Source of the DNA: Chrysophaeum taylorii
Lineage: Eukaryota; Sar; Pelagophyceae; Pelagomonadales; Pelagomonadaceae
NCBI GenBank assembly: GCA_029834535.1
Contig: JAQMWT010000010.1
Location: forward strand, 145,420-209,419
Direction of reading: 5' to 3'
DNA length: 64,000 nt
Made by a program: the position numbers and the translations under genes. The notes beneath the pieces are model-generated. The model saw only the letters and a list, made by a program, of their open reading frames with translations. It did not search any database and had not been told where the DNA came from. Of this stretch, positions 1 through 64,000 are shown one piece after another. Within the stretch, counting starts at the first letter, position 1. Each line of letters starts with the position of its first letter.

Positions 1-2
1 AA

Positions 3-191
3 GCCAAAGCTATTCGCACACGCTGGTTCCGTATACGCGACTACGTACAGTTAAAACGCATACGTCTACATCATGTATCCGGTACCCATAATATCGCCGA
101 TGGATTTACCAAACCCTTTGGAGCTCCGCTCTTCAGCAGATTTCGCACGTTACTCGGCTTACAACAACCCATAGCTCAACAAGATGGTTAA
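3..191 (+). pseudogene. copia-type RNase H, C-terminal end (partial at window edge)
   Basis: The open frame running in from the left edge encodes the end of a Ty1/copia RNase H: an arginine-rich WFRIRDY stretch, then LHHVSGTHNIADGFTKP, the usual copia terminus that ends in 'ADxFTKP'. It stops at TAA 189-191. The same frame continues beyond that stop into the boundary motif at 209-230, as in the second copy near 56.3 kb, so the TAA may be a mutation inside a longer pol frame. The rest of pol lies outside the window. It belongs to the same family as the relics at 56.3-56.7 kb and 61.4-63.0 kb. Confidence 0.85.
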
Positions 192-208
192 TCATTACCC
201 TTCATTAT

Positions 209-230
209 GTCCGAAATGACTTTAAACTAA
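209..230 (+). other. Copia module-boundary motif (copy 1), reading SEMTLN-stop
   Basis: Match to a ~20-nt sequence found eight times in this window, always in copia-type elements and always at a junction between protein modules (core GACCGAAACGTCGTTAAAC on the sense strand). Here it lies between RNase H and the third ORF. In the RNase H frame it reads Ser-Glu-Met-Thr-Leu-Asn followed by TAA. Function is not known; see findings. Confidence 0.6.
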
Positions 231-307
231 CCCTGCTATGTAAAGGAATACTGGCTCCCTAAATTGTGAAATGCAATAAAAGATGTGATGTGGAGATCCC
301 TTTCATG

Positions 308-2452
308 ATGAATCCCACTTAAAACAAAGATGCTGCGAGCCGGCGCCATTCCACCCTGAACTGTGGCAGGGGTGGTGTATCGTCACTATCCCCACCTTTT
401 AATGCTCGAACTCCAAGCGCTGCTCCGACTAGTTCCCCTAATCGGAAGCATCAAAACTATTTGTCGGTGGCTCAAGGACATCAATCTACGCCCATTACGC
501 CTATGGCGCCCAAGGCAACTGTCCAACAACTGTCTAAATCGCAAACATCAAAGTCTGAGTATTTCCTGCTCAAACATTGCAAATTTGACGCACTTGCGAT
601 GATGTCAGGGAATATCTCTGCTCTTGGTGCGTCCCCGCCGAATTTTCTCATCCCTCAGCATAAGGATCCTCAGTGTTGGCTTAAGTCTTTGCAGCAGCTG
701 CTTACCGAAGCACAACAGACAGAGTTTGTGGATAACGTCCAATATCTTAGTTCATTGCTGTGCGTCAAAGCAAAGCGCATTCGGAATGCCCCCGCTATAT
801 CACCTAATGAAGGTATTCGCTTTCACCGCTTTCCACCCATTAAAGGGGTTGTCAAAGTACATGTGGCGTGTACAAAATGTTATAATAAAACCGATATGCC
901 GGGTACACCCCTTGTGCTCATCATATGTACTGAAGATGAGCTTAAAACTGACAGGATACGCCAAATTATTGAGGATCATCTCGCGTCTGAGCAACATGCA
1001 TCGCACTGCTTCGATGTACCGCGCCCTTTCTTTCTGTTGATTTGTGTGATGTGCAACTTGTCGAATCACGGGATAGCGTTAATTCGCAATAATCAGCACC
1101 CCTTCCAACTCTCTTGTTATAATGATCCAGCTGCCCACATAGGAGCTATAATCCTCCGCCTTGGAAAGTCCATTGCTATTAACAAGCTGCTCAAAGAGGC
1201 GCTCATGCAGACTGCAACATCCCTTAACGTTGATGCTTCTAAAATTCTCGTCAACCCTGACGCTCACGCCCCGCTTTTACTTCAGCTGCCCTTCATTTCG
1301 AGTGTAAATCTTGAGATCCTTGTAGCAGCTTGGTCTTTGTTACAGTCCGTTGAAGACAAAACCGGTGTAGTTACCAATCCTGAGGAGTTACTTAACGTGC
1401 TCATCGAACGCTTTGTTAACGATGTTTCTCATCAACTTGACGCAACTTCTTCCGAGACGGTACCGCCAATGCTTCACTACGTTCGCCAACTTCCACCTGA
1501 TCAACAATTAGCATTAAAAAACGTGTTAGTCCAAGTTGGCTACCCATCCCATATCATTGATGCCTTCTCTGATAATACCTCTTCTGAAGATGTGTCACCA
1601 GCGCCGATCGATAATCCACCCGCGGAGCCCACGCCAGACAAAGCCAACGACAATATGGCTGAATCTTTACACCAATTAAAAGAAGATATTCGGTCTTTAT
1701 CTTTACGTCTCACTAACACCGAACAGCAATTGATGGCACGAGATCAACAACTATCGCTTGCATTAACATCTCTCACACAGATGCAAGAGACCTACGAAAC
1801 TCTCAATACTCAAGTGACCGAGAACATCAAACATGTTTCTTTGTTAGATAACATCTTGTCAAGTCTTCAAATGCATCAGAACACCACAATCCCGACCTCT
1901 GCTGTATTTGTCCATATCATTTCTCGGTCGCTTATCTCGTCTATTGGACAGTTCCCTCCAGATACGTATAATGAGGCACAGCGAGTTCTAATCGACGCAG
2001 CAGCTCATAACCTCCACACAGCTATGTCTGATGCACATGATCGTGTTATTCCTGCATTGGATCTACACGCTCTTACACCAGATGCTGCTATGTCCTTCCT
2101 TTCGTCTGTTGCGTCACCCTTGGTCACCTTGAGTGATGCAATGACTACGCACAACACCAACACTGCTAACGAACTATCCTCCGATGGTCATAATTCGTCT
2201 TCTCCAAAGTTAAAGGAACTGGACGATAATAGCGAGGATGAATTGGACCACACATCTGATGTTGTGGAAACCGATACTGCTTCTTTGCGAAACATCACAA
2301 CACGCTCGACGTCACAATTAATTTGTCCTGTTCTGTTGTTGTTTGTTCCACTGTTCACTGTTCTCATGTATATTGCACAAGTTCCGCTTCAAGAACGTCT
2401 GAAATGCATAGGCCGTTTTCACACGTTGAGGGGGTCCAGAGAGCGACACTAG
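308..2452 (+). pseudogene. Third ORF of copia-type element, copy 1 (CxxC / coiled-coil protein)
   Basis: The ATG at 308 is homologous to the start of the other copies (MNPxKNKDAASRR), but codon 5 is TAA (320-322). The frame is then open from the stop to 2452, about 710 aa. Visible features: a basic Ser/Pro-rich N-terminus; a CTKC pair and a CVMC pair about 95 residues apart, possibly a zinc ribbon; a helical middle; a long Gln/Leu-rich heptad region (about residues 440-530) likely to be a coiled coil; a Ser/Asp/Glu-rich C-terminus. It follows RNase H and precedes an LTR, so it sits where envelope-like ORFs lie in other elements. No similarity to a named family is recognised; it could be a displaced Gag. 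Copies at 54.2-56.2 and 57.3-59.5 kb are close relatives, and the one at 43.3-45.2 kb is a distant homologue. Confidence 0.75.
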
Positions 2453-2835
2453 TATGTGTGCAACACTGGAACATTTCACACCTATCTCTACACGAGGGTT
2501 TTCTTTCCGTAATACGGCTTTCCCTCCTTCCTTCCCTCTTTCCTTACCCTTCCGCAATTACTTATTCATGACTATGAAGAACCCAGTCTGACGCTCTTTT
2601 CCAACATGGAGTAGGCCTCCAGGTGCGTACCGTCAGGTACGGGGTGTTCTGTTTAATTAACAGAGGCTTCGTTCCTCGTTGTCAGTGTAAACGCTTCTAT
2701 GGGACCTAATGTCCTTAAGGAGTTAGGGCTTAAATCCCTACCTTGTGTAGTAGCATGTGACAAGCGGAATGGTCTGTACACGCCTAAGACTGCACGCAGT
2801 CTCTACCATGTACCCGGAGAGGGTCAAATCTCTCC
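2435..2835 (+). repeat. LTR of the third-ORF copia family (copy L1)
   Basis: About 400 bp directly after the third ORF and a purine-rich stretch (GAGGGGGT at 2428-2435, a likely polypurine tract). The same sequence occurs at 37503-37904 (+), 53659-54058 (-) and 56740-57138 (-). It starts near CCAGAGAG and ends near GGGTCAAATCTCTCC. Boundaries are uncertain by a few bases because no TG..CA ends are evident. Confidence 0.8.
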
Positions 2836-2889
2836 AAGACAGATAAAAGCAACGATCTGCCTTCGTTCAAACGAAGCCAAAATCAGTAA

Positions 2890-3765
2890 GAAGTATAGTT
2901 TAGCAATATATTCCAGCTCCGACTATAGCTTGATGAATGCAGTACCATGAGCGTTTGAGCTTTAAGATATTGTTGTAGCTCATTTTCGGGCGTTGAATGG
3001 GAAGGCTTTCTGCAGGCCAAACATAGACATCTTCACAAATTTTCACGCAAGCTTCAAAAGTTCCCAATCTTGATGGCGACTCTAACATAAGAAAAGTGTA
3101 CAGTAGTTGCAGCAGCAGCGGGTGAGTGGTGAGTCTCAAAATAATCGACGTCGTATATTTGGGTATACCCGAAGACGAAAAGACGCGCTTTGTGGCGCTA
3201 AAATCGTCTGAGACAGTAAGTTTTGGCGGTCAAAACTTTAACTTTCTGACTCAGTGTACTTCTTTGTGAGGATCCATTTAGTAGTGCCGCGTAAGTTGCG
3301 ACGAAAATCAGGTGGGAGCCAAACGACATCCCAGGTACCGAGCCTTTCACTGGAAGACAACATGAACCAATAGTACAAGAATAACAAAAAGAACGAAGAA
3401 TATGAGTGACAGGAGTCATATCCTTTGAATGTAATCATTTGAGTGCAATGAAGTGGTAACGAGAGAGAATAACGGGCAATTTACGTTCTTCGGTGCACAT
3501 GGCAACATTCTGCAGCGTGTTGCCATGCGTCAGAAGACGCACTGCGCGCTTGCGGAGAATCAAGATCCGAAATATGAGGTGAGTCAGTGGCGACAATAGT
3601 AGTGGTCTGACTTTTAGATTCTGGAGGCGTTTTTCCCCCAGATCCGTTTGGAACCTGTAGAATCCGAAAGTGAGTGACTGTCTGACGTGGTTATGGCATT
3701 TTGGGAAGAGAGAGTGAGAATCAGACTTGAAGCCGTTAACAATAATAAAGGAAAGAAACAAGAAA
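2890..3765 (-). pseudogene. Decayed copia reverse transcriptase, N-terminal part
   Basis: Read on the minus strand, short ORFs in different frames give RT landmarks in order: LGTWDVVWLPP near 3.33 kb (compare LGCWDVVRVP in the 31-36 kb element), then EDVYVWPAE and LKRSWY near 3.0 kb (compare EDIYVWPPEG and LRRSWYG). The 3.4-3.76 kb part corresponds in position to the integrase-RT linker but shows no motif. Several frameshifts are present and it is clearly non-functional. It resembles the 31-36 kb copia more than the third-ORF family. Confidence 0.65.
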
Positions 3766-3789
3766 CAAAGTAGACTACAACTATATATG

Positions 3790-4258
3790 ACTAGGGGGGT
3801 TTTAAGTAACTTAAAGGTCGACCGACTGCTAAGAGCGTGCGTGCGGTGGCTTGAGGGTGCTAAAACAACAAACGAAACGAGACTCTAATAAAATCAATCA
3901 CCTAGCTTAAAAAATGGCAGTTGCCCTCACATGGGCAAAGCTGTATTGGCATCAACTCGCGCAGCGTGAAGTGCGTCAGGTGACGCACCGGACCGGACGG
4001 ACAAAAAAGTAGAACATGTCCGCTGACGGACGGACGGACGGACGGACGGACGGGCGGCAAGAAGGACGAGGCGTGCGCGGCAAGCCGACGAGTCGATCCA
4101 CCAAAAGAAAACGCAACAAGTTGCCCGAGTACAGCACAGTACAGTACACAGTACAGTACAGTACAATACAGTGCACAGTACAGTAGAAAGGTCGTCGTCG
4201 TCGTCGTCGTAAAGTGAAGTCGTATTATAAAAAGAAAGTCATGGGGAAAAAAAGTAAA
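3790..4258. repeat. Gene-free spacer with simple repeats
   Basis: No supported gene. It holds a (GACG)n tract near 4020-4055, a CAGTA/CAGTACA tract near 4132-4185 and a (CGT)n tract near 4192-4210, just beyond the 3' end of the DNAAF5 gene. Confidence 0.7.
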
Positions 4259-4259
4259 T

Positions 4260-6470
4260 TTAAGGATCGAGGAGGGTATTGAGGAGGGTGTCGCAGTAGT
4301 GGGGGTCGCGGTGGGATGGTTTGACGTTGGTTATTTTGGTCTTGAGGAGGCGGGATTGTCTGGTGTCGGGTTTGTTGTGTTTTTTGACGAGGGCGTCGAG
4401 GACGTTGAAGACGGCGGCCTGGACGTCCGGGCGGGGGTCGTCGAGGTGGACGAGAAGCTGCTCGGTGGTGTAGTCGAGGGCGACGGGGGCGGCCTCGAGG
4501 CCGTTAGAGAGGCGGAGGAAGTCGACCAAAACAGCACAGGTCTTGAGTCTGATGTTGTCGTTGGAGTCGTCGAGGCGCTTGAGGAGCGCGGGGTAGGTGG
4601 CAGAGACGACATCGTCGTCGAGGGCGTCGTCGAGAGTGGCGAAGACGAGGCCGAGGCAGGCGAGCGCGAGTTCCCGGCTGGTGGCGTCGTGGTCGTCCAT
4701 GGATGTGCGGAGGCTCGCGACGAGGTCCGGAGGGCATCGTAGGGCGGCGGAAGCGCGGGAGAAGAGCGCGTGGAGCACGGCGAGGGCGGCCTTGCGGGCC
4801 GTGAGGGCCGTCTTGCCCGCCTGCCAGACGAGGTTCGGCTCGACGGCCGCGGAGAGGACGGTCTCGGCGGCGCGCGCGGGGATCGGTCCCCCGGCGACGA
4901 GAGCGTGGAGCGTCGCGAGGCCCGAGACCCTAAGCTCGACGTCGGGGTTAGTGGTCAAAGGGAGGACGAGGGGGAGGAAGATGTCGAGGTGCGCGCGGCA
5001 GGCTGCGGGGGCGCGACGGACGAGGGCGTCGAGGAGCGCGTGTTGGCGCGTGCGCGGAACGATGGGCGGCTTTATCGCTCGGGTCGCGACGTCGGGCGCG
5101 AGCCGCGCCACCGCTTCCGGCGACGCCGAGGAGTCGGTGAGGAGGGCGGCGACAAGGATGTCGCGCTCGGCGGGGTCGGTGAGCGGGTGGCGCTGGAGGG
5201 CGGCCGCGGAAGTCGCGAGGCCTTGGCGAGACGGGTCGTCGAGCCATGCGTGTTCGGCGAGCGCTCGCGCGACGAGCTCGCGTTCCGGCACCTCCGTCAT
5301 CGCGGCCAACGCCGCTCCGAGGGCGTCGAGGTCGCGGGCCCGCTGGGCCGAGGAGGCGACCGCGTCGGCGACGCGCGGCACGAGGGCGTCGAGCGTTTCG
5401 CGGGCTGCGACGCGGCCGACGGCTCCGCACGCGCGGGCGCCCTCCGCGCGAACGGCGTCGTCGTCGTCGCCGCACAGCGCCGAGCCGAGGGCTAGGATGT
5501 CCGGGGCGCGGGACGCGACGCACTCGGGAGGAGCCGTCGCGCACAGCGCCATCAAGCTCGCACCGCCGCGACATCGCGCCTCGCGGCGCCAGTGGCGGCA
5601 CCTCGCGCCGAGAGCCTCCAGCACGCTCTGGAACCGGTCGGCGGATACGCCGCCGGCGCGCTCGAGCTCGGCGGCCGCCGCCTCCGCGGTCGCCGCGTCC
5701 TCGTCGGCCTTGAGGTCCACCAGCACCCCGCGCGCGCTCTCGATCCCGCGGGCAACGAGGTGACCGGCGCAGGCGGCGACGCTCGTTCTCACCGCGGCCG
5801 ACCGGTCGAAGGTCGCCGCGAAAAGTGCCGAAACGACGGGCTCGGGGGGCGCCAGAGGCGCGAGGTCCCGGAGGGCCTCGAGGGCCGCGCCGCGTGTTTT
5901 GGCGTGCTGGTGGCCGAGGTTCACGATGGTCGCGCGCACGATCGCCTCGGCGCGCGGCCTCGTCGCTTCGGGGTTCGAACGCGCGACCGCGCCCGCCAGC
6001 CTCGACCACGCCCGCTTCGCCTCGGGGAACGCGTCCACGAGGGCCGCGGGCAGGGCCTCCACGACGGGCCCGGCGACGCCGTGCCGCTCGAACAATGCGA
6101 GAGCCAGCTGCGCGATCCCCAGACGCAGCTCCTCCGACGGTTCGGGATACGGCGTCGCGCCCACCCGCGCGCACGCCGCTTCCATCGCCGCCTCCGGCGC
6201 CGGAACATCCCCGGCGAAGCCTGTCAGCAGCGCGATCGCGCACTCCCGGCACTTCTCCACGCTGTCGCTCAAGGCCTCCACGGCCACAGCGCTCGCCTTT
6301 AAAGCAAAGTACTGCCGCCGAGCCCTCGCATCCACATCCTCCTTCTCCAGCAGACCCGAACGCAGCGCCGTCAGACCCGCGCGCCGGCTCATGCGGTCAG
6401 AGTCCACCGCCTGGTTCAGGCTCCGCTGCAGCTTCATCGCGAGCACGCCGTACGCCTCCCCCAACGCCAT
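4260..6470 (-). CDS. DNAAF5: Dynein axonemal assembly factor 5 (HEAT-repeat protein)
   Basis: Single-exon gene for a 736-aa all-helical HEAT-repeat protein. DNAAF5 (HEATR2) is a cytoplasmic factor for pre-assembly of axonemal dynein arms before transport into cilia. The C-terminal third lines up with my recollection of human DNAAF5: EPNLVWQAGKTA with LAPNLQWHAGRTA, YPALLKRLDDS with YPELLKRLDDV, LLVHLDDP in both, and HYCDTLLNTL with TYCEQLLQHV at the end. The human protein is about 855 aa. I chose the ATG at 6470 (MALGEAYGV) because the upstream 38 codons of open frame are unlike coding sequence and begin inside a repeat. Codon use is strongly GC-biased like its neighbours, with no sign of introns. 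Presence implies a motile flagellum at some life stage or recent ancestry. Other HEAT-repeat proteins are possible but fit the C-terminus less well. Confidence 0.85.
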   Translation of the reverse strand: MALGEAYGVLAMKLQRSLNQAVDSDRMSRRAGLTALRSGLLEKEDVDARARRQYFALKASAVAVEALSDSVEKCRECAIALLTGFAGDVPAPEAAMEAACARVGATPYPEPSEELRLGIAQLALALFERHGVAGPVVEALPAALVDAFPEAKRAWSRLAGAVARSNPEATRPRAEAIVRATIVNLGHQHAKTRGAALEALRDLAPLAPPEPVVSALFAATFDRSAAVRTSVAACAGHLVARGIESARGVLVDLKADEDAATAEAAAAELERAGGVSADRFQSVLEALGARCRHWRREARCRGGASLMALCATAPPECVASRAPDILALGSALCGDDDDAVRAEGARACGAVGRVAARETLDALVPRVADAVASSAQRARDLDALGAALAAMTEVPERELVARALAEHAWLDDPSRQGLATSAAALQRHPLTDPAERDILVAALLTDSSASPEAVARLAPDVATRAIKPPIVPRTRQHALLDALVRRAPAACRAHLDIFLPLVLPLTTNPDVELRVSGLATLHALVAGGPIPARAAETVLSAAVEPNLVWQAGKTALTARKAALAVLHALFSRASAALRCPPDLVASLRTSMDDHDATSRELALACLGLVFATLDDALDDDVVSATYPALLKRLDDSNDNIRLKTCAVLVDFLRLSNGLEAAPVALDYTTEQLLVHLDDPRPDVQAAVFNVLDALVKKHNKPDTRQSRLLKTKITNVKPSHRDPHYCDTLLNTLLDP

Positions 6471-6559
6471 CGATATTATTATCCTACCTCGAGGGAGGGT
6501 TCTTCTTTTGTCTGATAACTTTTTGATCTGATCATAACCCGCCCGCAAGAGATTGTTCT

Positions 6560-6850
6560 GACAAGTGCAGGCCAGTAAGTTCACCTAGTCCCAATCTCTA
6601 ACCCCAGCAAGTTCACCTGTTCCCCTGAAGTTCACCTGGTCCCAATCTCTAACCCCAGTAAATTCGGCGTCGTAAACCCACACCCACTCACCCCACCCGC
6701 GTACTTATCTCCGCCCGGCAGGCACATCCCTCCTACCCCGCAAAACCACCCACATCTTTCATGCACCACACACACACGGACACCCCCCTCTTAGCAGTCG
6801 ACGTTTAAAGACAAACAGACAGACAAACAGACAAAAAAATTAACCGATGT
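6560..6850. repeat. Short internally deleted Helitron-like repeat (copy H1)
   Basis: Starts with CAAGTGCAGGCCAGTAAG, a left end shared with copies near 23.93 and 63.06 kb, followed by several AAGTTCACC...GTCCC subrepeats. It ends in a (CAGA/CAAA)n run and GTAGTAAAG. The segment before the run (GTACTTATCTCCGCCCG and onward) matches the other copies, but the helicase part is missing. It lies between the 5' ends of DNAAF5 and the downstream region of the next gene. Confidence 0.7.
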
Positions 6851-6867
6851 GTAGTAAAGATAAGAAA

Positions 6868-7884
6868 CTATTGAACGCATCTTTGCGCGGTGGCACGGAG
6901 CCAGGCTAGCGCAACAACCTGGCGGGCGCGGTGTCGGAGGAAGAGGAAGGCGAGGTCGCGTCGGTCGTCGGAGACCGTGCTGAGCTCCTTTTTTTTATGC
7001 GCACGAGGTCGCGGCGGATCGAGTTTTGCTGCTCGGCGAGCCGCTTTGAGATCGCGTCGCTCGGCGTAGAGAAGTCTGGTCCAGGCGCGCTTGTCGGCGG
7101 CGAGTCTCGTCTCCTCGCGTTCTAAACGCTCGAGGTCGAGGGAGGCCTGGTAGGTGGTCGCGGCGCGGGCCTTTTTCATTGCGGCCATTATTTTCGCGCT
7201 GGCGGCTACGGCGGCCGCGAGCTCGCCCTCGGCCCGCGCGCGGCGCGATTTTGTGGTCGCAGAGGGGGGCTGGGCCTTGGCGGCGGCGTCCAAGGCGGCG
7301 TCCAAGGCGGCCACGGCGTCCCGCGAGGCGCGGAGTTCCGTCACCAGCGCGCGCTCGGCGTCCGAGGCAACGCCGTAGTAGGGGTGGAGCGGCCCCGGTT
7401 CGCGATCGAGGCTCCCCGGGGCCAAGGCGGGATGCGGCGCCGGCAACCGCAACGGATTTCGGTCCTCGCAGAGCATTTTCACGACGTAGGGGTCTGCCCC
7501 CAGGCGGAAGACGGGGGCTTTACGGCCCAGGAGCTTCCGGCGACGTCTTAAGCCCAAGCCCAAAGAGATCGTCGCGCGCCTCGTCTCTTCCTCGTCGTCG
7601 CGCGACGCGTTCCGCTGCAGCGCCAGCTTGACCAAATCCAACTCGGACTCGTAGATGTCGGCCGTGCGGTCGTAGGTCACGTTGGGCAACGGTGGGTCGA
7701 CGTATGCTTTAGTAGGTAATATTCTCCGCCCGCGGACGACTTTGAGACCAGCTTCGACAGGTCGCGCGCGCATCGCCCTTTGCTGGGCGTTGAACACGGC
7801 CGCCATTCCCCACGGGCACAGAGGGTCGGCGAGGGCGTCGTACGCGGGGATGCCGCACCCCGCGACGCGCCACTCGGGCCGCAT
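6868..7884 (-). CDS. Hypothetical coiled-coil protein, 338 aa
   Basis: Complete ORF from ATG at 7884 with the GC-rich codon use of its neighbours. The N-terminal 150 residues are mixed, with a basic RRRRK cluster near residue 113. Residues ~175-300 are Ala/Arg/Glu-rich with long helices that should form a coiled coil, and the C-terminus is basic (HKKKELS... RHRARQ). No signal peptide or membrane segment is seen and I do not recognise a family. Its start lies only 47 bp from the divergent LSm11 start, so the two probably share a bidirectional promoter. A ciliary role would be a guess from the nearby DNAAF5 gene only. Confidence 0.65.
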   Translation of the reverse strand: MRPEWRVAGCGIPAYDALADPLCPWGMAAVFNAQQRAMRARPVEAGLKVVRGRRILPTKAYVDPPLPNVTYDRTADIYESELDLVKLALQRNASRDDEEETRRATISLGLGLRRRRKLLGRKAPVFRLGADPYVVKMLCEDRNPLRLPAPHPALAPGSLDREPGPLHPYYGVASDAERALVTELRASRDAVAALDAALDAAAKAQPPSATTKSRRARAEGELAAAVAASAKIMAAMKKARAATTYQASLDLERLEREETRLAADKRAWTRLLYAERRDLKAARRAAKLDPPRPRAHKKKELSTVSDDRRDLAFLFLRHRARQVVALAWLRATAQRCVQ

Positions 7885-7931
7885 CGACGTTATTATGTCT
7901 TAAAGAAGATACAAATCCTTAAACCCCGCAC
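7885..7931. promoter_or_regulatory. Probable bidirectional promoter, 47 bp
   Basis: The only sequence between the divergent start codons of the hypothetical gene (-) and the LSm11 gene (+). It is AT-richer than the flanks. No TATA box can be assigned confidently. Confidence 0.4.
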
Positions 7932-8670
7932 ATGTCCTCCTTCGAGGCGCGCCTCTTTTCCTATTACGCGCGGTTCAATCCGGAGCGCGCTCCCAAGGTC
8001 GCCGAGATCGCGGCCAAGTACCAAGGTCGCGAGGCCGAGCTCTGGCTCAAGCTCGAGAAAAAGTACGGGGTCCTCGACTGGCGATGCGGCAGCTTCGACG
8101 CTTTGGCAGCGTTGAGAACGCTTTCCCCCGTCGCAACGGTCCCAACCCTCGACAACATATCCAAGTGCCGCGCGCTTCTCCCTGCGGACTCGGAGGGCTT
8201 CGAGGCCCGCGTCAAGCAGGGCGCGCACCACGCGCCGCGCGAGGTCGCGTCCTCGTCGTCGTTTTCGAGAGGGCGCCAGCTCCTCCGATCCATCGCCGAT
8301 CCCATGCGCGCGGGGCCCTTCTCGCTCCTTTTGCGGGCCCTCGACACGCGCGTCAGGGTCCTCGTCCGCGCCCTCAACGCCATCCGCGGCACCTGCGTCG
8401 GCCTCCTCAAAGCCTTTGATCGACATATGAATTTGGTCTTGCTCGACGTCGCAGAGGTCTGTCAGACTCCGCCGGTCAATCAATCAACTCGCGCAGACCT
8501 ACCTCCGAAAGGCGCGCCGCCCCGACAACCGCAAGCCCGGTACGTCTTCTTCTTCTTCTTCTTTGGAGAGATGACGTTTCTTCCGAGCAGTCACGCGCTC
8601 CATCCCCCAGCTCTTCATCCGCGGCGACACCGTCGTCCTCGTCTGCCGCGAGTCGCCGGCGGGTACATGA
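7932..8670 (+). CDS. LSM11: U7 snRNP-type Sm-like protein LSm11, three exons
   Basis: Exons 7932-8456, 8497-8539 and 8591-8670; introns of 40 and 51 nt with GT..AG ends; product 215 aa. Family role: LSm11 replaces SmD2 in the U7 snRNP that cleaves replication-dependent histone pre-mRNA. Sm1 motif at residues ~135-175 (RVRVLVRALNAIRG ... GLLKAFDRHMNLVLLDVAE). Splicing the first intron gives DVAETYLRK, matching DVDETYRKP of animal LSm11; splicing the second gives the Sm2 motif IPQLFIRGDTVVLVCRE, matching INQIFIRGENVLLV. Upstream, residues ~48-85 (FDALAAL..., PTLDNISKCRALLP) resemble the LSm11-specific FDPLKAL/FDNL segment. Residues ~5-46 form a separate module, RLxxYYxxxxPE..KVxxIxxKYxGREAELWxxLxKKYG, recurrent in protist proteins. 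Reading through without splicing destroys Sm2, so the introns are well supported. An SmD2-like paralogue is a less likely alternative. Confidence 0.82.
8457..8496 (+). other. LSm11 intron 1 (40 nt)
   Basis: GT at 8457, AG at 8495-8496, phase 0. Removal restores the conserved DVAE/TY junction of the LSm11 Sm domain. Extremely short for a spliceosomal intron. Confidence 0.75.
8540..8590 (+). other. LSm11 intron 2 (51 nt)
   Basis: GTACGT donor at 8540, CAG acceptor ending at 8590. Removal puts the Sm2 motif in frame with exon 2. It is pyrimidine-rich near the donor (TCT repeats). Confidence 0.75.
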
Positions 8671-8680
8671 TAATTATCAT
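8667..8680. terminator. 14-bp perfect palindrome between convergent stop codons
   Basis: ATGATAATTATCAT reads the same on both strands. It contains the LSm11 stop (8668-8670) and abuts the stop of the opposite gene (8680-8682). It may serve 3'-end formation on both strands; this is inference from position. Confidence 0.35.
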
Positions 8681-11600
8681 CATGTCGTGGTGGTGGCTTG
8701 TCGCCGGAAAACCTCGAGGGTGACGATGTCGTCGTCTCTCGCCTGGCGGCACGAGTTCGAGTCCTCGTCCTCGTCGTCGCCCTCGTCGTCGTCCTCGTCG
8801 TCGCCCTCGTCGTCGCCCTCGTCGTCGCCCTCGTCGTCGTCGGCTTGGACGACGCGGGGAGTCGACGCGACGCGCGGAGGACGGCGCCCCTCCGACTCGC
8901 TGTCGTCACGCCCCCCCTTCTTCTTCTTCTTCTTCTTCTCGTCGTCGTCGTCGTGTCTGCTATTCACGGGAAAGATAGGGCCGCAGGGAAGAAAGAGAAG
9001 AGTGCGAAGGGCGTAGACGAATGCGAAGAGCGGGAGAAAGGCGAGGATAATAAGTGGTGCGTTGGCGGTGATGGGCTTGATCGTGCCGGTGCGAATGAGC
9101 TGAGCGCCTGTAGAGTCGTCACTACGTATTCGAAGACACCCAACCAAAAAAATCAAAAGGATGACAAAAGAACAACGACGCACAGTAGAAGGTGGCACTC
9201 GAAGCGAACTGCGAAACGAGGGAGAGGGTGTTGTCGTCGTCGAAGACGAAGGGATGCATTTTCAAGCCCAGGATCATGAAGACGAGGCTCGTGACAAAAC
9301 CAATCGCGAGCTGGAAGGCCGAGCCGGGAAAGGCGATGGCGAGGACGGCGGTGAGCGAGACGCGGCGATAGGCCTCGACAACCTCCCAGTAGTAGCACCG
9401 AGGCTGGTAGTCGATCCACAAAAAACGCAACGAGACCGCGTCGTGGCCCTCGTCGGAGATGAAGCTACGGCGGTTCTCGTCGAGAATTCGCTGGTGGGTG
9501 GGCGAGTGCTTGACGACGTTGTAGAACGAAGGGCTCGATTTTTTGGAGCATCCCACAAAGGCCACCGAGGGTCTGATGATGCTGCTGCTGCAGTCGGTAC
9601 CACCAGCACCACCAGCACCACCACCAGAGACTTGGAGGGTCGACGACGACGACGACGACGCGTCGTCTTTTTGTTTCGAGAGCGAGCCCTTGAGGACGCG
9701 GCGGTGACGGACGAGGAGGGCGAGGTACGCGAGCGGGCAGCCGACCGGCCAGACCATGACCGCCGCGATGGCGTAGGGCGCGATGTTATGTCTCCAGCGC
9801 GAGCTCGTGCAGGAGATGGTGGGAACGATGCGGAGGAAGGAGTCGTCTCGGGTGCCCGGGCCCGTGTCTACGTCGTCGCAGACGAGCGCGGAGAACGACG
9901 CGAGGGAGGCGATCGGGAGCGTGAAGTGGACGAGGAGCAAAAAACTTTCCGTGTAGAAAAGGCGGAGCTTGCGCCTCTCGACGCAGGACGGCTGTTGTCT
10001 CGCCTTGGCCTGGTACACGAGGACGAGAAAGAGCGCGACGCCGACCGGCGACGCCGTCGTCGCGACGAGCACTCGCTCGAAGAAGGCGGCGCCGCTGATC
10101 TGATCGAGGCATTCCGAGGGGACGAGACCCAACAACGATAAGTTTGAAATCGACATCCAGACGAGGAGCCCGGCGTAGGTATTCGGGATTTCGAGATCGA
10201 GCGCGACCAACGGCAGGTTGGATATGATTTGGAAGAAGGACAGGATTGCCTTGATTTTCGTGATGACTTTGGACCACTTCGAGGCGCGCGGGTCGTATCG
10301 CCTCGACACCGCCTCGACGACGTGGCTCGCCGCCGAGCTGCCGGTCGTCTCGGCAAACGCCACGCAGAGCTTCGTACCCGTGTCGGAGCACGCGAGCCAG
10401 AGCACGAACGCGCAGAAAATGGTGCCCAAGAGGCCGTAGACGGCGAAGCCGAGTTTTCGGTGCTCTGATTTGCATCGCCGACATTTTCGGAGCCAGTCCG
10501 CGTAGAACCCCTGCTTGCAGACCTTGCAGAGCGCGCCCGCGTGTCCTTGGGCGCACGCGGCCGTCCCGACCCCAGAGCCGCCGGGGCACGCGCTCATCCT
10601 GTAGCACTCGTAGGCGACGACCGAGCGGCGGGTCGAGCGCCAATAGCCTTTCGCAAGTTCGAGCGTCGCGACGGTGCTGCCCGGCGTGTCGCAGTCGAAA
10701 TTATCTTTGCATTCCTTGCACGACGCGCCGTCGAGGTATTCCTCGGCGGGGCACACGCCGCACTTTAGGTCCTTGGCGTCCAGCACCTCGTTTTCCAAGC
10801 ACTCGCGGAGGTCAAAGGCGTACGGCAGGCGCGCCGACGCGAGCGATTCGAGCACCAGGTCGATGCTCGCGTTGACGCGCGACCCCGGAGCCTCCGTGAT
10901 GATCGTCTGGTCGAACACCGCGCGACCCTCTCGCACGAGGACTATCGAGTTTTCTACCGGCGAATTCGTGTGGATCATCGCGGCGAGCCCGTGGAGCGAC
11001 GTCACCAGCTGGCCGTAATAGTCGCGGACATCCACGATGATCGGCGATGTGATCGTCTCGCCGCTCGCGACGACCTGCTGGTTGCTATTCGACTCGAGAA
11101 AGAGCGCCGGCGTCGCGACGCTCGGGCCGTATTTCGCAGCGTTGCCGGAAACGCGGGCGATCGAGAGGAGCCTCGGCTCGACTTTGTTCCAGAACACCGC
11201 ACCGCCACCGCCGTCGGGCGCTTGGTTGTCCACGAGCCGTGTTGGACTGCGCGTCGTCGCGTTGTCGACGCGAAACCGCACGGCCTCGCTCTGCGTCCCG
11301 TTCTTCTTCCACGGTGGCGGAGGAATCTCGTAGACGGCGTCCCCGACGACGACAACCTGGACGTTTGCGCCGAAGAAGCGCTGACCCAGGGTGTCGACGA
11401 TCGTTGCATCGTACTCGCCGGGCACCAGGCACGTGGTCGACACCGCGACGGCTGCGGCGCGCCCAGTCGCGCGGTACACCTCGCGGTTCCCCGAGTCGGT
11501 CGCGACGACGACGCGCGCGTAGCGCTCCTCGAGTTCGTAGCACGCGCAGCCGTCGCACCTCGTCGGGTCCCCTAAAAAGCCATCGCTCTGGAGTGTCTCG

Positions 11601-14377
11601 CAGCCGACGCTCCAAGCGTCGCACGTCTGGACGCCTTCCTCGATGTTGGGCCACGGCACGACCCCACAGGTCGCCGTCGTCGAAGTCATGTCGACGACGA
11701 CGTCGACGTCGACGCATTCGTCTCCGCGATCCAAAGCGACGTCCGAGTCGTCGCCGAGGACCGCGATAGCGCCACCGTTAGCTCCGTCCAGGGCTTTGTT
11801 TGCGACGACATCCACGCCCCGCAGCTCGACCTTGGAGTCCTCGACGAAAAGAGCTCCTCCGTACGAGCCGCGCGCTTGATTTTCCGACAATACGCCCGCG
11901 ACGACGATCGCCTCGGACACGCGCACCACGGCGACGCCACCGCCGTCCGAGGCTGCGTTTCTCGAGATGTTGACATCCCGTAACACCACCGAGGCCGCCG
12001 TGTCAGCGCTCGCAAAGCCTCCCGTGCCCTCGAACGCCGTGTTCCCCGACGCCGACGACTCGTTGACTCTGAGCGACGCGAGGATGCCGACGAAGACGCC
12101 GCCCCCCGCCTGGACGGCGGAATTGAAGCTCCAGGTCGACCCGTAGATGCTTATTGACGACAGCATGTCCTGGTAGCAACCGCCACCCTGCTTGGACGCT
12201 GCGTTCGCAACGATGGCCGTGCCAAACAGGTGCGCTCGCGCACTCTCCACGACCGCGAGCGCTCCGCCGCGCGCGGCCAAATTCCGACCAAAAAAAGGCC
12301 GCCCTTCGCCGCGCGACGAGAGTACGAGACGTTGGGTGGCCGCGTGCTTTCCGACCTCGACGGTCAGCGACACCTCCTCTTCGTCGCGCATTTTTGCCGC
12401 TGTTGCTCCCGCCGCCGAGACGGCCGAGACGAAGACGGCGCCGCCCGACCACCCCGCCGAGTCGCCCGAGACGGCGTAGACGTCGTGCTCCGCAGCAGCG
12501 CGGAGGCAAGCGACGCGCGGCTCGGGAGTCGTACCAAGGTCGACCTCGCCGGCCCCGAACATCTCGAGCGAGGCGCCGCGCTCGTCGCGCGACAGCCGAT
12601 CGGCGCCGCCGACGACGACGACGCGCGCCTCGGCGACGACCGTCGCGCCGACCGTCGTTTCGGCCGATGCTTCCGAAAAATCGAGGCGTGTCTCGACCCA
12701 TCGGCAAGCGTCCGACGACGCGTAGACTCGTGCGTCGGCGCCTGCGACGTCGACGCCGCCGCCGCTCGTGCCGCAATTGTTCTCGACCACTCGGACTCCG
12801 CCCTCGAGCGCCGCGACGCCCTGCTCGCGCACGGCGACGCCGCCGCCCGCGCCGCCGGCCGCGTTCCCCGACACGACAGTCCCCGACGTCAGGTAGACCT
12901 GCCCGAGCACCAGCAGGCCGCCGGCCTCGCCCGCTGCCGTGTTGTTTGCCACGACGACCTCGCCCGAAAACGACGCCTCGGCCGAGTTGCCCACGAGCAC
13001 GGCGCCTCCCGAACCACCGGCGACGTTCCCTACGATGCGAGTCCCCGCGCCCAACACGAGGACACTCCCCGCGTCGAGCTCGACAGCCCCGGTGTCGCCG
13101 TCGGTCGAGCACCCAGTGATCGAACCGAACGACGAAATCTCCAGCGCTCCCAGCAATCCGACTTTACCGGCGCCTCGTTCGTTGCGCGCGTAGCACGACT
13201 CGATTCTGCCGCCGCCGCGCAGGTACATCGTCGTCCAAGTCCACAAGTTGAAGGCACCCGAGTGGATTCCAGCTCGGCATCGCGCGATGCGCCCGGTCAC
13301 CTCGACGACGGATCTCGTCCACGCGACCAGCCCGCCGCCGGCAATCGTCGCCGCGCAGTCCTCGATAGCACCAACGATCCACACTGTTGCGCCGACGTAC
13401 GTCCTCAACCCCCCACCAAACACCGCCGTGCACCGCCGAATCGTGCCGCGCAACACGACAAGCGTGTAGTCTTCCGCGACCACGCCGCCGCCAAAGTACG
13501 CGTCCGAGTCCGCGACCGACGCTTTCTCTCCTATCTCGAGCTCTCCGCGACTCGCGAGACTCAACGCGCCGCCGCGTGTTGCAGAGCACGTCGAGATTAC
13601 CGACCGGTCTTCGATCTCGGCCCGACGGCTGACATACAGCCCACCGCCAGCGATGGCGGTGCAACCCTCGATCCGCGCGCCCCCTCGAAGAGCTACCGAG
13701 CCGCCCGCGAACGCGCCGCCGCCCTTCCGCCCGGCCGCGCTCGCGAAAACCCGGCTCGATATCAAGGTGATGTTGCTCCCGGACCAGCCGGCGATCGCGC
13801 CGCCAAAATATACAGCCGTGCATGCCTCGAACGTCACGTTGACGGCCACGAGCGACGCGTTCGCGTGGACGACCGCGCATCCTCCGACATCCGCCGTGCC
13901 CCCCGTCAGAATCAGGTTTTCCAACGTCGCGTCCTGTTGCACGCTCAAGAGTCGAGTGCTGCCGACGGCCTTGAGTTTCGTCATCCCTGTGATCGAGGCG
14001 CGCGTCTCAACCTCGATTGCCGATCGGACGTCCAGCGACGCTGCTCGCACGGAAGCGCACACGGCCGACGCCGACGACGACGCCGCCGTGAATGCGACCG
14101 ACAGCTCCGCTTCGGTGCTGATGACGATGCTCGCGCACGACGTGCCCGACGACGAACCCTTGCGCACCGAACACCGCCGGCAGCCGCGGCAGTCGCAGGC
14201 GCTTTCCTCCCACAACACCCTGTCCTCGAGCTCGCTGCACGTCGTGCCGAGCCGCTCGACCTGATCTTCGCACGTCGTGTTGCTGCGCAAACACGTCGCG
14301 GGACACGTCTCGTTCGCTTGGGCCGCCGCTACCGTGGCGATCACCACCATCTTCACGATTGTCTTATTGACCCACAT
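8680..14377 (-). CDS. Secreted Pmp-like beta-helix protein with Cys-rich module and multi-TM C-terminus
   Basis: Exons (minus) 14377-9184 and 9107-8680, joined over a 76-nt intron; predicted 1873 aa. Residues 1-21 form a signal peptide. After a Cys-rich linker come repeated GGA(I/F/L) and GGG(L/V) turns (~110-900), as in polymorphic outer-membrane-protein/parallel beta-helix repeats. A Cys-rich segment (~1188-1300, with CGVCPAEEYLDG and KGYWRS) follows, and then 7-8 hydrophobic segments starting near 1303 and ending after the intron. The architecture resembles large algal surface proteins. I add the second exon because, without it, the first frame ends in a non-hydrophobic nonsense tail; after splicing FYCAQLIRTG leads into a good membrane segment (PLIILAFLPLFAFVYAL). 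The C-terminal tail is Asp/Lys/Glu-rich with an (E/D)-rich repeat. Likely role is surface adhesion or sensing; unproven. The exon junction is the least certain part. Confidence 0.75.
9108..9183 (-). other. Inferred 76-nt intron in the Pmp-like gene
   Basis: Minus-strand GT at 9183-9182 and AG at 9109-9108. Splicing joins the frame of the long first exon (phase 1) to a downstream frame that encodes a hydrophobic segment and an acidic tail. Length is in the range of the two LSm11 introns. Confidence 0.55.
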
Positions 14378-14380
14378 CGA

Positions 14381-14758
14381 TCAAGTCTTTTTTTTAACGC
14401 TCTCTTCTCGGCCGGGCGGCGTGGAAATCTCGTATGCCACGTGGTACATCATCCTACGTATCCGTATTTTTGTTGTATAACTCATACCACCTGACTTTCG
14501 TAATAATGTTACATACAATAATACACTTTTGTTTGTACAAAAGCGCGTTTGCGCATAAACCAGGTTTCTTCGAGCAAAACTGCAGATCGACCGCCCCACC
14601 AACGCCGCTTTGCCACTTTCGAGTACGCCTCAAACGGCGTCGATCGGCATCTGGAGACCTGGAAAGTAAATGTCCCGATTAGCGAGGTTTTGGGCAGCGG
14701 AGACGTCTTGGGTCACTAGGTTTTTCGAGGGCAAGACCATCGAGTTTTCGCGGTTCTC
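14381..14758. other. Intergenic spacer, nothing recognised
   Basis: Upstream of the Pmp-like gene. AT-richer than the coding flanks. Only short ORFs with no family resemblance; presumably contains the promoter of the minus-strand gene. Confidence 0.5.
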
Positions 14759-15013
14759 TTGATGCCGATATCGATAGCCCTTAGTCGGCTTTGGGGGGGC
14801 TTGGTTCGTCAGAACAACCAACACACGTGGGATGACGACGATCTTCAGTTTTCTCTTCTGGAAGCTTTTTCGTCCGTTTTGGGCGCACGTTGTGTACTCA
14901 GAAAGAACACGCAACGGACCGATTTTACCTCATCATTTCACACAAAATGGAGAAGAGTTGCGGTGCTGCATTTGACGCCTGACGCGCCGTCCGAGCGCGT
15001 CCGGACAGTTTCG

Positions 15014-15544
15014 ATGCATCTACGCAGCCTGGTGGCTCTCGTCATCCTGGCTGCAGTCGGAGGTGAAGAGACGGTGTACACCAGACAAACCGTGCTCTTC
15101 TGGCCACCCAAGGCACGGGAGTACTCTTTTGACCCACTCCCGCAGGGCGTGCGACAGTACTCGAAGTCGCACAAGCACGCGGGGAAGTACTTCGCGTGCT
15201 TTGACTACCACGAGCGAGGGCTGGAGCGAGGAAGGACCGAGGTCGTCAAGGTGGGTGTCTACGACGACACTGTCGCGGAAGCCGTAAAATGCGCGTCAAA
15301 AAGCATCGCCTCGCACGTGAGCTCAAGGCCAACGCTGCCGGTCGCAAGAAGAAAACCAAAGAGGCCGAGGCGGGCTCCGGTGCCGGTTCGCCAGCGAAGA
15401 AGAAGGCGCGCGCGGCCGCGGCGGTTTCACTCGGAACTCCCACCGGGCCTCGCCGCAGTTCTAGTTGCGTATAGTTCGCTCGACCGCACCAGTCCAAGTA
15501 GAATCACGACGGATCCTGGCGAACTGCACCGACTTCAAGGATGA
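15014..15544 (+). CDS. Hypothetical protein with possible signal peptide
   Basis: ATG at 15014 starts MHLRSLVALVILAAVGG, a plausible signal peptide, followed by ~75 residues of ordinary composition (YFACFDYHERG, VGVYDDTVAEAVK) and then an Arg/Pro-rich tail that looks out of frame. At 15289 another frame gives a basic Lys/Ala-rich peptide (MRVKKHRLARELKAN), so an intron or frameshift may lie around 15250-15300. I do not recognise a family. The open frame also extends upstream of 15014 without good coding character. It may be a real small gene or a broken copy. Confidence 0.35.
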   Translation: MHLRSLVALVILAAVGGEETVYTRQTVLFWPPKAREYSFDPLPQGVRQYSKSHKHAGKYFACFDYHERGLERGRTEVVKVGVYDDTVAEAVKCASKSIASHVSSRPTLPVARRKPKRPRRAPVPVRQRRRRRARPRRFHSELPPGLAAVLVAYSSLDRTSPSRITTDPGELHRLQG

Positions 15545-15965
15545 AAAGAATATCCTCCAACACCTCGTCGAGGACCGCGGCCACCTCCTTCTCTTATCCC
15601 CGAAGTACCATCCCGAGCTCGCCGGTGACGGCGTCGAGTACGGGCGGGGCATGTCCGAGCAGTACTTCCGTCGCCACAACGTCGGCACTGCGGCGCAGAT
15701 GACTGCCAACCAACTCACCGTCATCATCTTCGAGTCTATTGACTCTGCCAACCTGCCTCTCGCTCGCCTCATATGCGCTACTCGGGGATAAAAGGAGCGC
15801 GAGTACGAGCTCGCGTACGCCAGCGAGAACCAAGTTTGCGCCGAAATGGACTACACCGCCATCGAGGCCGCCAAACACACTCAGAAACTCCGCCGGGAAC
15901 ACCACGCGCATCGCTCTATCCCCCAAAGTGAGCTTACTCGCCTCGACGAGGCGGAAACATGAGCA
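15500..15965 (+). pseudogene. Remnant of a DDE-superfamily transposase, C-terminal part
   Basis: The peptide CTDFKDEKNILQHLVEDRGH followed by LLLLSPKYHPEL...EYGRG...RRHN fits the end of the catalytic core of DDE-type transposases common in fungi and algae (pattern: PDF..EKS.L...V...GH....PKFHCELN.IEY.WG..K...R). The catalytic-glutamate region is altered (PELAGDGVEYGRG instead of CELNxIEYxWG). After a stop (15789-15791) a second frame gives the helical tail (REYELAYASENQVC ... KLRREHHAHRS). No intact ORF or inverted repeats are visible. Confidence 0.5.
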
Positions 15966-16325
15966 TGTCACGTCTTAGTACACATCTGCCGCGTTTTATG
16001 ATGTCACAGACCGTCACTTTCTCGACGAGGGTGATCGGGACGGCACGTTGACTGTCCCGCGCACGCGAATCCGCTTCGAAATCGGATGGTATAGAGGAGT
16101 TGTGTCCTGCGAAAAACCTCCCGAAGTCGCAAAATCGCCGCCCCGGTCGGGAAAAAACGATATCCCCGCGTTAACAGGTCCGCCGAACCCCATTCGAATC
16201 TTCACGGGCAGCCCAAGACACCCCTTCTGGCGACTCTGTCGGCCCCTCTTGTCCGGCCGATACCAACCTTGACCCTTACCCTTTTTCCTCTCTTCTCCCC
16301 TGTTCTTCTCTAATAACGTCATCAT

Positions 16326-17117
16326 ATGAAACCAATGGAAGCAAACGCTCCGCCCCATCTACTAGATCAACCACACCAACTCGTGGAAGATTCCACTTCC
16401 TCGAAGGTTATGGGCACCTCCGCTTATGGAGGCCCTCACCGCGAAGTGGGAGGACGATCGACACCTGCGCTCTCAGGCCGATGCACACAATCCGGCAATA
16501 GGTGTTCCGGAGTCAACCGGTCAAATCCTTGCGTCACGAACGACAACCCAAGTTCCGACATCTCGAAGATCAAGATGCCACCTTCCTCTGAGGACGTCGA
16601 TCCGCCTCCTCCGCACACCGCTCCGCCTTACCTCGATGTTCAAACAATCGACGCCTGCATCGCCCTTGTTGCGACTTGGCGCGCGGAGCTTGCCCTCGAC
16701 CGCGCCGCTCGCGACGCCCGTGAAGCATCCGCTGCCGGCAAAGTGGCTGACGCCATTAACGCCTCTGTTGCGGCCAAAGTGCGAAGCGCGCTCTCGACGA
16801 CCGCGACGCTCTCTTAGCCTCGCGTGCGGCTGACCATGCCAAGTGTGCTCTCCGTGACGCCAGTAGCGCTTCTGATGCGGCACTCCGCGCCAAACGTGCC
16901 CTTCTCCGCGCCGCTTGCCGCGACGTCCGCAAACAAAGCCTCTGCTGCGACCGACCGTGCTCTTCGTGACGCCCGCAAAGCGTCAGTTGCGGCCAAACGA
17001 GCCCTCGCCCGCGCCGCTCGTCGCGACGCCCGTGAAGCTTCCGCTGCAGCCAAAGTGGCGGACTCCGTCAATCCTACTGTAGTCGCCGCCATGCCACCCA
17101 GGGCTCACCAGCGGTAG
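16326..17117 (+). pseudogene. Ala/Arg-rich internally repeated coding remnant
   Basis: Two overlapping frames (16326-16817 and 16824-17117) encode repeats of the type RAARDAREASAAxKVADxxN. The first frame begins with ~110 unremarkable residues. A one-base shift near 16820 breaks the frame. The DNA is internally repetitive (GCGACGCCCGTGAAG and similar). No known family. It could be a helical repeat protein gene that decayed, or simply expanded GC-rich repeats. Confidence 0.35.
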
Positions 17118-17250
17118 CGTTGAGTATGGTCGAGGCCAGTCAAAGCATAATACCGGTACGGAAATTAAAATAGCGCGCCAACAACGTGAGCCTGTCTTCG
17201 CTCGCACGCTCCCGCTACAAAACTCTAGTTCACGGCTCCGAGAACCACCG

Positions 17251-17510
17251 ACCCACCGAGTTATAGCTCGACCCACCGAGTTATAGCTCGACCCACCGAG
17301 CTATAGCTCGACCCACCGAGTTATAGCTCGACCCACCGAGTTATAGCTCGACCCACCGAGTTATAGCTCGACCCACCGAGCTATAGCTCGACCCACCGAG
17401 TTATAGCTCGATCCACCGAGTTATAGCTCGACCCACCGAGCTATAGCTCGACCCACCGAGTTATAGCTCGACCCACCGAGTTATAGCTCGACCCACCGAG
17501 TTATAGCTCG
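17251..17510. repeat. 20-bp minisatellite, 13 units
   Basis: Unit acccaccgagttatagctcg in exact head-to-tail phase over 260 bp. The only variation is T or C at the first base of the second half in some units and one A/T-type change. Each unit contains GAG(T/C)TATAGCTC, which is close to self-complementary. Confidence 0.97.
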
Positions 17511-17624
17511 TTCACGGGCGTTATAGGCGCCAGCCGCGCCAAAATCGAACGACAGGGAGTTCACTCGTTCACGGACGTTATAGCCGCCAGCCGCGCCAAA
17601 ATCGAACGACAGGGAGTTCACTCG
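17511..17624. repeat. 57-bp direct repeat, two units
   Basis: Units 17511-17567 and 17568-17624 differ at only a couple of positions. They immediately follow the 20-bp minisatellite; a third unit starts (TTCACGGGCG) but is not completed. Confidence 0.9.
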
Positions 17625-17751
17625 TTCACGGGCGCACACACACTCTCCTCTATTCGCGCAATCTTCGCGTCATGTCTATCCGCGGTATCCTTGTGGAAGA
17701 CACAATATTGTCAAAACTAGCACACGTAACACGCGAGGCACAACATCGAGC

Positions 17752-18060
17752 ACGTCCTTCTCGCTGGGATTCTCTTATCGGGCAAAACGTGAGCACGCTA
17801 CCACCCACGTCCTTCTCGCTGGGATTTTCTTATCGGGCAAAACATGTGCATACACGCCCTTCTCGCTGGGATTCTCTTATTGGGCAAAACATGTAGACGC
17901 AACATGTGTATATGCGCATGTGCATGCCACCATTCTGGACATACACGCCCTTCTCGCTGGGATTCTCTTATTGGGCAAAACATGTAGACGCAACATGTGT
18001 ATATATACGCAACATGTGTATATATATGCGCATGTGCATGCCACCATTCTGGACACTACC
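17752..18060. repeat. Interspersed ~38-bp repeats with CTCGCTGGGATT core
   Basis: Four copies of (C)CCTTCTCGCTGGGATT(C/T)TCTTAT(C/T)GGGCAAAAC at about 17757, 17810, 17857 and 17948. The last two lie in a longer duplicated unit containing CGCAACATGTGTATAT and CATGCCACCATTCTGGAC. No coding potential is supported. Confidence 0.85.
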
Positions 18061-18084
18061 TCCCTGCTCAAGAACCCAGTCGCT

Positions 18085-18192
18085 TCCGAATCCGGGACTC
18101 GAACCCGAGTCTCTCGGGATCATTAGCATGGTCTAGAAATTGGACCGCGTGCCATGAAAGCCGAGTATGATGACCGCCTTTACCAATTCGGA
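18085..18192 (-). tRNA. tRNA-Glu(UUC) with 36-nt intron
   Basis: 108 nt. Acceptor stem TCCGAAT/ATTCGGA, anticodon stem CTCGG/CCGAG with loop CTTTCA..C (anticodon TTC), T arm ACTCGGGTTCGAGTCCCGG. The intron sits one base 3' of the anticodon, the canonical nuclear position, and runs from TGGCACG to AATGAT. The mature length of 72 nt is normal. A second gene lies 18 bp away in the same orientation. Confidence 0.9.
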
Positions 18193-18210
18193 TGAAGCAC
18201 CATCGAAGAT

Positions 18211-18316
18211 TCCGAATCCGGGACTCGAACCCGAGTCTCTCGGGTTCAACGGCGTGCAGGATTCGAACTCTGCAGTCTTGAAAGCCGAGTATGATAACCG
18301 CCTACACCAATTCGGA
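18211..18316 (-). tRNA. tRNA-Glu(UUC) with 34-nt intron
   Basis: 106 nt. Same stems and T arm as its neighbour; D arm GTGTAGGCGGTTATCAT; intron (AGACTGCAG...GTTGAA) at the canonical position 37/38. The intron sequences of the two genes differ while the exons are nearly identical, so this is a duplication with free drift in the intron. Confidence 0.9.
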
Positions 18317-18731
18317 ACATACCCGTAACCCGCACACACAACCCTGTGATGAAATGGAAGCAGAAATGTTGTTAATAACTACGCACGCAGGCAAGTAAGT
18401 AGGACGTACGCACGCTGCCGGCGGACGAATGTGGGACGAAGTCCCAAGAATCAGGGTTTAGGCTCAGTTATTCGTCGCGAGCCAGACCGTGTTTACCGCC
18501 GATTGACGCAAGAACATCACTCACAACCTCATCTTGAGTGATTAGGATCCGATGCGATTGCATAAAAGTACCTCGTATGCATTGTCAGCTATGCGTTGTT
18601 CCGCTCCTCGTTGTGCTTCTCGATTTTAATGAAAGCAAGGTCGTTCATTTTCGCGTGGCGGAGTCGGTCGTGGTCGTGGCAGCCGCTCGCACCAGCGCCA
18701 CACGAACACCCCCTCACCATGTTTTATCAAC

Positions 18732-19360
18732 ATGGTGGGCGACATCGCAGACTATGTCCACGACCCGCGCTGGCTCTTCCAGCGAGATATTCTCGCGCCC
18801 CGTCGAAACGATGTTGTCGATTATGTCAACGCGCGCGCGACCGCGGCCTTTCGCTGGGACGAGTCGACGGAGTTCTTTTCGGCCGATGAGGTTGGATCGG
18901 AAGACGACGCCTAGCTCTTTCCAGTCGAGTTTCTTAACTCCCTGACAATCACCGGCGTGCCAACTTTGACCACGAGCTTAAACATCTTCGCAATCGCGAC
19001 CCGTCGCACGGCCACCGCAACGGCACCAGATACATCATCGATCGTATCGTCTCGTCTCGCCGAGGCTCCTCCTACTCGCCTATTGGGTGAACGGCGAGGA
19101 AAAAAAAAAGTCGTGATCCCGCGCGTCGCCCTCACCGCGAAGCGGGGCTTGCTCCCCTTCGAGCTTCGCCGACGCCAGTTTTACCCGCCTTCGCCATAAT
19201 GATCAACAAGAGGCAGCGCCAGACGCCCCGCAAGGTCGGCGTCTTGCCCAAGCCCGTCTCCAGCCACGGCCAGCTCGACGTGGCTCTCGGCCGAGTCGGG
19301 AAGCCCGAGGATATCGTCTTCTGGGTCGACGACTCCACCCTACCCCGCATGTGCTGCACG
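18732..19360 (+). pseudogene. Helitron/PIF1-type helicase C-terminal remnant (copy H2)
   Basis: Translated in pieces it shows, in order, the end of a Helitron-encoded PIF1-like helicase: WLFQRDILAPRRNDVVDYVN and FFSADEV; then FPVEFLNSLTITGVP; then an RxTATAPDTSSIV-type segment corresponding to the NLDPxxGxCNGTR region in another frame; GERRGKKKVVIPRVALT; LPFELRRRQF; MINKRQRQTP.KVGV (motif V/VI region INKSQGQTL) and HGQLDVALGRVGKPEDI. At least four frame changes are present. It is the best-preserved of the helicase relics here, and its order and spacing identify the degraded copies at 24.3, 60.4 and 63.4 kb. No Rep nuclease domain is seen. Confidence 0.7.
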
Positions 19361-19559
19361 ATACCGACACCCCCCCCCGCGTTTACACGCGCAGTGTCGT
19401 CTACGGCGAGCTCCTCGGGTAGCCGCCCTCTCTCCCGCAGCAGGGTCGTCGGGCGCAGTGCCCAGCAGGCCGCAGCACCGACTCATGTGTGTTGAACAGA
19501 GAACGAAGATGCGGAACACCCTGAAAAGACGAGCGTTTGCGAGGGATCGGGTCGAGTGA

Positions 19560-19800
19560 GCGCAGAACGAAAGGCGGCGTTTAAGATTATGCACCAAGTG
19601 AACGGGCGGGGCCCGTCCTATCTTCGCCTGCCCCACGACTCGGCGATGACCCTGGCTAGGCCCCGCATACCTATCTACGCCTGTCAGGCACATCCCTCCA
19701 ACCCCGCAAAACCACACACATCCTTCGTGCGCCACACACAGCCCCACCCCTCTTAGCAGTCGACCTTAAAAGACTAAACAAACAGAATATCTGATATGGG
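19560..19800. repeat. Tail segment of Helitron-like repeat H2
   Basis: GGGGCCCGTCCTATCTTCGC, then CGCCTGTCAGGCACATCCCT and CTCTTAGCAGTCGACCTTAA, the same order as in the tails of copies H1, H3, H5, H8. The CAGA run is reduced to a few units (AAACAAACAG). Confidence 0.7.
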
Positions 19801-20589
19801 TCGCACTAACTTTAATAACCCTAATCCGTAGCCGTTGATTCTCGGCCGCTGGGTCCCTGGCGGCGCCCGGACGGTTAGGCTAGCGCCTGGCCGTCCTCCA
19901 TAATCGCCTTGTCCAAGCGCCTTACCCCCAACCCACCCCACTCTCCTCTCCGCTCGACGCTCAATCTAAGCTGCTTTGATCAGTGCGCGCTCCGCCCTCT
20001 ATAATCTTTGAGTTTGCTCCTAAGTCCTTGGCCGTTACAATCCTGAAACCCTGCACATCAAATTCTATCCGATGCTAGTTTCGTGTCTGTCGATGTCGCA
20101 AGCGTGGCTGACGTAGTTGCCGTGGATGCTCGGCGGCGTCTCCTCCTAAGCCCTCTTGGGTGCCAGCCACTGCTGCTTTCCGAACGCCTGCCTGTAATGC
20201 CCCTTCCCCCAAACAGCACCCAGCGCTTCCGGAGTCAGCTCCCACATGAAGCAGTCGACACTTGAAAATCCTCGTGATACCTATCCCTTGGTCTTAACGC
20301 GCTCCGTCTTCGACGCGCTGGTGCTCGAAATTAGGGCGACGGGAAGCGTACTCGTTCGTAAGGTCGGAGAATCGGCTCAACGGCCAATTCGACATCGAGC
20401 TGCTAGCGCAGCTCGGCGACCTTCTCGACGTAGGCTTGGCCTGTAGCGAGACCGTCGGATGTCCCGTTCTCTACCGGCACCTGCGCCGGGCGATTGCCCT
20501 CAAAATCGTGCGCCTCTACACGTCATCGCTCTTGCTTACCCTTCACTCAAGGTCATCGCTCTCGCTTACCCTTGACTCAAGAACGGGAC
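19801..20589. other. Spacer with weak coding traces
   Basis: Contains a fragment shared with the Helitron-like repeats (AATCTAAGCTGCTTTGATC near 19960) and a 27-bp direct duplication near 20524-20580 (TCATCGCTCTTGCTTACCCT / TCATCGCTCTCGCTTACCCT). Between 20340 and 20520 one frame reads a protein-like stretch (FDIELLAQLGDLLDVG...LYRHLRRAIALKIVRLY) with no start, not recognised. It may be an upstream exon of the following gene or a fragment of another. Confidence 0.4.
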
Positions 20590-21069
20590 ATGATTCGCGG
20601 GCTGCGAGTGTTCACCGAGATGATCTCGCAATGCGAACACGACGTGGTCGTGCGCGCCATCGACCTAAAATTCGGGAAACGACGATACGAGAGGGACCAC
20701 TGGGACGGTGTGATCACGAATTTCCGCGAAACGGAATTCCAAGCGTCTTTTCCGTGTTTTGAGCGCATAGAAGAACTGCTCCAAAGCCTCGGGGCCGGCA
20801 AGCTGCAGACGCCGCACGCCCTGGATCTCGCGCCCAACGGGCACATCGACCCCCACATCGACAGCGTCAAGTTTAGCGGGTCAACCGTTGCCGTGCTGTC
20901 GTTGGTGAACGCGGCAACCCTCCGACTCGGCCCGTCCGAGCTTAGAGTCGAACCGCGTTCTTTGTACGTGCTCCAGGACGAAGCGAGGTACGACCACGAG
21001 CATGCCATTCTCCCGGAAGGCCGCCGCCTCTCCCTCATCTTTCGGGACGAGGTCGCTTCGGAAAGATAA
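20590..21069 (+). CDS. ALKBH7: ALKBH7-like Fe(II)/2-oxoglutarate dioxygenase
   Basis: 159 aa from the first ATG. The fold is that of the AlkB family, and the closest match I recall is ALKBH7, a mitochondrial protein that acts on proteins or mitochondrial RNA and is linked to programmed necrosis and fatty-acid metabolism in animals. Landmarks: RRYERDHWDGVITNFRETE (human RRYEYDHWDAAIHGFRETE); HALDLAPNGHIDPHIDSVKF with the metal-binding H-x-D; LYVLQDEARYDHEHAIL with the third metal-binding His; RRLSLIFR with the 2OG-binding Arg. The N-terminus is probably incomplete: the frame is open upstream but only through a duplicated 27-bp repeat and has no earlier ATG, so a mitochondrial presequence may lie on an unrecognised upstream exon. 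Confidence 0.85.
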   Translation: MIRGLRVFTEMISQCEHDVVVRAIDLKFGKRRYERDHWDGVITNFRETEFQASFPCFERIEELLQSLGAGKLQTPHALDLAPNGHIDPHIDSVKFSGSTVAVLSLVNAATLRLGPSELRVEPRSLYVLQDEARYDHEHAILPEGRRLSLIFRDEVASER

Positions 21070-21079
21070 GTCACGCGGA

Positions 21080-21768
21080 GTCGTCGAGAGGGGCGTTGTG
21101 TCTCTCGTAGGCCCTACTGATCATCTACTCCGGGCGGGCGCCAACTACACCGTGAATATTGTTTATTACTGTGGCAAGAAAATCTCCCTAGGCACGAAGA
21201 GCCGGGATATTCTAAATATCCGGGGCGCGGTGTGCTCCTCCTGGTCACGATGGTTCGGTCACTTACGTACCGGGGGGGTTGAATGACCTCGATTCGCGGG
21301 GTAACGTACGTGTCGACGGCAAGAAAAACACGAAGAACCGCTCACGAGATAGATGGTTGAAAACCAGCCTTCTCGGTTGTTCGAGTTCGATGCAACTGAG
21401 CCAACCTGGAGCTGGCTGTCGCGCAGAATCGTCGTACATTCACCTATCCATTCATAAACCCACCCGTGAGTCCCGAGGGCGTTCTTGTTCCATTTGTTCT
21501 CCTCGCTCTCGTCGTCCTTATCATTGTATTCATTGTCCGCCGACTCAAAGCGCCAGGAGCCGGGCTTGGTACCTTCGAAGGAAGATGAACGATCTGCCGA
21601 CTCCTCGAGCCACGTCCAGCGACGCCATCGTCATCGTTCTTGACAAAATATTCACACCAGATCTTGAATCCGGCGACCTTCTTTGGAATTCACCGTCGAG
21701 ATCGCCTCAATGACGCCGAGGCGCTTGGGCAGCAGCCAACTCCCAGGGCACCTCGAATCGCTTACCAA
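21080..21768. other. Intergenic region, nothing recognised
   Basis: Short overlapping ORFs only. Contains the small inverted repeat CGGGATATTCTAAATATCCGG near 21202-21222. No tRNA, transposase or conserved protein signal seen. Confidence 0.5.
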
Positions 21769-23560
21769 CTAACGCGTTACCGATCGTCGGAAGTTGTGAG
21801 CGATGATTCGGTCGTTGCCTCCGTTTCTTCTTCGACGCGCGTCGCTCCTCGGCGCGGCGCTCTTCAGCGCGCACGAGCCGCCGAGACTCGAGGTCGAGGC
21901 GCTGCGTCGTCGATTGGCGGTTACGGTCCGCGTCCCCGACACTAACGCCTCGGTCAAAAGTTCGCGGCGCTCCGACTTAATGACGTCGTAAAGGTGCTTC
22001 AGGCACGATATGGCGGTGCCTTGGCGATGGTCGCGTCCTGCATGGATGTCTAAAACTCGGCTTGAGGTCCGTCCTCCTACCACGCTCTGGCGTTCAAAGT
22101 TCGGCTCGAGCTCCGTCATCCACCACACCACGTAACTGGGCAAGTGCTCGAGGGCCATGTTGAGGCGCACATTGACGGTCGAGGTCTTCGAATTTTTGCC
22201 CGGCGGCGCGAGCGCGCCTTCGTCGTCGACGAGTGGCTTGACGTGCGTGGCATCGCGAGACTTGGAGGAGTCGGCGATCAGCCGCTCGAGCACCTTCTTG
22301 ATGGCCTTGACGTGTCTGGCCTGGTGGATGGTGGCTTTCCGATGCGCATCGGCCTCCCCCATGTATTCCGTGCGACCGAGACGAGCTGCCTCGACGACGG
22401 CCAGCCCGACGTCCGCACCCACATCGTCGGCTCGATTCTTCGCCGTCGCTGGCCTCGGTGTCGGAGACACTCTTCTGACGCTTCAGGGCATAAGTACCGG
22501 CGCCGCGACCGAAGACGCTGTCGCGAGCTGACATGAGACGACGCCGGACGCGGTTTCGACGTGCAGCATGTTGGAGAAAGAAAATCCCTGCGTAGTAATT
22601 TTGAGGGTGCCGAACTCGCCCTTAACCCAATTCGTGACGCGGCGCGAGCTCTCGCGTCATGTTGGCTGAGGCGATGTCGCCGTCGTCGACGTCGCGCATG
22701 GCCTGGCCGTTCTCGAAGGTCTGGATGTATCCCTGGAGCCAGGCTTTGATTAATTGGAGCATGGTCTTGGTTTCCAATTTCTCGTCTACGTGAAGTCGAA
22801 CGTCGTAGAGACTCGCGCTCGCGGCCGCGACGTCGGAGACCTTCGTCCGACCCGTCGACAGACAGTCTGATCGACGCAGCCCGTGGTGCGAGAAACTTGG
22901 CATAGACCTCCACGGACACGTCGAACGGCTCGCACTCCCCTGTCGCCACGATCTGTGGGTCGTCCCAGCATAAGTCTCGAATAACGAGCGCGCGCGTGCT
23001 CGTTGATTCCCACCATTTCGAGAATGGACCAGTCGCCGAGGTCGTGGGAAGCAGCGAACAAGCGGAAGGGTATAATGAGCTTGTCTTGGATGATGCTCCG
23101 GCCTAGTAAGGTGCCGATGACCTCGTTTGCGGTGAGCGTGATGAAGAGGTTAGACTGCGGCGCGTTCCTCCTCGAACCTCAACGACCGCTCGGAGTCGCT
23201 CGACCTCCAGCTCCGTAGCCAAGGCCTCCTCGGCCGCGAAGGCGCCGGCGTGGGACATCTAAATCTCGTGCTCGGCAACGACAGCGCGCCGCTGCTGCCT
23301 CCATCGGACACCTTGAGATTGATGATGATCTTGTCCTTCCGTGCTAACTGCTTCCGAGGTGATGGCGAGGACGGGCGCGTTGGTTGGTCCAAGTTGAAGC
23401 GGTCGTCGCACGCGGATCCGCGGCAACGTGCCTCTATGCGTGCCAAGGGACCATTGTTCTCCTTCTTTGCGCCCTTGCGAACGCCGGCAAGGCCAACATT
23501 GACCACCGTCTAATCGACAACGTACTCGATGGCAAGCCAAAAGTCCTATCGGTGTCGTAA
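21769..23560 (-). pseudogene. Decayed protein-coding region, family unknown
   Basis: GC-rich minus-strand sequence with coding-like stretches in alternating frames: DKIIINLKVSDGGSSGAL (~23.3 kb), NLFITLTANEVIGTLLGRSIIQD (~23.1 kb), ILEMVGINEHARALVIRD (~23.0 kb), YAKFLAPRAASIRLSVDG (~22.9 kb), KTMLQLIKAWLQGYIQTFE (~22.75 kb) and a helical RHVKAIKKVLERLIADSS region (~22.3 kb). At least five frame changes, so either a pseudogene or a gene with several short introns. Not recognised; it may derive from a large mobile element. Confidence 0.4.
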
Positions 23561-23927
23561 CTCATCTTCTCAACTTGAGGTGCTAGGTCAGCGCACGCGA
23601 GTTTAGCTCACCAGACCACCTTTACGCTTCGCGTGTGCGAAGTCTCGCGCCTACAAGAGGGTGAGCAAACATTGAAGTCAATGCTACCGTCGAGTTCCGT
23701 GATGTCCGTGATGCGCCCCAGATCGAGTGGCTCTCCAAAACGTCGTTCAAGCTTGGCAACGCAACAGACGCACTCTCTATCAACCGTTCTGTGCGGCTCC
23801 CACGCCTGACGGCTTTCAAGCGCACCCCCGTCGGATCCGCCGCGTCGGGAGCGTCGGTAGGCTGATCCCCGACGTGCACAGAAATTCCCATCTGAATGCG
23901 TTTTTTAAATGAGGGTTTTAAAAGCTC

Positions 23928-25262
23928 GACAAGTGCAGGCCAGTAAGTTCGCCAGTAAGTTCACCTAGTCCCAATCTCTAACCCCAGTAAGTTCACCGGT
24001 CCTAGTAAGTTCACCTAGTCCCAATCTCTAACCCCAGTAAGTTCGACGTAAACCCACTTACTCGTGCTCACTCGTGCTCACATCCACTCTCCCCTCTCCT
24101 TTGAACTCGTCGCTCTCACCCCCGCCAATCTAAGCTGCTTTGATCCGCGCACGCCGCTAACCTTTGAGTTTACTCTAAAAACCCCAGTAAGTTCACTTGG
24201 TCCCAGTAAGTTCGCCTGGTCACTAATTTCACCTAGTCCCAATCTCTAACCTCCGTAAGTTCACCTGGTTCCAGTAAGTTCACCTGGTCCCAGTAAGTTC
24301 ACCTACAGTGCGCGTGTAGACGCCGGGAGGGGGCTTATCGGTATTGCGCAGCACGTGTGGGGTAGGGTGGAGTCGTCGACCCAGAAGAGGATGTCCTGGG
24401 GGTTGCCGATCGACAGAGAGCCACGTAGAGCTGGACGTGGCAGAAGACGGGCTTCGCCGAGAGGACGCCGACCTCGCGGGGGGTCTGGCCCTGGCTCTTG
24501 GTGATCGATCGTTTGGCGTCGGCGGGCCTTAAGGGATACAGGTTGGAGGAGCCTCGGTGACAACGAGACGATCGATCATGTATCTGGTACCGTTGCAGTG
24601 GCCGTGCGACGGGTCGAGGTTGCGAAGACTTTAAGCTCGCGATCAAAGTCAGCATGCCGTTGGTTGTCAGGGAGTTGAAAACTCGACTGTAAAGAGCGAG
24701 GCGTCGGCTTCCGACCCAACCTAGTCGGCCGAAAAGAACTCCGACGCCTCGTCTCCGGGAAAAAAGGCCGCGGTCATGCGCGCGTTGTCAGCATCGACAA
24801 CATCGTTTCGACGGGGCGTGAGAATGGCGCGCTGAAAGAGCCGCCGCGGGTCGTGGAAACAGTCTGTCGCCGTAGACGGCTTGGAGGATCACTGTCTGGC
24901 TCTCGCGTCTACCTGATCATTACTCTCGCGCCTACCTGATCCTTACCCTAAATCGAGGGACAGGAACCCCGCCCAGGCCGCCCGATCCCAGCAGGACGTC
25001 ACCCTTCGTCGCACATACGTCCGGCGGCAGCATGCGTACGACCTACGGGCGGGGCCCGTCCTCTCTTCGCCTGCCCCACGACTCGCGATGACCCGACTAG
25101 GTCCCGCGTACTTATCTCCGCCCGTCAGGCACATCCCTCATACCCCACAAACCCACCCACATCCTTCATGCTCCCCACACACACCCCCCTCTTAGCAGTG
25201 GACATTTAAAGACAAACAAAGAGACAAACAGTCTAACAGACAGACAAACATCTGTCGATTAG
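23928..25262. repeat. Helitron-like repeat, near-complete copy H3
   Basis: Left end CAAGTGCAGGCCAGTAAG at about 23934; a zone of dispersed AGTAAGTTCACCTGGTCCC units to ~24305; a helicase remnant (24306-24760, sense on the minus strand); then a segment ending in the CAGA/CAAA run (25206-25250) and ATCTGTCGATTAGTAGTAAG. Order and orientation equal those of the 63.06-64.0 kb copy and are the reverse of the 59.6-61.3 kb copy. Confidence 0.75.
24306..24760 (-). pseudogene. PIF1/Helitron helicase fragment inside repeat H3
   Basis: Minus-strand frames give ITKSQGQTPREVGVLSAKP, then FCHVQLYVALCRSATP, the helicase motif V/VI region normally read as INKSQGQTL..VGVYL..PVFxHGQLYVALSR. Preceding it, NSLTTNGMLTLIASLK and NLDPSHGHCNGTRYMIDR-like residues in other frames match the FLNSLT and CNGTR motifs. 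Many frameshifts. Confidence 0.65.
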
Positions 25263-25891
25263 TAGTAAGGACTGCTATGAAGACGGAGGGGGGGGCGTGT
25301 GCGTGCTTGAAGGTTTTTAAAGGTCGACGTCCTGCAGAGAGGGGGGGTGCTGCGTGTGTGGGTTTCTCGACCTGCGTTCGATAATGAAGCCTAGTTCCTA
25401 GTTTAAACCCGTCGCTCGTGCGTTCCGACTTCACGCAGTCAGCACAGCACGGTTCTACGGATACCAGCGGAGCTGAAATCACAATATACCTCGACCTGTC
25501 TCCCTCATTTCCACCGAGCGCACGGAACACTGCGAACCGAGGAACTCACCGGATAGTTGATGCGTAAATCCTATGAGTTCCTCGGTCCCCGTCTTTTTTG
25601 AGACCAGCGTAGGGGTAGGTCCGCCCTGGCGCTTACGCACACGCATTCTTGAGGGTGGCGGAAAGCTTGATGAGGGAATAAGGCAAGAATTACTACATTC
25701 AAGGAAATGCAACCAAGACACGCTGAGAACCACAACAGCTGGGAGTCTTGGGCAGATGAGCCTCGGGGAGCAGGACCTCCGTAAACGGAACCAACGAAAC
25801 GAGCTCAAGGGCTCCGGCTATTGTATATACCGAAAAAGTAGAAGTTCACTATTACCTGAGCAAAAGAAAGAGTGCACGTTACGAACACACT
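25263..25891. other. Spacer, nothing recognised
   Basis: Only short ORFs without family resemblance. A G-run GGAGGGGGGGGCGT lies at ~25286-25300. It separates repeat H3 from the tRNA-Gly pair. Confidence 0.45.
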
Positions 25892-25961
25892 CTCAGAAAC
25901 GGGAATCGAACCCGTGGCAAGCCGATGGCAACGGCTTATGTTGCCACTACACCATTCTGAG
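25892..25961 (-). tRNA. tRNA-Gly(GCC), copy 1
   Basis: 70 nt, no intron. Acceptor CTCAGAA/TTCTGAG, D arm GTGTAGTGGCAACATA, anticodon stem AGCCG/CGGCT with loop TTGCCAT (anticodon GCC), variable TGCC, T arm ACGGGTTCGATTCCCGT. All stems pair. No CCA encoded. Confidence 0.92.
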
Positions 25962-26003
25962 GTTAAAGGTTGCAACTTCCTACATTCGCTTCATTTCATA
26001 GCT

Positions 26004-26073
26004 CTCAGAAACGGGAATCGAACCCGTGGCAAGCCGATGGCAACGGCTTATGTTACCACTACACCATTCTGAG
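26004..26073 (-). tRNA. tRNA-Gly(GCC), copy 2
   Basis: 70 nt, differing from copy 1 by one D-loop base (GTGGTAACAT versus GTGGCAACAT), which is the more usual GGTAA-type D loop. Same orientation, 42 bp away: a tandem duplication. Confidence 0.92.
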
Positions 26074-26429
26074 CTTTAAGATTCTGAGCTACTCTTACGG
26101 CCGCATTTATCGCGCATAGGATTCGAGCAAGCACCCGTACGTCGACCTCCAACCTCGTTGTTGCGCGCATTGTCAACCGACAGCTTCACTTTTTGCCATT
26201 TTGAATGGAAAAATATGAATATAAATAAAAAACAATGTTTCAAACTGATACAACGGAAAATGCATCATGTTGTCGCGCGGTGCGACACGATCGAAAATGA
26301 GCTTTCGCCACTGGTGGGTCCACATGAAAATGACCCCTATCTTGCCAGGCGCACACCGGACACCACAAGCCACGCGCGAGGTCGCCGACACGATCAAGGA
26401 GACCTGTGACCAGCTAACACTCCGAGCTG

Positions 26430-27300
26430 GACGAATTTCGTCGGGCTGGCTCGACGATAGGATGCCAACGACGCAAAAAGTTACTCAGCGTGTGGGAAGC
26501 TCCAGATTGTGCTAGCCACGAGAAGAGTTGCCGCCGGATTAAAGGAGCCGGCCGCTGGGTTGAGGGAGTTCCAGTGGGCGACGGAAACGCCTGCTGCGCG
26601 AGGGCGAACTTCGAGATGATGGTCGACCTAGTTGGCTTCAGCGCGTCGTCGATGTCGACGGCGTCCGCAGGCCCAGTTACCGCCGCCAGTGATTTCGACG
26701 TCGACAGGGGCGGCCGCGTAGCACTCGGCTCTGCAGTTATACTTCCCGCGGGGCTTCTTCTTCGAGTCAAACTAGGTCTTGCGCCTGATGAGGCAGCTGG
26801 CGTCGCAAGCCTCTGTACATCGGAAGATCCTCGCAGATGCAGCCCTTCTTGCGTCGCGTCCTTGGAGCAAGGAGCTCCGTGTTGGCCGCGTCCTGCTTGG
26901 CTCGTTTCTGGGCACGGGTCTCGGCGCGCTGGCGCTTGGCCCCGTCCTCCTCTGGGCGCGGGCAGCCTCCTAACCTCTGCGCTCGACCAGGAGGACGGAG
27001 AGCTTGGCCGAACAATGCCCGTCCGTGGTCCGGGATGTGGTCTTCCGAGTCTGATTCGCCACCGACAAGATACCCTCCTCCTTGGGGTACACCTCCCGCC
27101 CAAACTGCCGCTTGGTGATGATGCTTAGGACTTGCTCTCTCGAGCTTGGACTTAACGTACTCGGTCGTATCCTTCGGCACGTTCACCTGCGACAGAATGG
27201 CCAGGTCGATTTCGTCCGTCTCCAACCGGCGCAGCGAGTGCACTATGAACTTGGACCGATCGACGTTGAGACGGAAACGCCGTTCCCCCACCAATTCCCC
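26430..27300 (-). pseudogene. Decayed Cys-rich coding remnant, family unknown
   Basis: Minus-strand reading in several frames: LETDEIDLAILSQVNVPKDT (~27.2 kb); a basic KRQRAETRAQKRAKQ helix (~26.95 kb); then, across one frame change, KKGCICED and RCTEACDASCLIRRKT with a stop and KYNCRAECYAAAPVDVEIT (~26.8-26.7 kb). The clustered Cys pattern after a basic helix suggests a small metal-binding domain typical of transposon-encoded proteins. No complete frame, no family assigned. Confidence 0.35.
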
Positions 27301-27529
27301 TCATGATGATACCCCTATTTCGAACATCTTGCCTTGTACTTGGAGTTATTTTAGTTTCCCGCTAGGTTTCTCCCGTTGCTTTTTCTTTGAGTATTATTAT
27401 CCACTCGAGACTTCCCTTGCCTGCATACCCTAGCATATTTTGCTGGGCTTTCCTGAAATCTCTTTACTCTTGCTTTTTCGTCTCTAAGTAAACTAACGGA
27501 TGAGGCAATTGCAAGGGGACATAAAAGAT

Positions 27530-27720
27530 GTGCCCGAGGTGTGAAGATGGGCATGCGGGGCCTAGTCGGGGTCATCGCCGAGAAAGACCGCGGGGAGGCG
27601 AAGAGAGGACGGGCCCCGCCCGTAGGTCGTACGCATATGCTGCCGCCGGACGTATGTGCGGCGACGAAGTGCGACGTCCTGCTGGGCGCGGGCGGCCTGG
27701 GTGGGGCTGCCCGAGGCGGC
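27530..27720. repeat. Fragment of Helitron-like repeat (H4)
   Basis: GGGCATGCGGGGCCTAGTCG, CGAAGAGAGGACGGGCCCCG and CGTCCTGCTGGGCGCGGGCG match the segment just inside the CAGA run of H3 (25.0-25.1 kb) in opposite orientation. Ends are not preserved. Confidence 0.6.
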
Positions 27721-28856
27721 GAGGGCACGGCGCGTCCGGCCCAATGCGTTGGCGACCCCCCACCCGCGGTAGATGCGGCGAGTTTGGGCCCCGCCTTGGC
27801 CTCCGTGAAGTTGGCACAGCCCATTTCGACCAAGGTTCGTAGAGTTGCTCTGTATTGAGTATGGTGAGGATGTCCGGGACGACGTGGCGTTGGGCGAGAT
27901 TGCCTTCGTGATACCGGTCGTAGAGGCGCGTGCGAACGGCAGGGGCGCCGACGTCAGCAGAGATGCCGAAAACCTCCGAGGATATACAGGGCGGGGATGC
28001 CGGCCTGTTTGACGATGGAGAGGACGCGTTCGAGGAGTAAGCCGTCGTGCCAGGTGGTGGTCCGCGCTCCTCCGCGGTTGCGAAGGTCGAGGTGCGCGAG
28101 AAGCGCCTTTGCGCGGGCTTCGTCGAGAACGACATCAGCGCCCAGAATGCGAGTGCCCGCGAGGCCCGAACAAGCTGGAGAGGGGTAGCCAACGTATTGG
28201 GCACACATCTCGGCCCAGCAGCGGTTGGGAATTTGAGGGGAGGAGCTGGGCCACGAGCTGATGAACGTAGGCTCCCCGACGAGAGCATCGTTTCGTGAAG
28301 ACGACCACGGGTCGCTGGAGTGCAGTTGGGCCGAGCTACTTCCTTCGCGCTGGGAGGTTAGAGCACGCTGGAGCTGGGGTATGAGCACGGGTCTCGAGAC
28401 GGTAGGGTCAACGAGGACCCCCCTTGGAGACAAAAAAACTCGCGGTTGAGAGGACCGTCGACGACACGAACGTACGCGGGGTCGCTGGAACAAGCGCCGC
28501 CGCCGTGGGAAGCCACGTTCTACAGAGATCAACGCGAAGTACTACGTCCCACGCAGTCGCGAGTGCTCGCGCCAGACGGCAACCGGATGCAAGGAGGTGG
28601 TGCCAACGGCGCAACTCGTTACCCGCGCGAAAAGAGGTGGCACCCAGGAAGGACGACCGAGGCGAGGCGGGGGAGGTAGCCAGGGACCTCGAGTAGGATC
28701 GCCAAGATCGACGAGGTGTGGGAGGGGCCGCCGTGTCAACAAAGGCGGTGGGGCTGAGGTCGGAGCAGGAGCGAATGCCGCCGCCACCCCCCTTTCGAGC
28801 AGCAAGGTTTAGGCGTTGAAGTTCAAGTAGAGGGTCTAGTGTGGTGGTGAGCAGAT
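27721..28856. other. Region with antisense coding-like fragments, unresolved
   Basis: On the minus strand two frames give protein-like stretches: ARAKALLAHLDLRNRGGART and HDGLLLERVLSIVKQAGIPA (28.1-28.0 kb), then AVRTRLYDRYHEGNLAQRHV (27.93 kb). These look like a decayed transposable-element polyprotein, but I cannot name the family. The last ~100 bp should hold the promoter of the downstream aminotransferase. Confidence 0.3.
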
Positions 28857-30188
28857 ATGATGTGGTGGTGGTATTGGGTAATAATCGTGGTCGCGTCCCT
28901 ATGCTGCGTGGGGGCGGCGGTGGTCCTTGGAGGACGCAAAGAGGAGAAGGAGTTTAGCGTGGGCGAGTCGACGATCCGGCGCATGACGCGGCTCGCGATA
29001 GAGCACGGCGCCGTGAACTTGAGTCAAGGGTTCCCGAACGAAGCGCCGCCGGAGGCGCTGGCGACGTATGGCGCTGGCGCGTTGCTCGCCGGGGAGTCCG
29101 AAGCGACGGCGGTCGAGGCCGCTCGAAAGCTACCGAAACGAGGCGACCCGCGCGACGCGCTAAATCAGTACAGCTTTCCGTTTGGCGCGGGCTGTTTGAG
29201 AAGGGCCGTGAGCGGTTACTACGAACGAGTATGGGGCCAGCGCTGGGAGCCCGAGACCGAGATAACGGTGGTGCTGGGGGCGACCGAGGGCTTCGCCGCG
29301 ACTATCCGCGCGTTGACCAAGCCGAAGGACGTCGTCGCGTTCTTCGAACCGTTCCACGAGCTCTACCCGTCGCAGGTCGCACTATTTTACTGCGAAGCGC
29401 GCGCGGTGACGCTCGAGCCGCGCGCGGACGGGTGGCGGTTCGATCCCCGAAAGCTCGACGCCGCGCTCCGAGGGGCGCGGTTGCTGCTCTACAACTCGCC
29501 GCACAATCCGACGGGGCACGCGTTCGACGAGAACGAGAGAGCTATAGTCGCGAGGCTGTGCGCCAAGCACGGCGTCACCGTCGTCACCGACGACATCTAC
29601 GAGCACGTCGTGTTTCGGCGACCCCACGTCCCGCTCTCGACCATCGTCCCGCGCCAAAGCCTGGTGGTCGTCGACTCCATCTCCAAGACCTGCAAGGCGA
29701 CGGGCTGGCGAGTAGGCTGGGTGTTGGCCGACGAGAAAAATACCGCCAAGATCAGGGCGGTTCACGACCAGCTCGTCGCCTGCGGGCCGACTCCACTCCA
29801 GGTCGGGGTCGCAAAGTACCTTGAAGAAGTCACCGCCGCCGCCTTGAACGAGATCGCGGACGACTACGCGCCCAAGAGAGACTGCCTCGTCGCCGCGCTT
29901 CGTCGCGTGGGCTTTGACACCGGTCCCCCGGTCGACGGGGCCTACTACGTCTTTGCCTCGTACGACAACGTCAAACCCATCAAGAACATGTCCCCCCTAG
30001 ACGCGGCCATGTACCTCACCGCGCGAATCAAGGTCGCTTGCGTCCCGGGAGACAACTTCTACCTTCCCCGCTCCAAGAAGATCCACGGCCGCCGCCTCCG
30101 CTTCGCCTTCGTGCGCAGCCTCGACGTCATTCAACAAGCGGCGCACAATCTCCTAAAGCTTGTCGACGACGACCACCGCGACTCGTGA
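28857..30188 (+). CDS. Kynurenine-type PLP aminotransferase (fold type I), membrane-anchored
   Basis: Complete intronless ORF of 443 aa. Class I/II aminotransferase closest to the kynurenine--oxoglutarate/glutamine transaminase K and methionine aminotransferase group, which transfers an amino group to an oxo-acid. Motifs: VNLSQGFPNEAPP near the start of the domain; ALNQYSFPFGAGCLRRAV; VVLGATEGFAATIRAL; EPFHELYPSQV; LLLYNSPHNPTGHAF with the Asn that contacts PLP; VTDDIYEHVVF; DSISKTCKATGWRVGW with Lys277 as the Schiff-base lysine; RLRFAFVRS with the carboxylate-binding Arg. Residues ~6-27 are hydrophobic (VIIVVASLCCVGAAVVLGG) and likely a signal anchor, unusual for this mostly soluble family. 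A later Met at 28983 would give a soluble form without it. Exact substrate cannot be decided from sequence. Confidence 0.88.
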   Translation: MMWWWYWVIIVVASLCCVGAAVVLGGRKEEKEFSVGESTIRRMTRLAIEHGAVNLSQGFPNEAPPEALATYGAGALLAGESEATAVEAARKLPKRGDPRDALNQYSFPFGAGCLRRAVSGYYERVWGQRWEPETEITVVLGATEGFAATIRALTKPKDVVAFFEPFHELYPSQVALFYCEARAVTLEPRADGWRFDPRKLDAALRGARLLLYNSPHNPTGHAFDENERAIVARLCAKHGVTVVTDDIYEHVVFRRPHVPLSTIVPRQSLVVVDSISKTCKATGWRVGWVLADEKNTAKIRAVHDQLVACGPTPLQVGVAKYLEEVTAAALNEIADDYAPKRDCLVAALRRVGFDTGPPVDGAYYVFASYDNVKPIKNMSPLDAAMYLTARIKVACVPGDNFYLPRSKKIHGRRLRFAFVRSLDVIQQAAHNLLKLVDDDHRDS

Positions 30189-30774
30189 TGATGATGATGA
30201 TGATGATGGAAGCTGAAGAAGTATTTTATCATAAAAAATTTATTTATCATAAAAAATTCGGCCGCGCGCACGCGCGCACGACGCACCTGGGTGCTTTGTT
30301 TTGTAAACACCCACCTACAAACATCAATCTCCAGGGAGCCTGCGCGAAGGGGAGAGAGAGAGTGCGAGATTTCCTCGGCCGCGGACGGACGACGACCGAG
30401 ATGGCGCTTACGTCGGTCCATTTGAAGTCGCATAATAAGTCCACGCAAGTCGCGGCGGTTGGGCGACACGCGTGCTGCGTTGGGGTAACCGGGGCCGGCC
30501 CGGGGTTATAATAGCTTCGGCGGCGCCAAAGAAGACTCGCGAAGCAGCCGCGAGAGGTCAACGTTAGGGGTGGGTGGGAACCGAGCCCTCTCGGCAGCGG
30601 AAGAGCGTGGTCGCAGTGTCGCCCCGCAATGTGAAACACACATGATCGCAGTGGCCAGAGTGCAGCGACCAAAGTCCGGCACGAGACCGGGTGTCGCATC
30701 AGAAGAACGGCCGTTGGAAAGAAAGCCTGTGGTTGTGAAGTTCGTGCTTCTGAACACTGCAAACACCCACCCCC
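30186..30774. other. Spacer with (GAT)n and (CATAAAAAATT) repeats
   Basis: A (TGA/GAT)n tract starts in the aminotransferase stop codon and runs to ~30209. Two copies of ATCATAAAAAATT at ~30229 and ~30247 may contribute to polyadenylation. The GC-rich 30480-30680 part has no recognised gene. Confidence 0.5.
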
Positions 30775-30945
30775 CGCTCGGCTTTAGGGTCCTTACTACT
30801 AATCGGCTGATGTTTGTCTGTCTGTTTGTCTTTAAAGGTCGACTGCTAAGAGGGGGGAGTGTGTGTGGTGCATACAGGATGTGGGTGGTTTTGTGGGGTA
30901 GGAGGGATGTGCCTGACGGGCGGAGATAAGTATGCGGGACCTGCG
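30775..30945. repeat. Terminal fragment of Helitron-like repeat (H5)
   Basis: Begins GTCCTTACTACTAATCGGCT, has a very short (TCTG)n run, then GTCGACTGCTAAGAGGGGGG and CTGACGGGCGGAGATAAGTA as in H3 and H8. Confidence 0.75.
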
Positions 30946-31279
30946 GCAGGAAAGGATTATGCGCGCTGACTTCTTACCCTGCTTCGACTGTGCCCTCGAC
31001 GTCTCGAGGGTGCCGAGCGAGTTGAGGAGCGCTTCCTTCCTGTCGATCAACCTTCAAACTGCCCACGAGCTTCAATCCGAAGACTCGTGAAATGATTTAT
31101 GGTTGAGATTAGTCGTTTTGACAGGAGTATACGCCTGGCGGCGTAACAAATACGTGCGTCAGGGGTTGAAGTAGAGTCCAGTAAACGGGAAGTGGGGTAG
31201 AGAACTCGATAGGACTAGGGGTAAGGATGGCGGTGTAAGGGTTACCGCCACAGGACCTAGTCGGGGTCATCGCCGAGTT

Positions 31280-31500
31280 GATCCTTAGTACTAATCGACA
31301 GATGTTTGTGTGTCTGTCTGTCTGTCTGTCTGTTTGGCTTTAAATGTCGACTGCTAAGAGGAGGGTGTGTGTGGGGAGCAGGAAGGGTGTAGGTGGGTTT
31401 GTGGGTCTCTCTGTTTGTCTTTAAATGTCGACTGCTAAGAGGGGTGTGTGTGTGGGGAGCATGAAGCATTGAAGGATGTGGGTGGGTTTGTGGGGTTTTG
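31280..31500. repeat. Tandem partial Helitron-like repeats (H6) at the 5' edge of a copia relic
   Basis: CCTTAGTACTAATCGACAGA, a 5-unit TCTG run, CTTTAAATGTCGACTGCTAA and the G/T-rich GAAGG...GGGTTTGTGGG segment, then the last two again. The copia relic starts within the second copy at ~31499. A matching piece follows the relic at 36155-36245. Confidence 0.7.
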
Positions 31501-32620
31501 TGGCATTCCTGGCCATCACAAGAAGGATTGTCGCAAGCGCCACCGCTATTTACTCTCCCAAGCCGCCACCCGCCCTCTTTCTCGTCCCACATACCCAGCT
31601 CGCCCTCGTCCCCAATACCCACCTCGACCCAATCCACCATTCTACCAAAACTATCTCTCCGCCCCCATCCCACTCTTGCCTCCCTCTCAACCCTCTCCGC
31701 CGCTTCTTGCGTTGCCACCCTCCACCACACCCTCTCTCCCGCCTTCCACCGCCATATCCTCCTGACCCATCTCTTTCTGCACCCACCTATCCGTCTTTCA
31801 ATTTCCATCTTTTTTCCATCTCCCCCTCCATTCACCAAGTCCTTTCATCCACCAATGCCCTTACCGCTCCAATGCCCGTACCGCTCTGCTCACCGTCCGT
31901 GAGCGCGATTATCTTCACTTCAGCAATCTTCGCCTCGTTGTCGACGATACAGGTGCCAACGTCAATCTCTTCAATTCCCCTGCAGGTTTTACTGACCTTG
32001 ACAACACTCAACAGCACTCAATCAGTTCGGCTCTCGGCACTGGTTCTGTTTCTGGTTCTGGCACTGCTCACTTAACTTTCCCTTCCATTGGTCCTCTTGA
32101 CAATCGTGGTCTTCCTTCTCCTGCACCCACTCTTTCCGCCCCTCATGGCATCCATGTCGCGTTCCCACATACCCTCATCTCTCCTGGCCTTGGTGACAAA
32201 CGGATTCTTTCTGATCATGCCCTTGAACAAGTTGGTTACGATTGTCCTACGATCCATGATGTTGGCCCTACTCATCCGCAACGAATCTTACGTCACCGCC
32301 AGACGCATCATGTCATTCCTCTGCTTCGTCGCTATGGTCTTCTCTTGATCGTCTGTTGGATCGGCAATACGACCGCTGCGCCCTACGCGGATTTTGTTTC
32401 CCCTTTTGTGGCATTTTCTTCTTGCCCTCGCGTACATGACCCTTGTGCGTTTCCCGTTGTGTCTCAACGTACTCAACTCAATTATGACATTTGGCATGCT
32501 CGTCTGGTCATTATAGCCCTCCCTATATTCGGCGTTTGTCTTCTCTCGCTGTTGGTGCACCGCTTTTCCCAAGCTCCGCGTCTCTTTCTTTTTGTCCTGC
32601 TTGTGCTTTAGGTAAAATGC

Positions 32621-33940
32621 ATGCTGCGCATGTTGGCCAACGTAAACCACATGCATCCACTTCCACCTCTCTTCCTGCCACCGAAATCTTGTCCCGTCCA
32701 CGTGCCGTTGCCCCCTATCTTATTATCCACGCAGACCTCATGTTTACCGGTGTTCCTTCTTTCATTTACCAAGACCGTGCCATCCTTACGTTTGTTGATG
32801 ATCATACGCGTCGCCGCACACGTTACTTTGCCCCCCGCCACGATGCACTTAAGAAGCCAACTCGAACTTTATCTGTCTACTGTGGTTCGCCCCTTTGGGT
32901 ATCGCATAGCCCTCATCTACACAGATCGTGACAAATCTCTTATGGGCCAATTCGAAACCTTATGTCTGGGCAACAACATCGCCATCAAACGGGCTCCTGC
33001 TGCTCAGTCTAAAACTTCCCAGGCGCACGCTTTTTCTGGTGTTGTGGAACGCTCTCATCGCGCAACTGCTGATATTACTCGCACTCTTTTGGTGCATGCG
33101 CACCGTCCACCTGATTTTTGGCGTTGGGCCATGGAAACGGCTGACTTCATCTCCGAGCGCATGCCAAACGCCTCCAACCCTGGTTACATGCCGCCATATG
33201 AAATGCTTCACGAAACCTTGCCCCGCGTCGATTTTCTTCGTGTTTGGGGCTGCCCTGCTGCTATTCTTACTGGCGACAAATGGCCTACCAAAGCTATTAC
33301 AGGCATCTTCATTGGGTATCCGTCTGCAGGACCGGGTTACCGCATTCTGCTTCAACGATCCACCGGTCCCGTCATCCATACTTCTGTTGATGTCGTTTTC
33401 GACGAGAATTTTGCTATGCGTAAGTCCCTGTCCTCCCAACCCCTTCCTCCTCCTCTTGTGGATTCTCGTTTCCCCGACTTATTTTATTATGACCCTCGTT
33501 TGTCTTCCGCTGTTGCTCCCTTGTCTCCTGTTTTTGATGCTCAGGAGCCGGCCTTATCGGGACTGATCACCCCAGAAACAATACCACAACCGTCAGCGGA
33601 CAATACGAAAAGTGCACCATTACGTCGAGCCAAACGGAGCCGACCGCGCAAAGTCGACCAAAGCGCACCAACAACAACTCACAAACCTTCGAACTTCCAT
33701 TCTCGCGTTTGTCCACAACGCAATGTCGATTCTGTTTCCTCCTGTCACTCTCTGTATGTCACTTATTCTAGCTTTCGTTTGTTAGTTCATTATGTCTTCC
33801 TTCCCCTTTGTCTAGCTCATACCCTTGTTGATCCCCCATCTGTCCACGTTCTAATGATTACTCTGCTTCCGATGAAACCTCTCAATATTCTTATATTGAT
33901 GACGGCGCTATCACTTCTACTCATTTACGCGAAGCTTTAG
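32621..33940 (+). pseudogene. Copia integrase core and C-terminus
   Basis: Open frame from ~32830. Before it, in another frame, are the catalytic Asp of HADL and FVDDHTRR. In this frame: IYTDRDKSLMGQF (second Asp region), AFSGVVERSHR (catalytic Glu), WRWAMETADFISERMPN, and the LRVWGCPA ... IGYPSAGPGYRI segment typical of copia integrase ends. At least two frameshifts separate it from the zinc-binding and RT parts. Codon use is AT-richer than host genes. Confidence 0.8.
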
Positions 33941-34914
33941 CTCAAACAAATCCTAAACGTCCTGGCTGGTTCCAAGCCATCGCCAAAGAATATCATTCCC
34001 TCGGTCAGCTCGGTTGCTGGGATGTTGTTCGCGTTCCTTCTACTTTTTCTGGCAACATCTGCACTTTAAAGTGGGTCCCCCGCAAGAAGTGTGAATCTGG
34101 CCGCTTCAAATCGTACAAGGCTCGCCTCGTTGTCCGTGGTTACACCCAGGTTCACGGCATTGATTATCACGATACGTATTCTCCAGTTGCCAACATTGTC
34201 ACCATACGGCTCTTTCTCACCTTTGTTGCTGTTCACGACTGGGATTTGCATTCGTTGGATGTCAGCTCCGCTTTTATCCAAGCTCCCATTGACGAAGACA
34301 TCTATGTCTGGCCACCCGAAGGCTATGCTCCTCGCCAACCCACAGATGGTTCCAAACTCGTTTACAACCTCCGTCGTTCTTGGTATGGTTGCAAACAAGC
34401 TTGTCGTAATTGGTGGCTTTCTTTGGAACGCTTCCTTGTCAATGATTGCGGCTTCGTCCGCGGATCTGGTGACACTTGCAGTTACAAGCTCGTGCTTAAT
34501 TCTCTCGTCGTTCTCCGTCTCGTTCTTGTCGTTGATGATCTTCTTGTGGCGCAACCTCGTCATTGCCTTGGCCATAACCAAGCCTTCTTCCTCCGTTTCA
34601 AAGCCTTCACTGATGTCAACGAGCTCGATCTTCACACTTACTTTGGTCTCCGCATTACGCGTGATCGCGCACGTCGCACGCTCGCTATCGACCAATCGCA
34701 TGCTATCCGTGAAATCCTCACCGAACATCGCTTCATCAACAGTAAACCAGAATTGACTCCCGCTCCCAAAGGTCTTCATCTTTCTGCGGCTGATTGTCCT
34801 GTACCTGGCTCCCCCGATCACGTCTTCATGGCACGCATCCCTTTTCGTCGTATTGTTGGATGTGTTTTGTTTATTTCTGTTATGACTCGCCCTGATATCA
34901 CTTGGTCCGTCAAT
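33940..34914 (+). pseudogene. Copia reverse transcriptase
   Basis: Nearly complete RT in one frame: WFQAIAKEYHSLGQLGCWDV, SYKARLVVRGYTQVHGIDYH, LHSLDVSSAFIQAPIDEDIY (first catalytic Asp), LRRSWYGCKQA, VLVVDDLLVAQ (YVDD box as VVDD, both Asp present), LHTYFGLRI. It ends at TWSVN, where a LINE is inserted; the frame resumes on the other side with QCARFTHNPGKPHW. No ATG of its own; part of a polyprotein. Confidence 0.85.
34905..34914. repeat. Target-site duplication, left (LINE in copia RT)
   Basis: GTCCGTCAAT, repeated exactly at 35289-35298 on the other side of the LINE fragment. Confidence 0.9.
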
Positions 34915-35288
34915 CTAACTAACTAACTAACTTCAGACCTCTCCCGAGCATGGGAGCCAGGCCGGACCGACAGGTGCCAGTCCGGAATCACGGGCCTGTA
35001 GACGAGGAGCGCCGAAAGGTCGGTCGGCGGAGAGTGACCATCAAGCTTGTCGCCATGCGACGAGGAGTCCGCGATGTGACTGACAACCAACTCGTCGATA
35101 ACCTTCCGTCTTCGCCCCCCGGCCATACCCCGTCCCACTGCGAACGTTCCGGCTGCCAACCGGCCCGCCCGGGAGGCGAATAGGTGCCAACCTACGCCGG
35201 GAGGGCGGATGCCCTCGCAAGGCTCAGGATTCATGAGGCACCGTCCTCCATCGCAACCGCAGTCGGCGATCAGGGTAAGGGTAGAAGT
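34915..35288 (-). mobile_element. 5'-truncated LINE fragment with (TTAG)n tail
   Basis: 374 bp inserted inside the copia RT. On the minus strand it ends GGGAGAGGTCTGAAG(TTAG)n, the same 3' end as the insertions at 48.37-49.09 and 58.74-58.99 kb. It is non-coding 3' UTR only. A 10-bp duplication GTCCGTCAAT flanks it, and removing the insertion plus one duplicate restores the RT frame. Confidence 0.9.
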
Positions 35289-35298
35289 GTCCGTCAAT

Positions 35299-35881
35299 CA
35301 GTGTGCGCGTTTTACACACAATCCTGGTAAACCCCACTGGTACGCTTTATCTCATACCCTCCGTTATCTCAATGGTTCTCAAGATCTTGCCCTTGTTCTT
35401 GGTCTCGATTCTACCCTTCGTCTCTGTGGTTATTCCGACTCCACCTGGGCCGACGACCCTGATGACCGCCACTCCACTACTGGCTTTTGTTTTCTCCCTT
35501 GCTGGCTCTATGATAGCCTACTGCTCACGTTCGCTGTACCTCCTCGCCCGCTCCTCTTTTGAAGCTAAATTGCTCGCTCTTTACGCCGCTACTGCTGAGC
35601 TCTCTTGGCTTCTCAAACTTTTTGATGACTTTGATCTCCCTCGTCACACGGTACCAATGTACGTCGATAACAGCACCACCGTCACCCAAGTCCGTCTCCA
35701 ATGTCTCACGAGGCGCACCCGCCATATTGACATTCGCTTTTACAGCACCGCCGAATATCATCGCAATCGCATCATCGATCTCCAACACATTCCCCGCCTT
35801 GACAACCCTAGCGATATCTTCACTCGCAGTACGGAAGCTACTCCATTCCTCCGGCTTCGTGCTCGTTACCTCACCTCGTGA
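35299..35881 (+). pseudogene. Copia RT end and RNase H
   Basis: FTHNPGKPHWYALSHTLRYL, LCGYSDSTWADDPDDRHSTTG (RNase H start), then after one frameshift EAKLLALYAATAELSWLLKL, VPMYVDNSTT, RRTRHIDIRFY and LQHIPRLDNPSDIFTRS at the end (standard 'ADxxTK' type terminus). Same element as the upstream RT. Confidence 0.85.
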
Positions 35882-36154
35882 CTTCGTCCGACAACTCCTG
35901 TCTTTTTCTGCCACAATGCCTCTCCTGACGTCTTTTTCCACCTTTCAGCTTCTCCTTTGTGAGCGTCTCACTTACCCCCTTTTTTTTCCCCTTTTCTTTC
36001 TTTTCCAGCACCTGTGTGACGGCCTCACTTTCCCCTTTTTCCTTTTCTTTCTTTTCCAGCACCTGTGTGAGGAAGCTATGACACTTACCCCTGCACCTCG
36101 TATCCAGTATCCCTACGTCACTCCCTTATCGCTAGTGTAACGCCCCATTCCAGT

Positions 36155-36248
36155 TGTCTTTAAATGTCGACTGCTAAGAGGGGGGTGTGTGTGGGGAGCA
36201 TGAAGGATGTGGGTGGGTTTGTGGGGTATGAGGGATGTGCCTGACGGT
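36155..36248. repeat. Fragment of Helitron-like repeat (H7) at the 3' edge of the copia relic
   Basis: CTTTAAATGTCGACTGCTAA and the G/T-rich segment to ATGAGGGATGTGCCTGACGG, in the same orientation as H6. Confidence 0.75.
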
Positions 36249-36444
36249 TCCAGTTGTCACATACCTGTTTAGGTCAACATGACGAGGCTAAAGGATTGCT
36301 GTCCTTACTACAAATATGTGTACCCCCTCTTAATGTCCGTCGACAGCCAGCGTAAACCCTTGCTTTCATTACCGAGACAGGTTAAGGATTGCGGATGTTG
36401 GACCGTTTCCAGCACCAGAGGAGTGACGGAGAGACACGACGCTC

Positions 36445-36665
36445 CCACACCACAGGCGTCCGCATCTGCTGGCTATCCGCATCTGCTGGCTATCCGTGTC
36501 CGCTGGGTGTCCGCATCCGCTGGGTGTCCGCATCCGCAGGGTGTCCGCATCCGCGGGGTGTCCGCGTCCGCAGGTGTCCGCGTCCGCAGGGTGTCCGCAT
36601 CCGCAGGTCCGCTGGTCGCGGATACTTGCGGACACGGTCCAAATCCGCTGGTCGGATGCGGACAC
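36445..36665. repeat. G/C-rich minisatellite (GTCCGCATCCGC-type units)
   Basis: Variable units of about 10-17 bp built on TGTCCGC(A/G)TCCGC(A/T)GG. It runs directly into the gypsy element. Open in several frames because of the lack of stop codons, but not a credible coding region. Confidence 0.85.
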
Positions 36666-36689
36666 GATACGCGTCCGTGAGCTTCTTTA

Positions 36690-37502
36690 CTTCGACGACT
36701 TGGGGAGTCCCTACAGTTGCACCTTCTCAAGTTCGAACAGCGATGCCTATGAAGTGATAGCCTATGCTGCGCGCACGATGAAGGTCGAGCCTGGGCGCAT
36801 TTACTGCGTGCCAGTCGCTCTTTCAGAGCCCATGGAAACCGGGCATGTTTTCGTTGCTACGTCTTCTGGATACGAGCAACTTGGGGTAGTCGATGGAATG
36901 TGTTCTTCTCCTGAGGATCATGACAGGTTCGCAGCTCGAGTGGCGATATCCTCTACCCAGGATGTGCCGACCGTGATCACTCAAGGTGAAGTCCTTGCTT
37001 TGGGCGATATTGTTCGTTTTGATGACGAGCTGAATGCTGAGACGGTCGACGATTTAACGAAGGATGGTGAAGCCGAATCTAACAAGGCTAACCTATCATT
37101 CAGTGTTTCGGTCGCAAGCCATCTTACTCAAGGCAATGTGGCTCCCGTACTGATGCTTTTGAGCTCAGTGCAGAAGGCGTCTCCTTCTGCCGATAAGAAG
37201 AAGAATTCTCGTCAAGAATCGCTCGGTAACGACGATTTCGACCGACGAACTGACGAGGAGGAAAAGAAATGCCGAGAAGTTACAGAATGCGAGATTCGCC
37301 GAAGGTTTGAAAATGTCCACTGGGTGCCGATCACGTATCGCAAGGTTGTGATGCTCTTCAGCGGCGCCGGAGGAAGTACTTTAGGATTGCAACGAGCGAA
37401 CGAGTTGTGCGGGATGTCGTTTCGAGTCGTCCTTGCTCTTGACTCGTCAACAGCTGCCAACAAGGTTCATCAGAAGAATTTCCCGAAGATACCTGTGGTT
37501 CT
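36690..37502 (+). pseudogene. Gypsy post-protease domain and N-terminal half of DNA methyltransferase
   Basis: Residues translated from 36730 (YEVIAYAARTMKVEPGRIYC ... VVDGMCSS ... PTVITQGEVLALGDIV) resemble the beta-rich domain that follows the protease in many gypsy polyproteins (PxxxxxxxV ... NxxxxxVxLxxGxxIG). After a charged linker comes RKVVMLFSGAGGSTLGLQRA, methyltransferase motif I (FSGxGG, S-adenosylmethionine binding), then FRVVLALDSSTAANKVHQKN, motif II/III region with the acidic residue and the xxxNFP ending. The frame is cut by the LTR at ~37503. Confidence 0.8.
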
Positions 37503-37904
37503 CCAGAGCGCTACACTATTACGTGTACGACACTGGAACACCTCACTCCTTTCACACCTATCTCCACTCGAGGGTTTTCTCTTCGCAATACGGCTTTCCC
37601 TCTTTCCTCCCTTACCCTTCCGCCACTATTACTCTCAGATTATGAAGAATTAAATCTGCAGTTCACTTCCAACAAGGAGTAGACCTCCAGGTGCGTACCG
37701 TCAGGTGTGGGGTTGTCTGTTTAATTAATGGAGGCTTCATTCCTCATTGTCAGTGTGAACGCTTCTATGGGACCTAATGTCCTTAAGGAGTTAGGGCCTA
37801 AATCCCTACCTTGTGTAGTAGCATGTGACAAGCGGAATGGTCTGTACACGCCTTAGACTGCACGCAGTCCCTACCATGTACCCGGAGAGGGTCAAATCTC
37901 TCCA
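37503..37904 (+). repeat. LTR (L2) inserted in the gypsy methyltransferase
   Basis: ~400 bp, same family as L1, L3, L4. On the left the methyltransferase reads PVVLQ up to CTCCAGA and on the right resumes with CTCCAGATTCAG (IQHTLCGRY); the shared CTCCAGA may be, or include, the target duplication, though the LTR also begins with similar bases. Flanks show no other element sequence, so this is a solo LTR. Confidence 0.85.
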
Positions 37905-37905
37905 G

Positions 37906-38325
37906 ATTCAGCACACGCTCTGCGGACGATATGACTCGACCCTCCGATTGATCAAGGCTTATTTGCCTGAAGCGGAATGGTCATCGTCAATTTGCATGGC
38001 GTCTCCACCCTGCGTTCATTCAGCACTCTGCAACTCGACATCCAGAGATGCTGGCAGGGGAGTTACGGCCACTAATTGGACGATGAAGCTGTGCAAAATG
38101 GCTGGCTTCATGATGTGGCTGATTGAACAGGAGGCGTCCATTATTTTTTATATAGCGCGCTTACACCCTTACGTGTACGTCGTCAATTTTCATGATATCA
38201 CGCACTCTGATGAGCTCTCGCGTGCGATTGCTGGTTTCCAGTCACCCACTGCACTTGCAAGAGGCTCCGAAGACATGTGCGAATATGCAACAATAATTTG
38301 CTGCAGCTTTAGGTTACGCTCATGA
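37906..38325 (+). pseudogene. C5-cytosine DNA methyltransferase, middle part (PPC motif)
   Basis: In one frame: YLPEAEWSSSICMASPPCVH, motif IV with the catalytic Cys in Pro-Pro-Cys, followed by the LCNSTSRDAGRG loop, KLCKMAGFMMWLIEQEASII corresponding to motif VI (the E-N-V segment, here E-Q-E, so altered), then VYVVNFHDITHSDELSRAIA and a degraded end. The family transfers a methyl group from S-adenosylmethionine to C5 of cytosine in DNA. The motif VIII region (QxRxR) cannot be seen clearly. The enzyme is broken by the LTR and by stops near 38325. Confidence 0.8.
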
Positions 38326-39281
38326 ACGCCACCTGCTCCAGCTGAATCATCTCGGCTCGTTCCGATAAGCAACATATACGGCTTACACCGCTACGCGAGT
38401 TCCTCTTCGTTTGGGACCGCATCGCTCGGACACTCGGCCTTTGACTCTCGAGATGACGGCCGAGTTGCTCACGATGCCGCTGGACCATGATTGGGCTAGC
38501 TTGTATAAGACAGATTCGTTCAAACATTTAGCGTCGCGCGGCGCATCCTTCCATGGCACATCGAACTTTTCTTCGTATTTGAACCTCACCTCAGGGTGGC
38601 TCTTATTGATCTTTTCACCTTTGACGCGCACATTCGGCTCGCTCCTTACTTTCGGCTCCTGTTCATGTTCAGGATCCGGCGGAACGTCCACTTTTGATTG
38701 TCGGGGGGGGGCAGCAGAAAAAGCGTGAGCCGTCCCCGCGCATCTGTTTGAAGCGGAAGCATAGGCACTTCTGGCGGCTCCCATTTAGTGGGATCCTGGA
38801 GATCATCTTTTGACACCCACTTAACGACACGAGTGCGCGTATTTGACAGTGGAATCTGTACGTGATGAAGGGTGGTGTCGGAAATTCGCAAATACTGCTC
38901 AAAGGATCGATCTGTCGGGCTCAACGCGGTCGGCATGACTTCGCCACTTTGGCGGACACCTCTGGTCACGGAGTTGTGCAGATCGACTGCTAAAATCGCA
39001 AGAGTGTCTGGGGGGACGACAGACGCGGACGGTGTACCGTTACCGCAGACTCCGGAGCACGTCAAGGACAATGAGGCGATGAAAGTCGTAACTCTGACGA
39101 AGGAAGAAGTCGAAAAGGTTGTTCGAGAACTGGGAATTCCCGACAACCTGGATGAGGATGCGAAGATGATGTTGAGCCACTGCGTGCAATACGCGTGGGC
39201 CTTTTTTGATCCGATTATGAGACCCGTGGACTCGCCACCGGTTTCTCTACGATTAAAGACGCAAACCCACGACCGATCAAG

Positions 39282-40691
39282 ATGACGCCTTATATGTTGA
39301 CGCCAGCAAAGCTCGAGTGTCTCATAAAGCAGATCACTGAGTGGTGTCGCGATGGAGTCATCCGACCGGCGAACTCTCCGTGGGGATTCCCTGTACTGAT
39401 GCTGCCTAAGAAGGGAGCAGAGGCCGGGACGTCGAATGCTTTTCGAGCTGCAGTTGACTTGCGTCAGCTCAATGATCAGCTGGTCAATGACAGTTGGCCG
39501 AATATTCGTCAGGATGATGCTTTGGCTTTTCTTGCCACGCGCCGTTGGCGGACGTGCATTGATATTCGATGGGGTTATCATAACCTACGTTTGGACGCCG
39601 CCGCTCAGGACGCTGTTACGATGGTCAGTCCACTTGGAGCCCATAGTTTCTTGCGATTGCCTCTAGGAGTAAAAACAGCACGAGCTCTCTTTTGTAAGCA
39701 GATGGCTAGCGATTTGTCCACATGGATGTATAAGGACTTGGTCGCGTTTGTCGACGATATTATGATGGTATCGGATGAACTCCACCGACATTTACAAGTC
39801 TTGATTGAAGTGCTGTGCCATTTAGCGCAGCGAGGATATAGTGAACGAACTTCGAAGTTCAACCTCCTCAAAGACGAAATCGAGTTTTTGGGACACATTT
39901 CGACTCCGGAAGGCTCGAAGCCGAATCCCAAGACGTTAGAAGCGTTGCAGAAGGTGCCGATTCCCAGTACGTTGCCGAACACGTCCCCGAAGACCCAGAT
40001 TCGATGTTTCATCGGCATGAGCAACTATTGCCGCCGATATGTGAAGATTTATTCGAAGATTGTGGAGCCGCTGAGGCGATTGTGTCTTGGAGACGTTAAG
40101 TTTGAGTGGACGCCTGAGTGCCAAAAGGCATGGGACACGATCATCGAAGCTTTGGTGGACTCTCGCGGAGTTTATCATCCTGACTACGATCTTCCTTTTC
40201 AGATCCGCTCGGATGCTTCCAAGGATGGTCTGGGCGCGTATCTTTTTCAGCTCGTGGATGTCAATGACGAAACCGGCAAGGTGACACGAGAGGAACGAGT
40301 AATTGAGTATTGGAGCCGAGGTGTGCCGAAAGAGATGCGGAACTATGAGCCTCGCCGGCTAGAGCTACTGGCGGTTGTTCTTTCTCTTGAGCATTTCCGC
40401 TCGTATATCGAAGGTCACAGGACGATCCTTGAAACGGATCATCGCAACTTGACGTTTGTACGAAAGGCGAAGCACTCGTCTGGGCAGTTGGCTCGATGGG
40501 CGATGCGGCTCGCCGATTTTGATCCTGAGTTGGGTTACAAACCAGGAAAGTCGCCGGGAATGAGTATCCCTGACTGTCTCTCTCGCAATCCTATAGAACA
40601 TGTCATCGAGACGGTTGAGTTTGGTGAACCCTTGAACCACGCATATATATATGTATCTAGTGTGCCAAAAACTTCCTCGCCCTGTCGATGA
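39282..40691 (+). pseudogene. Gypsy reverse transcriptase-RNase H
   Basis: 469-codon frame covering a complete Ty3/gypsy RT-RH: PYMLTPAKLECLIKQITEW, GVIRPANSPWGFPVLMLPKK, FRAAVDLRQLNDQLV, CIDIRWGYHNLRL, FLRLPLGVKTARALFCKQM, LVAFVDDIMMVSDEL (YVDD box as FVDD, both Asp intact), FLGHISTPEGSKPNP, MSNYCRRYVKIYSKIVEPL, then RNase H: FQIRSDASKDGLGAYLFQ, ELLAVVLSLEHFRSYIEGHR, LETDHRNLTFVRKAK. RT itself appears uninterrupted. It joins the upstream linker by a one-base shift near 39250 and the integrase by another near 40650, within an (AT)n stretch. Confidence 0.9.
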
Positions 40692-40699
40692 TGAAGGAG

Positions 40700-41612
40700 T
40701 ACCTTTAGCTGGGTGCCACGTCATTCTGTCGTTTGTTACGACTGAGTTACCTGTGGAGGAAGAAGACGAGGATCTCGATGATCCGATGCAATTGGTCACG
40801 TTTCATGCTACGAGACAACGTCAGAAGCAACGTCTGCAGACCCAACCTAGTATTTTCCGTGATGCCGATGAATACCAAGAGTACATCGACAAGATCCCGG
40901 ATAATACTTTGGAAGAGATAGCCAAAGAGCAGATCACTGATGCTACTTGCGAGGACATTCGCTATCGCATGGCTCAGGGCCATTCTCTTCGTCGGTACGG
41001 AGCCAACTATCGCTATCAAGTGGTGAAAGGAGTTCTCTACCGTGCCGCACCTGACTTGCACCCGATGATAGTCGCACCCCGAACTTTACGGACGATCATC
41101 ATCCGATTGTACCATGACACGCCTCTCAATCGTGGTCACATGGGTCGTCAAAGTACAGTGCAATCGATACTTGAACGTTTTTGGTGGCCCCACATGTCTA
41201 ATGAGGTGGGTGCTTATATTGCTGGTTGCATAGTGTGCAAGAAAGCTCGCACGCCTGAACCAAAGAGAGCAGGTCTTCTTCAGCAACCAGTAAATGATGG
41301 TGATTGCGCCCTCCTTTGTATGGATTTGTTAGGACTTTTGCCCAGTGCTGGTCCCGATACATATCTGATCATATTATTTGATCCATTTTCTCATTTCTTG
41401 ATTCTTGACGTACTACACCATAAGACTGCTGAATCAATCCTCGAGTCTTTTGTCGCGAATATATTACTCAAGGGTTATCTACCTCAGAGGATTCGTACCG
41501 ACAATGGGAAAGAGTTCGTCAAAAAATTGATGGAAGAGTTTTGTCATCTCTTCAATGTTCGGTATAGTACCACGATTCCGTATCATGCTCAGGCTAATCC
41601 TGCGGAAGGGTC
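40700..41612 (+). pseudogene. Gypsy integrase, zinc-binding and core domains
   Basis: Zinc domain LYHDTPLNRGHMG ... FWWPHMSNEVGAYIAGCIVCKKAR (H-H-C-C), core starting at LLCMDLLGLLP (first Asp), then RIRTDNGKEFVKKL (second Asp) and PYHAQANPAE, after which the frame breaks about where the catalytic Glu is expected. An acidic linker (VEEEDEDLDD) separates it from RNase H. Confidence 0.88.
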
Positions 41613-42622
41613 AGCCGCTTTATCAAGGCTTTCCTCCGTGCGTGTCTTCAAAACCGCAAGATCGCGGACTGGCCCGAATTCGCGGAGTACATTGCTTTTT
41701 GCTACAATCGTAAGTTTATTCCGGGAACTCAGATCTCACCTTTCATGCTTCGTCTCAACCGGCAGCCTCTATTGCCAACAGATTATACGATCATGGATCT
41801 TGATGTCCGCCGCCTGCCGAAAACTCGCTCCGATGTTGAGGCAGAGACTCGCGAGAGGTGGAAATTCTATACCGCTACGGTGAACGAAGCTCGCGAGAAG
41901 GCTCTTCGTAAACCACGTCTCGCTTACAATGCGGACCATGTCGATGGGAGTATGAAGAAAGTTCACATGTTCTGCTCTACATCCCTTTTCTTCAGAACAA
42001 GCTTCGACCGGAATGGCGCGGTCCATTCGTTATTTTGGAACGCTTGTTTCCGGTCACTTGCAGGATTGAGTCTCTTGATTCTCCTCCTGAACGCCGTTGT
42101 GTTCATGTCAGTCAGATCACCCCTGTGATGGTTTCTCCAGTGGTCGATCGAGCTGTGCCCAAACCCAAGGAGACCTTCCGGGATGATTACAAGCACGGTA
42201 AGTTCGTTGTATGTCGGATTCCAGATAACAAACGGTCCGATTGGCGAAAGAAGATTTACGTAGCTGCAGTTTATGAGCCCTATGATTTTGTGAATGATCG
42301 AGTCGCTCTGCATTTTTATGCTGATCTTGGTCCCCATGACAAGGTTTCTTTTTACAGGCCTACCTCACATCTCTCTACTCGCAAGCTTAAGCCGGAATAC
42401 AAGGACGTGGACGGTCGCAGTTTCACCGACAAGTCCAAGGTCAACAACAGTACCACTCCTTGTGTCACCGACTTCGCCCCGCATGAGATCGATGTATTGA
42501 TTCCTAAGTTCACTTTGCGTAGTGGACGGGTTCCCGAACCTGTCGTTGAACGTGTCTACAAGAAGATTCGTCCCCGAGATGCTCATTCAGCCAAGGCTCG
42601 TGATTCTCGCCGGACTCGCTGA
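41613..42622 (+). pseudogene. Gypsy integrase C-terminal part and tail
   Basis: Continues in other frames: KAFLRACLQNRKIADWPEFA and FCYNRKFIPGTQISPFMLRL (end of the core), then PEWRGPFVILERLFP, the beta-strand segment typical of gypsy integrase ends, followed by ~170 residues without chromodomain signature and a basic RPRDAHSAKARDSRR terminus. Two frameshifts (near 41615 and 42020). Confidence 0.8.
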
Positions 42623-43257
42623 GGGCAGCTCGTATTCTCACCAGGGGAGTCCTGTGGCGGCAACTCCTGACCGCTAAGGCTTACCCTCCCTTCTCGAGGC
42701 TTGATACCCGTTCAACGGGACGCCTTTTCCTACTTTCCTCGTGACATCATACCTCTCCCTCGAGAGAAGCATTCTTGCAGCATGCTTGTAGCATTCTTGC
42801 TATCTGCAGAGCATTTAGCATGCAGTGGTAAGTCACCTGGGAAACCATCCCGTCTCATCATGAACGTCCGGAAGGTTAATTCGGGGAATGAAAGGTATGT
42901 TCCCTATATCCTCAGAACACGACAGGCGGCATCTAGAACTACACGAGAAAGGTTAAGTGTATAGTGCTACATACCTCGGGGCGCGCTAGACCATGATGAT
43001 GAGCGTGAGCACAAATCAGAGGACTAATTGACTGTGTAGAAAGGAAGAAGAAGGGTAAGGGAGAGATCACGCTCTCAACGGACGGATAAGGGTAAGAGGC
43101 AGCAGATTTCTCTGCACCCCCTCGAGATGTCTTAAGCGCAAGGTGCGACTATAGAACATCTCTGGAGAAAGATGATGATGAAGGAAAGAAAAAGGAGAAT
43201 ACAGCCTTGATGGTCGCAGAGGTCACATACGAAGCATCAAGAGTATAGAAGGGGTGT
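42623..43257. repeat. Junction of two retroelement 3' ends; possible divergent LTRs
   Basis: Left part follows the gypsy stop and a purine-rich tract. The right part, read on the minus strand, follows the third ORF of the next element and has its own purine tract (CTCGAGGGGGT near 43121-43131) and then GCAGAGAAATCTGC, analogous to, but not alignable by eye with, the LTR family L1-L4. No second copies exist in the window, so LTR boundaries cannot be proven. Confidence 0.45.
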
Positions 43258-45288
43258 CTAGGGCTTGGACTTGGTGGAGCCGAGAGTCGATTTGACGCTC
43301 TTGAACAGAACATTTCGAAACACAGGTACGACAGACAGTGTGTTAGGGCTATCTGAGATGGTGGACATCGTTACTGGTTCGAGAGTATCGGTATCGTCGT
43401 CGTCAGCTTCTGCTGTAAGGTGGTGAACACCAATAGGAGAATGGTGTGGTACCATGCGAAACGTGAGTGCAAGTAAAGCATTCAGTATGGATGGCACCAG
43501 CGAGTCAAGTTGTAGGGTGCCCAGTTGGTTTTCCAAGAAGTTGGACTCAGCGAACGGATCCGAGAAGATAGAAGAGTCTTCCGATTCACATGAGATCGGG
43601 ATGCTCTGAATGCATGAGAGCAACTTGTCACGCAGATGAAGGAGGTGATCGTCCGGGGAGGAGTGGCTGGCGGCATATTGGTCATGAGCGGTAAGAGTTA
43701 AGCGAGACAACAGCTCTGTAACCTTGTACAGTGTTATAAGTAACACGTGCGCGTTGGCTGTAGGAGGAAAGAGCCGGTTCTCCAGGGAGGTGATTGAAGC
43801 AATGGGAGTCTGTAGATCTGTGAGTAGAGATAGATTCTCAGCACTGAGAGTGTTGACCTTGCGAACGTGTATTCAAAGAGTTTCCTGGAGCTGTTCGACT
43901 TGTTGACGCAAGGCATCGAAATCATCAAGCGAAGCAGAGGGCGCAGGGTGTGTCGATGGCGAAGACATCTCCAGAGTAGGGTCGGATGTGGAGAGTGAGT
44001 AGTTTAGCGACGTTTCGGTCAACACATGCTGTGCAAGTAGGGGGTGTTTCGCGTTTAAAAAGCGCAGAGAGTCTTGATGTTCTTCCTGAGTATAAGTGGT
44101 GCCGAACATTACATCCAGGAGTGACGGCGGTTTTGTATCATCTGAAGATGATACGTGTCGTCAAGTTTTTGTACCCACGATTGGGCAACATTGGTAACCA
44201 CAGGTTGGAATTTGGAGGGCTTGAACATAGCCTGGGCTTTGCGACTCTGTGTTCGAACAAGAGTCACAAGGAAATTAAGATGCTCAAGGTGCATCTGTGT
44301 TATAAGCCGACGATCCAGTGCGAATGGCATTTGTGTAGTAGGATCTGTTGTGGCCAGAGCGGATACAGATAAGACCAAGTTAACAAGTGACGGGTGTTGC
44401 GCTAGCATACTTGTCAAAAGAGTATATAACTTTCTTAGCAGATGATAGATGCGCATGAGGTAAGCGCGTATATGACCGGCTGAGCGCGCATCACGAGGGA
44501 ATTGGAAGGAAGTATCATTGCAAGCACATACGGTAGGTTGAATAGGCACCTGATCAGTATTGTGACACGCGAAGCACAAACCAATAGTAATAGCAGACAT
44601 GGGGATGTGACCATTCTTCTTATGGTCGTCCGTGTTGAGGTGACTCAGCACTTCGGTGGGGAGTTCACGAGGCGTTTGAGCTTAGAACTGTACGTGGTCG
44701 AGACGAGGAAAGTCGGTTGTCCAAGATCATTGAGGCATCGCACACAAAAGGACGACAAAATGAAACGTTCGCGTTTGGGGCCTCTATAGCAGCCAATAGA
44801 AGCAATAGCAGGAGCAGCTTCCCAAGGCATAGCAATGGGTAAGCGCATGGATATGAATGTGGTCAGTTCCACGAATAATGAAAAGTCAGTAGACTCATAG
44901 ACGGAGTGTAGGGCAGTGATGAGTTCCACTCGCATAAAAGAAGAGAGAAATGGGGTGACAGGGACACGGAAGTTCTCAAGGAGAGAGATTCCTCGTTCGT
45001 ACAAAGCATAGTCCATGCTGAGGCCGTCCTGGAGCTTTAGCGATTGAGGTAAGATATTTTCGGCTGGTGTCGGTGCAACAGCAGCAGTCTGTGGGGTAAC
45101 AGTAGCAGCAGTCATGGGTTGTCGCTTCGGCGACAACCTGGGAGAAGGTTCGGCCGTGGAGAGCGAGCGTGGGACTGTCCTTCGAACGACTGGGGAGATG
45201 CCGCGGCCACGGGAGTGCCAAGAAAAGGACATGAGCGACACTCACACGCGTACAAAAAATTTGTGGCAAAAGAAGGTAGGGCCAGGGC
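43258..45288 (-). pseudogene. Third ORF of the 43-54 kb copia-like element
   Basis: Read 45288 to 43258 with two frameshifts (near 44648 and 44110) and one in-frame TGA (43873-43875). Features in order: Pro/Ala-rich start; FILSSFCVRCLNDLGQPTFL; IPMSAITIGLCFACHNTD; then CNDTSFQFPRDARSAGHIRA; helices; boundary motif LTETSLNYSLS; a short coiled coil (LDDFDALRQQVEQLQETL); HVLLITLYKVTELLSRLTL; an acidic DDDDTD patch. The two CxxC pairs, the RD/PA..HI.A segment and the final helical part occur in the same order in the 0.3-2.4 kb copy, so the proteins are homologous though very divergent. Function unknown. Confidence 0.7.
44000..44022 (-). other. Module-boundary motif inside third ORF
   Basis: Minus strand reads ACC GAA ACG TCG CTA AAC TAC = T-E-T-S-L-N-Y, in frame with the third ORF, between its CxxC part and its coiled-coil part. 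Confidence 0.6.
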
Positions 45289-45311
45289 TAGTTTAACGAC
45301 GTTCCGGTCAC
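45289..45311 (-). other. Module-boundary motif between RNase H and third ORF
   Basis: Reads ACC GGA ACG TCG TTA AAC TAG = T-G-T-S-L-N-stop, out of the RNase H frame because of a nearby frameshift, 6 bp beyond the RNase H stop region. Confidence 0.6.
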
Positions 45312-45316
45312 TAGGG

Positions 45317-45967
45317 TTAGGCATCTTCGATCCTGTAAAGGCTTGTCGTCAGAGGCATGATGCATACCGAGTAGAGAACGAAAAGTGGAGAACTTAGCAG
45401 CAATGGCTTTGTAAAACCATCAGCCACGTTTAGCTTGCCGGGAACATGATGGACTCGAATTTTCTGTAGCGAGATGTACTCACGGATCTTAAAGCCTCTG
45501 GCCGACAGTGCCTTGGAGCGAGATGATCCATCTGGGTTATTATAGGTGTGAACAGCAGCAGCATTGTCAGACAAGAGAGGTAGGCTTCTGATGAAGCGCA
45601 TATGTTCCGCAATTGGGTTGTCATTGCCATCGAAATCAACAGGATCAGCGGTGTTCTCACCATTAACATTGTTGACGTAGAAGGTGGGGTTGACGACAAA
45701 AGAGAGTTCCAACAGTAGCTTGCGTAGCCAAACAGCTTCATCAGCACAAATACTGAGGGCAATCAACTCAGCTTCGTGAGTTGAGCAGGAGACAATCGGT
45801 TGAAGCTTGCTTTTCCAACCAATAAGGCAGTTGAAAAGATAGAAGACAAACCCGGTGGTAGATTTCCTATTTTCCTGTGCTAAGGAAGGGGCGTTGTCAG
45901 CGTCGACCATGGCTACTAAGGGATCAAACTGTCCAGTGGATACATCCTGCGGTTGGTAGTCGACCAC
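45317..45967 (-). pseudogene. RNase H of the 43-54 kb copia-like element
   Basis: AMVDADNAPSLAQENRKSTT (RNase H start), FYLFNCLIGWKSKLQPIVSC, STHEAELIALSICADEAVWL (catalytic Glu), LPLLSDNAAAVH (catalytic Asp), RGFKIREYISLQKIRVHHVP and KLNVADGFTKP at the end. Open frame of ~216 codons; it is separated from the upstream RT frame by a stop. Confidence 0.88.
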
Positions 45968-46012
45968 AGTGGATAGATCGATTCTATTAGCGGAAACAGT
46001 GCGAAGGTGAGC

Positions 46013-46560
46013 TTAAATAGCATTACCTTTAGGATGAAACCAGAGGTGAAGTGAGCGGTTTTCCGGCTTCCTCAGGTAGCGGAGCAGGTGTTCTAGCATT
46101 TGGACGTGAACATACGTGGGTGCATGCATACCACGCGAACATCTGCCCAAGGCTTGCGAGAAGTCAGGTCTGCAGGCCACTTGCATGAACACCAGCTTGC
46201 CAAGGAGGGTGGCAAAGTGCGAGTTGATGTACAACTCTGTTTCAGAGCTGGGAGTGCCATCTTCATACTTGAAGGACGAAGACATAGGATATTTAAGCGG
46301 AGTTAGTTGCTGCAAGACAGGATGATCAGCGAAGAGTTCATCAAGCTTGGCTTGCACATCCAGAGAGATGGATCCGTCAGATGTGCGACACACACGCATG
46401 CCTAGGAGGGTATGGACAGGTTCAAACTGCTCTACAGCATACCGTTTGTGAAGGGCATCCTGTAACTCAGTACGAAGAGTGTCATCATTAGACACAATAA
46501 CAATTTCGTCTACAGACAGACTGCATACGACGAACTTAGCATGTGCGGATACTCGAGCAT
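46013..46560 (-). pseudogene. Copia RT C-terminal part with SVDE at the active-site box
   Basis: VVCSLSVDEIVIVSNDD occupies the position of the (F/Y)xDD box, so the second catalytic Asp is Glu and the first position is Ser. It continues with FEPVHTLLGMRVCRTSDGSI, LQQLTPLKYPMSSS, LGKLVFMQVACRPDFSQALG, standard copia RT tail. A frame break lies between this and the N-terminal RT part (stop near 46629). Confidence 0.8.
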
Positions 46561-46627
46561 ATAGGCAAGAGTCCGAATGCAGGCGCTTGTAGCCAAGGCT
46601 ACGGAAGAAGCCATCTATCTCTTTGTT

Positions 46628-48361
46628 CTAAAGAGATGGTGATTGCCGAAGTCCATAAAGTGACTTCAGCAGTTTCGGTAGGCGTCGGCCCTTGTACTTA
46701 GCGTCATCGGGGTCGATAAGCTTGATGCCGTCTGGTAACTGAACATAGACGCTGGCATCAATGTCAGACTGAACGAAGGCGTTCGGGACGTCTGCGTGGT
46801 AGACAGGCAATTGCTTGTATGCTGCAATAGCCAGTAGTACCCGGATTGCGGTCATTGTGGCCATTGGGCTGAAGGTGCCAAAGAAATCGGCGCCATGGGA
46901 TGCTAGGAAGCCACGTAGCACGAGGCGAGCCTTGTGCTTTACGTATTTGCCTGCAGAGTCCGTTTTAATCTTCAGCACCATCCTGCTGTCAATAGGGCGA
47001 GAGACACCGTCGGGTGACGAAAGTTTGAAGCAACCAAAGCGGATAATGTCGTGGAGTTCCTTGGCGATGGCCTTGAGGTAGGCGTGCCTGTCTTCAGGCG
47101 ACATACCGTGGAGGCACTTAAGTTTAAATTCGTCGATGGAAACGCCCGCTTCTTGGACCTTATATTCGTCAGGACCAACAGTGGCTGGTGAACTATAGTT
47201 TAACGACGTTGCGGTCGAGGCAGTGTGCGCGACTTCGGGATAAGCGGAAACAGCGTCAGTAGGAGGGGTAGAGGAAGCAGATTCCAGTTGAATATGGATA
47301 GTAGGGTCGGCATGTAAGACCTGGGTGATATAATCTGTAGAGACCAGAAGGTATTCCTCCAATTCAGACAGAGATGCAGAATTAGCGCCAAACTCGGAGG
47401 AGTTGTGATCGATAAAGCTGGTCGGCGCCAGATACGTAAGTGCATACTGTAAGGAAGAGATGCCAAAGGCAGCAGGGTGATCAGTGAACGCGGCTAAAAG
47501 AGGCTGCGGAATGGAGCGCGTAGGTGAACCATCAGCAGTTAGAAAGGTTGCGGCTGGGATGCTGGTCGCGCACTTAGCGTGGGCGAAGTAACCATCGACG
47601 TGCGGGTAACGGGCAAGTAAGTCAGTGCGCAACGGGAGAAAAAGACGAGCTAACAACGCATGTTCCCCCTCTGAGCAGATAGCAGACCAAAGGATACCAC
47701 CATTGATATGCAGGGCGGAGAGGGCGGGGGACTTGAACGTAAGAAAGTGGTGGCGGAGATCCCAGCGGAAATCGGCGAGTTTGCCACCAGCGGCTTTGTA
47801 AGCACCAATAGTAGACGCTTGCAGCCGGGCTTGGATATTCTTCCTGGAGGCTGCCTTGCGGTTGTTAGGTTGTTTGGAACCTGGGACATGAACGAGGTCA
47901 TCTTGTGCAAAAAGGTCCTTGTAAGAAGGAAGCAAGGGCGGCGGTGGCATAGAGCCAGAATCGTCGACGGGAGGAGAGTCGGAAGTAGGAGGAGAAGCAG
48001 GAGCAGGGGACGAAGAAGGAGCTGAGGGAGGTGGAGAGTGCCCCCTCTGAGGATGAGGTGTCCGTGTCCCCCTCTGAATGAGATGGTCTTGGATAGCAGC
48101 GTGGGGTGTGAGCGAGAAAGGCGCGGGGGGAGCGTGAGGCGGAGGAGCAAGTTCAGGATCAGGAGTAGGAGTAGGATGCTGGAGCATGTAGAGGAATTGC
48201 AGCTTGGACGAAACACGGATTTGTCCGTTTTCAGGGTTGAGGACGACGTCGGCAATATGGTCAACGGGTGGGGAGACGAGCGGGTTTTGCGCGTTAGCGC
48301 AACATAGATATAGGTACTTGCGGCGGCACGGTTCCCACTTGTGGTGCTCGTGGGGTTCCAA
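46628..48361 (-). pseudogene. Copia integrase end, linker and RT N-terminal part
   Basis: 577-codon frame. It starts with EPHEHHKWEPCRRKYLYLCC (end of integrase, compare KW.PRSRKGIFLGY), a Pro/Ser-rich linker of ~300 residues, boundary motif ASTATSLNYSS, then RT: LHDIIRFGCFKLSSPDG, SRMVLKIKTDSAGKYVKHKA, RLVLRGF, YHADVPNAFVQSDIDASVYV (first catalytic Asp), LLKSLYGLRQSPSL and a stop. The LINE insertion lies just upstream. Confidence 0.82.
47196..47218 (-). other. Module-boundary motif between integrase/linker and RT
   Basis: Reads ACC GCA ACG TCG TTA AAC TAT = T-A-T-S-L-N-Y in frame. Confidence 0.6.
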
Positions 48362-48370
48362 TATAAGGTA

Positions 48371-49093
48371 GCACTCTGCGCCGCTTCATACCGGTCGTCG
48401 ACCAGTTTAAGTACCTCGGCTCGGTCCTCTCGCGCGACTGCCGCGACGACTCAGACGTCGACGCGCGGATCAAGAAGGCGTCTCAGGCATTCGGTGCCTT
48501 GCGGGACTGCATCTTCGCCTCGAAGTCCGTCTCTGCTCGCGCCAAGCGCCTCGTCTATGTCTCGCTCGTCCTGGCCATCCTCCTTCACGGTGCGGAATCG
48601 TGGTGCCTCACCGAGGTCCTGTTCCGCCGGCTGCGGTGTTTCCACGCGCAGTGCGCCCGCGTCGTGTGTCGTGTGACCCGGAAGCACACCTGGCTCCACC
48701 ACATCTTAACGGAGATCCTGCTGCGGCGCCTCGGCCTCGAGTCCATCGACGTCTACGTCACGCGCCGCCAGCTCCGCTGGGCCGGTCATGTCGCCCGCAT
48801 GCCCTTCTCCCGACTCCCTCGCAAGATGCTCTCGTCTTGGGTCCGCTCCAAGCGCCCACCGGAGGCTCCGCAGATGACGTACGGGAGGACGCTCGCCAAG
48901 GCACTCCGGAAATGCGACATCCCCTTCAACTCGTGGCACGACCTCGCACAAGACCGCGCGCAGTGGCGGTCCGCCATCAACGCCTTTTCATCCCTCGCCT
49001 CCCAACTGTGTGATTTTGCTCTGTGATCCTGGACCGGCTACTGCCGGTCCAGCCTGGCTCCCATGCCCGGGAGAGGTCCGAAGTTAGTTAGTT
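48371..49093 (+). mobile_element. 5'-truncated LINE with RT C-terminal ORF and TTAG tail
   Basis: Inserted in the copia integrase, opposite orientation. One open frame runs to the stop at 49024-49026 (last 13 nt before the tail region) and encodes VVDQFKYLGSVLSRDCRDDS ... GALRDCIFASKSVSARAKRL, LLHGAESWCL, RRQLRWAGHVARMP, the end of a non-LTR retrotransposon reverse transcriptase. The 3' end GGGAGAGGTCCGAAG(TTAG)2 matches the two other LINE fragments. A clear target-site duplication was not found. Confidence 0.88.
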
Positions 49094-50431
49094 CAGCGCG
49101 GATGATCTTGAGCATGGCATGCTGGGGGGTGCTCAGTTGATTGTAGAGTAGCTGTTGCGGACTCAGGATAGCATGGTGAGTGCGCTCGAGCGTGGCGTTC
49201 GGGAGAAGGTTGTAGCTTTGGATGGTGTGTATTACCGCCCAGGGAAACATGATGGCTGGTTCCACGATCTTGGAGCCACGATCTTGAGCATTAAGGAGAG
49301 AACGAAGGCGAGTTGAGGAGGCGGAGGCGATGAAGCCGATGGCTGACTCGACTTCAAAGTTAAAGTGGTGCATGTACGGCGGGAAAGCGACGAGGTGAAT
49401 GCCCTTATCGACGCGGCACGGGGCGGTAATGTTACACAAAGTCCAGAGCTTTTATTGAACTCCGTGGCGTTGGTGGTGCGTGTAAAGTACACCAAGAGAA
49501 ACTTCGAGATAAGTTCTTTGAACACAATAATATGTGTGAAGCCTCCCCATTCTGATGGAATTGTCACATAGCCGCCGTCGCACGCCCAGACTTCGCCGGC
49601 TTTGTGAGTTTGCTCAAAAGAGGGCTTGGTCGGATTGAAGTGCTTGTGCGGGTGGCGCTTGTTATATGCGATGCAGTCGGTGCATAAGTCGCGATAGGGT
49701 AGGCCTGAGGCAGAGAAGCCAGGGCGAGCCAGTACGTTGGGGGCCTTGGCTGCGACGTTGTCGGGACAGTGGTGCACCCGGTGGAAGCGATTGGCAAGTT
49801 ATTTGGCGTTGAGGTATTCAGCAGATCCGTGTGCGAAGGATTTGCGAGGAATGGGATGAGCGGGGATATGACGTTTGCGCCGAACATCGAACTTGAGTTC
49901 GGTGTCCAAGGCAGGAGGAGGTGGTGCGTCGTCATCCTGGTGCGCGGCAGGGTCACTTGGAGGTGCATCCTCATCATCGCGAGTAGCGAGAGTATCTTCG
50001 TAGGACGAAGATGTATAGTTTAACGACATTTCGGTCAAGCAGTTGCTGGAGATAGACGTCATAAAGGCTTGTGCCAAAGACAAGGTATCTGTGCTGCACG
50101 TGGTGGAGGCCGGATCAAAGGTCATGGAGTTGGATACATAGGATTTCTTCGTCACGGCAGCAGTATGTTGGAAGGTAGGGTCCAACATAAGAGATTTAAT
50201 ATCGGCAACGAGGAGCGAGAGGTGCTTGTACAGTGTACGTACAGGCAGAGCATTGCTGAGCATGTCGCAGCAAAGGTCGTGGCGAAGAGACAAGAGGAAA
50301 GATTCCTGTTGCTTGGTGTGGTTGTGAGCACAAATCAACTCCGGTCGAGTAGGATGGCGTAGTTTCCCGCTGCGAGGGTCGAGTACGATAATGTTTGCAT
50401 ACCCTCGGACGGTGGGCAATGGAGCAAGCAT
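49093..50431 (-). pseudogene. Copia integrase (pre-integrase, zinc and core) of the 43-54 kb element
   Basis: Minus-strand pieces: YANIIVLDPRSGKL (pre-integrase), Asp/Pro-rich spacer with boundary motif CLTEMSLNYTSS, then FHRVHHCPDN ... LCTDCIAYNKRHPH (H-H-C-C zinc domain), VWACDGGYVTIPSEWGGFTH (first catalytic Asp), and after a frame change LVAFPPYMHHFNFEVESAIG (catalytic Glu), MFPWAVIHTIQSYNLLPN, SPQQLLYNQ. The segment with the second Asp is damaged. It ends at the LINE insertion. Confidence 0.8.
50016..50038 (-). other. Module-boundary motif upstream of integrase
   Basis: Reads ACC GAA ATG TCG TTA AAC TAT = T-E-M-S-L-N-Y in frame. Confidence 0.6.
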
Positions 50432-50479
50432 GGAGTGGATTTTAGAGCCGAGTTTGCGGTCACTTCCACGAATATACCC

Positions 50480-51295
50480 TATTTAGTGACTATGAGATAA
50501 GTGGTGATCTTCCACAGCAAAATGAGAATCCTTGTAGTCGAAAGAATTATCAGTGGCCTTGTAGGTAAGGCAGCCAGGCATCACAAGAGAGCATATGGAC
50601 AAGAGCTTTTGTATGGCGGTGCCATAGGTGGCAGCGGAGCCAACTTGGGGAAGGGTTTGGATTATCCACAAGTAACCCATAGACGGCTCCAATTATATAG
50701 ATCTGTCTCTGTCGCGGGGGACGTTGGAGGCAGTAAACGTATACGTGCTTCCAAACGCGTCAATGGAAGCATGATATTTGGCGGCGGCGTTTTCTATGGT
50801 GAGGTTGCCGTCAGAATGGTGGCCGCCGGTTAGGAAGTAGCTATTGAGGGATGTTGATGAGGCTGTAAGTAGTAACCTATGTGACGGTTGGTCAGTTTCG
50901 AAAACGGTTATGGAATAGGACACAGGAGTGGGTGAGTTGGTGTGCAATCTGGCAAGCACGCTATAGAGGATGGTAAAAGCCTTAACATGCAATGGAGTAG
51001 TTGCATGAGGCAGTGGATCCATGGAGGAGCGTTTGAAACACAGCTGATGATAAGTACACTCGGATTGAGCAGAGTGCGTGCGTTGCTCGTGAGCCTGTTG
51101 TGAGTGAAGGCGCAAAAATAACAAATTGAGTGTTTCGAGGTCAGTCATAGTAAGCTGAACAGAGCCTGTGCGAGAGTAAGGTGCGAAAGTGTTAGGAACG
51201 GGGACATATGGAGGATCGGGGAACACCCGGATCCAGTCTCTATAGATATTTTTGGATAGCCAAAGTCGTTTAGGAATGGCTTGTATGTCATCCAC
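50480..51295 (-). pseudogene. Unrecognised polyprotein region between methyltransferase and integrase
   Basis: Two frames (51295-50693, then 50692-50483). Contains IYRDWIRVFPDPPYVPVPNT and ITVFETDQPSHRLLLTASST, then a beta-rich stretch. It may include the target-recognition/C-terminal part of the methyltransferase-like protein or the start of the pre-integrase domain. No known signature. Confidence 0.5.
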
Positions 51296-51304
51296 GATCT
51301 TAAG

Positions 51305-52276
51305 TTAGGGGCGTGGGTGGTGGATAGGCCATGACAGTATGTTGATTGGTCCAGTAGAATACCTGCGTGCGATGCAGATCCATCTTCCCCTAGATTGGTA
51401 GTCGCCACAGAGGTAGGTCGGGAACCTGTCAACAACATCGACACAGTAATCGAGTGTGGCATGGATGAGATTGGCGACATTCATATGGTCTTGATGACAG
51501 TACTTGTGGGGTGGTGTCATCTCAGCCAGTAGTACCAAGGGTTGGAGAAGTTTGATGACAGACAGCATGCTGTAGAACAGAGAGTCGTCGAGCAGGCTGT
51601 GTAAGTCTTCGGTCTTATGCTGCTTTAGTACATTCCTGTTGGTGCAGGGAGGAGTGATCTCAATAATATCACAATAAAATTTGCGCCTTTCCTCTGGTGA
51701 GATTAGGTGAAGATGGTTGATAAAGGCGTGTAAAGATTCAAATAATAATACTGTAGGAAAATGGCGGCGTAGCATGCGCACAAGCGTATCATCAGACTCA
51801 ACAACAACTTTTACATTGATGTTTAAACCTAGGTCATTAGTGGCTTGAGACAGGAACTCTGGGGTTGACAAACCAGAACAGAGTAACATGACAGAGGGTT
51901 TGCGAAGATTGGGCCCTTGTGAGAGAAACACTGGGCGAGAAAGCATCCATGTTAATGGCGGAGTGTTTTGTTGGACGAACTTGTTATGTTCCCGAAGATT
52001 AAGAACCAAAGGGCGAATCCACGGGCGATCTGGTGAAACCCTCTTAAGGAGATATATATAATATGCCAGTAGATCCCTGTTTTCGTGGTATCGCTTGAGC
52101 GGAAATGCGCGGGAGCGTAGTTCGAGTTGCTTGTCGCGAGCGATGTTGTAGGTGAGACCAGGGAGAGCAGGCAAATTAGCTGCTACGTAATGTAGGGGAA
52201 TACGCACATCTTTGTCTATGCGGCTCGTGACAGCGCTGAGCTTTGGTTCAGATCGACCATTGAACACAGTGGTCAA
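51305..52276 (-). pseudogene. C5-cytosine DNA methyltransferase-like domain in a copia element
   Basis: Continuous frame of ~323 codons. Motif I appears as PSVMLLCSGLSTPEFLSQA (degenerate; FSGxGG expected), motif II/III region as VKVVVESDDTLVRMLRRHFP (family: ExDxxAxxxxxxNxP), motif IV as DIIEITPPCTNRN with the Pro-Pro-Cys nucleophile, motif VI region as LVLLAEMTPPHKYC (ENV altered), and motif VIII as YLCGDYQSRGRWICIARR (family: DYGxPQxRxRxxxxA), well conserved. The spacing is right for the family. Loss of the glycine-rich motif I suggests weakened or altered cofactor binding, so activity is doubtful. It lies between protease and integrase. Confidence 0.72.
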
Positions 52277-53005
52277 GTTCGTCTGGTTCTACTCGAGCAT
52301 GCTCAGGATAGCGAGATGTCGGTTGTGCACTGGCTGAAGACATAAAGTGAAATCAATCTTCACGTGACCGATTTGCGGATGATCTGGAAGGGGAACAACT
52401 ATATTACGGGTAATATCATATGTGAGGCACGTTGTTGTCCAGTGGCAGTTTGGATAATAATCGGCGCGTATTTGGAATCCAGTGGAATAATATGATTTGG
52501 TATTGCGAAATCGTATGTGGACATTAATGATATGGTAGCACACGAGTCAAAATATAAAAAGGAACAATGTTGGGGGACACTGTTTACCTTCATATATTTC
52601 GTTGGAAGTGCATTTTCCGAATGCGGGCAAGTAGTGGAGAGGCTGCCAGTGAAGAAGTTCTCCAGAAATAACAGGTGAGTTGGAATGATAATCGGCTGAA
52701 CAGGTGGTGATGGTTCGTCAGCCTCATCAGCCATGCCGTGCTTCTCATCAAATGATGATAGCGAGGTCTGATCGACATCCCTTGTGGTTTCGGCTGGTGG
52801 TGGTTGGTTGATGGCTGATTGGACCTGTGAAGATAGCGAGGACAGTAACGCTGGTGGTAACGCCGAGATGGCGGAAGCAGTAAAGAAGTTCGGCACATTA
52901 TCGGAGGGATTACCCTGCGTGTTGGAGGCATTCTTGGTATCTGTAGTAGGAGGAGTTGCCGTTGGGGTGGGAGCAGTAGCAGCAGTATGATGTTGTGGCT
53001 CCACG

Positions 53006-53028
53006 TAGTTTAACGACTTTTCGGTCGA
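53006..53028 (-). other. Module-boundary motif upstream of protease
   Basis: Reads ACC GAA AAG TCG TTA AAC TAC = T-E-K-S-L-N-Y in frame. Confidence 0.6.
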
Positions 53029-53640
53029 GGATAGATAAACGTCTACATCACAAATGATGTCTGATGTCTCTGCGAACATGAGTTGTTCGTTTAGGCGAAG
53101 TAAGTCACTATTGTCCTCAGTAGATGTCGTTGACAGAATATCAGCGGATTGCAACAGAGTCTCAAATAACTTGGTGGTGCTCTGTTGTAGCTGAGCCGTG
53201 ATATCATTATCCGTCACCTGCTTCGTAAGTTCACTACACTGCTCTTGCCGTGTATTTAAGGTGTGCTTCGTTCGATCTAACAATTTCATGTTAGATCGAG
53301 AGGACCTGTCGAAAGTGCGAGGGTAAATTGGACGGTCATGGGACTGTCCAGCAGTTTTCTTGGTGACATAAGAGTCACCAGAACGATAATACGATAGGTC
53401 GCTGCGAGAGAAAGGCTGGCGTGCATCGTTAGAGTTACGCAAGCGTCTAGCGTTAAACGTGGAGGATGTTCCAGGTTGAGAAGAAGTAATGGACGCGATT
53501 GTGTTTGCAGTTTGAGTCAGACTTTTGTCTGATAAATCCAGCGTGTTTGTTGGTAGTAATTTGGGCTTTGGTTGTGGTGTCAATCTTCCAACATAAGGCT
53601 GCCAAGAAACAGGGCGTTCTAAGCGTCTCTTGATCGACCC

Positions 53641-53651
53641 ATCTGATACCA
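53641..53651 (-). promoter_or_regulatory. Primer-binding site, initiator tRNA-Met type
   Basis: Minus strand TGGTATCAGAT, 7 nt after the end of LTR L3. TGGTATCAGA is the classical primer-binding site complementary to the 3' end of initiator tRNA-Met in copia elements. It shows that L3 is the 5' LTR of the 43-54 kb element. Confidence 0.8.
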
Positions 53652-53658
53652 CATTATT

Positions 53659-54058
53659 GGAGAGATTCGACCCTCTCCGGGTACGTGGTAGAGACTGCGT
53701 GCAGTCTTAGGCGTGTACAGACCATTCCGCTTGTCACATGCTACTATACAAGGTAAGGATTTAGGCCCTAACTCCTTAAGGACATTAGGTCCCATAGAAG
53801 CGCTCACACTGACAATGAGGAATGAAGCCTCCATTAATTAAACAGACAACCCATACCTGACGGTACGCACCTGGAGGTCTACTCCTTGTTGGAAGTGAAC
53901 TGCAGATCTAGTTCTCCATAGTCTGAGAGTCATAATGGCGGAAGGGCAAGGAAGGAAAGAGGGAAAGCCGTATTGCGGAGAGAAAACCCTCGAGTGGAGA
54001 TAGGTGTGAAAGGAGTGAGGTGTTCCAGTGTCGTACACGTAATAGTGTAGCTCTCTGG
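53659..54058 (-). repeat. LTR L3, shared by two element copies
   Basis: Same family as L1, L2, L4. On one side a primer-binding site and polyprotein follow (5' LTR role); on the other it directly follows a third ORF and purine tract (3' LTR role). Two elements therefore share one LTR. Confidence 0.88.
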
Positions 54059-54196
54059 ACCCCCTCAGCGTGTGAAATAAATGTTTGTGCATTTCAGACG
54101 TTCTTGAGGGCGAAACTTGTGTAAGGTACATGAGAGCAGCGAACAAATTAAACAAACAGCAATAAAACAGGGGAAGAGGTAACATAACAAATTAGT

Positions 54197-56186
54197 TTAG
54201 GAAGATGAGGTTGGGCGAGTCGTGACATTGCGTAAAGAAGCGGCATCCACAACATCAGATGTGTGGTCCAACTCATCATCACTATTATCTTCCAGTTCCT
54301 TTAACTCTGGAGAGGAAGAATCGTGATCTTCGGGTTGGTCGTTAGCAGTATTGTTTGTAGTGATAGCATCACTGAGGGCGACCAGGGGTGCCATGACGGA
54401 AGATAGGAAGGACATAGCTGCGTCCGGTGTTAAAGAATGCAAGTCTGCTGCCGGGATAACATGATCCTGTGCATCAGAAATAGCGGTATGTAAGTTAGGA
54501 GCTGTATCGTCGATTAGAGTTTGCTGTGCCTCGTCATAAGTATTTGGAGGAAACTGTCTAATAGACGAAATGAGTGATCGCGAGATTATGTGAACAAAGA
54601 CAGCAAGGGTAGGCATCATAGCATCTTGGTGCGTTTGGTAGCTTGATAGTATATTATCCAAGAGCGCGACGTGTTTGATATTTTCGGTTACTTGAGCGCT
54701 CAATGTGGCATAAGCTTCTTGTAGCTGAGTTAAGTTATTTAAAGCAGTCGATAGTTGTTGATCTCGTTCCATCAATTGCTGCTCACTGTTAGTAATACGT
54801 GAAGATAGGGATTGAATTTCTCCTTTTAACTGGCGTAGAGATTCAACCACATTGTCGTTAGGTTCGTCTGGCGTGGGTTCTGCAGATGCAGTTTCGACTG
54901 GTGCAGGTGTTTCACCTTCAGACAATTTATTATCTGAAAATGCGTCTATTATGGCAGAGGGATAGCCAACCTGGACTAGCACGTTTTTTAAAGCGGACTG
55001 ATGCTCAGGTGAAAGGTGAAGAAAGTAATCTAACATTGGCGGTACCATCTCGTGAGAAGTGTCATTAAGCTGGTAAAAGACATCATTAACGAAACTTTCA
55101 ATGAGCACATTAAGTAGCTCGTCAGGATTGGTCACGACACAGATTTCATCTTCAACCGACTGTAGTAATGACCGAGCCGCTACAAGAATCTCGAGATTTA
55201 CGTTCGAGATATAAGGCAGCTGTAGCAAGAGGGGAGCGTTGGCGTCAGGGTTTACGATGATTTTAGAAGCATCTAAGTTATGGATAGCCATACATTTCAT
55301 GAGCGCCTCTTTAAGCAGCTTGTTGATTGCAATGGACTTCCCAAAGCGGAGAATGATAGCTCTCATGTGTGCAGCTGGATCATTATAGCAAGAAAGATGA
55401 AAGGACTGTCGGCTGTTCCTAATTAACGCTGTCCCGTGCTGCGACAAATTACACATGACACAGATCAGAATAAAAAATGGACGCGGTACGTCAAAACAAT
55501 GCGAAGCATGTTGATCTGACGCAAGGTGGTCCTCGATGATTTTAGTGATTTTGTCCGTTTTAAGCTCATCTTCGGTGCATATGGCGAGTACAAGGGGTGT
55601 ACCCAGCGCATCGGTTTTGTTAAAGCACTTCGTACACGCCACGTGTACTTTGACAACGCCTTAAATGGGTGGGTATCGACGAAATACCCTCGTTTGTCGG
55701 TATATTAGGAGCGTTACGGATGCGCTTCGCCTTTAGACACAATAGTGAGCTCAGGAAGTGGAGGTTGTCAGCACAGTTATTTTGTTGTGCCTCCGTAAGC
55801 AGTTGTTGGATGGATTGATGCCAACATTGAGGATCCTTAGGTGATTGTAGCAAAAAAATCGGTGGCTGGGTGCCAAGTGAAAGAACGTTCCCCGACATCA
55901 TCGCCATAGCATCCAATTTACAATGCTTACGGAGAAAGTACTCTGTGTTTGCCACATGCGATTTAGTTTGATGTTGCGCTGTTTGAGATTTAGGAATCAC
56001 TGGCGAGGACTGATTTCCTTGAGCAACCGAAAGATACGTTTGATGCTTCCGATTAGGAGAACTAGTCGGAGCAACGCCTAGGTTTAGTGCATTAAATGGA
56101 GAGGATAATGATGCTATGCCGCCACGTCCACGGTTCAATACAGAGTAACGTCGGCTCGCAGCATCCTTGTTCTTGGCAGGGTTCAT
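54197..56186 (-). pseudogene. Third ORF of copia-type element, copy 2
   Basis: ATG at 56186 (MNPAKNKDAASRRYSVLNRG), one frameshift near 55640, then open to 54197. Same architecture as copy 1: CTKC and CVMC pairs, RNSRQSFHLSCYNDPAAHMR, heptad-rich region around LKGEIQSLSSRITNSEQQLM, Asp/Glu/Ser-rich end. It follows the RNase H fragment at 56.3-56.7 kb and precedes LTR L3. Closest copy to copy 3. Confidence 0.78.
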
Positions 56187-56267
56187 TTTGTAGGGGTCCT
56201 CACATTGCGTATTTCGCTTCACATTTTTTTTTTTTTGGCGAGCCACGATGCCGTTTTATATGAGGGT

Positions 56268-56290
56268 TAGTTTAACGTCGTTTCGGACAT
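56268..56290 (-). other. Module-boundary motif, copy 2 element, at the end of the pol frame
   Basis: In the RNase H frame reads TCC GAA ACG ACG TTA AAC TAA = S-E-T-T-L-N-stop. Confidence 0.6.
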
Positions 56291-56305
56291 AGTGAGGGGT
56301 AAGGA

Positions 56306-56739
56306 TTAAACATGATGTAAGCGAATGCGTTTTAGAAGTACGTAATCGCAAATACGAAACCAGCGTGAGCTAATAGCTTTGGCCTTAGTCGCACTGTCAG
56401 GATTATTTGATAGATGCATAGCAGAAGCAGAATCCCCAAGTATAGGACTCTTACGTATGAACGACATGTCCGATGGGAGAGGGTTGTCATGAGCATCATA
56501 ATCTAATAACAAATTTTTCCCAGGAGGTTGGCGAAGATAGTATTGTGGGTTTATAGCGAATGCCATTTCCGTTAACAATTTGCGTAACCAGACCACATCA
56601 TCAGCACACATATTAGGGGCAATGAGTTCACTCTCATGCGTAGAAGTAGCTGTGATAGGCTGTAGTTTGGACTTCCAGGTGATGAGAGAACCGAACAAAA
56701 AGATAGCGTAGCCAGTTGTAGACTTGCGGTCTCGTTCAT
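56306..56739 (-). pseudogene. RNase H fragment of copy 2 element
   Basis: RDRKSTTGYAIFLFGSLITW, STHESELIAPNMCADDVVWL, SPILGDSASAMHLSNNPDSA, SRWFRICDYVLLKRIRLHHV. It begins exactly where LTR L4 ends, inside the copia RNase H start (..YEQ/RDRKSTTG), so L4 landed in this gene. Confidence 0.85.
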
Positions 56740-57138
56740 AGAGAGATTTGACCCTCTCCGGGTACATGGTAGAGACTGCGTGCAGTACTAAGCGTGTACA
56801 GACCATTCCGCTTGTCACGTGCTACTACACAAGGTAGGGATTTAAGCCCTAACTCCTTAAGGACATTAGGTCCCATAGAAGCGTTTACACTGACAACGAG
56901 GAACGAAGCCCCCATTACTTAAACAGACAACCCCATACCTGACGGTACGCACCTGGAGGTCTACTCCTTGTTGGAAGTGAACTGCAGATCTAATTCTTCA
57001 TAATCTGAGATAAAAGGGCGGAAGGGTAAGGAAGGAAAGAGGGAAAGCCGTATTACGGAGAGAAAACCCTCTTGCAGAGATAGGTGTGAAAGGCGTGAAA
57101 TGTTCCAGTGTCGTACACATAATAGTGTAGCTCTCTGG
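56740..57138 (-). repeat. LTR L4, 3' LTR of copy 3, inserted in copy 2 RNase H
   Basis: Same family as L1-L3. It follows the third ORF of copy 3 and a purine tract and abuts the copy 2 RNase H fragment. Confidence 0.85.
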
Positions 57139-57255
57139 ACCCCCTCAACGTGTGAAAGGATGGTTTATGCATTTCAGACGTTCTTGAGGCGGAACTTGTG
57201 CAATATACGTGAGAACAACGAACAATGAAACAGACAACAAAACATGGCAAGTTAA

Positions 57256-59509
57256 TTATGATTTCGAGCGTGTTGTGATATTATGTAAGGAAGTAGTATC
57301 GGTATCCACAACATCAGATGTGTGGTCCAATTCATCCTCGCTATTATCGTCCAGTTCCTTTAATTCTGGAGAAGACGAGTTGTGATCATCGGAGGATAGG
57401 TCGTTAGCGTTATTGTGTGTAGTCATAGCATCACTCAAGGTGACCAAGGGTGCCATAACAGACGAGAGGAAGGACATAGCAGCGTCTGGTGTTAGAGCGT
57501 GTAGATCCAAAGCAGGAATAACATGATCCTGTGCATCAGACATAGCTGCATGTAAACTGTGAGCTGCTTCGTCGATTAGAACTTGCTGTGCCTCATCATA
57601 CGTATCTGGGGGGAACTGTCCAATTGACGAAATGAGCGAGCTTGAAATTATGTGGACAAAGACAGCGAAGGTTGGGATTATATTGTCCTGGTGCATCTGA
57701 AGACTTGAAAGGATGTTATCTAAGATGGACACATGCTTAAAGTTTTCGGTCACTTGCGCGTTTGGGGTGTCGTAAGCTTCTTGCATCTGAGTAAGCGTAG
57801 TTAGCGTAACCGATAGCTGTTGATCTCGTGCCATCAATTGCTGCTCACTATTAGTGAGACGTGAGGATAAAGACGGAATCTCTTCTTTCAATTGGCGTAG
57901 AGATTCGGCCATATTGTCGTTAGCTTTATCTGGCGTGGGTTCAGCGGGTGGATTATCAATTGGTGCGGGGATAGCATCTTCAGATGAGGTACTAGCTGAA
58001 AAGGCATCAATGATGGCAGAAGGGTAGCCAACCTGGACTAGCACGTTTTTAAAGGCTGACTGATGATCAGGTGAAAGTTGGCGAAAGTAGTTAAGCATTG
58101 GCGGTACCGTCTCGGAAGAAGTCGCGTTAAGTTGGTGAGAAACGTCATTAACGAAGCGTTCAATGAGCACATTAAGTAGCTCATCAGGGTTGGTCACTAC
58201 ACACACACTTTATCCTCAATGGACTGTAACAAAGACCAAGCTGCTACAAGGATCTCGAGATTTACGCTTGAGATATAAGGCAGCTGTAGCAAGAGAGGGG
58301 CATTAGCGTCAGGGTTGGTAATGATTTTAGAAACATCGATATTAAAGCTTTCCATACACTGCATGAGCGCTTCTTTGAGCAGCTTGTTAATAGCAATGGA
58401 CTTTCCAAGGCGGAGGATGATAGCTCCTTTGTGTGCAGCAGGATCATTACAACATGAAAGGTGAAAGGATTGTCGATTATTGCGAATCAACGCTATTCCG
58501 TGGTGGGATAGGTTGCACATGACGCAAATCAACAGAAAGAAGGGACGCGGTACGTCGAAACAATGCGATGCGTGTTGTTCAGACGCGAGATTATCTTCAA
58601 TGATTTGCCTTATCTTGTCCGTTTTAGGCTCATCTTCAGTGCATATGATGAGTACAGGGGGGGTGTGCCCGGCGTGTCGGTTTTATTATAGCACCTGGTA
58701 CACGCCACATGTACTTTGACAACCCCTTTAATGGGTGGGCCGGTTGGCAGCCGGAACGTTCGCAGTGTAACGGGGTATGGCCGGGGGGCGAATACGGAAG
58801 GTTATCGACGAGTTTGTTGTCAGTCACATCGCGGTCCCCTCGTCGCATGGCGACAAGCTTGATGGCCACTCTCCGCCGACCGACCTTTCGGCGCTCCTCG
58901 TCTACAGGCCCGTGATTCCGGGCTGGCTCCTGTCGGTCCGGCCTGGCTCCCATGCTCGGGAGAGGTCTGAAGTTAGTTAGTTAGTTAGTTAGTTTAATGG
59001 GTGGAAAGCGATGATAGCGTATACCTTCGTTGGGCGAGATATGAGGCGCGTTCCTGATGCGTTTTGCCTTCACACAGAACAAGGAACTCAAAAAAGTGGA
59101 CATTATCTGCGAAATTTGTTTGTTGTGCTTCCGTAAGCAGTTGATGCATGGACTAATGCCAACATTGGGGGTCTTTAGGTGGTGGCAGCAGAAAATTTGG
59201 TGGCTGGGCACCATGCGCCATAACATTCCCTGACATCATCGCCATCACATCGAACTTACAGTGTTTGAGCAGGAAGTACTCGGGCCTTGCTGCTTGTGGT
59301 TTAGTTGATGACTTGGGTGTCACGGGCGTGGACTGATTTCCTTGAGCAACCGACAGATACGTTTGATGCTTCCGATTAGGAGAACTAGTCGGAGCAACGC
59401 CTGGATTTAATGCATTAAAAGGGGAGGATAGTGATGACACGCCACCGCGGCCACGATTCAGTACAGAATAACGACGGCTCGCAGCATCCTTATTCTTGGT
59501 TGGGTTCAT
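57256..59509 (-). pseudogene. Third ORF of copia-type element, copy 3 (interrupted by a LINE)
   Basis: ATG at 59509 (MNPTKNKDAASRR). Frames change near 59153 and 58200 and a LINE fragment sits at 58739-58992. Motifs as in copies 1 and 2 (LICVMCNLSHHG, RQSFHLSCCNDPAAHKGAII, QLKEEIPSLSSRLTNSEQQL, SEDELDHTSDVV). The CTKC pair has decayed (VPGAIIKPT frame). Upstream the sequence is cut by the Helitron-like repeat H8, so its pol is missing. Confidence 0.78.
58739..58992 (+). mobile_element. LINE 3' UTR fragment with (TTAG)n tail
   Basis: 254 bp, same 3' end as the other LINE fragments, flanked by a perfect 12-bp duplication TTTAATGGGTGG (58727-58738 and 58993-59004). Removing it restores the third ORF (FPPIK / GLSKYMWRV). 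Confidence 0.92.
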
Positions 59510-59605
59510 CTTAGAAAAATCCCCGCATTGCGTATTTCATTGCATTTCACATCTTAGCGAGCCACTGTTCCGTTGTATCCTTACTACTAATCGACAGATG
59601 TTTGT

Positions 59606-60121
<516 letters not shown>

Positions 60122-60359
60122 TTGTTTGTCTTTAAATGTCTAAGAGGGGGTGTGTGTGTTTGTCTTTAAATGTCGAGTGCTAAGAGGGGGGGGGGGGTTG
60201 TCTTTAAATGTCGAGTGCTAAGAGGGGGGGGGGGGGTTGTCTTTAAATGTCGACTGCTAAGAGGGGTGTGTGTGGGGAGCATGAAGGATGTGGGTGGGTT
60301 TGTGGGGTATGAGGGATGTGGGGGGGGTTGTCCCTCGATTTAGGGTAAGGATCAGGTAG

Positions 60360-60960
60360 GCCCGCGAGCCAGACAGTGATCCTCCAAGCCGTCTACGGCG
60401 ACCTCGCAGACTGTTTCCACGACCCGCGGCGGCTCTTTCAGCGCGCCATTCTCACGCCCCGTCGAAACGATGTTGTCGATGCTGACAACGCGCGCATGAC
60501 CGCGGCCTTTTTTCCCGGAGACGAGGCGTCGGAGTTCTTTTCGGCCGACTAGGTTGGGTCGGAAGACGACGCCTCGCTCTCAAGAGTCGAGTTTTGAACT
60601 CCCTGACAACCAACGGCATGCTGACTTTGATCGCGAGCTTAAAGTCTTCGCAACCTCGACCCGTCGCACGGCCACTGCAACCACTGATCGATCGTGTCGT
60701 TGTCACCGAGGCTCCTCCAACCTGTATCCCTTAAGGCCCGCCGACGCCAAACGATAACCAAGAGCCAGGGCCAGACGCCCCGCGAGGTCGGCGTCCTCTT
60801 GGCGAGCCCGTCTTCTGCCACGTCCAGCTCTACGTGGCTCTCTGTCGATCGGCAACCCCGAGGATCCTCTTCTGGGTCGACGACTCCACCCTACCACGTG
60901 CTGCGCAATACCGATAAGCCCTCCCGGCGTCTACACGCGCACTATAGGTTAACTTACTGG
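60360..60960 (+). pseudogene. PIF1/Helitron helicase fragment in H8
   Basis: Plus-strand pieces: ILTPRRNDVVDADNARMTAA, FFPGDEASEFFSAD, FELPDNQRHADFDRELK (from the FLNSLT..G.P segment), RTATATTDRS, ITKSQGQTPREVGVLLASPS and FCHVQLYVALCRSATPR in shifting frames. Same order as H2. Confidence 0.65.
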
Positions 60961-61305
60961 GACCAGGTGAACTTACTGGAACCAGGAACTTACTGGGGTT
61001 AGAGATTGGGATTAGGTGAACCTAGTGACCAGGTGAACTAACTGAGCACCAAGTGCGAACTTACTGGGGCTTTTAGAGTAAACGGTTTAGCGGCGTGTGC
61101 GGATCAAAGCAGCTTAGATTGGCGGGGGTGAGAGCGACGAGCTCGAAGGAGAGTGGGGTGAGTGGTGTGGGTTTACGCCGAACTACGAGATTGGGTTTAC
61201 GCCGAATTTACTGGGGTTAGAGATTGGACTAGGTGAACTTAACGGGAACGCGCTGCCTGCTGTAGAGATTGATAGGTGAACTTACTGGCCTGCACTTACG
61301 CGGAT

Positions 61306-61327
61306 TAATTTAACGTCATTTCGCATG
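61306..61327 (-). other. Module-boundary motif, copy 4
   Basis: TGC GAA ATG ACG TTA AAT TAA. Eighth and most diverged occurrence, at the end of the pol frame. Confidence 0.5.
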
Positions 61328-63055
61328 TGAAGGGTAAGGGTCAAAGCCATCTTATTGGACTATGGGTTGTTGTAAGCCAAGTAACGTGCGAAATCCGCTG
61401 AAGAGCGGAGCTCCGCCGGGTTTAGTAAACCGTCGCGATGTTTTGAGTACCGATACGATGCGCGATTTCCATACGTTTTAACTGCGTAGTCGCGAATACG
61501 AAACCAGCGTGTGCTTATGCCAGCCTTAGTCGCACTGTCGGCATCACGATGACGGATAGCAGAAGAGTCTCCAAGCATAAGACTGTTACGATGAACGCAC
61601 ACGTCCGATGGGAGGAGGTTGTCGAGACCGCATCTAGTAACGCAACTTTTCCTCAAGGTCGGCGAACATAGTAGTGAGGATTTATAGCGAATGCCATTTC
61701 CGTTAACAATTTGCGTAACCAGACCCATCATCGGCACACATATTAAGGAGATAAGTTCACTCATGCGTAGAAGTGAGCCGTCGAGGCTGCAACTGACTTT
61801 TTGATGAGAACCAAACAAAATGGCGGAAGCCAGTTGTAGACTTGCGGTCTTGTTCATAAGAGGGTGCGTTATCGGCATCAACGAACGCGACCAATGGATC
61901 AAAGTTACCTGAATTGGCTTGTTCTTTAGTGTAATCCAACATGGTTGCCATGTCAGTACGATTGCCGATGTCAAAGTCTAAGATGGTCCATTAGAGCGGA
62001 AGAGCCAGAGTAGTACCAGAGTCGAAGATTGCGATTTTCGGGCTTGCGCAAGTAGCGGAGCGTCCCTGTCGTACTTGAACGTATGCAAATGCTGGATTAT
62101 GCATCCTCGGGAACAACGACTAAGGCTTTGGATAGATCAGGGCGACAGGCCAATTGTACAAAACTGCGCTTTGCAGTAGCAAAACGTATAAGAATAACTT
62201 GTCCATGTCAGAAGACGCCTCCAGTTTTGCAGTGGTTGATGCTGACATCGGTGTAGAGGTGGACGAAGTTACATCAAATGGGGTCTTGAACAATGCATCA
62301 AGTTTAGCTGACAGTCCGTGATGGCAAACCATCAGTAGCGCATGCGCATGCCTGAGCATGACTTCTTGCCGTGTCGACTGAGTATTCCTTTTTCAGGCTT
62401 GTGGAATTCACGACGTAGATTTTCCGAAGTGCGCGCGATGACGACGTCATCCACTGAGCGTGCAAATTAAACGTAGCATCAGCTTGACTTTAGCGTAAAT
62501 GCGTTTCTGTTCGAAACGTATATAGCATAATGAGCCAGCCGCTTTATGGTTTGATTCCAAAGGGCGCGGCTCTGTCGCATCCATAGAGAGATTTAGTAGT
62601 TTTGGGAGACGACGGCCGATATTTGGTATCTTCAGGATCGAGAAGGTAAATGCCTTCTGGCAGTTTGACGAGCATGAGAGTCGATGGGAGCTTGAAAGCG
62701 TTAGGTACGTCGACGGTAGACGGAAGTCGCAGATGGGCTGCTAGTGCCAGAACGCAACGGATGCTGGGTACTGTGCCACGGGCTGTCGTTGAAAAATCGG
62801 TGCCCATAGGCAAGAATCCTCGTAGGACCAGGCGTGCTTTATGTTTAGATAGTAACCAGCAGCATTGGTTTTATACGTAGAACGAGGCGGGTGTCAATGG
62901 CTTTGAGTTGACCATTGGCAGCGCGAGTTTAAAGCAGCCAAACTTAACAATATCAAAAACTTTTGAGATAGCGGAGATGTGCTTTATGATCAGCGTCTGA
63001 GGTTAACCTTAGGCAGTTCAACTCATATTCATCAATTTTATTATCTTGGCTTGAA
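61306..63055 (-). pseudogene. Copia RT-RNase H relic, copy 4, with many small deletions
   Basis: Read on the minus strand from 63055: KIDEYELNCLRLT, VDVPNAFKLPSTLMLVKLPE and GIYLLDPEDTKYRPSSPKTT (RT palm region), then FDPLVAFVDADNAPSYEQDR, RKSTTGFRHFVWFSS, STHE and RWFRIRDYAVKTYGNRASYR (RNase H). Very many 1-5 base deletions. It ends with a boundary motif at 61306-61327 reading C-E-M-T-L-N-stop. Same family as copy 1. It is enclosed by H8 and H10. Confidence 0.75.
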
Positions 63056-63062
63056 TTTTATA

Positions 63063-64000
63063 CAAGTGCAGGTCAGTGTTCACCTATCCCTCTCTAACCC
63101 CTAAGTTCACCTGGTCCCTGTTTGTATGTTCCACCTGGTCAGTAAGTTCACCTAGCCACACCACCTTGAGCCTGTCGCTCTCGCCTCCGCCACTAAGCTG
63201 CTTTGATCCGCACGCGCCGCTCAACCTTTGAGTTTACTCTAAGTCCTTACTTAAAAACCCCAGTATGTTCACCTGGTCCCAGTTTCACCTGGTCCTCAGT
63301 TCCCAGTCCCAATCTCAAACCCCGTAAGTTCACCTGGTCCCAGTAAGTTCCTACAGTGCGCGTGTAGACGCGGGAGGGGCTTATCGGTATTGCGCAGCAC
63401 GTGTGGGTAGGGTGGAGTCGTCACTCAGAAGAGGATATCCTCGGGGTTGCCGATCGACAGAGAGCCACGAGCTGGACGTGGCAGAAGACGGGCTTGGGAA
63501 AGAGGACGCCGACCTCGCGGGGCGTCTGGCCCTGGCTCTTGTTGATCGTTTGGCGTAGGCGGGCCGGGATACAGGTTGGAGGAGCCTCGGTGACAACGAC
63601 ACGATCGATCATGTATCTGGTACCGTTGCAGTGGCCGTGCGACGGGTCGAGGTTGCGGACATTAAGCTCGCGATCAAAGTCAGCATGCCGTTGGTTGTCG
63701 AGAGTCTCTACTGTAAAGAGCGAGGCGTCGTCTTCCGACCCAGCCTAGTCAGCCGAAAGAACCCGACGCCTCGTCTCCGGGAAAAAGGCCGCGGTCATGC
63801 GCGCGTTGTCAGCATCGACAACATCGTTTCGACGGGCGTGAGAATGGCGCGCTGAAAGAGCCGCCGCGGGTCGTGGAAATTCTGCGAGGTCGCCGTAGAC
63901 GGCTTGAGGATCACTGTCTGGCTCTCGCGTACCTGATCCCATCTCGCGCCTACCTGATCCTTACCCTAAATCGAGGGACAGACAAACAGACAGACAAACA
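63063..64000. repeat. Helitron-like repeat, copy H10 (inverted relative to H8, runs off the window)
   Basis: Left end CAAGTGCAGGTCAGTGTTCA at ~63062, a shortened AAGTTCACC zone, a helicase remnant on the minus strand (63.38-63.85 kb) and the start of the CAGA/CAAA run at 63980-64000. Many small deletions, like the copia relic next to it. Confidence 0.75.
63381..63850 (-). pseudogene. PIF1/Helitron helicase fragment in H10
   Basis: Minus strand: INKSQGQTPREVGVLFPKPV and FCHVQLVALCRSATPRISSS, plus FFPETRRRVLSAD and NDVVDADNARMTAA upstream in other frames. Matches the H3 and H8 fragments. Confidence 0.65.

Follow-up and report, generated by a model that had tools for sequence, protein, structure and literature searches.

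A 22-nt sequence, YGACCGAAACGTCGTTAAACTA, is repeated along LTR retrotransposons of the alga Chrysophaeum taylorii, where it is common to several copia families and to one Ty3/gypsy element with identical LTRs, in the sampled copies in a constant orientation and, where these are coding, in a constant frame. The motif is conserved at the nucleotide level, beyond its amino acids, and one of its sites is noncoding. It is probably some kind of sense-RNA signal. The best explanation, which we put forward tentatively, is that transcripts are cleaved behind ...UUAAACUA and polyadenylated at the ends of cistrons.

Copies of the motif in the window and in the genome

The window, i.e. the whole stretch of 64,000 nucleotides analyzed, contains five copies of the motif in one copia element, all on the minus strand and each differing from the 21-mer by one mismatch. 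S1 (53006..53026) is situated at the boundary of the N-terminal and the protease-like region and encodes T-E-K-S-L-N-Y, S2 (50016..50036) lies between the methyltransferase (MTase)-like region and the integrase and encodes T-E-M-S-L-N-Y, while S3 (47196..47216), at the boundary of integrase and reverse transcriptase (RT), encodes T-A-T-S-L-N-Y, seven codons which are absent in family B. S5 (44000..44020) is found within ORF3 and encodes T-E-T-S-L-N-Y. S4 (45289..45309) lies past the RNase H ORF, with G as the next base (TTA AAC TAG). The open reading frames concerned, also on the minus strand, are one with the N-terminal region, S1 and a protease-like D-S-C-A stretch (52399..53706; assigned by eye, no Pfam match), the MTase-like ORF (51305..52288; DNA_methylase E = 0.053, under the Pfam cut-off), the integrase ORF (49232..49798; rve E = 0.019, under the cut-off), the ORF with S3 and the reverse transcriptase (46628..48385; RVT_2 E = 1.6e-24) and the RNase H ORF (45317..46012; identified by eye), which ends upstream of S4. 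The five positions in one element, the frame and the peptide T-(E/A)-x-S-L-N-Y are thus as an earlier note on this DNA had claimed. Its placement of the copies between modules also stands for the sites themselves, with the correction that the copy at 45289 is outside the RNase H ORF.

Three related copies which the same note had listed are present as well: an S4-type copy in a family-B-like element (56268..56288, minus strand, 2 mismatches), an S4-type copy in a family-B element (209..229, plus strand, 4 mismatches) and a decayed S4-type copy (61306..61326, minus strand, 6 mismatches). At the threshold of 6 mismatches the window also holds three additional matches with no relation to the elements. 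With the 19-mer and up to 3 mismatches, 6 matches were found inside the window, where 0.04 were expected.

The repeat, previously described as about 20 nt long, is real, and its conserved unit is 22 nt according to the aligned motif rows (n=22). Position 0 is C or T in all 22 rows, and past ...CTA conservation stops, the following base being T in eight, C in eight, A in three and G in three of the rows. Earlier the motif was noticed in one copia element and its related copies, which is true, but its distribution is far wider: 1755 matches (873 + 882) with up to 3 mismatches are present in the 70.8-Mb genome, against 1 match (1 + 0) for the reversed-pattern control, and the Ty3/gypsy element is among the carriers. 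We inspected 72 (30 + 20 + 21 + 1) of the 100 exact genomic places listed, which is a sample and not a census of all 1755. All except one (71/72) were assigned to mobile elements through recurring flanks or element coding; the lone exception is L061, where the motif lies within an ORF without a Pfam match. No recognised host gene bears the motif among these 72 places, and among the sampled places it is not equally common elsewhere in the genome; equal frequency there was what the earlier note had named as speaking against its reading. The tally of inspected loci (121 occurrences) excludes the overlapping loci L006, L008, L017, L022 and L029, and two of its occurrences are still counted twice (L018 with L053 and L019 with L053). 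The peptide TETSLNY and two written forms of the motif sequence were not found in the papers searched, nor was such a motif found among the papers listed on retrotransposons with premature polyadenylation.

Carrier elements

The copia affiliation is based on the RVT_2 match in the window ORF and on the 150 RVT_2 matches scored genome-wide, the best of them at E 3.1e-43. Integrase lies upstream of RT by position, which is the copia gene order, with rve under the cut-off both in the window and in L054 (E = 0.019 and 0.0017, respectively). No pair of direct repeats was found between L054 and L055 or around the window element within 40-64 kb; inverted repeats were found instead. In the gypsy carrier (L051), RVT_1 is followed by RNase H and then by integrase, all above the Pfam cut-off and between 336-bp direct repeats that are 100% identical, and its polyprotein is a single open frame which runs through both of its motif copies. 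Of 7993 candidates scored in a protein search with the integrase/RT ORF of the window, one was a distant match, 33% identical over 27% of the query's length; a search with the N-terminal piece of the gypsy element scored 7988 candidates, none of which reached E 1e-5. A cytosine methyltransferase is seemingly present in both copia and gypsy elements of this genome, with Pfam scores under the cut-off. An LTR Gypsy element of another alga, Klebsormidium, carries a DNMT in its Pol polyprotein (PMC5890265), while here the methyltransferase seems to be in both superfamilies. The passages of PMC5890265 consulted contain no mention of the motif.

The family letters A-D are our own and derive from flanks and RT-bearing loci, family D (L023) being known without its RT. 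Family B lacks the motif at the integrase/RT boundary in 11 of 11 loci and, in the single copy inspected (L054, L055), at the MTase/integrase boundary and in ORF3, while 8 of the 11 loci possess the copy behind pol; one family B locus stops short of this site and another lost it through a short deletion. Absence of the motif from the module boundaries of intact elements, which had been proposed as a refutation, is therefore seen at some boundaries of family B and is not seen in the other families. That a stretch T-D-T-S-L-I-L of family B might represent a diverged S2 was rejected, because by eye this stretch aligns with a different part of family A.

Conservation of nucleotides, orientation and frame

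Among 100 listed genomic copies encoding TETSLNY with any codons allowed (Ser only as TCN), 82 have identical codons. At third codon positions, 82 of 84 comparisons within the motif show the same base, against 100 of 213 in the flanks, the first value being inflated because the sites were mostly found by exact match and the pairs share copies. Freer evidence of conservation comes from the any-codon listing and from loci fetched by RT, and the single pair found without the motif agrees at 6 of 7 third positions in the motif and at 5 of 17 in the flanks. Of the 16 RT-fetched loci with an S4 copy, 15 carry it 6-10 codons beyond the pol stop codon, and 18-20 of the 22 nucleotides of S4 are identical between families, compared to 3-11 of 22 in neighboring blocks. 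Near invariance of the codons, also outside reading frames, had been noticed before and is confirmed by these numbers. Two meanings had then been proposed, a protease cleavage site or an RNA signal. The way in which the motif is conserved speaks more for the latter, since the former would account neither for S4 nor for the fixed codons.

The motif is on the RT strand in all 26 copies of the RT-fetched loci. The sampled coding copies have one common frame, T-x-x-S-L-N-Y, and it is used at all eight coding sites that we count as separate (S1, S2, S3, S5, two in gypsy, L061 and the patch in L026). This is the frame in which an appended A yields UAA, and one other sense frame is open; the odds of finding one frame at all eight sites are 1 in 256 if both open frames are equally likely, an assumption that disregards the possibility that the peptide TETSLNY is better tolerated. 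Right before the motif, about half of the S5_A copies (19/38; a rough pattern in copies selected by exact match) have a run of T and often a TAA, and therefore the upstream reading frame ends or breaks there.

Proposed role in the formation of mRNA 3' ends

We propose that the 22-nt unit may be a sense-strand RNA signal that marks where the cistrons and modules of the retrotransposons have their 3' ends. The RNA would be cut immediately behind the ...UUAAACUA end of the unit and then polyadenylated, and because the coding frame is ACC GAA ACG TCG TTA AAC TA/Y (the slash marks the cut), the first appended A would complete a stop codon, turning UAY into UAA. One polyprotein ORF could in this way give a nested series of truncated mRNAs, for the gag-like part alone, for this part with protease and MTase-like region, and for these with integrase, while transcripts that read through the signal would be full-length. 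The copy behind pol would set the end of the pol mRNA downstream of pol's own stop codon.

Precedents for such 3' ends exist. In PAY*, as described in PMC4159000, and in Blastocystis nuclear genes, polyadenylation converts a UAU or UAC tyrosine codon, or some other incomplete stop, into UAA, and in Blastocystis the place is set by a conserved motif (PMC4159000). Likewise, UA followed by an added A would give UAA in one frame in the eight coding contexts found here. In contrast to that system, the motif of the alga is long, lies upstream of the proposed cut, occurs several times per ORF and, as far as sampled, is present in retrotransposons only, and the RNA event is in our case inferred. Within ten bases after the unit there is no equivalent of the TGTTTGTT-like motif that in Blastocystis stands four bases past the poly(A) site. 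In the Arabidopsis copia element EVD, excess Gag comes from a subgenomic short mRNA made by splicing-coupled premature cleavage and polyadenylation (PMC8892269). EVD has a single early end that is coupled to splicing, whereas in the alga a repeated sequence stands at several module ends and is shared with gypsy.

Apart from these precedents, the proposal is in accordance with the stop of conservation at ...CTA, the constant strand and UAA-making frame, the conserved S4 behind pol and the T-run or TAA upstream of S5_A copies. Several observations argue against it: genomic copies in which the end of the motif is followed by an A-run, as expected of poly(A)-tailed copies, were found at 0 places in the genome (control 0), 22 nt is unusually long for an end signal, the inspected places include no recognised host gene, and the one-frame argument is weakened if TETSLNY is simply a better tolerated peptide. 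A wider reading, more doubtful still, is that unrelated LTR retrotransposons have a common 22-nt RNA end signal which, being in phase at each module end, would make poly(A) stops and graded nested mRNAs and would spread from one element to another, across superfamilies as well, through template switching.

Alternative explanations

The motif could, although this is rather doubtful, be another kind of sense-RNA recognition site, which pairs with a small guide RNA or binds a protein (for packaging, export or as a silencing target), its copies being in linkers because linkers tolerate seven extra codons. A long, almost fixed stretch of 22 nt would suit base pairing, C or T at position 0 can both pair with G, and the motif is conserved beyond reading frames as well, but the constant frame is not explained by such a site itself. 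A hairpin (microRNA-like) source was not found either (two patterns, loops of 3-33 nt, 0 matches each), and none of 19 nuclear tRNAs, drawn from 65 scored tRNA matches with organelle ones included, pairs better than the best shuffles. For the same reason a tRNA primer-binding site was rejected; the sequence following the gypsy 5' LTR differs from the motif, and a tRNA acceptor-stem pattern had 23 places counted on both strands (control 5), which were judged to be repeats with no recognisable tRNA. It is unlikely that the motif is a protease cleavage site, TxxSLN/Y or TxxSLNY/, copied as DNA to new boundaries through template switching. Its constant frame, its positions in linkers and the patches observed to have moved between elements are compatible with this, and so is the likeness of TSLN/Y, with hydrophobic P2 and Asn at P1, to the Ty1 PR/IN site VPTIN*NVHTS (PMC6952103). 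Nevertheless, the three Ty1 sites differ from each other (PMC6952103), while in the alga the nucleotides are fixed. A copia protease site should be coding everywhere and be found at the same boundaries in relatives, so the noncoding yet conserved S4, the fixed codons, the absences in family B and the presence in gypsy would all stay unexplained.

A DNA-level element to which a protein of the host or of the retrotransposon binds, as a promoter for ORF3 and submodules or as an insulator, seems very unlikely. The Drosophila gypsy insulator is an example of several protein-bound repeats in a single element, a DNA-level element would require nucleotides and no frame, and S4 is situated upstream of ORF3; neither constant orientation nor constant frame would be expected of it. 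No more plausible is that the motif has no function of its own and spreads because reverse transcriptase preferentially switches templates at it. In favor of this, the stretch between the two gypsy motif copies is lost in L063, and a motif-bearing patch lies at one place inside the MTase-like region in 8 copies, but it would not follow that diverged families keep the motif at homologous sites. The least probable is a programmed -1 frameshift at G UUA AAC. Arteriviruses have a similar heptamer and its phase is correct in the coding copies; on the other hand, the gypsy polyprotein is open in one frame across both copies, the -1 frame behind the motif varies among copies (by inspection) and S4 sits past a stop, so that the zero frame was not found to close, and the -1 frame to open, after the heptamer. 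Recoding at this heptamer was rejected in general, as it leaves the copies behind a stop codon unexplained. A canonical 3' splice site was rejected as well, because the unit contains no AG.

Significance

How a retrotransposon with one long ORF produces much Gag and little Pol is a long-standing question. If the proposed 3'-end formation is true, an RNA signal of fixed sequence at the ends of modules, present in copia and gypsy alike, would answer it for this alga in a simple and testable way. Regardless of the mechanism, a 22-nt sequence is frozen at the nucleotide level within coding regions of two superfamilies of retrotransposons and is able to reach new positions in the elements, as the patch in the MTase-like region indicates. 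The motif is therefore a striking cis-signal common to competing mobile elements.

Results

The motif, a sequence of about 22 nt whose coding copies read T-x-x-S-L-N-Y, was found at 1755 places genome-wide (873 on one strand and 882 on the other; the reversed-pattern control gave 1) in the 70.8 Mb assembly containing the window. Within the window its 19-mer form at up to three mismatches gave six matches versus 0.04 expected, and the five copies reported in the earlier note are indeed present, each one mismatch off the 21-mer: 53006 (S1, N-terminal region/protease-like boundary), 50016 (S2, MTase-like/integrase boundary), 47196 (S3, integrase/RT boundary), 45289 (S4, behind RNase H) and 44000 (S5, within ORF3). 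They belong to a decayed minus-strand copia element whose RT ORF matches RVT_2 (E = 1.6e-24). Its integrase region is broken by a GC-rich stretch (window 48367-49026), and a 71-bp piece at the edge of this stretch (49023-49093) shows an 87% match to window 58912-58982.

The motif is also carried by a gypsy element on contig C5, which has 336-bp, 100% identical LTRs and one ORF that spans loci L005 and L051 and, going by its coordinates, is 3067 codons long. In this ORF RVT_1, RNase H and integrase score above the Pfam cut-offs, and C5-methylase matches below its cut-off. The 21 letters are therefore common, unchanged, to two superfamilies, copia and gypsy. Flanks of the 121 occurrences surveyed in the fetched loci and the window, two of them counted twice, are many and mutually unrelated, including two places 87 nt apart in the gypsy polyprotein and, in the uncharacterised ORF of L061, two copies in tandem. 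No recognised host gene was seen at the motif among 72 places read; these are a selection of exact matches from the 1755 and do not amount to a census.

Alignment of one representative per site and family (22 rows) gave YGACCGAAACGTCGTTAAACTA, with little conservation in either flank; the base preceding the 21-mer, which none of the search patterns included, was either C or T in 22/22 rows. TETSLNY in any codons (Ser as TCN) occurs at 353 places (control 0), and among the matches listed the codons of the first six residues are exactly equal in 82 of 100 (hand count), most of the remaining 18 differing by one change. At homologous sites of different families third positions agree in 82/84 cases in the motif versus 100/213 in the flanks, a comparison biased because most copies are exact-match finds and pairs overlap; in the sole pair found without the motif (L038/L046) the values are 6/7 and 5/17. 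As judged from these comparisons, conservation acts on the nucleotides of the motif.

Of twenty loci fetched by RT, independently of the motif, 17 contain one or more copies. S4 is present in 16 of the twenty, and in 15 of those it follows the pol stop codon, in the pol frame. From pol end to S4 we read PLQD*RCLTLVTATSLN* in family A of the copia elements, QQDG*SLPFTMSEMTLN* in family B and DET*PLTLVTAMSLD* in family C, while in L032 and the window copy CGA replaces the pol-stop TGA. Between families 18-20 of 22 nt agree at S4 versus 3-11 in neighbouring 22-nt blocks. Against its conservation counts that S4 was not found in 4/20 loci: in L031 a loss of about 32-35 nt has removed the motif, the sequence of L033 is cut off at 2884 bases, and the place was searched in vain in L035 and L042.

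The claim that the motif marks module boundaries holds for the integrase/RT boundary of family A but not for that of family B, which lacks it in 11/11 loci and is seven codons shorter. Nor was it found at MTase/integrase and in ORF3 of one family-B copy (L054, L055); S4 is kept in 8/11 family-B loci. On the simplest reading S4 would be the older site and the others later in-frame gains.

In L063, with a single gypsy copy, the upstream flank is that of the first copy and the downstream flank that of the second, so the intervening stretch is gone. The MTase-like region of L026 contains an in-frame patch of 141 nt (L026:1424-1564) with the motif inside, where relatives have one codon; it adjoins the Cys of a P-P-C stretch, which it splits. 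A 138-nt probe (flank and first part of the patch) retrieved 8 copies that are 94-100% identical to it, plus a single distant match. The seven besides L026 (L114-L120) share its insertion place and several are decayed; the alignment indicates that this patch is copied on along with its element. Part of it resembles ORF3 of locus L121 (81% over 62 nt).

Inverted repeats stand near copia-like elements at L055:2174-2967 (a palindrome of about 800 bp, 85% identity), at L053:645-1010 and 6695-7059 (95%) and at window 60329-61149 and 63164-63980 (83%). The ends of these elements may be inverted, since such repeats are close by and a search for a direct LTR pair found none, and in this they may resemble DIRS-like elements. 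The window also contains a tandem array (59599-60131, period 52 bp from repeat offsets) and two adjoining tRNA-Gly (gcc) genes (25891-25961 and 26003-26073).

Contig C697 (103,599 bases), the plastid genome, encodes psaA, psaB and a third protein which we take to be Ycf45, all three names being from our own reading; the host is therefore an alga, and its plastid is probably of the red lineage. C696 carries many tRNA matches, and RVT_1 matches are strongest there; this contig probably represents the mitochondrial genome, including group II introns. RVT_1 matches, and likewise two matches of a tRNA acceptor-stem pattern, lie at nearly equal coordinates on C25 and C521; both haplotypes of this region may be present, which may have doubled part of the copy counts.

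Discussion

Three properties need a joint explanation: the nucleotides are constrained, the reading frame is always the same, and copies that lie outside reading frames are conserved too. A protease cleavage site accounts for the frame, but for that property only, and a guide-RNA or protein-binding site for the nucleotide constraint and the conservation outside reading frames. An RNA 3'-end signal would fit all three, because a transcript cleaved behind UA would gain UAA on polyadenylation in the observed frame only, and S4 lies where the pol mRNA could end.

At S5 part of the copies are open in frame through the motif, while in 19/38 (rough pattern) the upstream frame breaks, since a T-run of variable length, and often a TAA, directly precedes it. 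These copies still bear the motif, which is no evidence of preservation as they were selected by exact match. The architecture of S5, together with S4, suggests that the sequence before the motif ends there.

Against a 3'-end signal stand its length, as 22 nt would be unusual, and a genome-wide search for poly(A)-tailed copies of the motif, which found none. The principle of a stop codon completed by poly(A) is known from PAY* and Blastocystis, as described in PMC4159000, and PMC8892269 reports a plant copia element in which an early poly(A) end aids Gag mRNA production. For these reasons the specific 3'-end/poly(A) stop mechanism is a tentative proposal, to which we give about one chance in three, while that the motif serves as a sense-RNA signal of some kind we judge to be rather probable.
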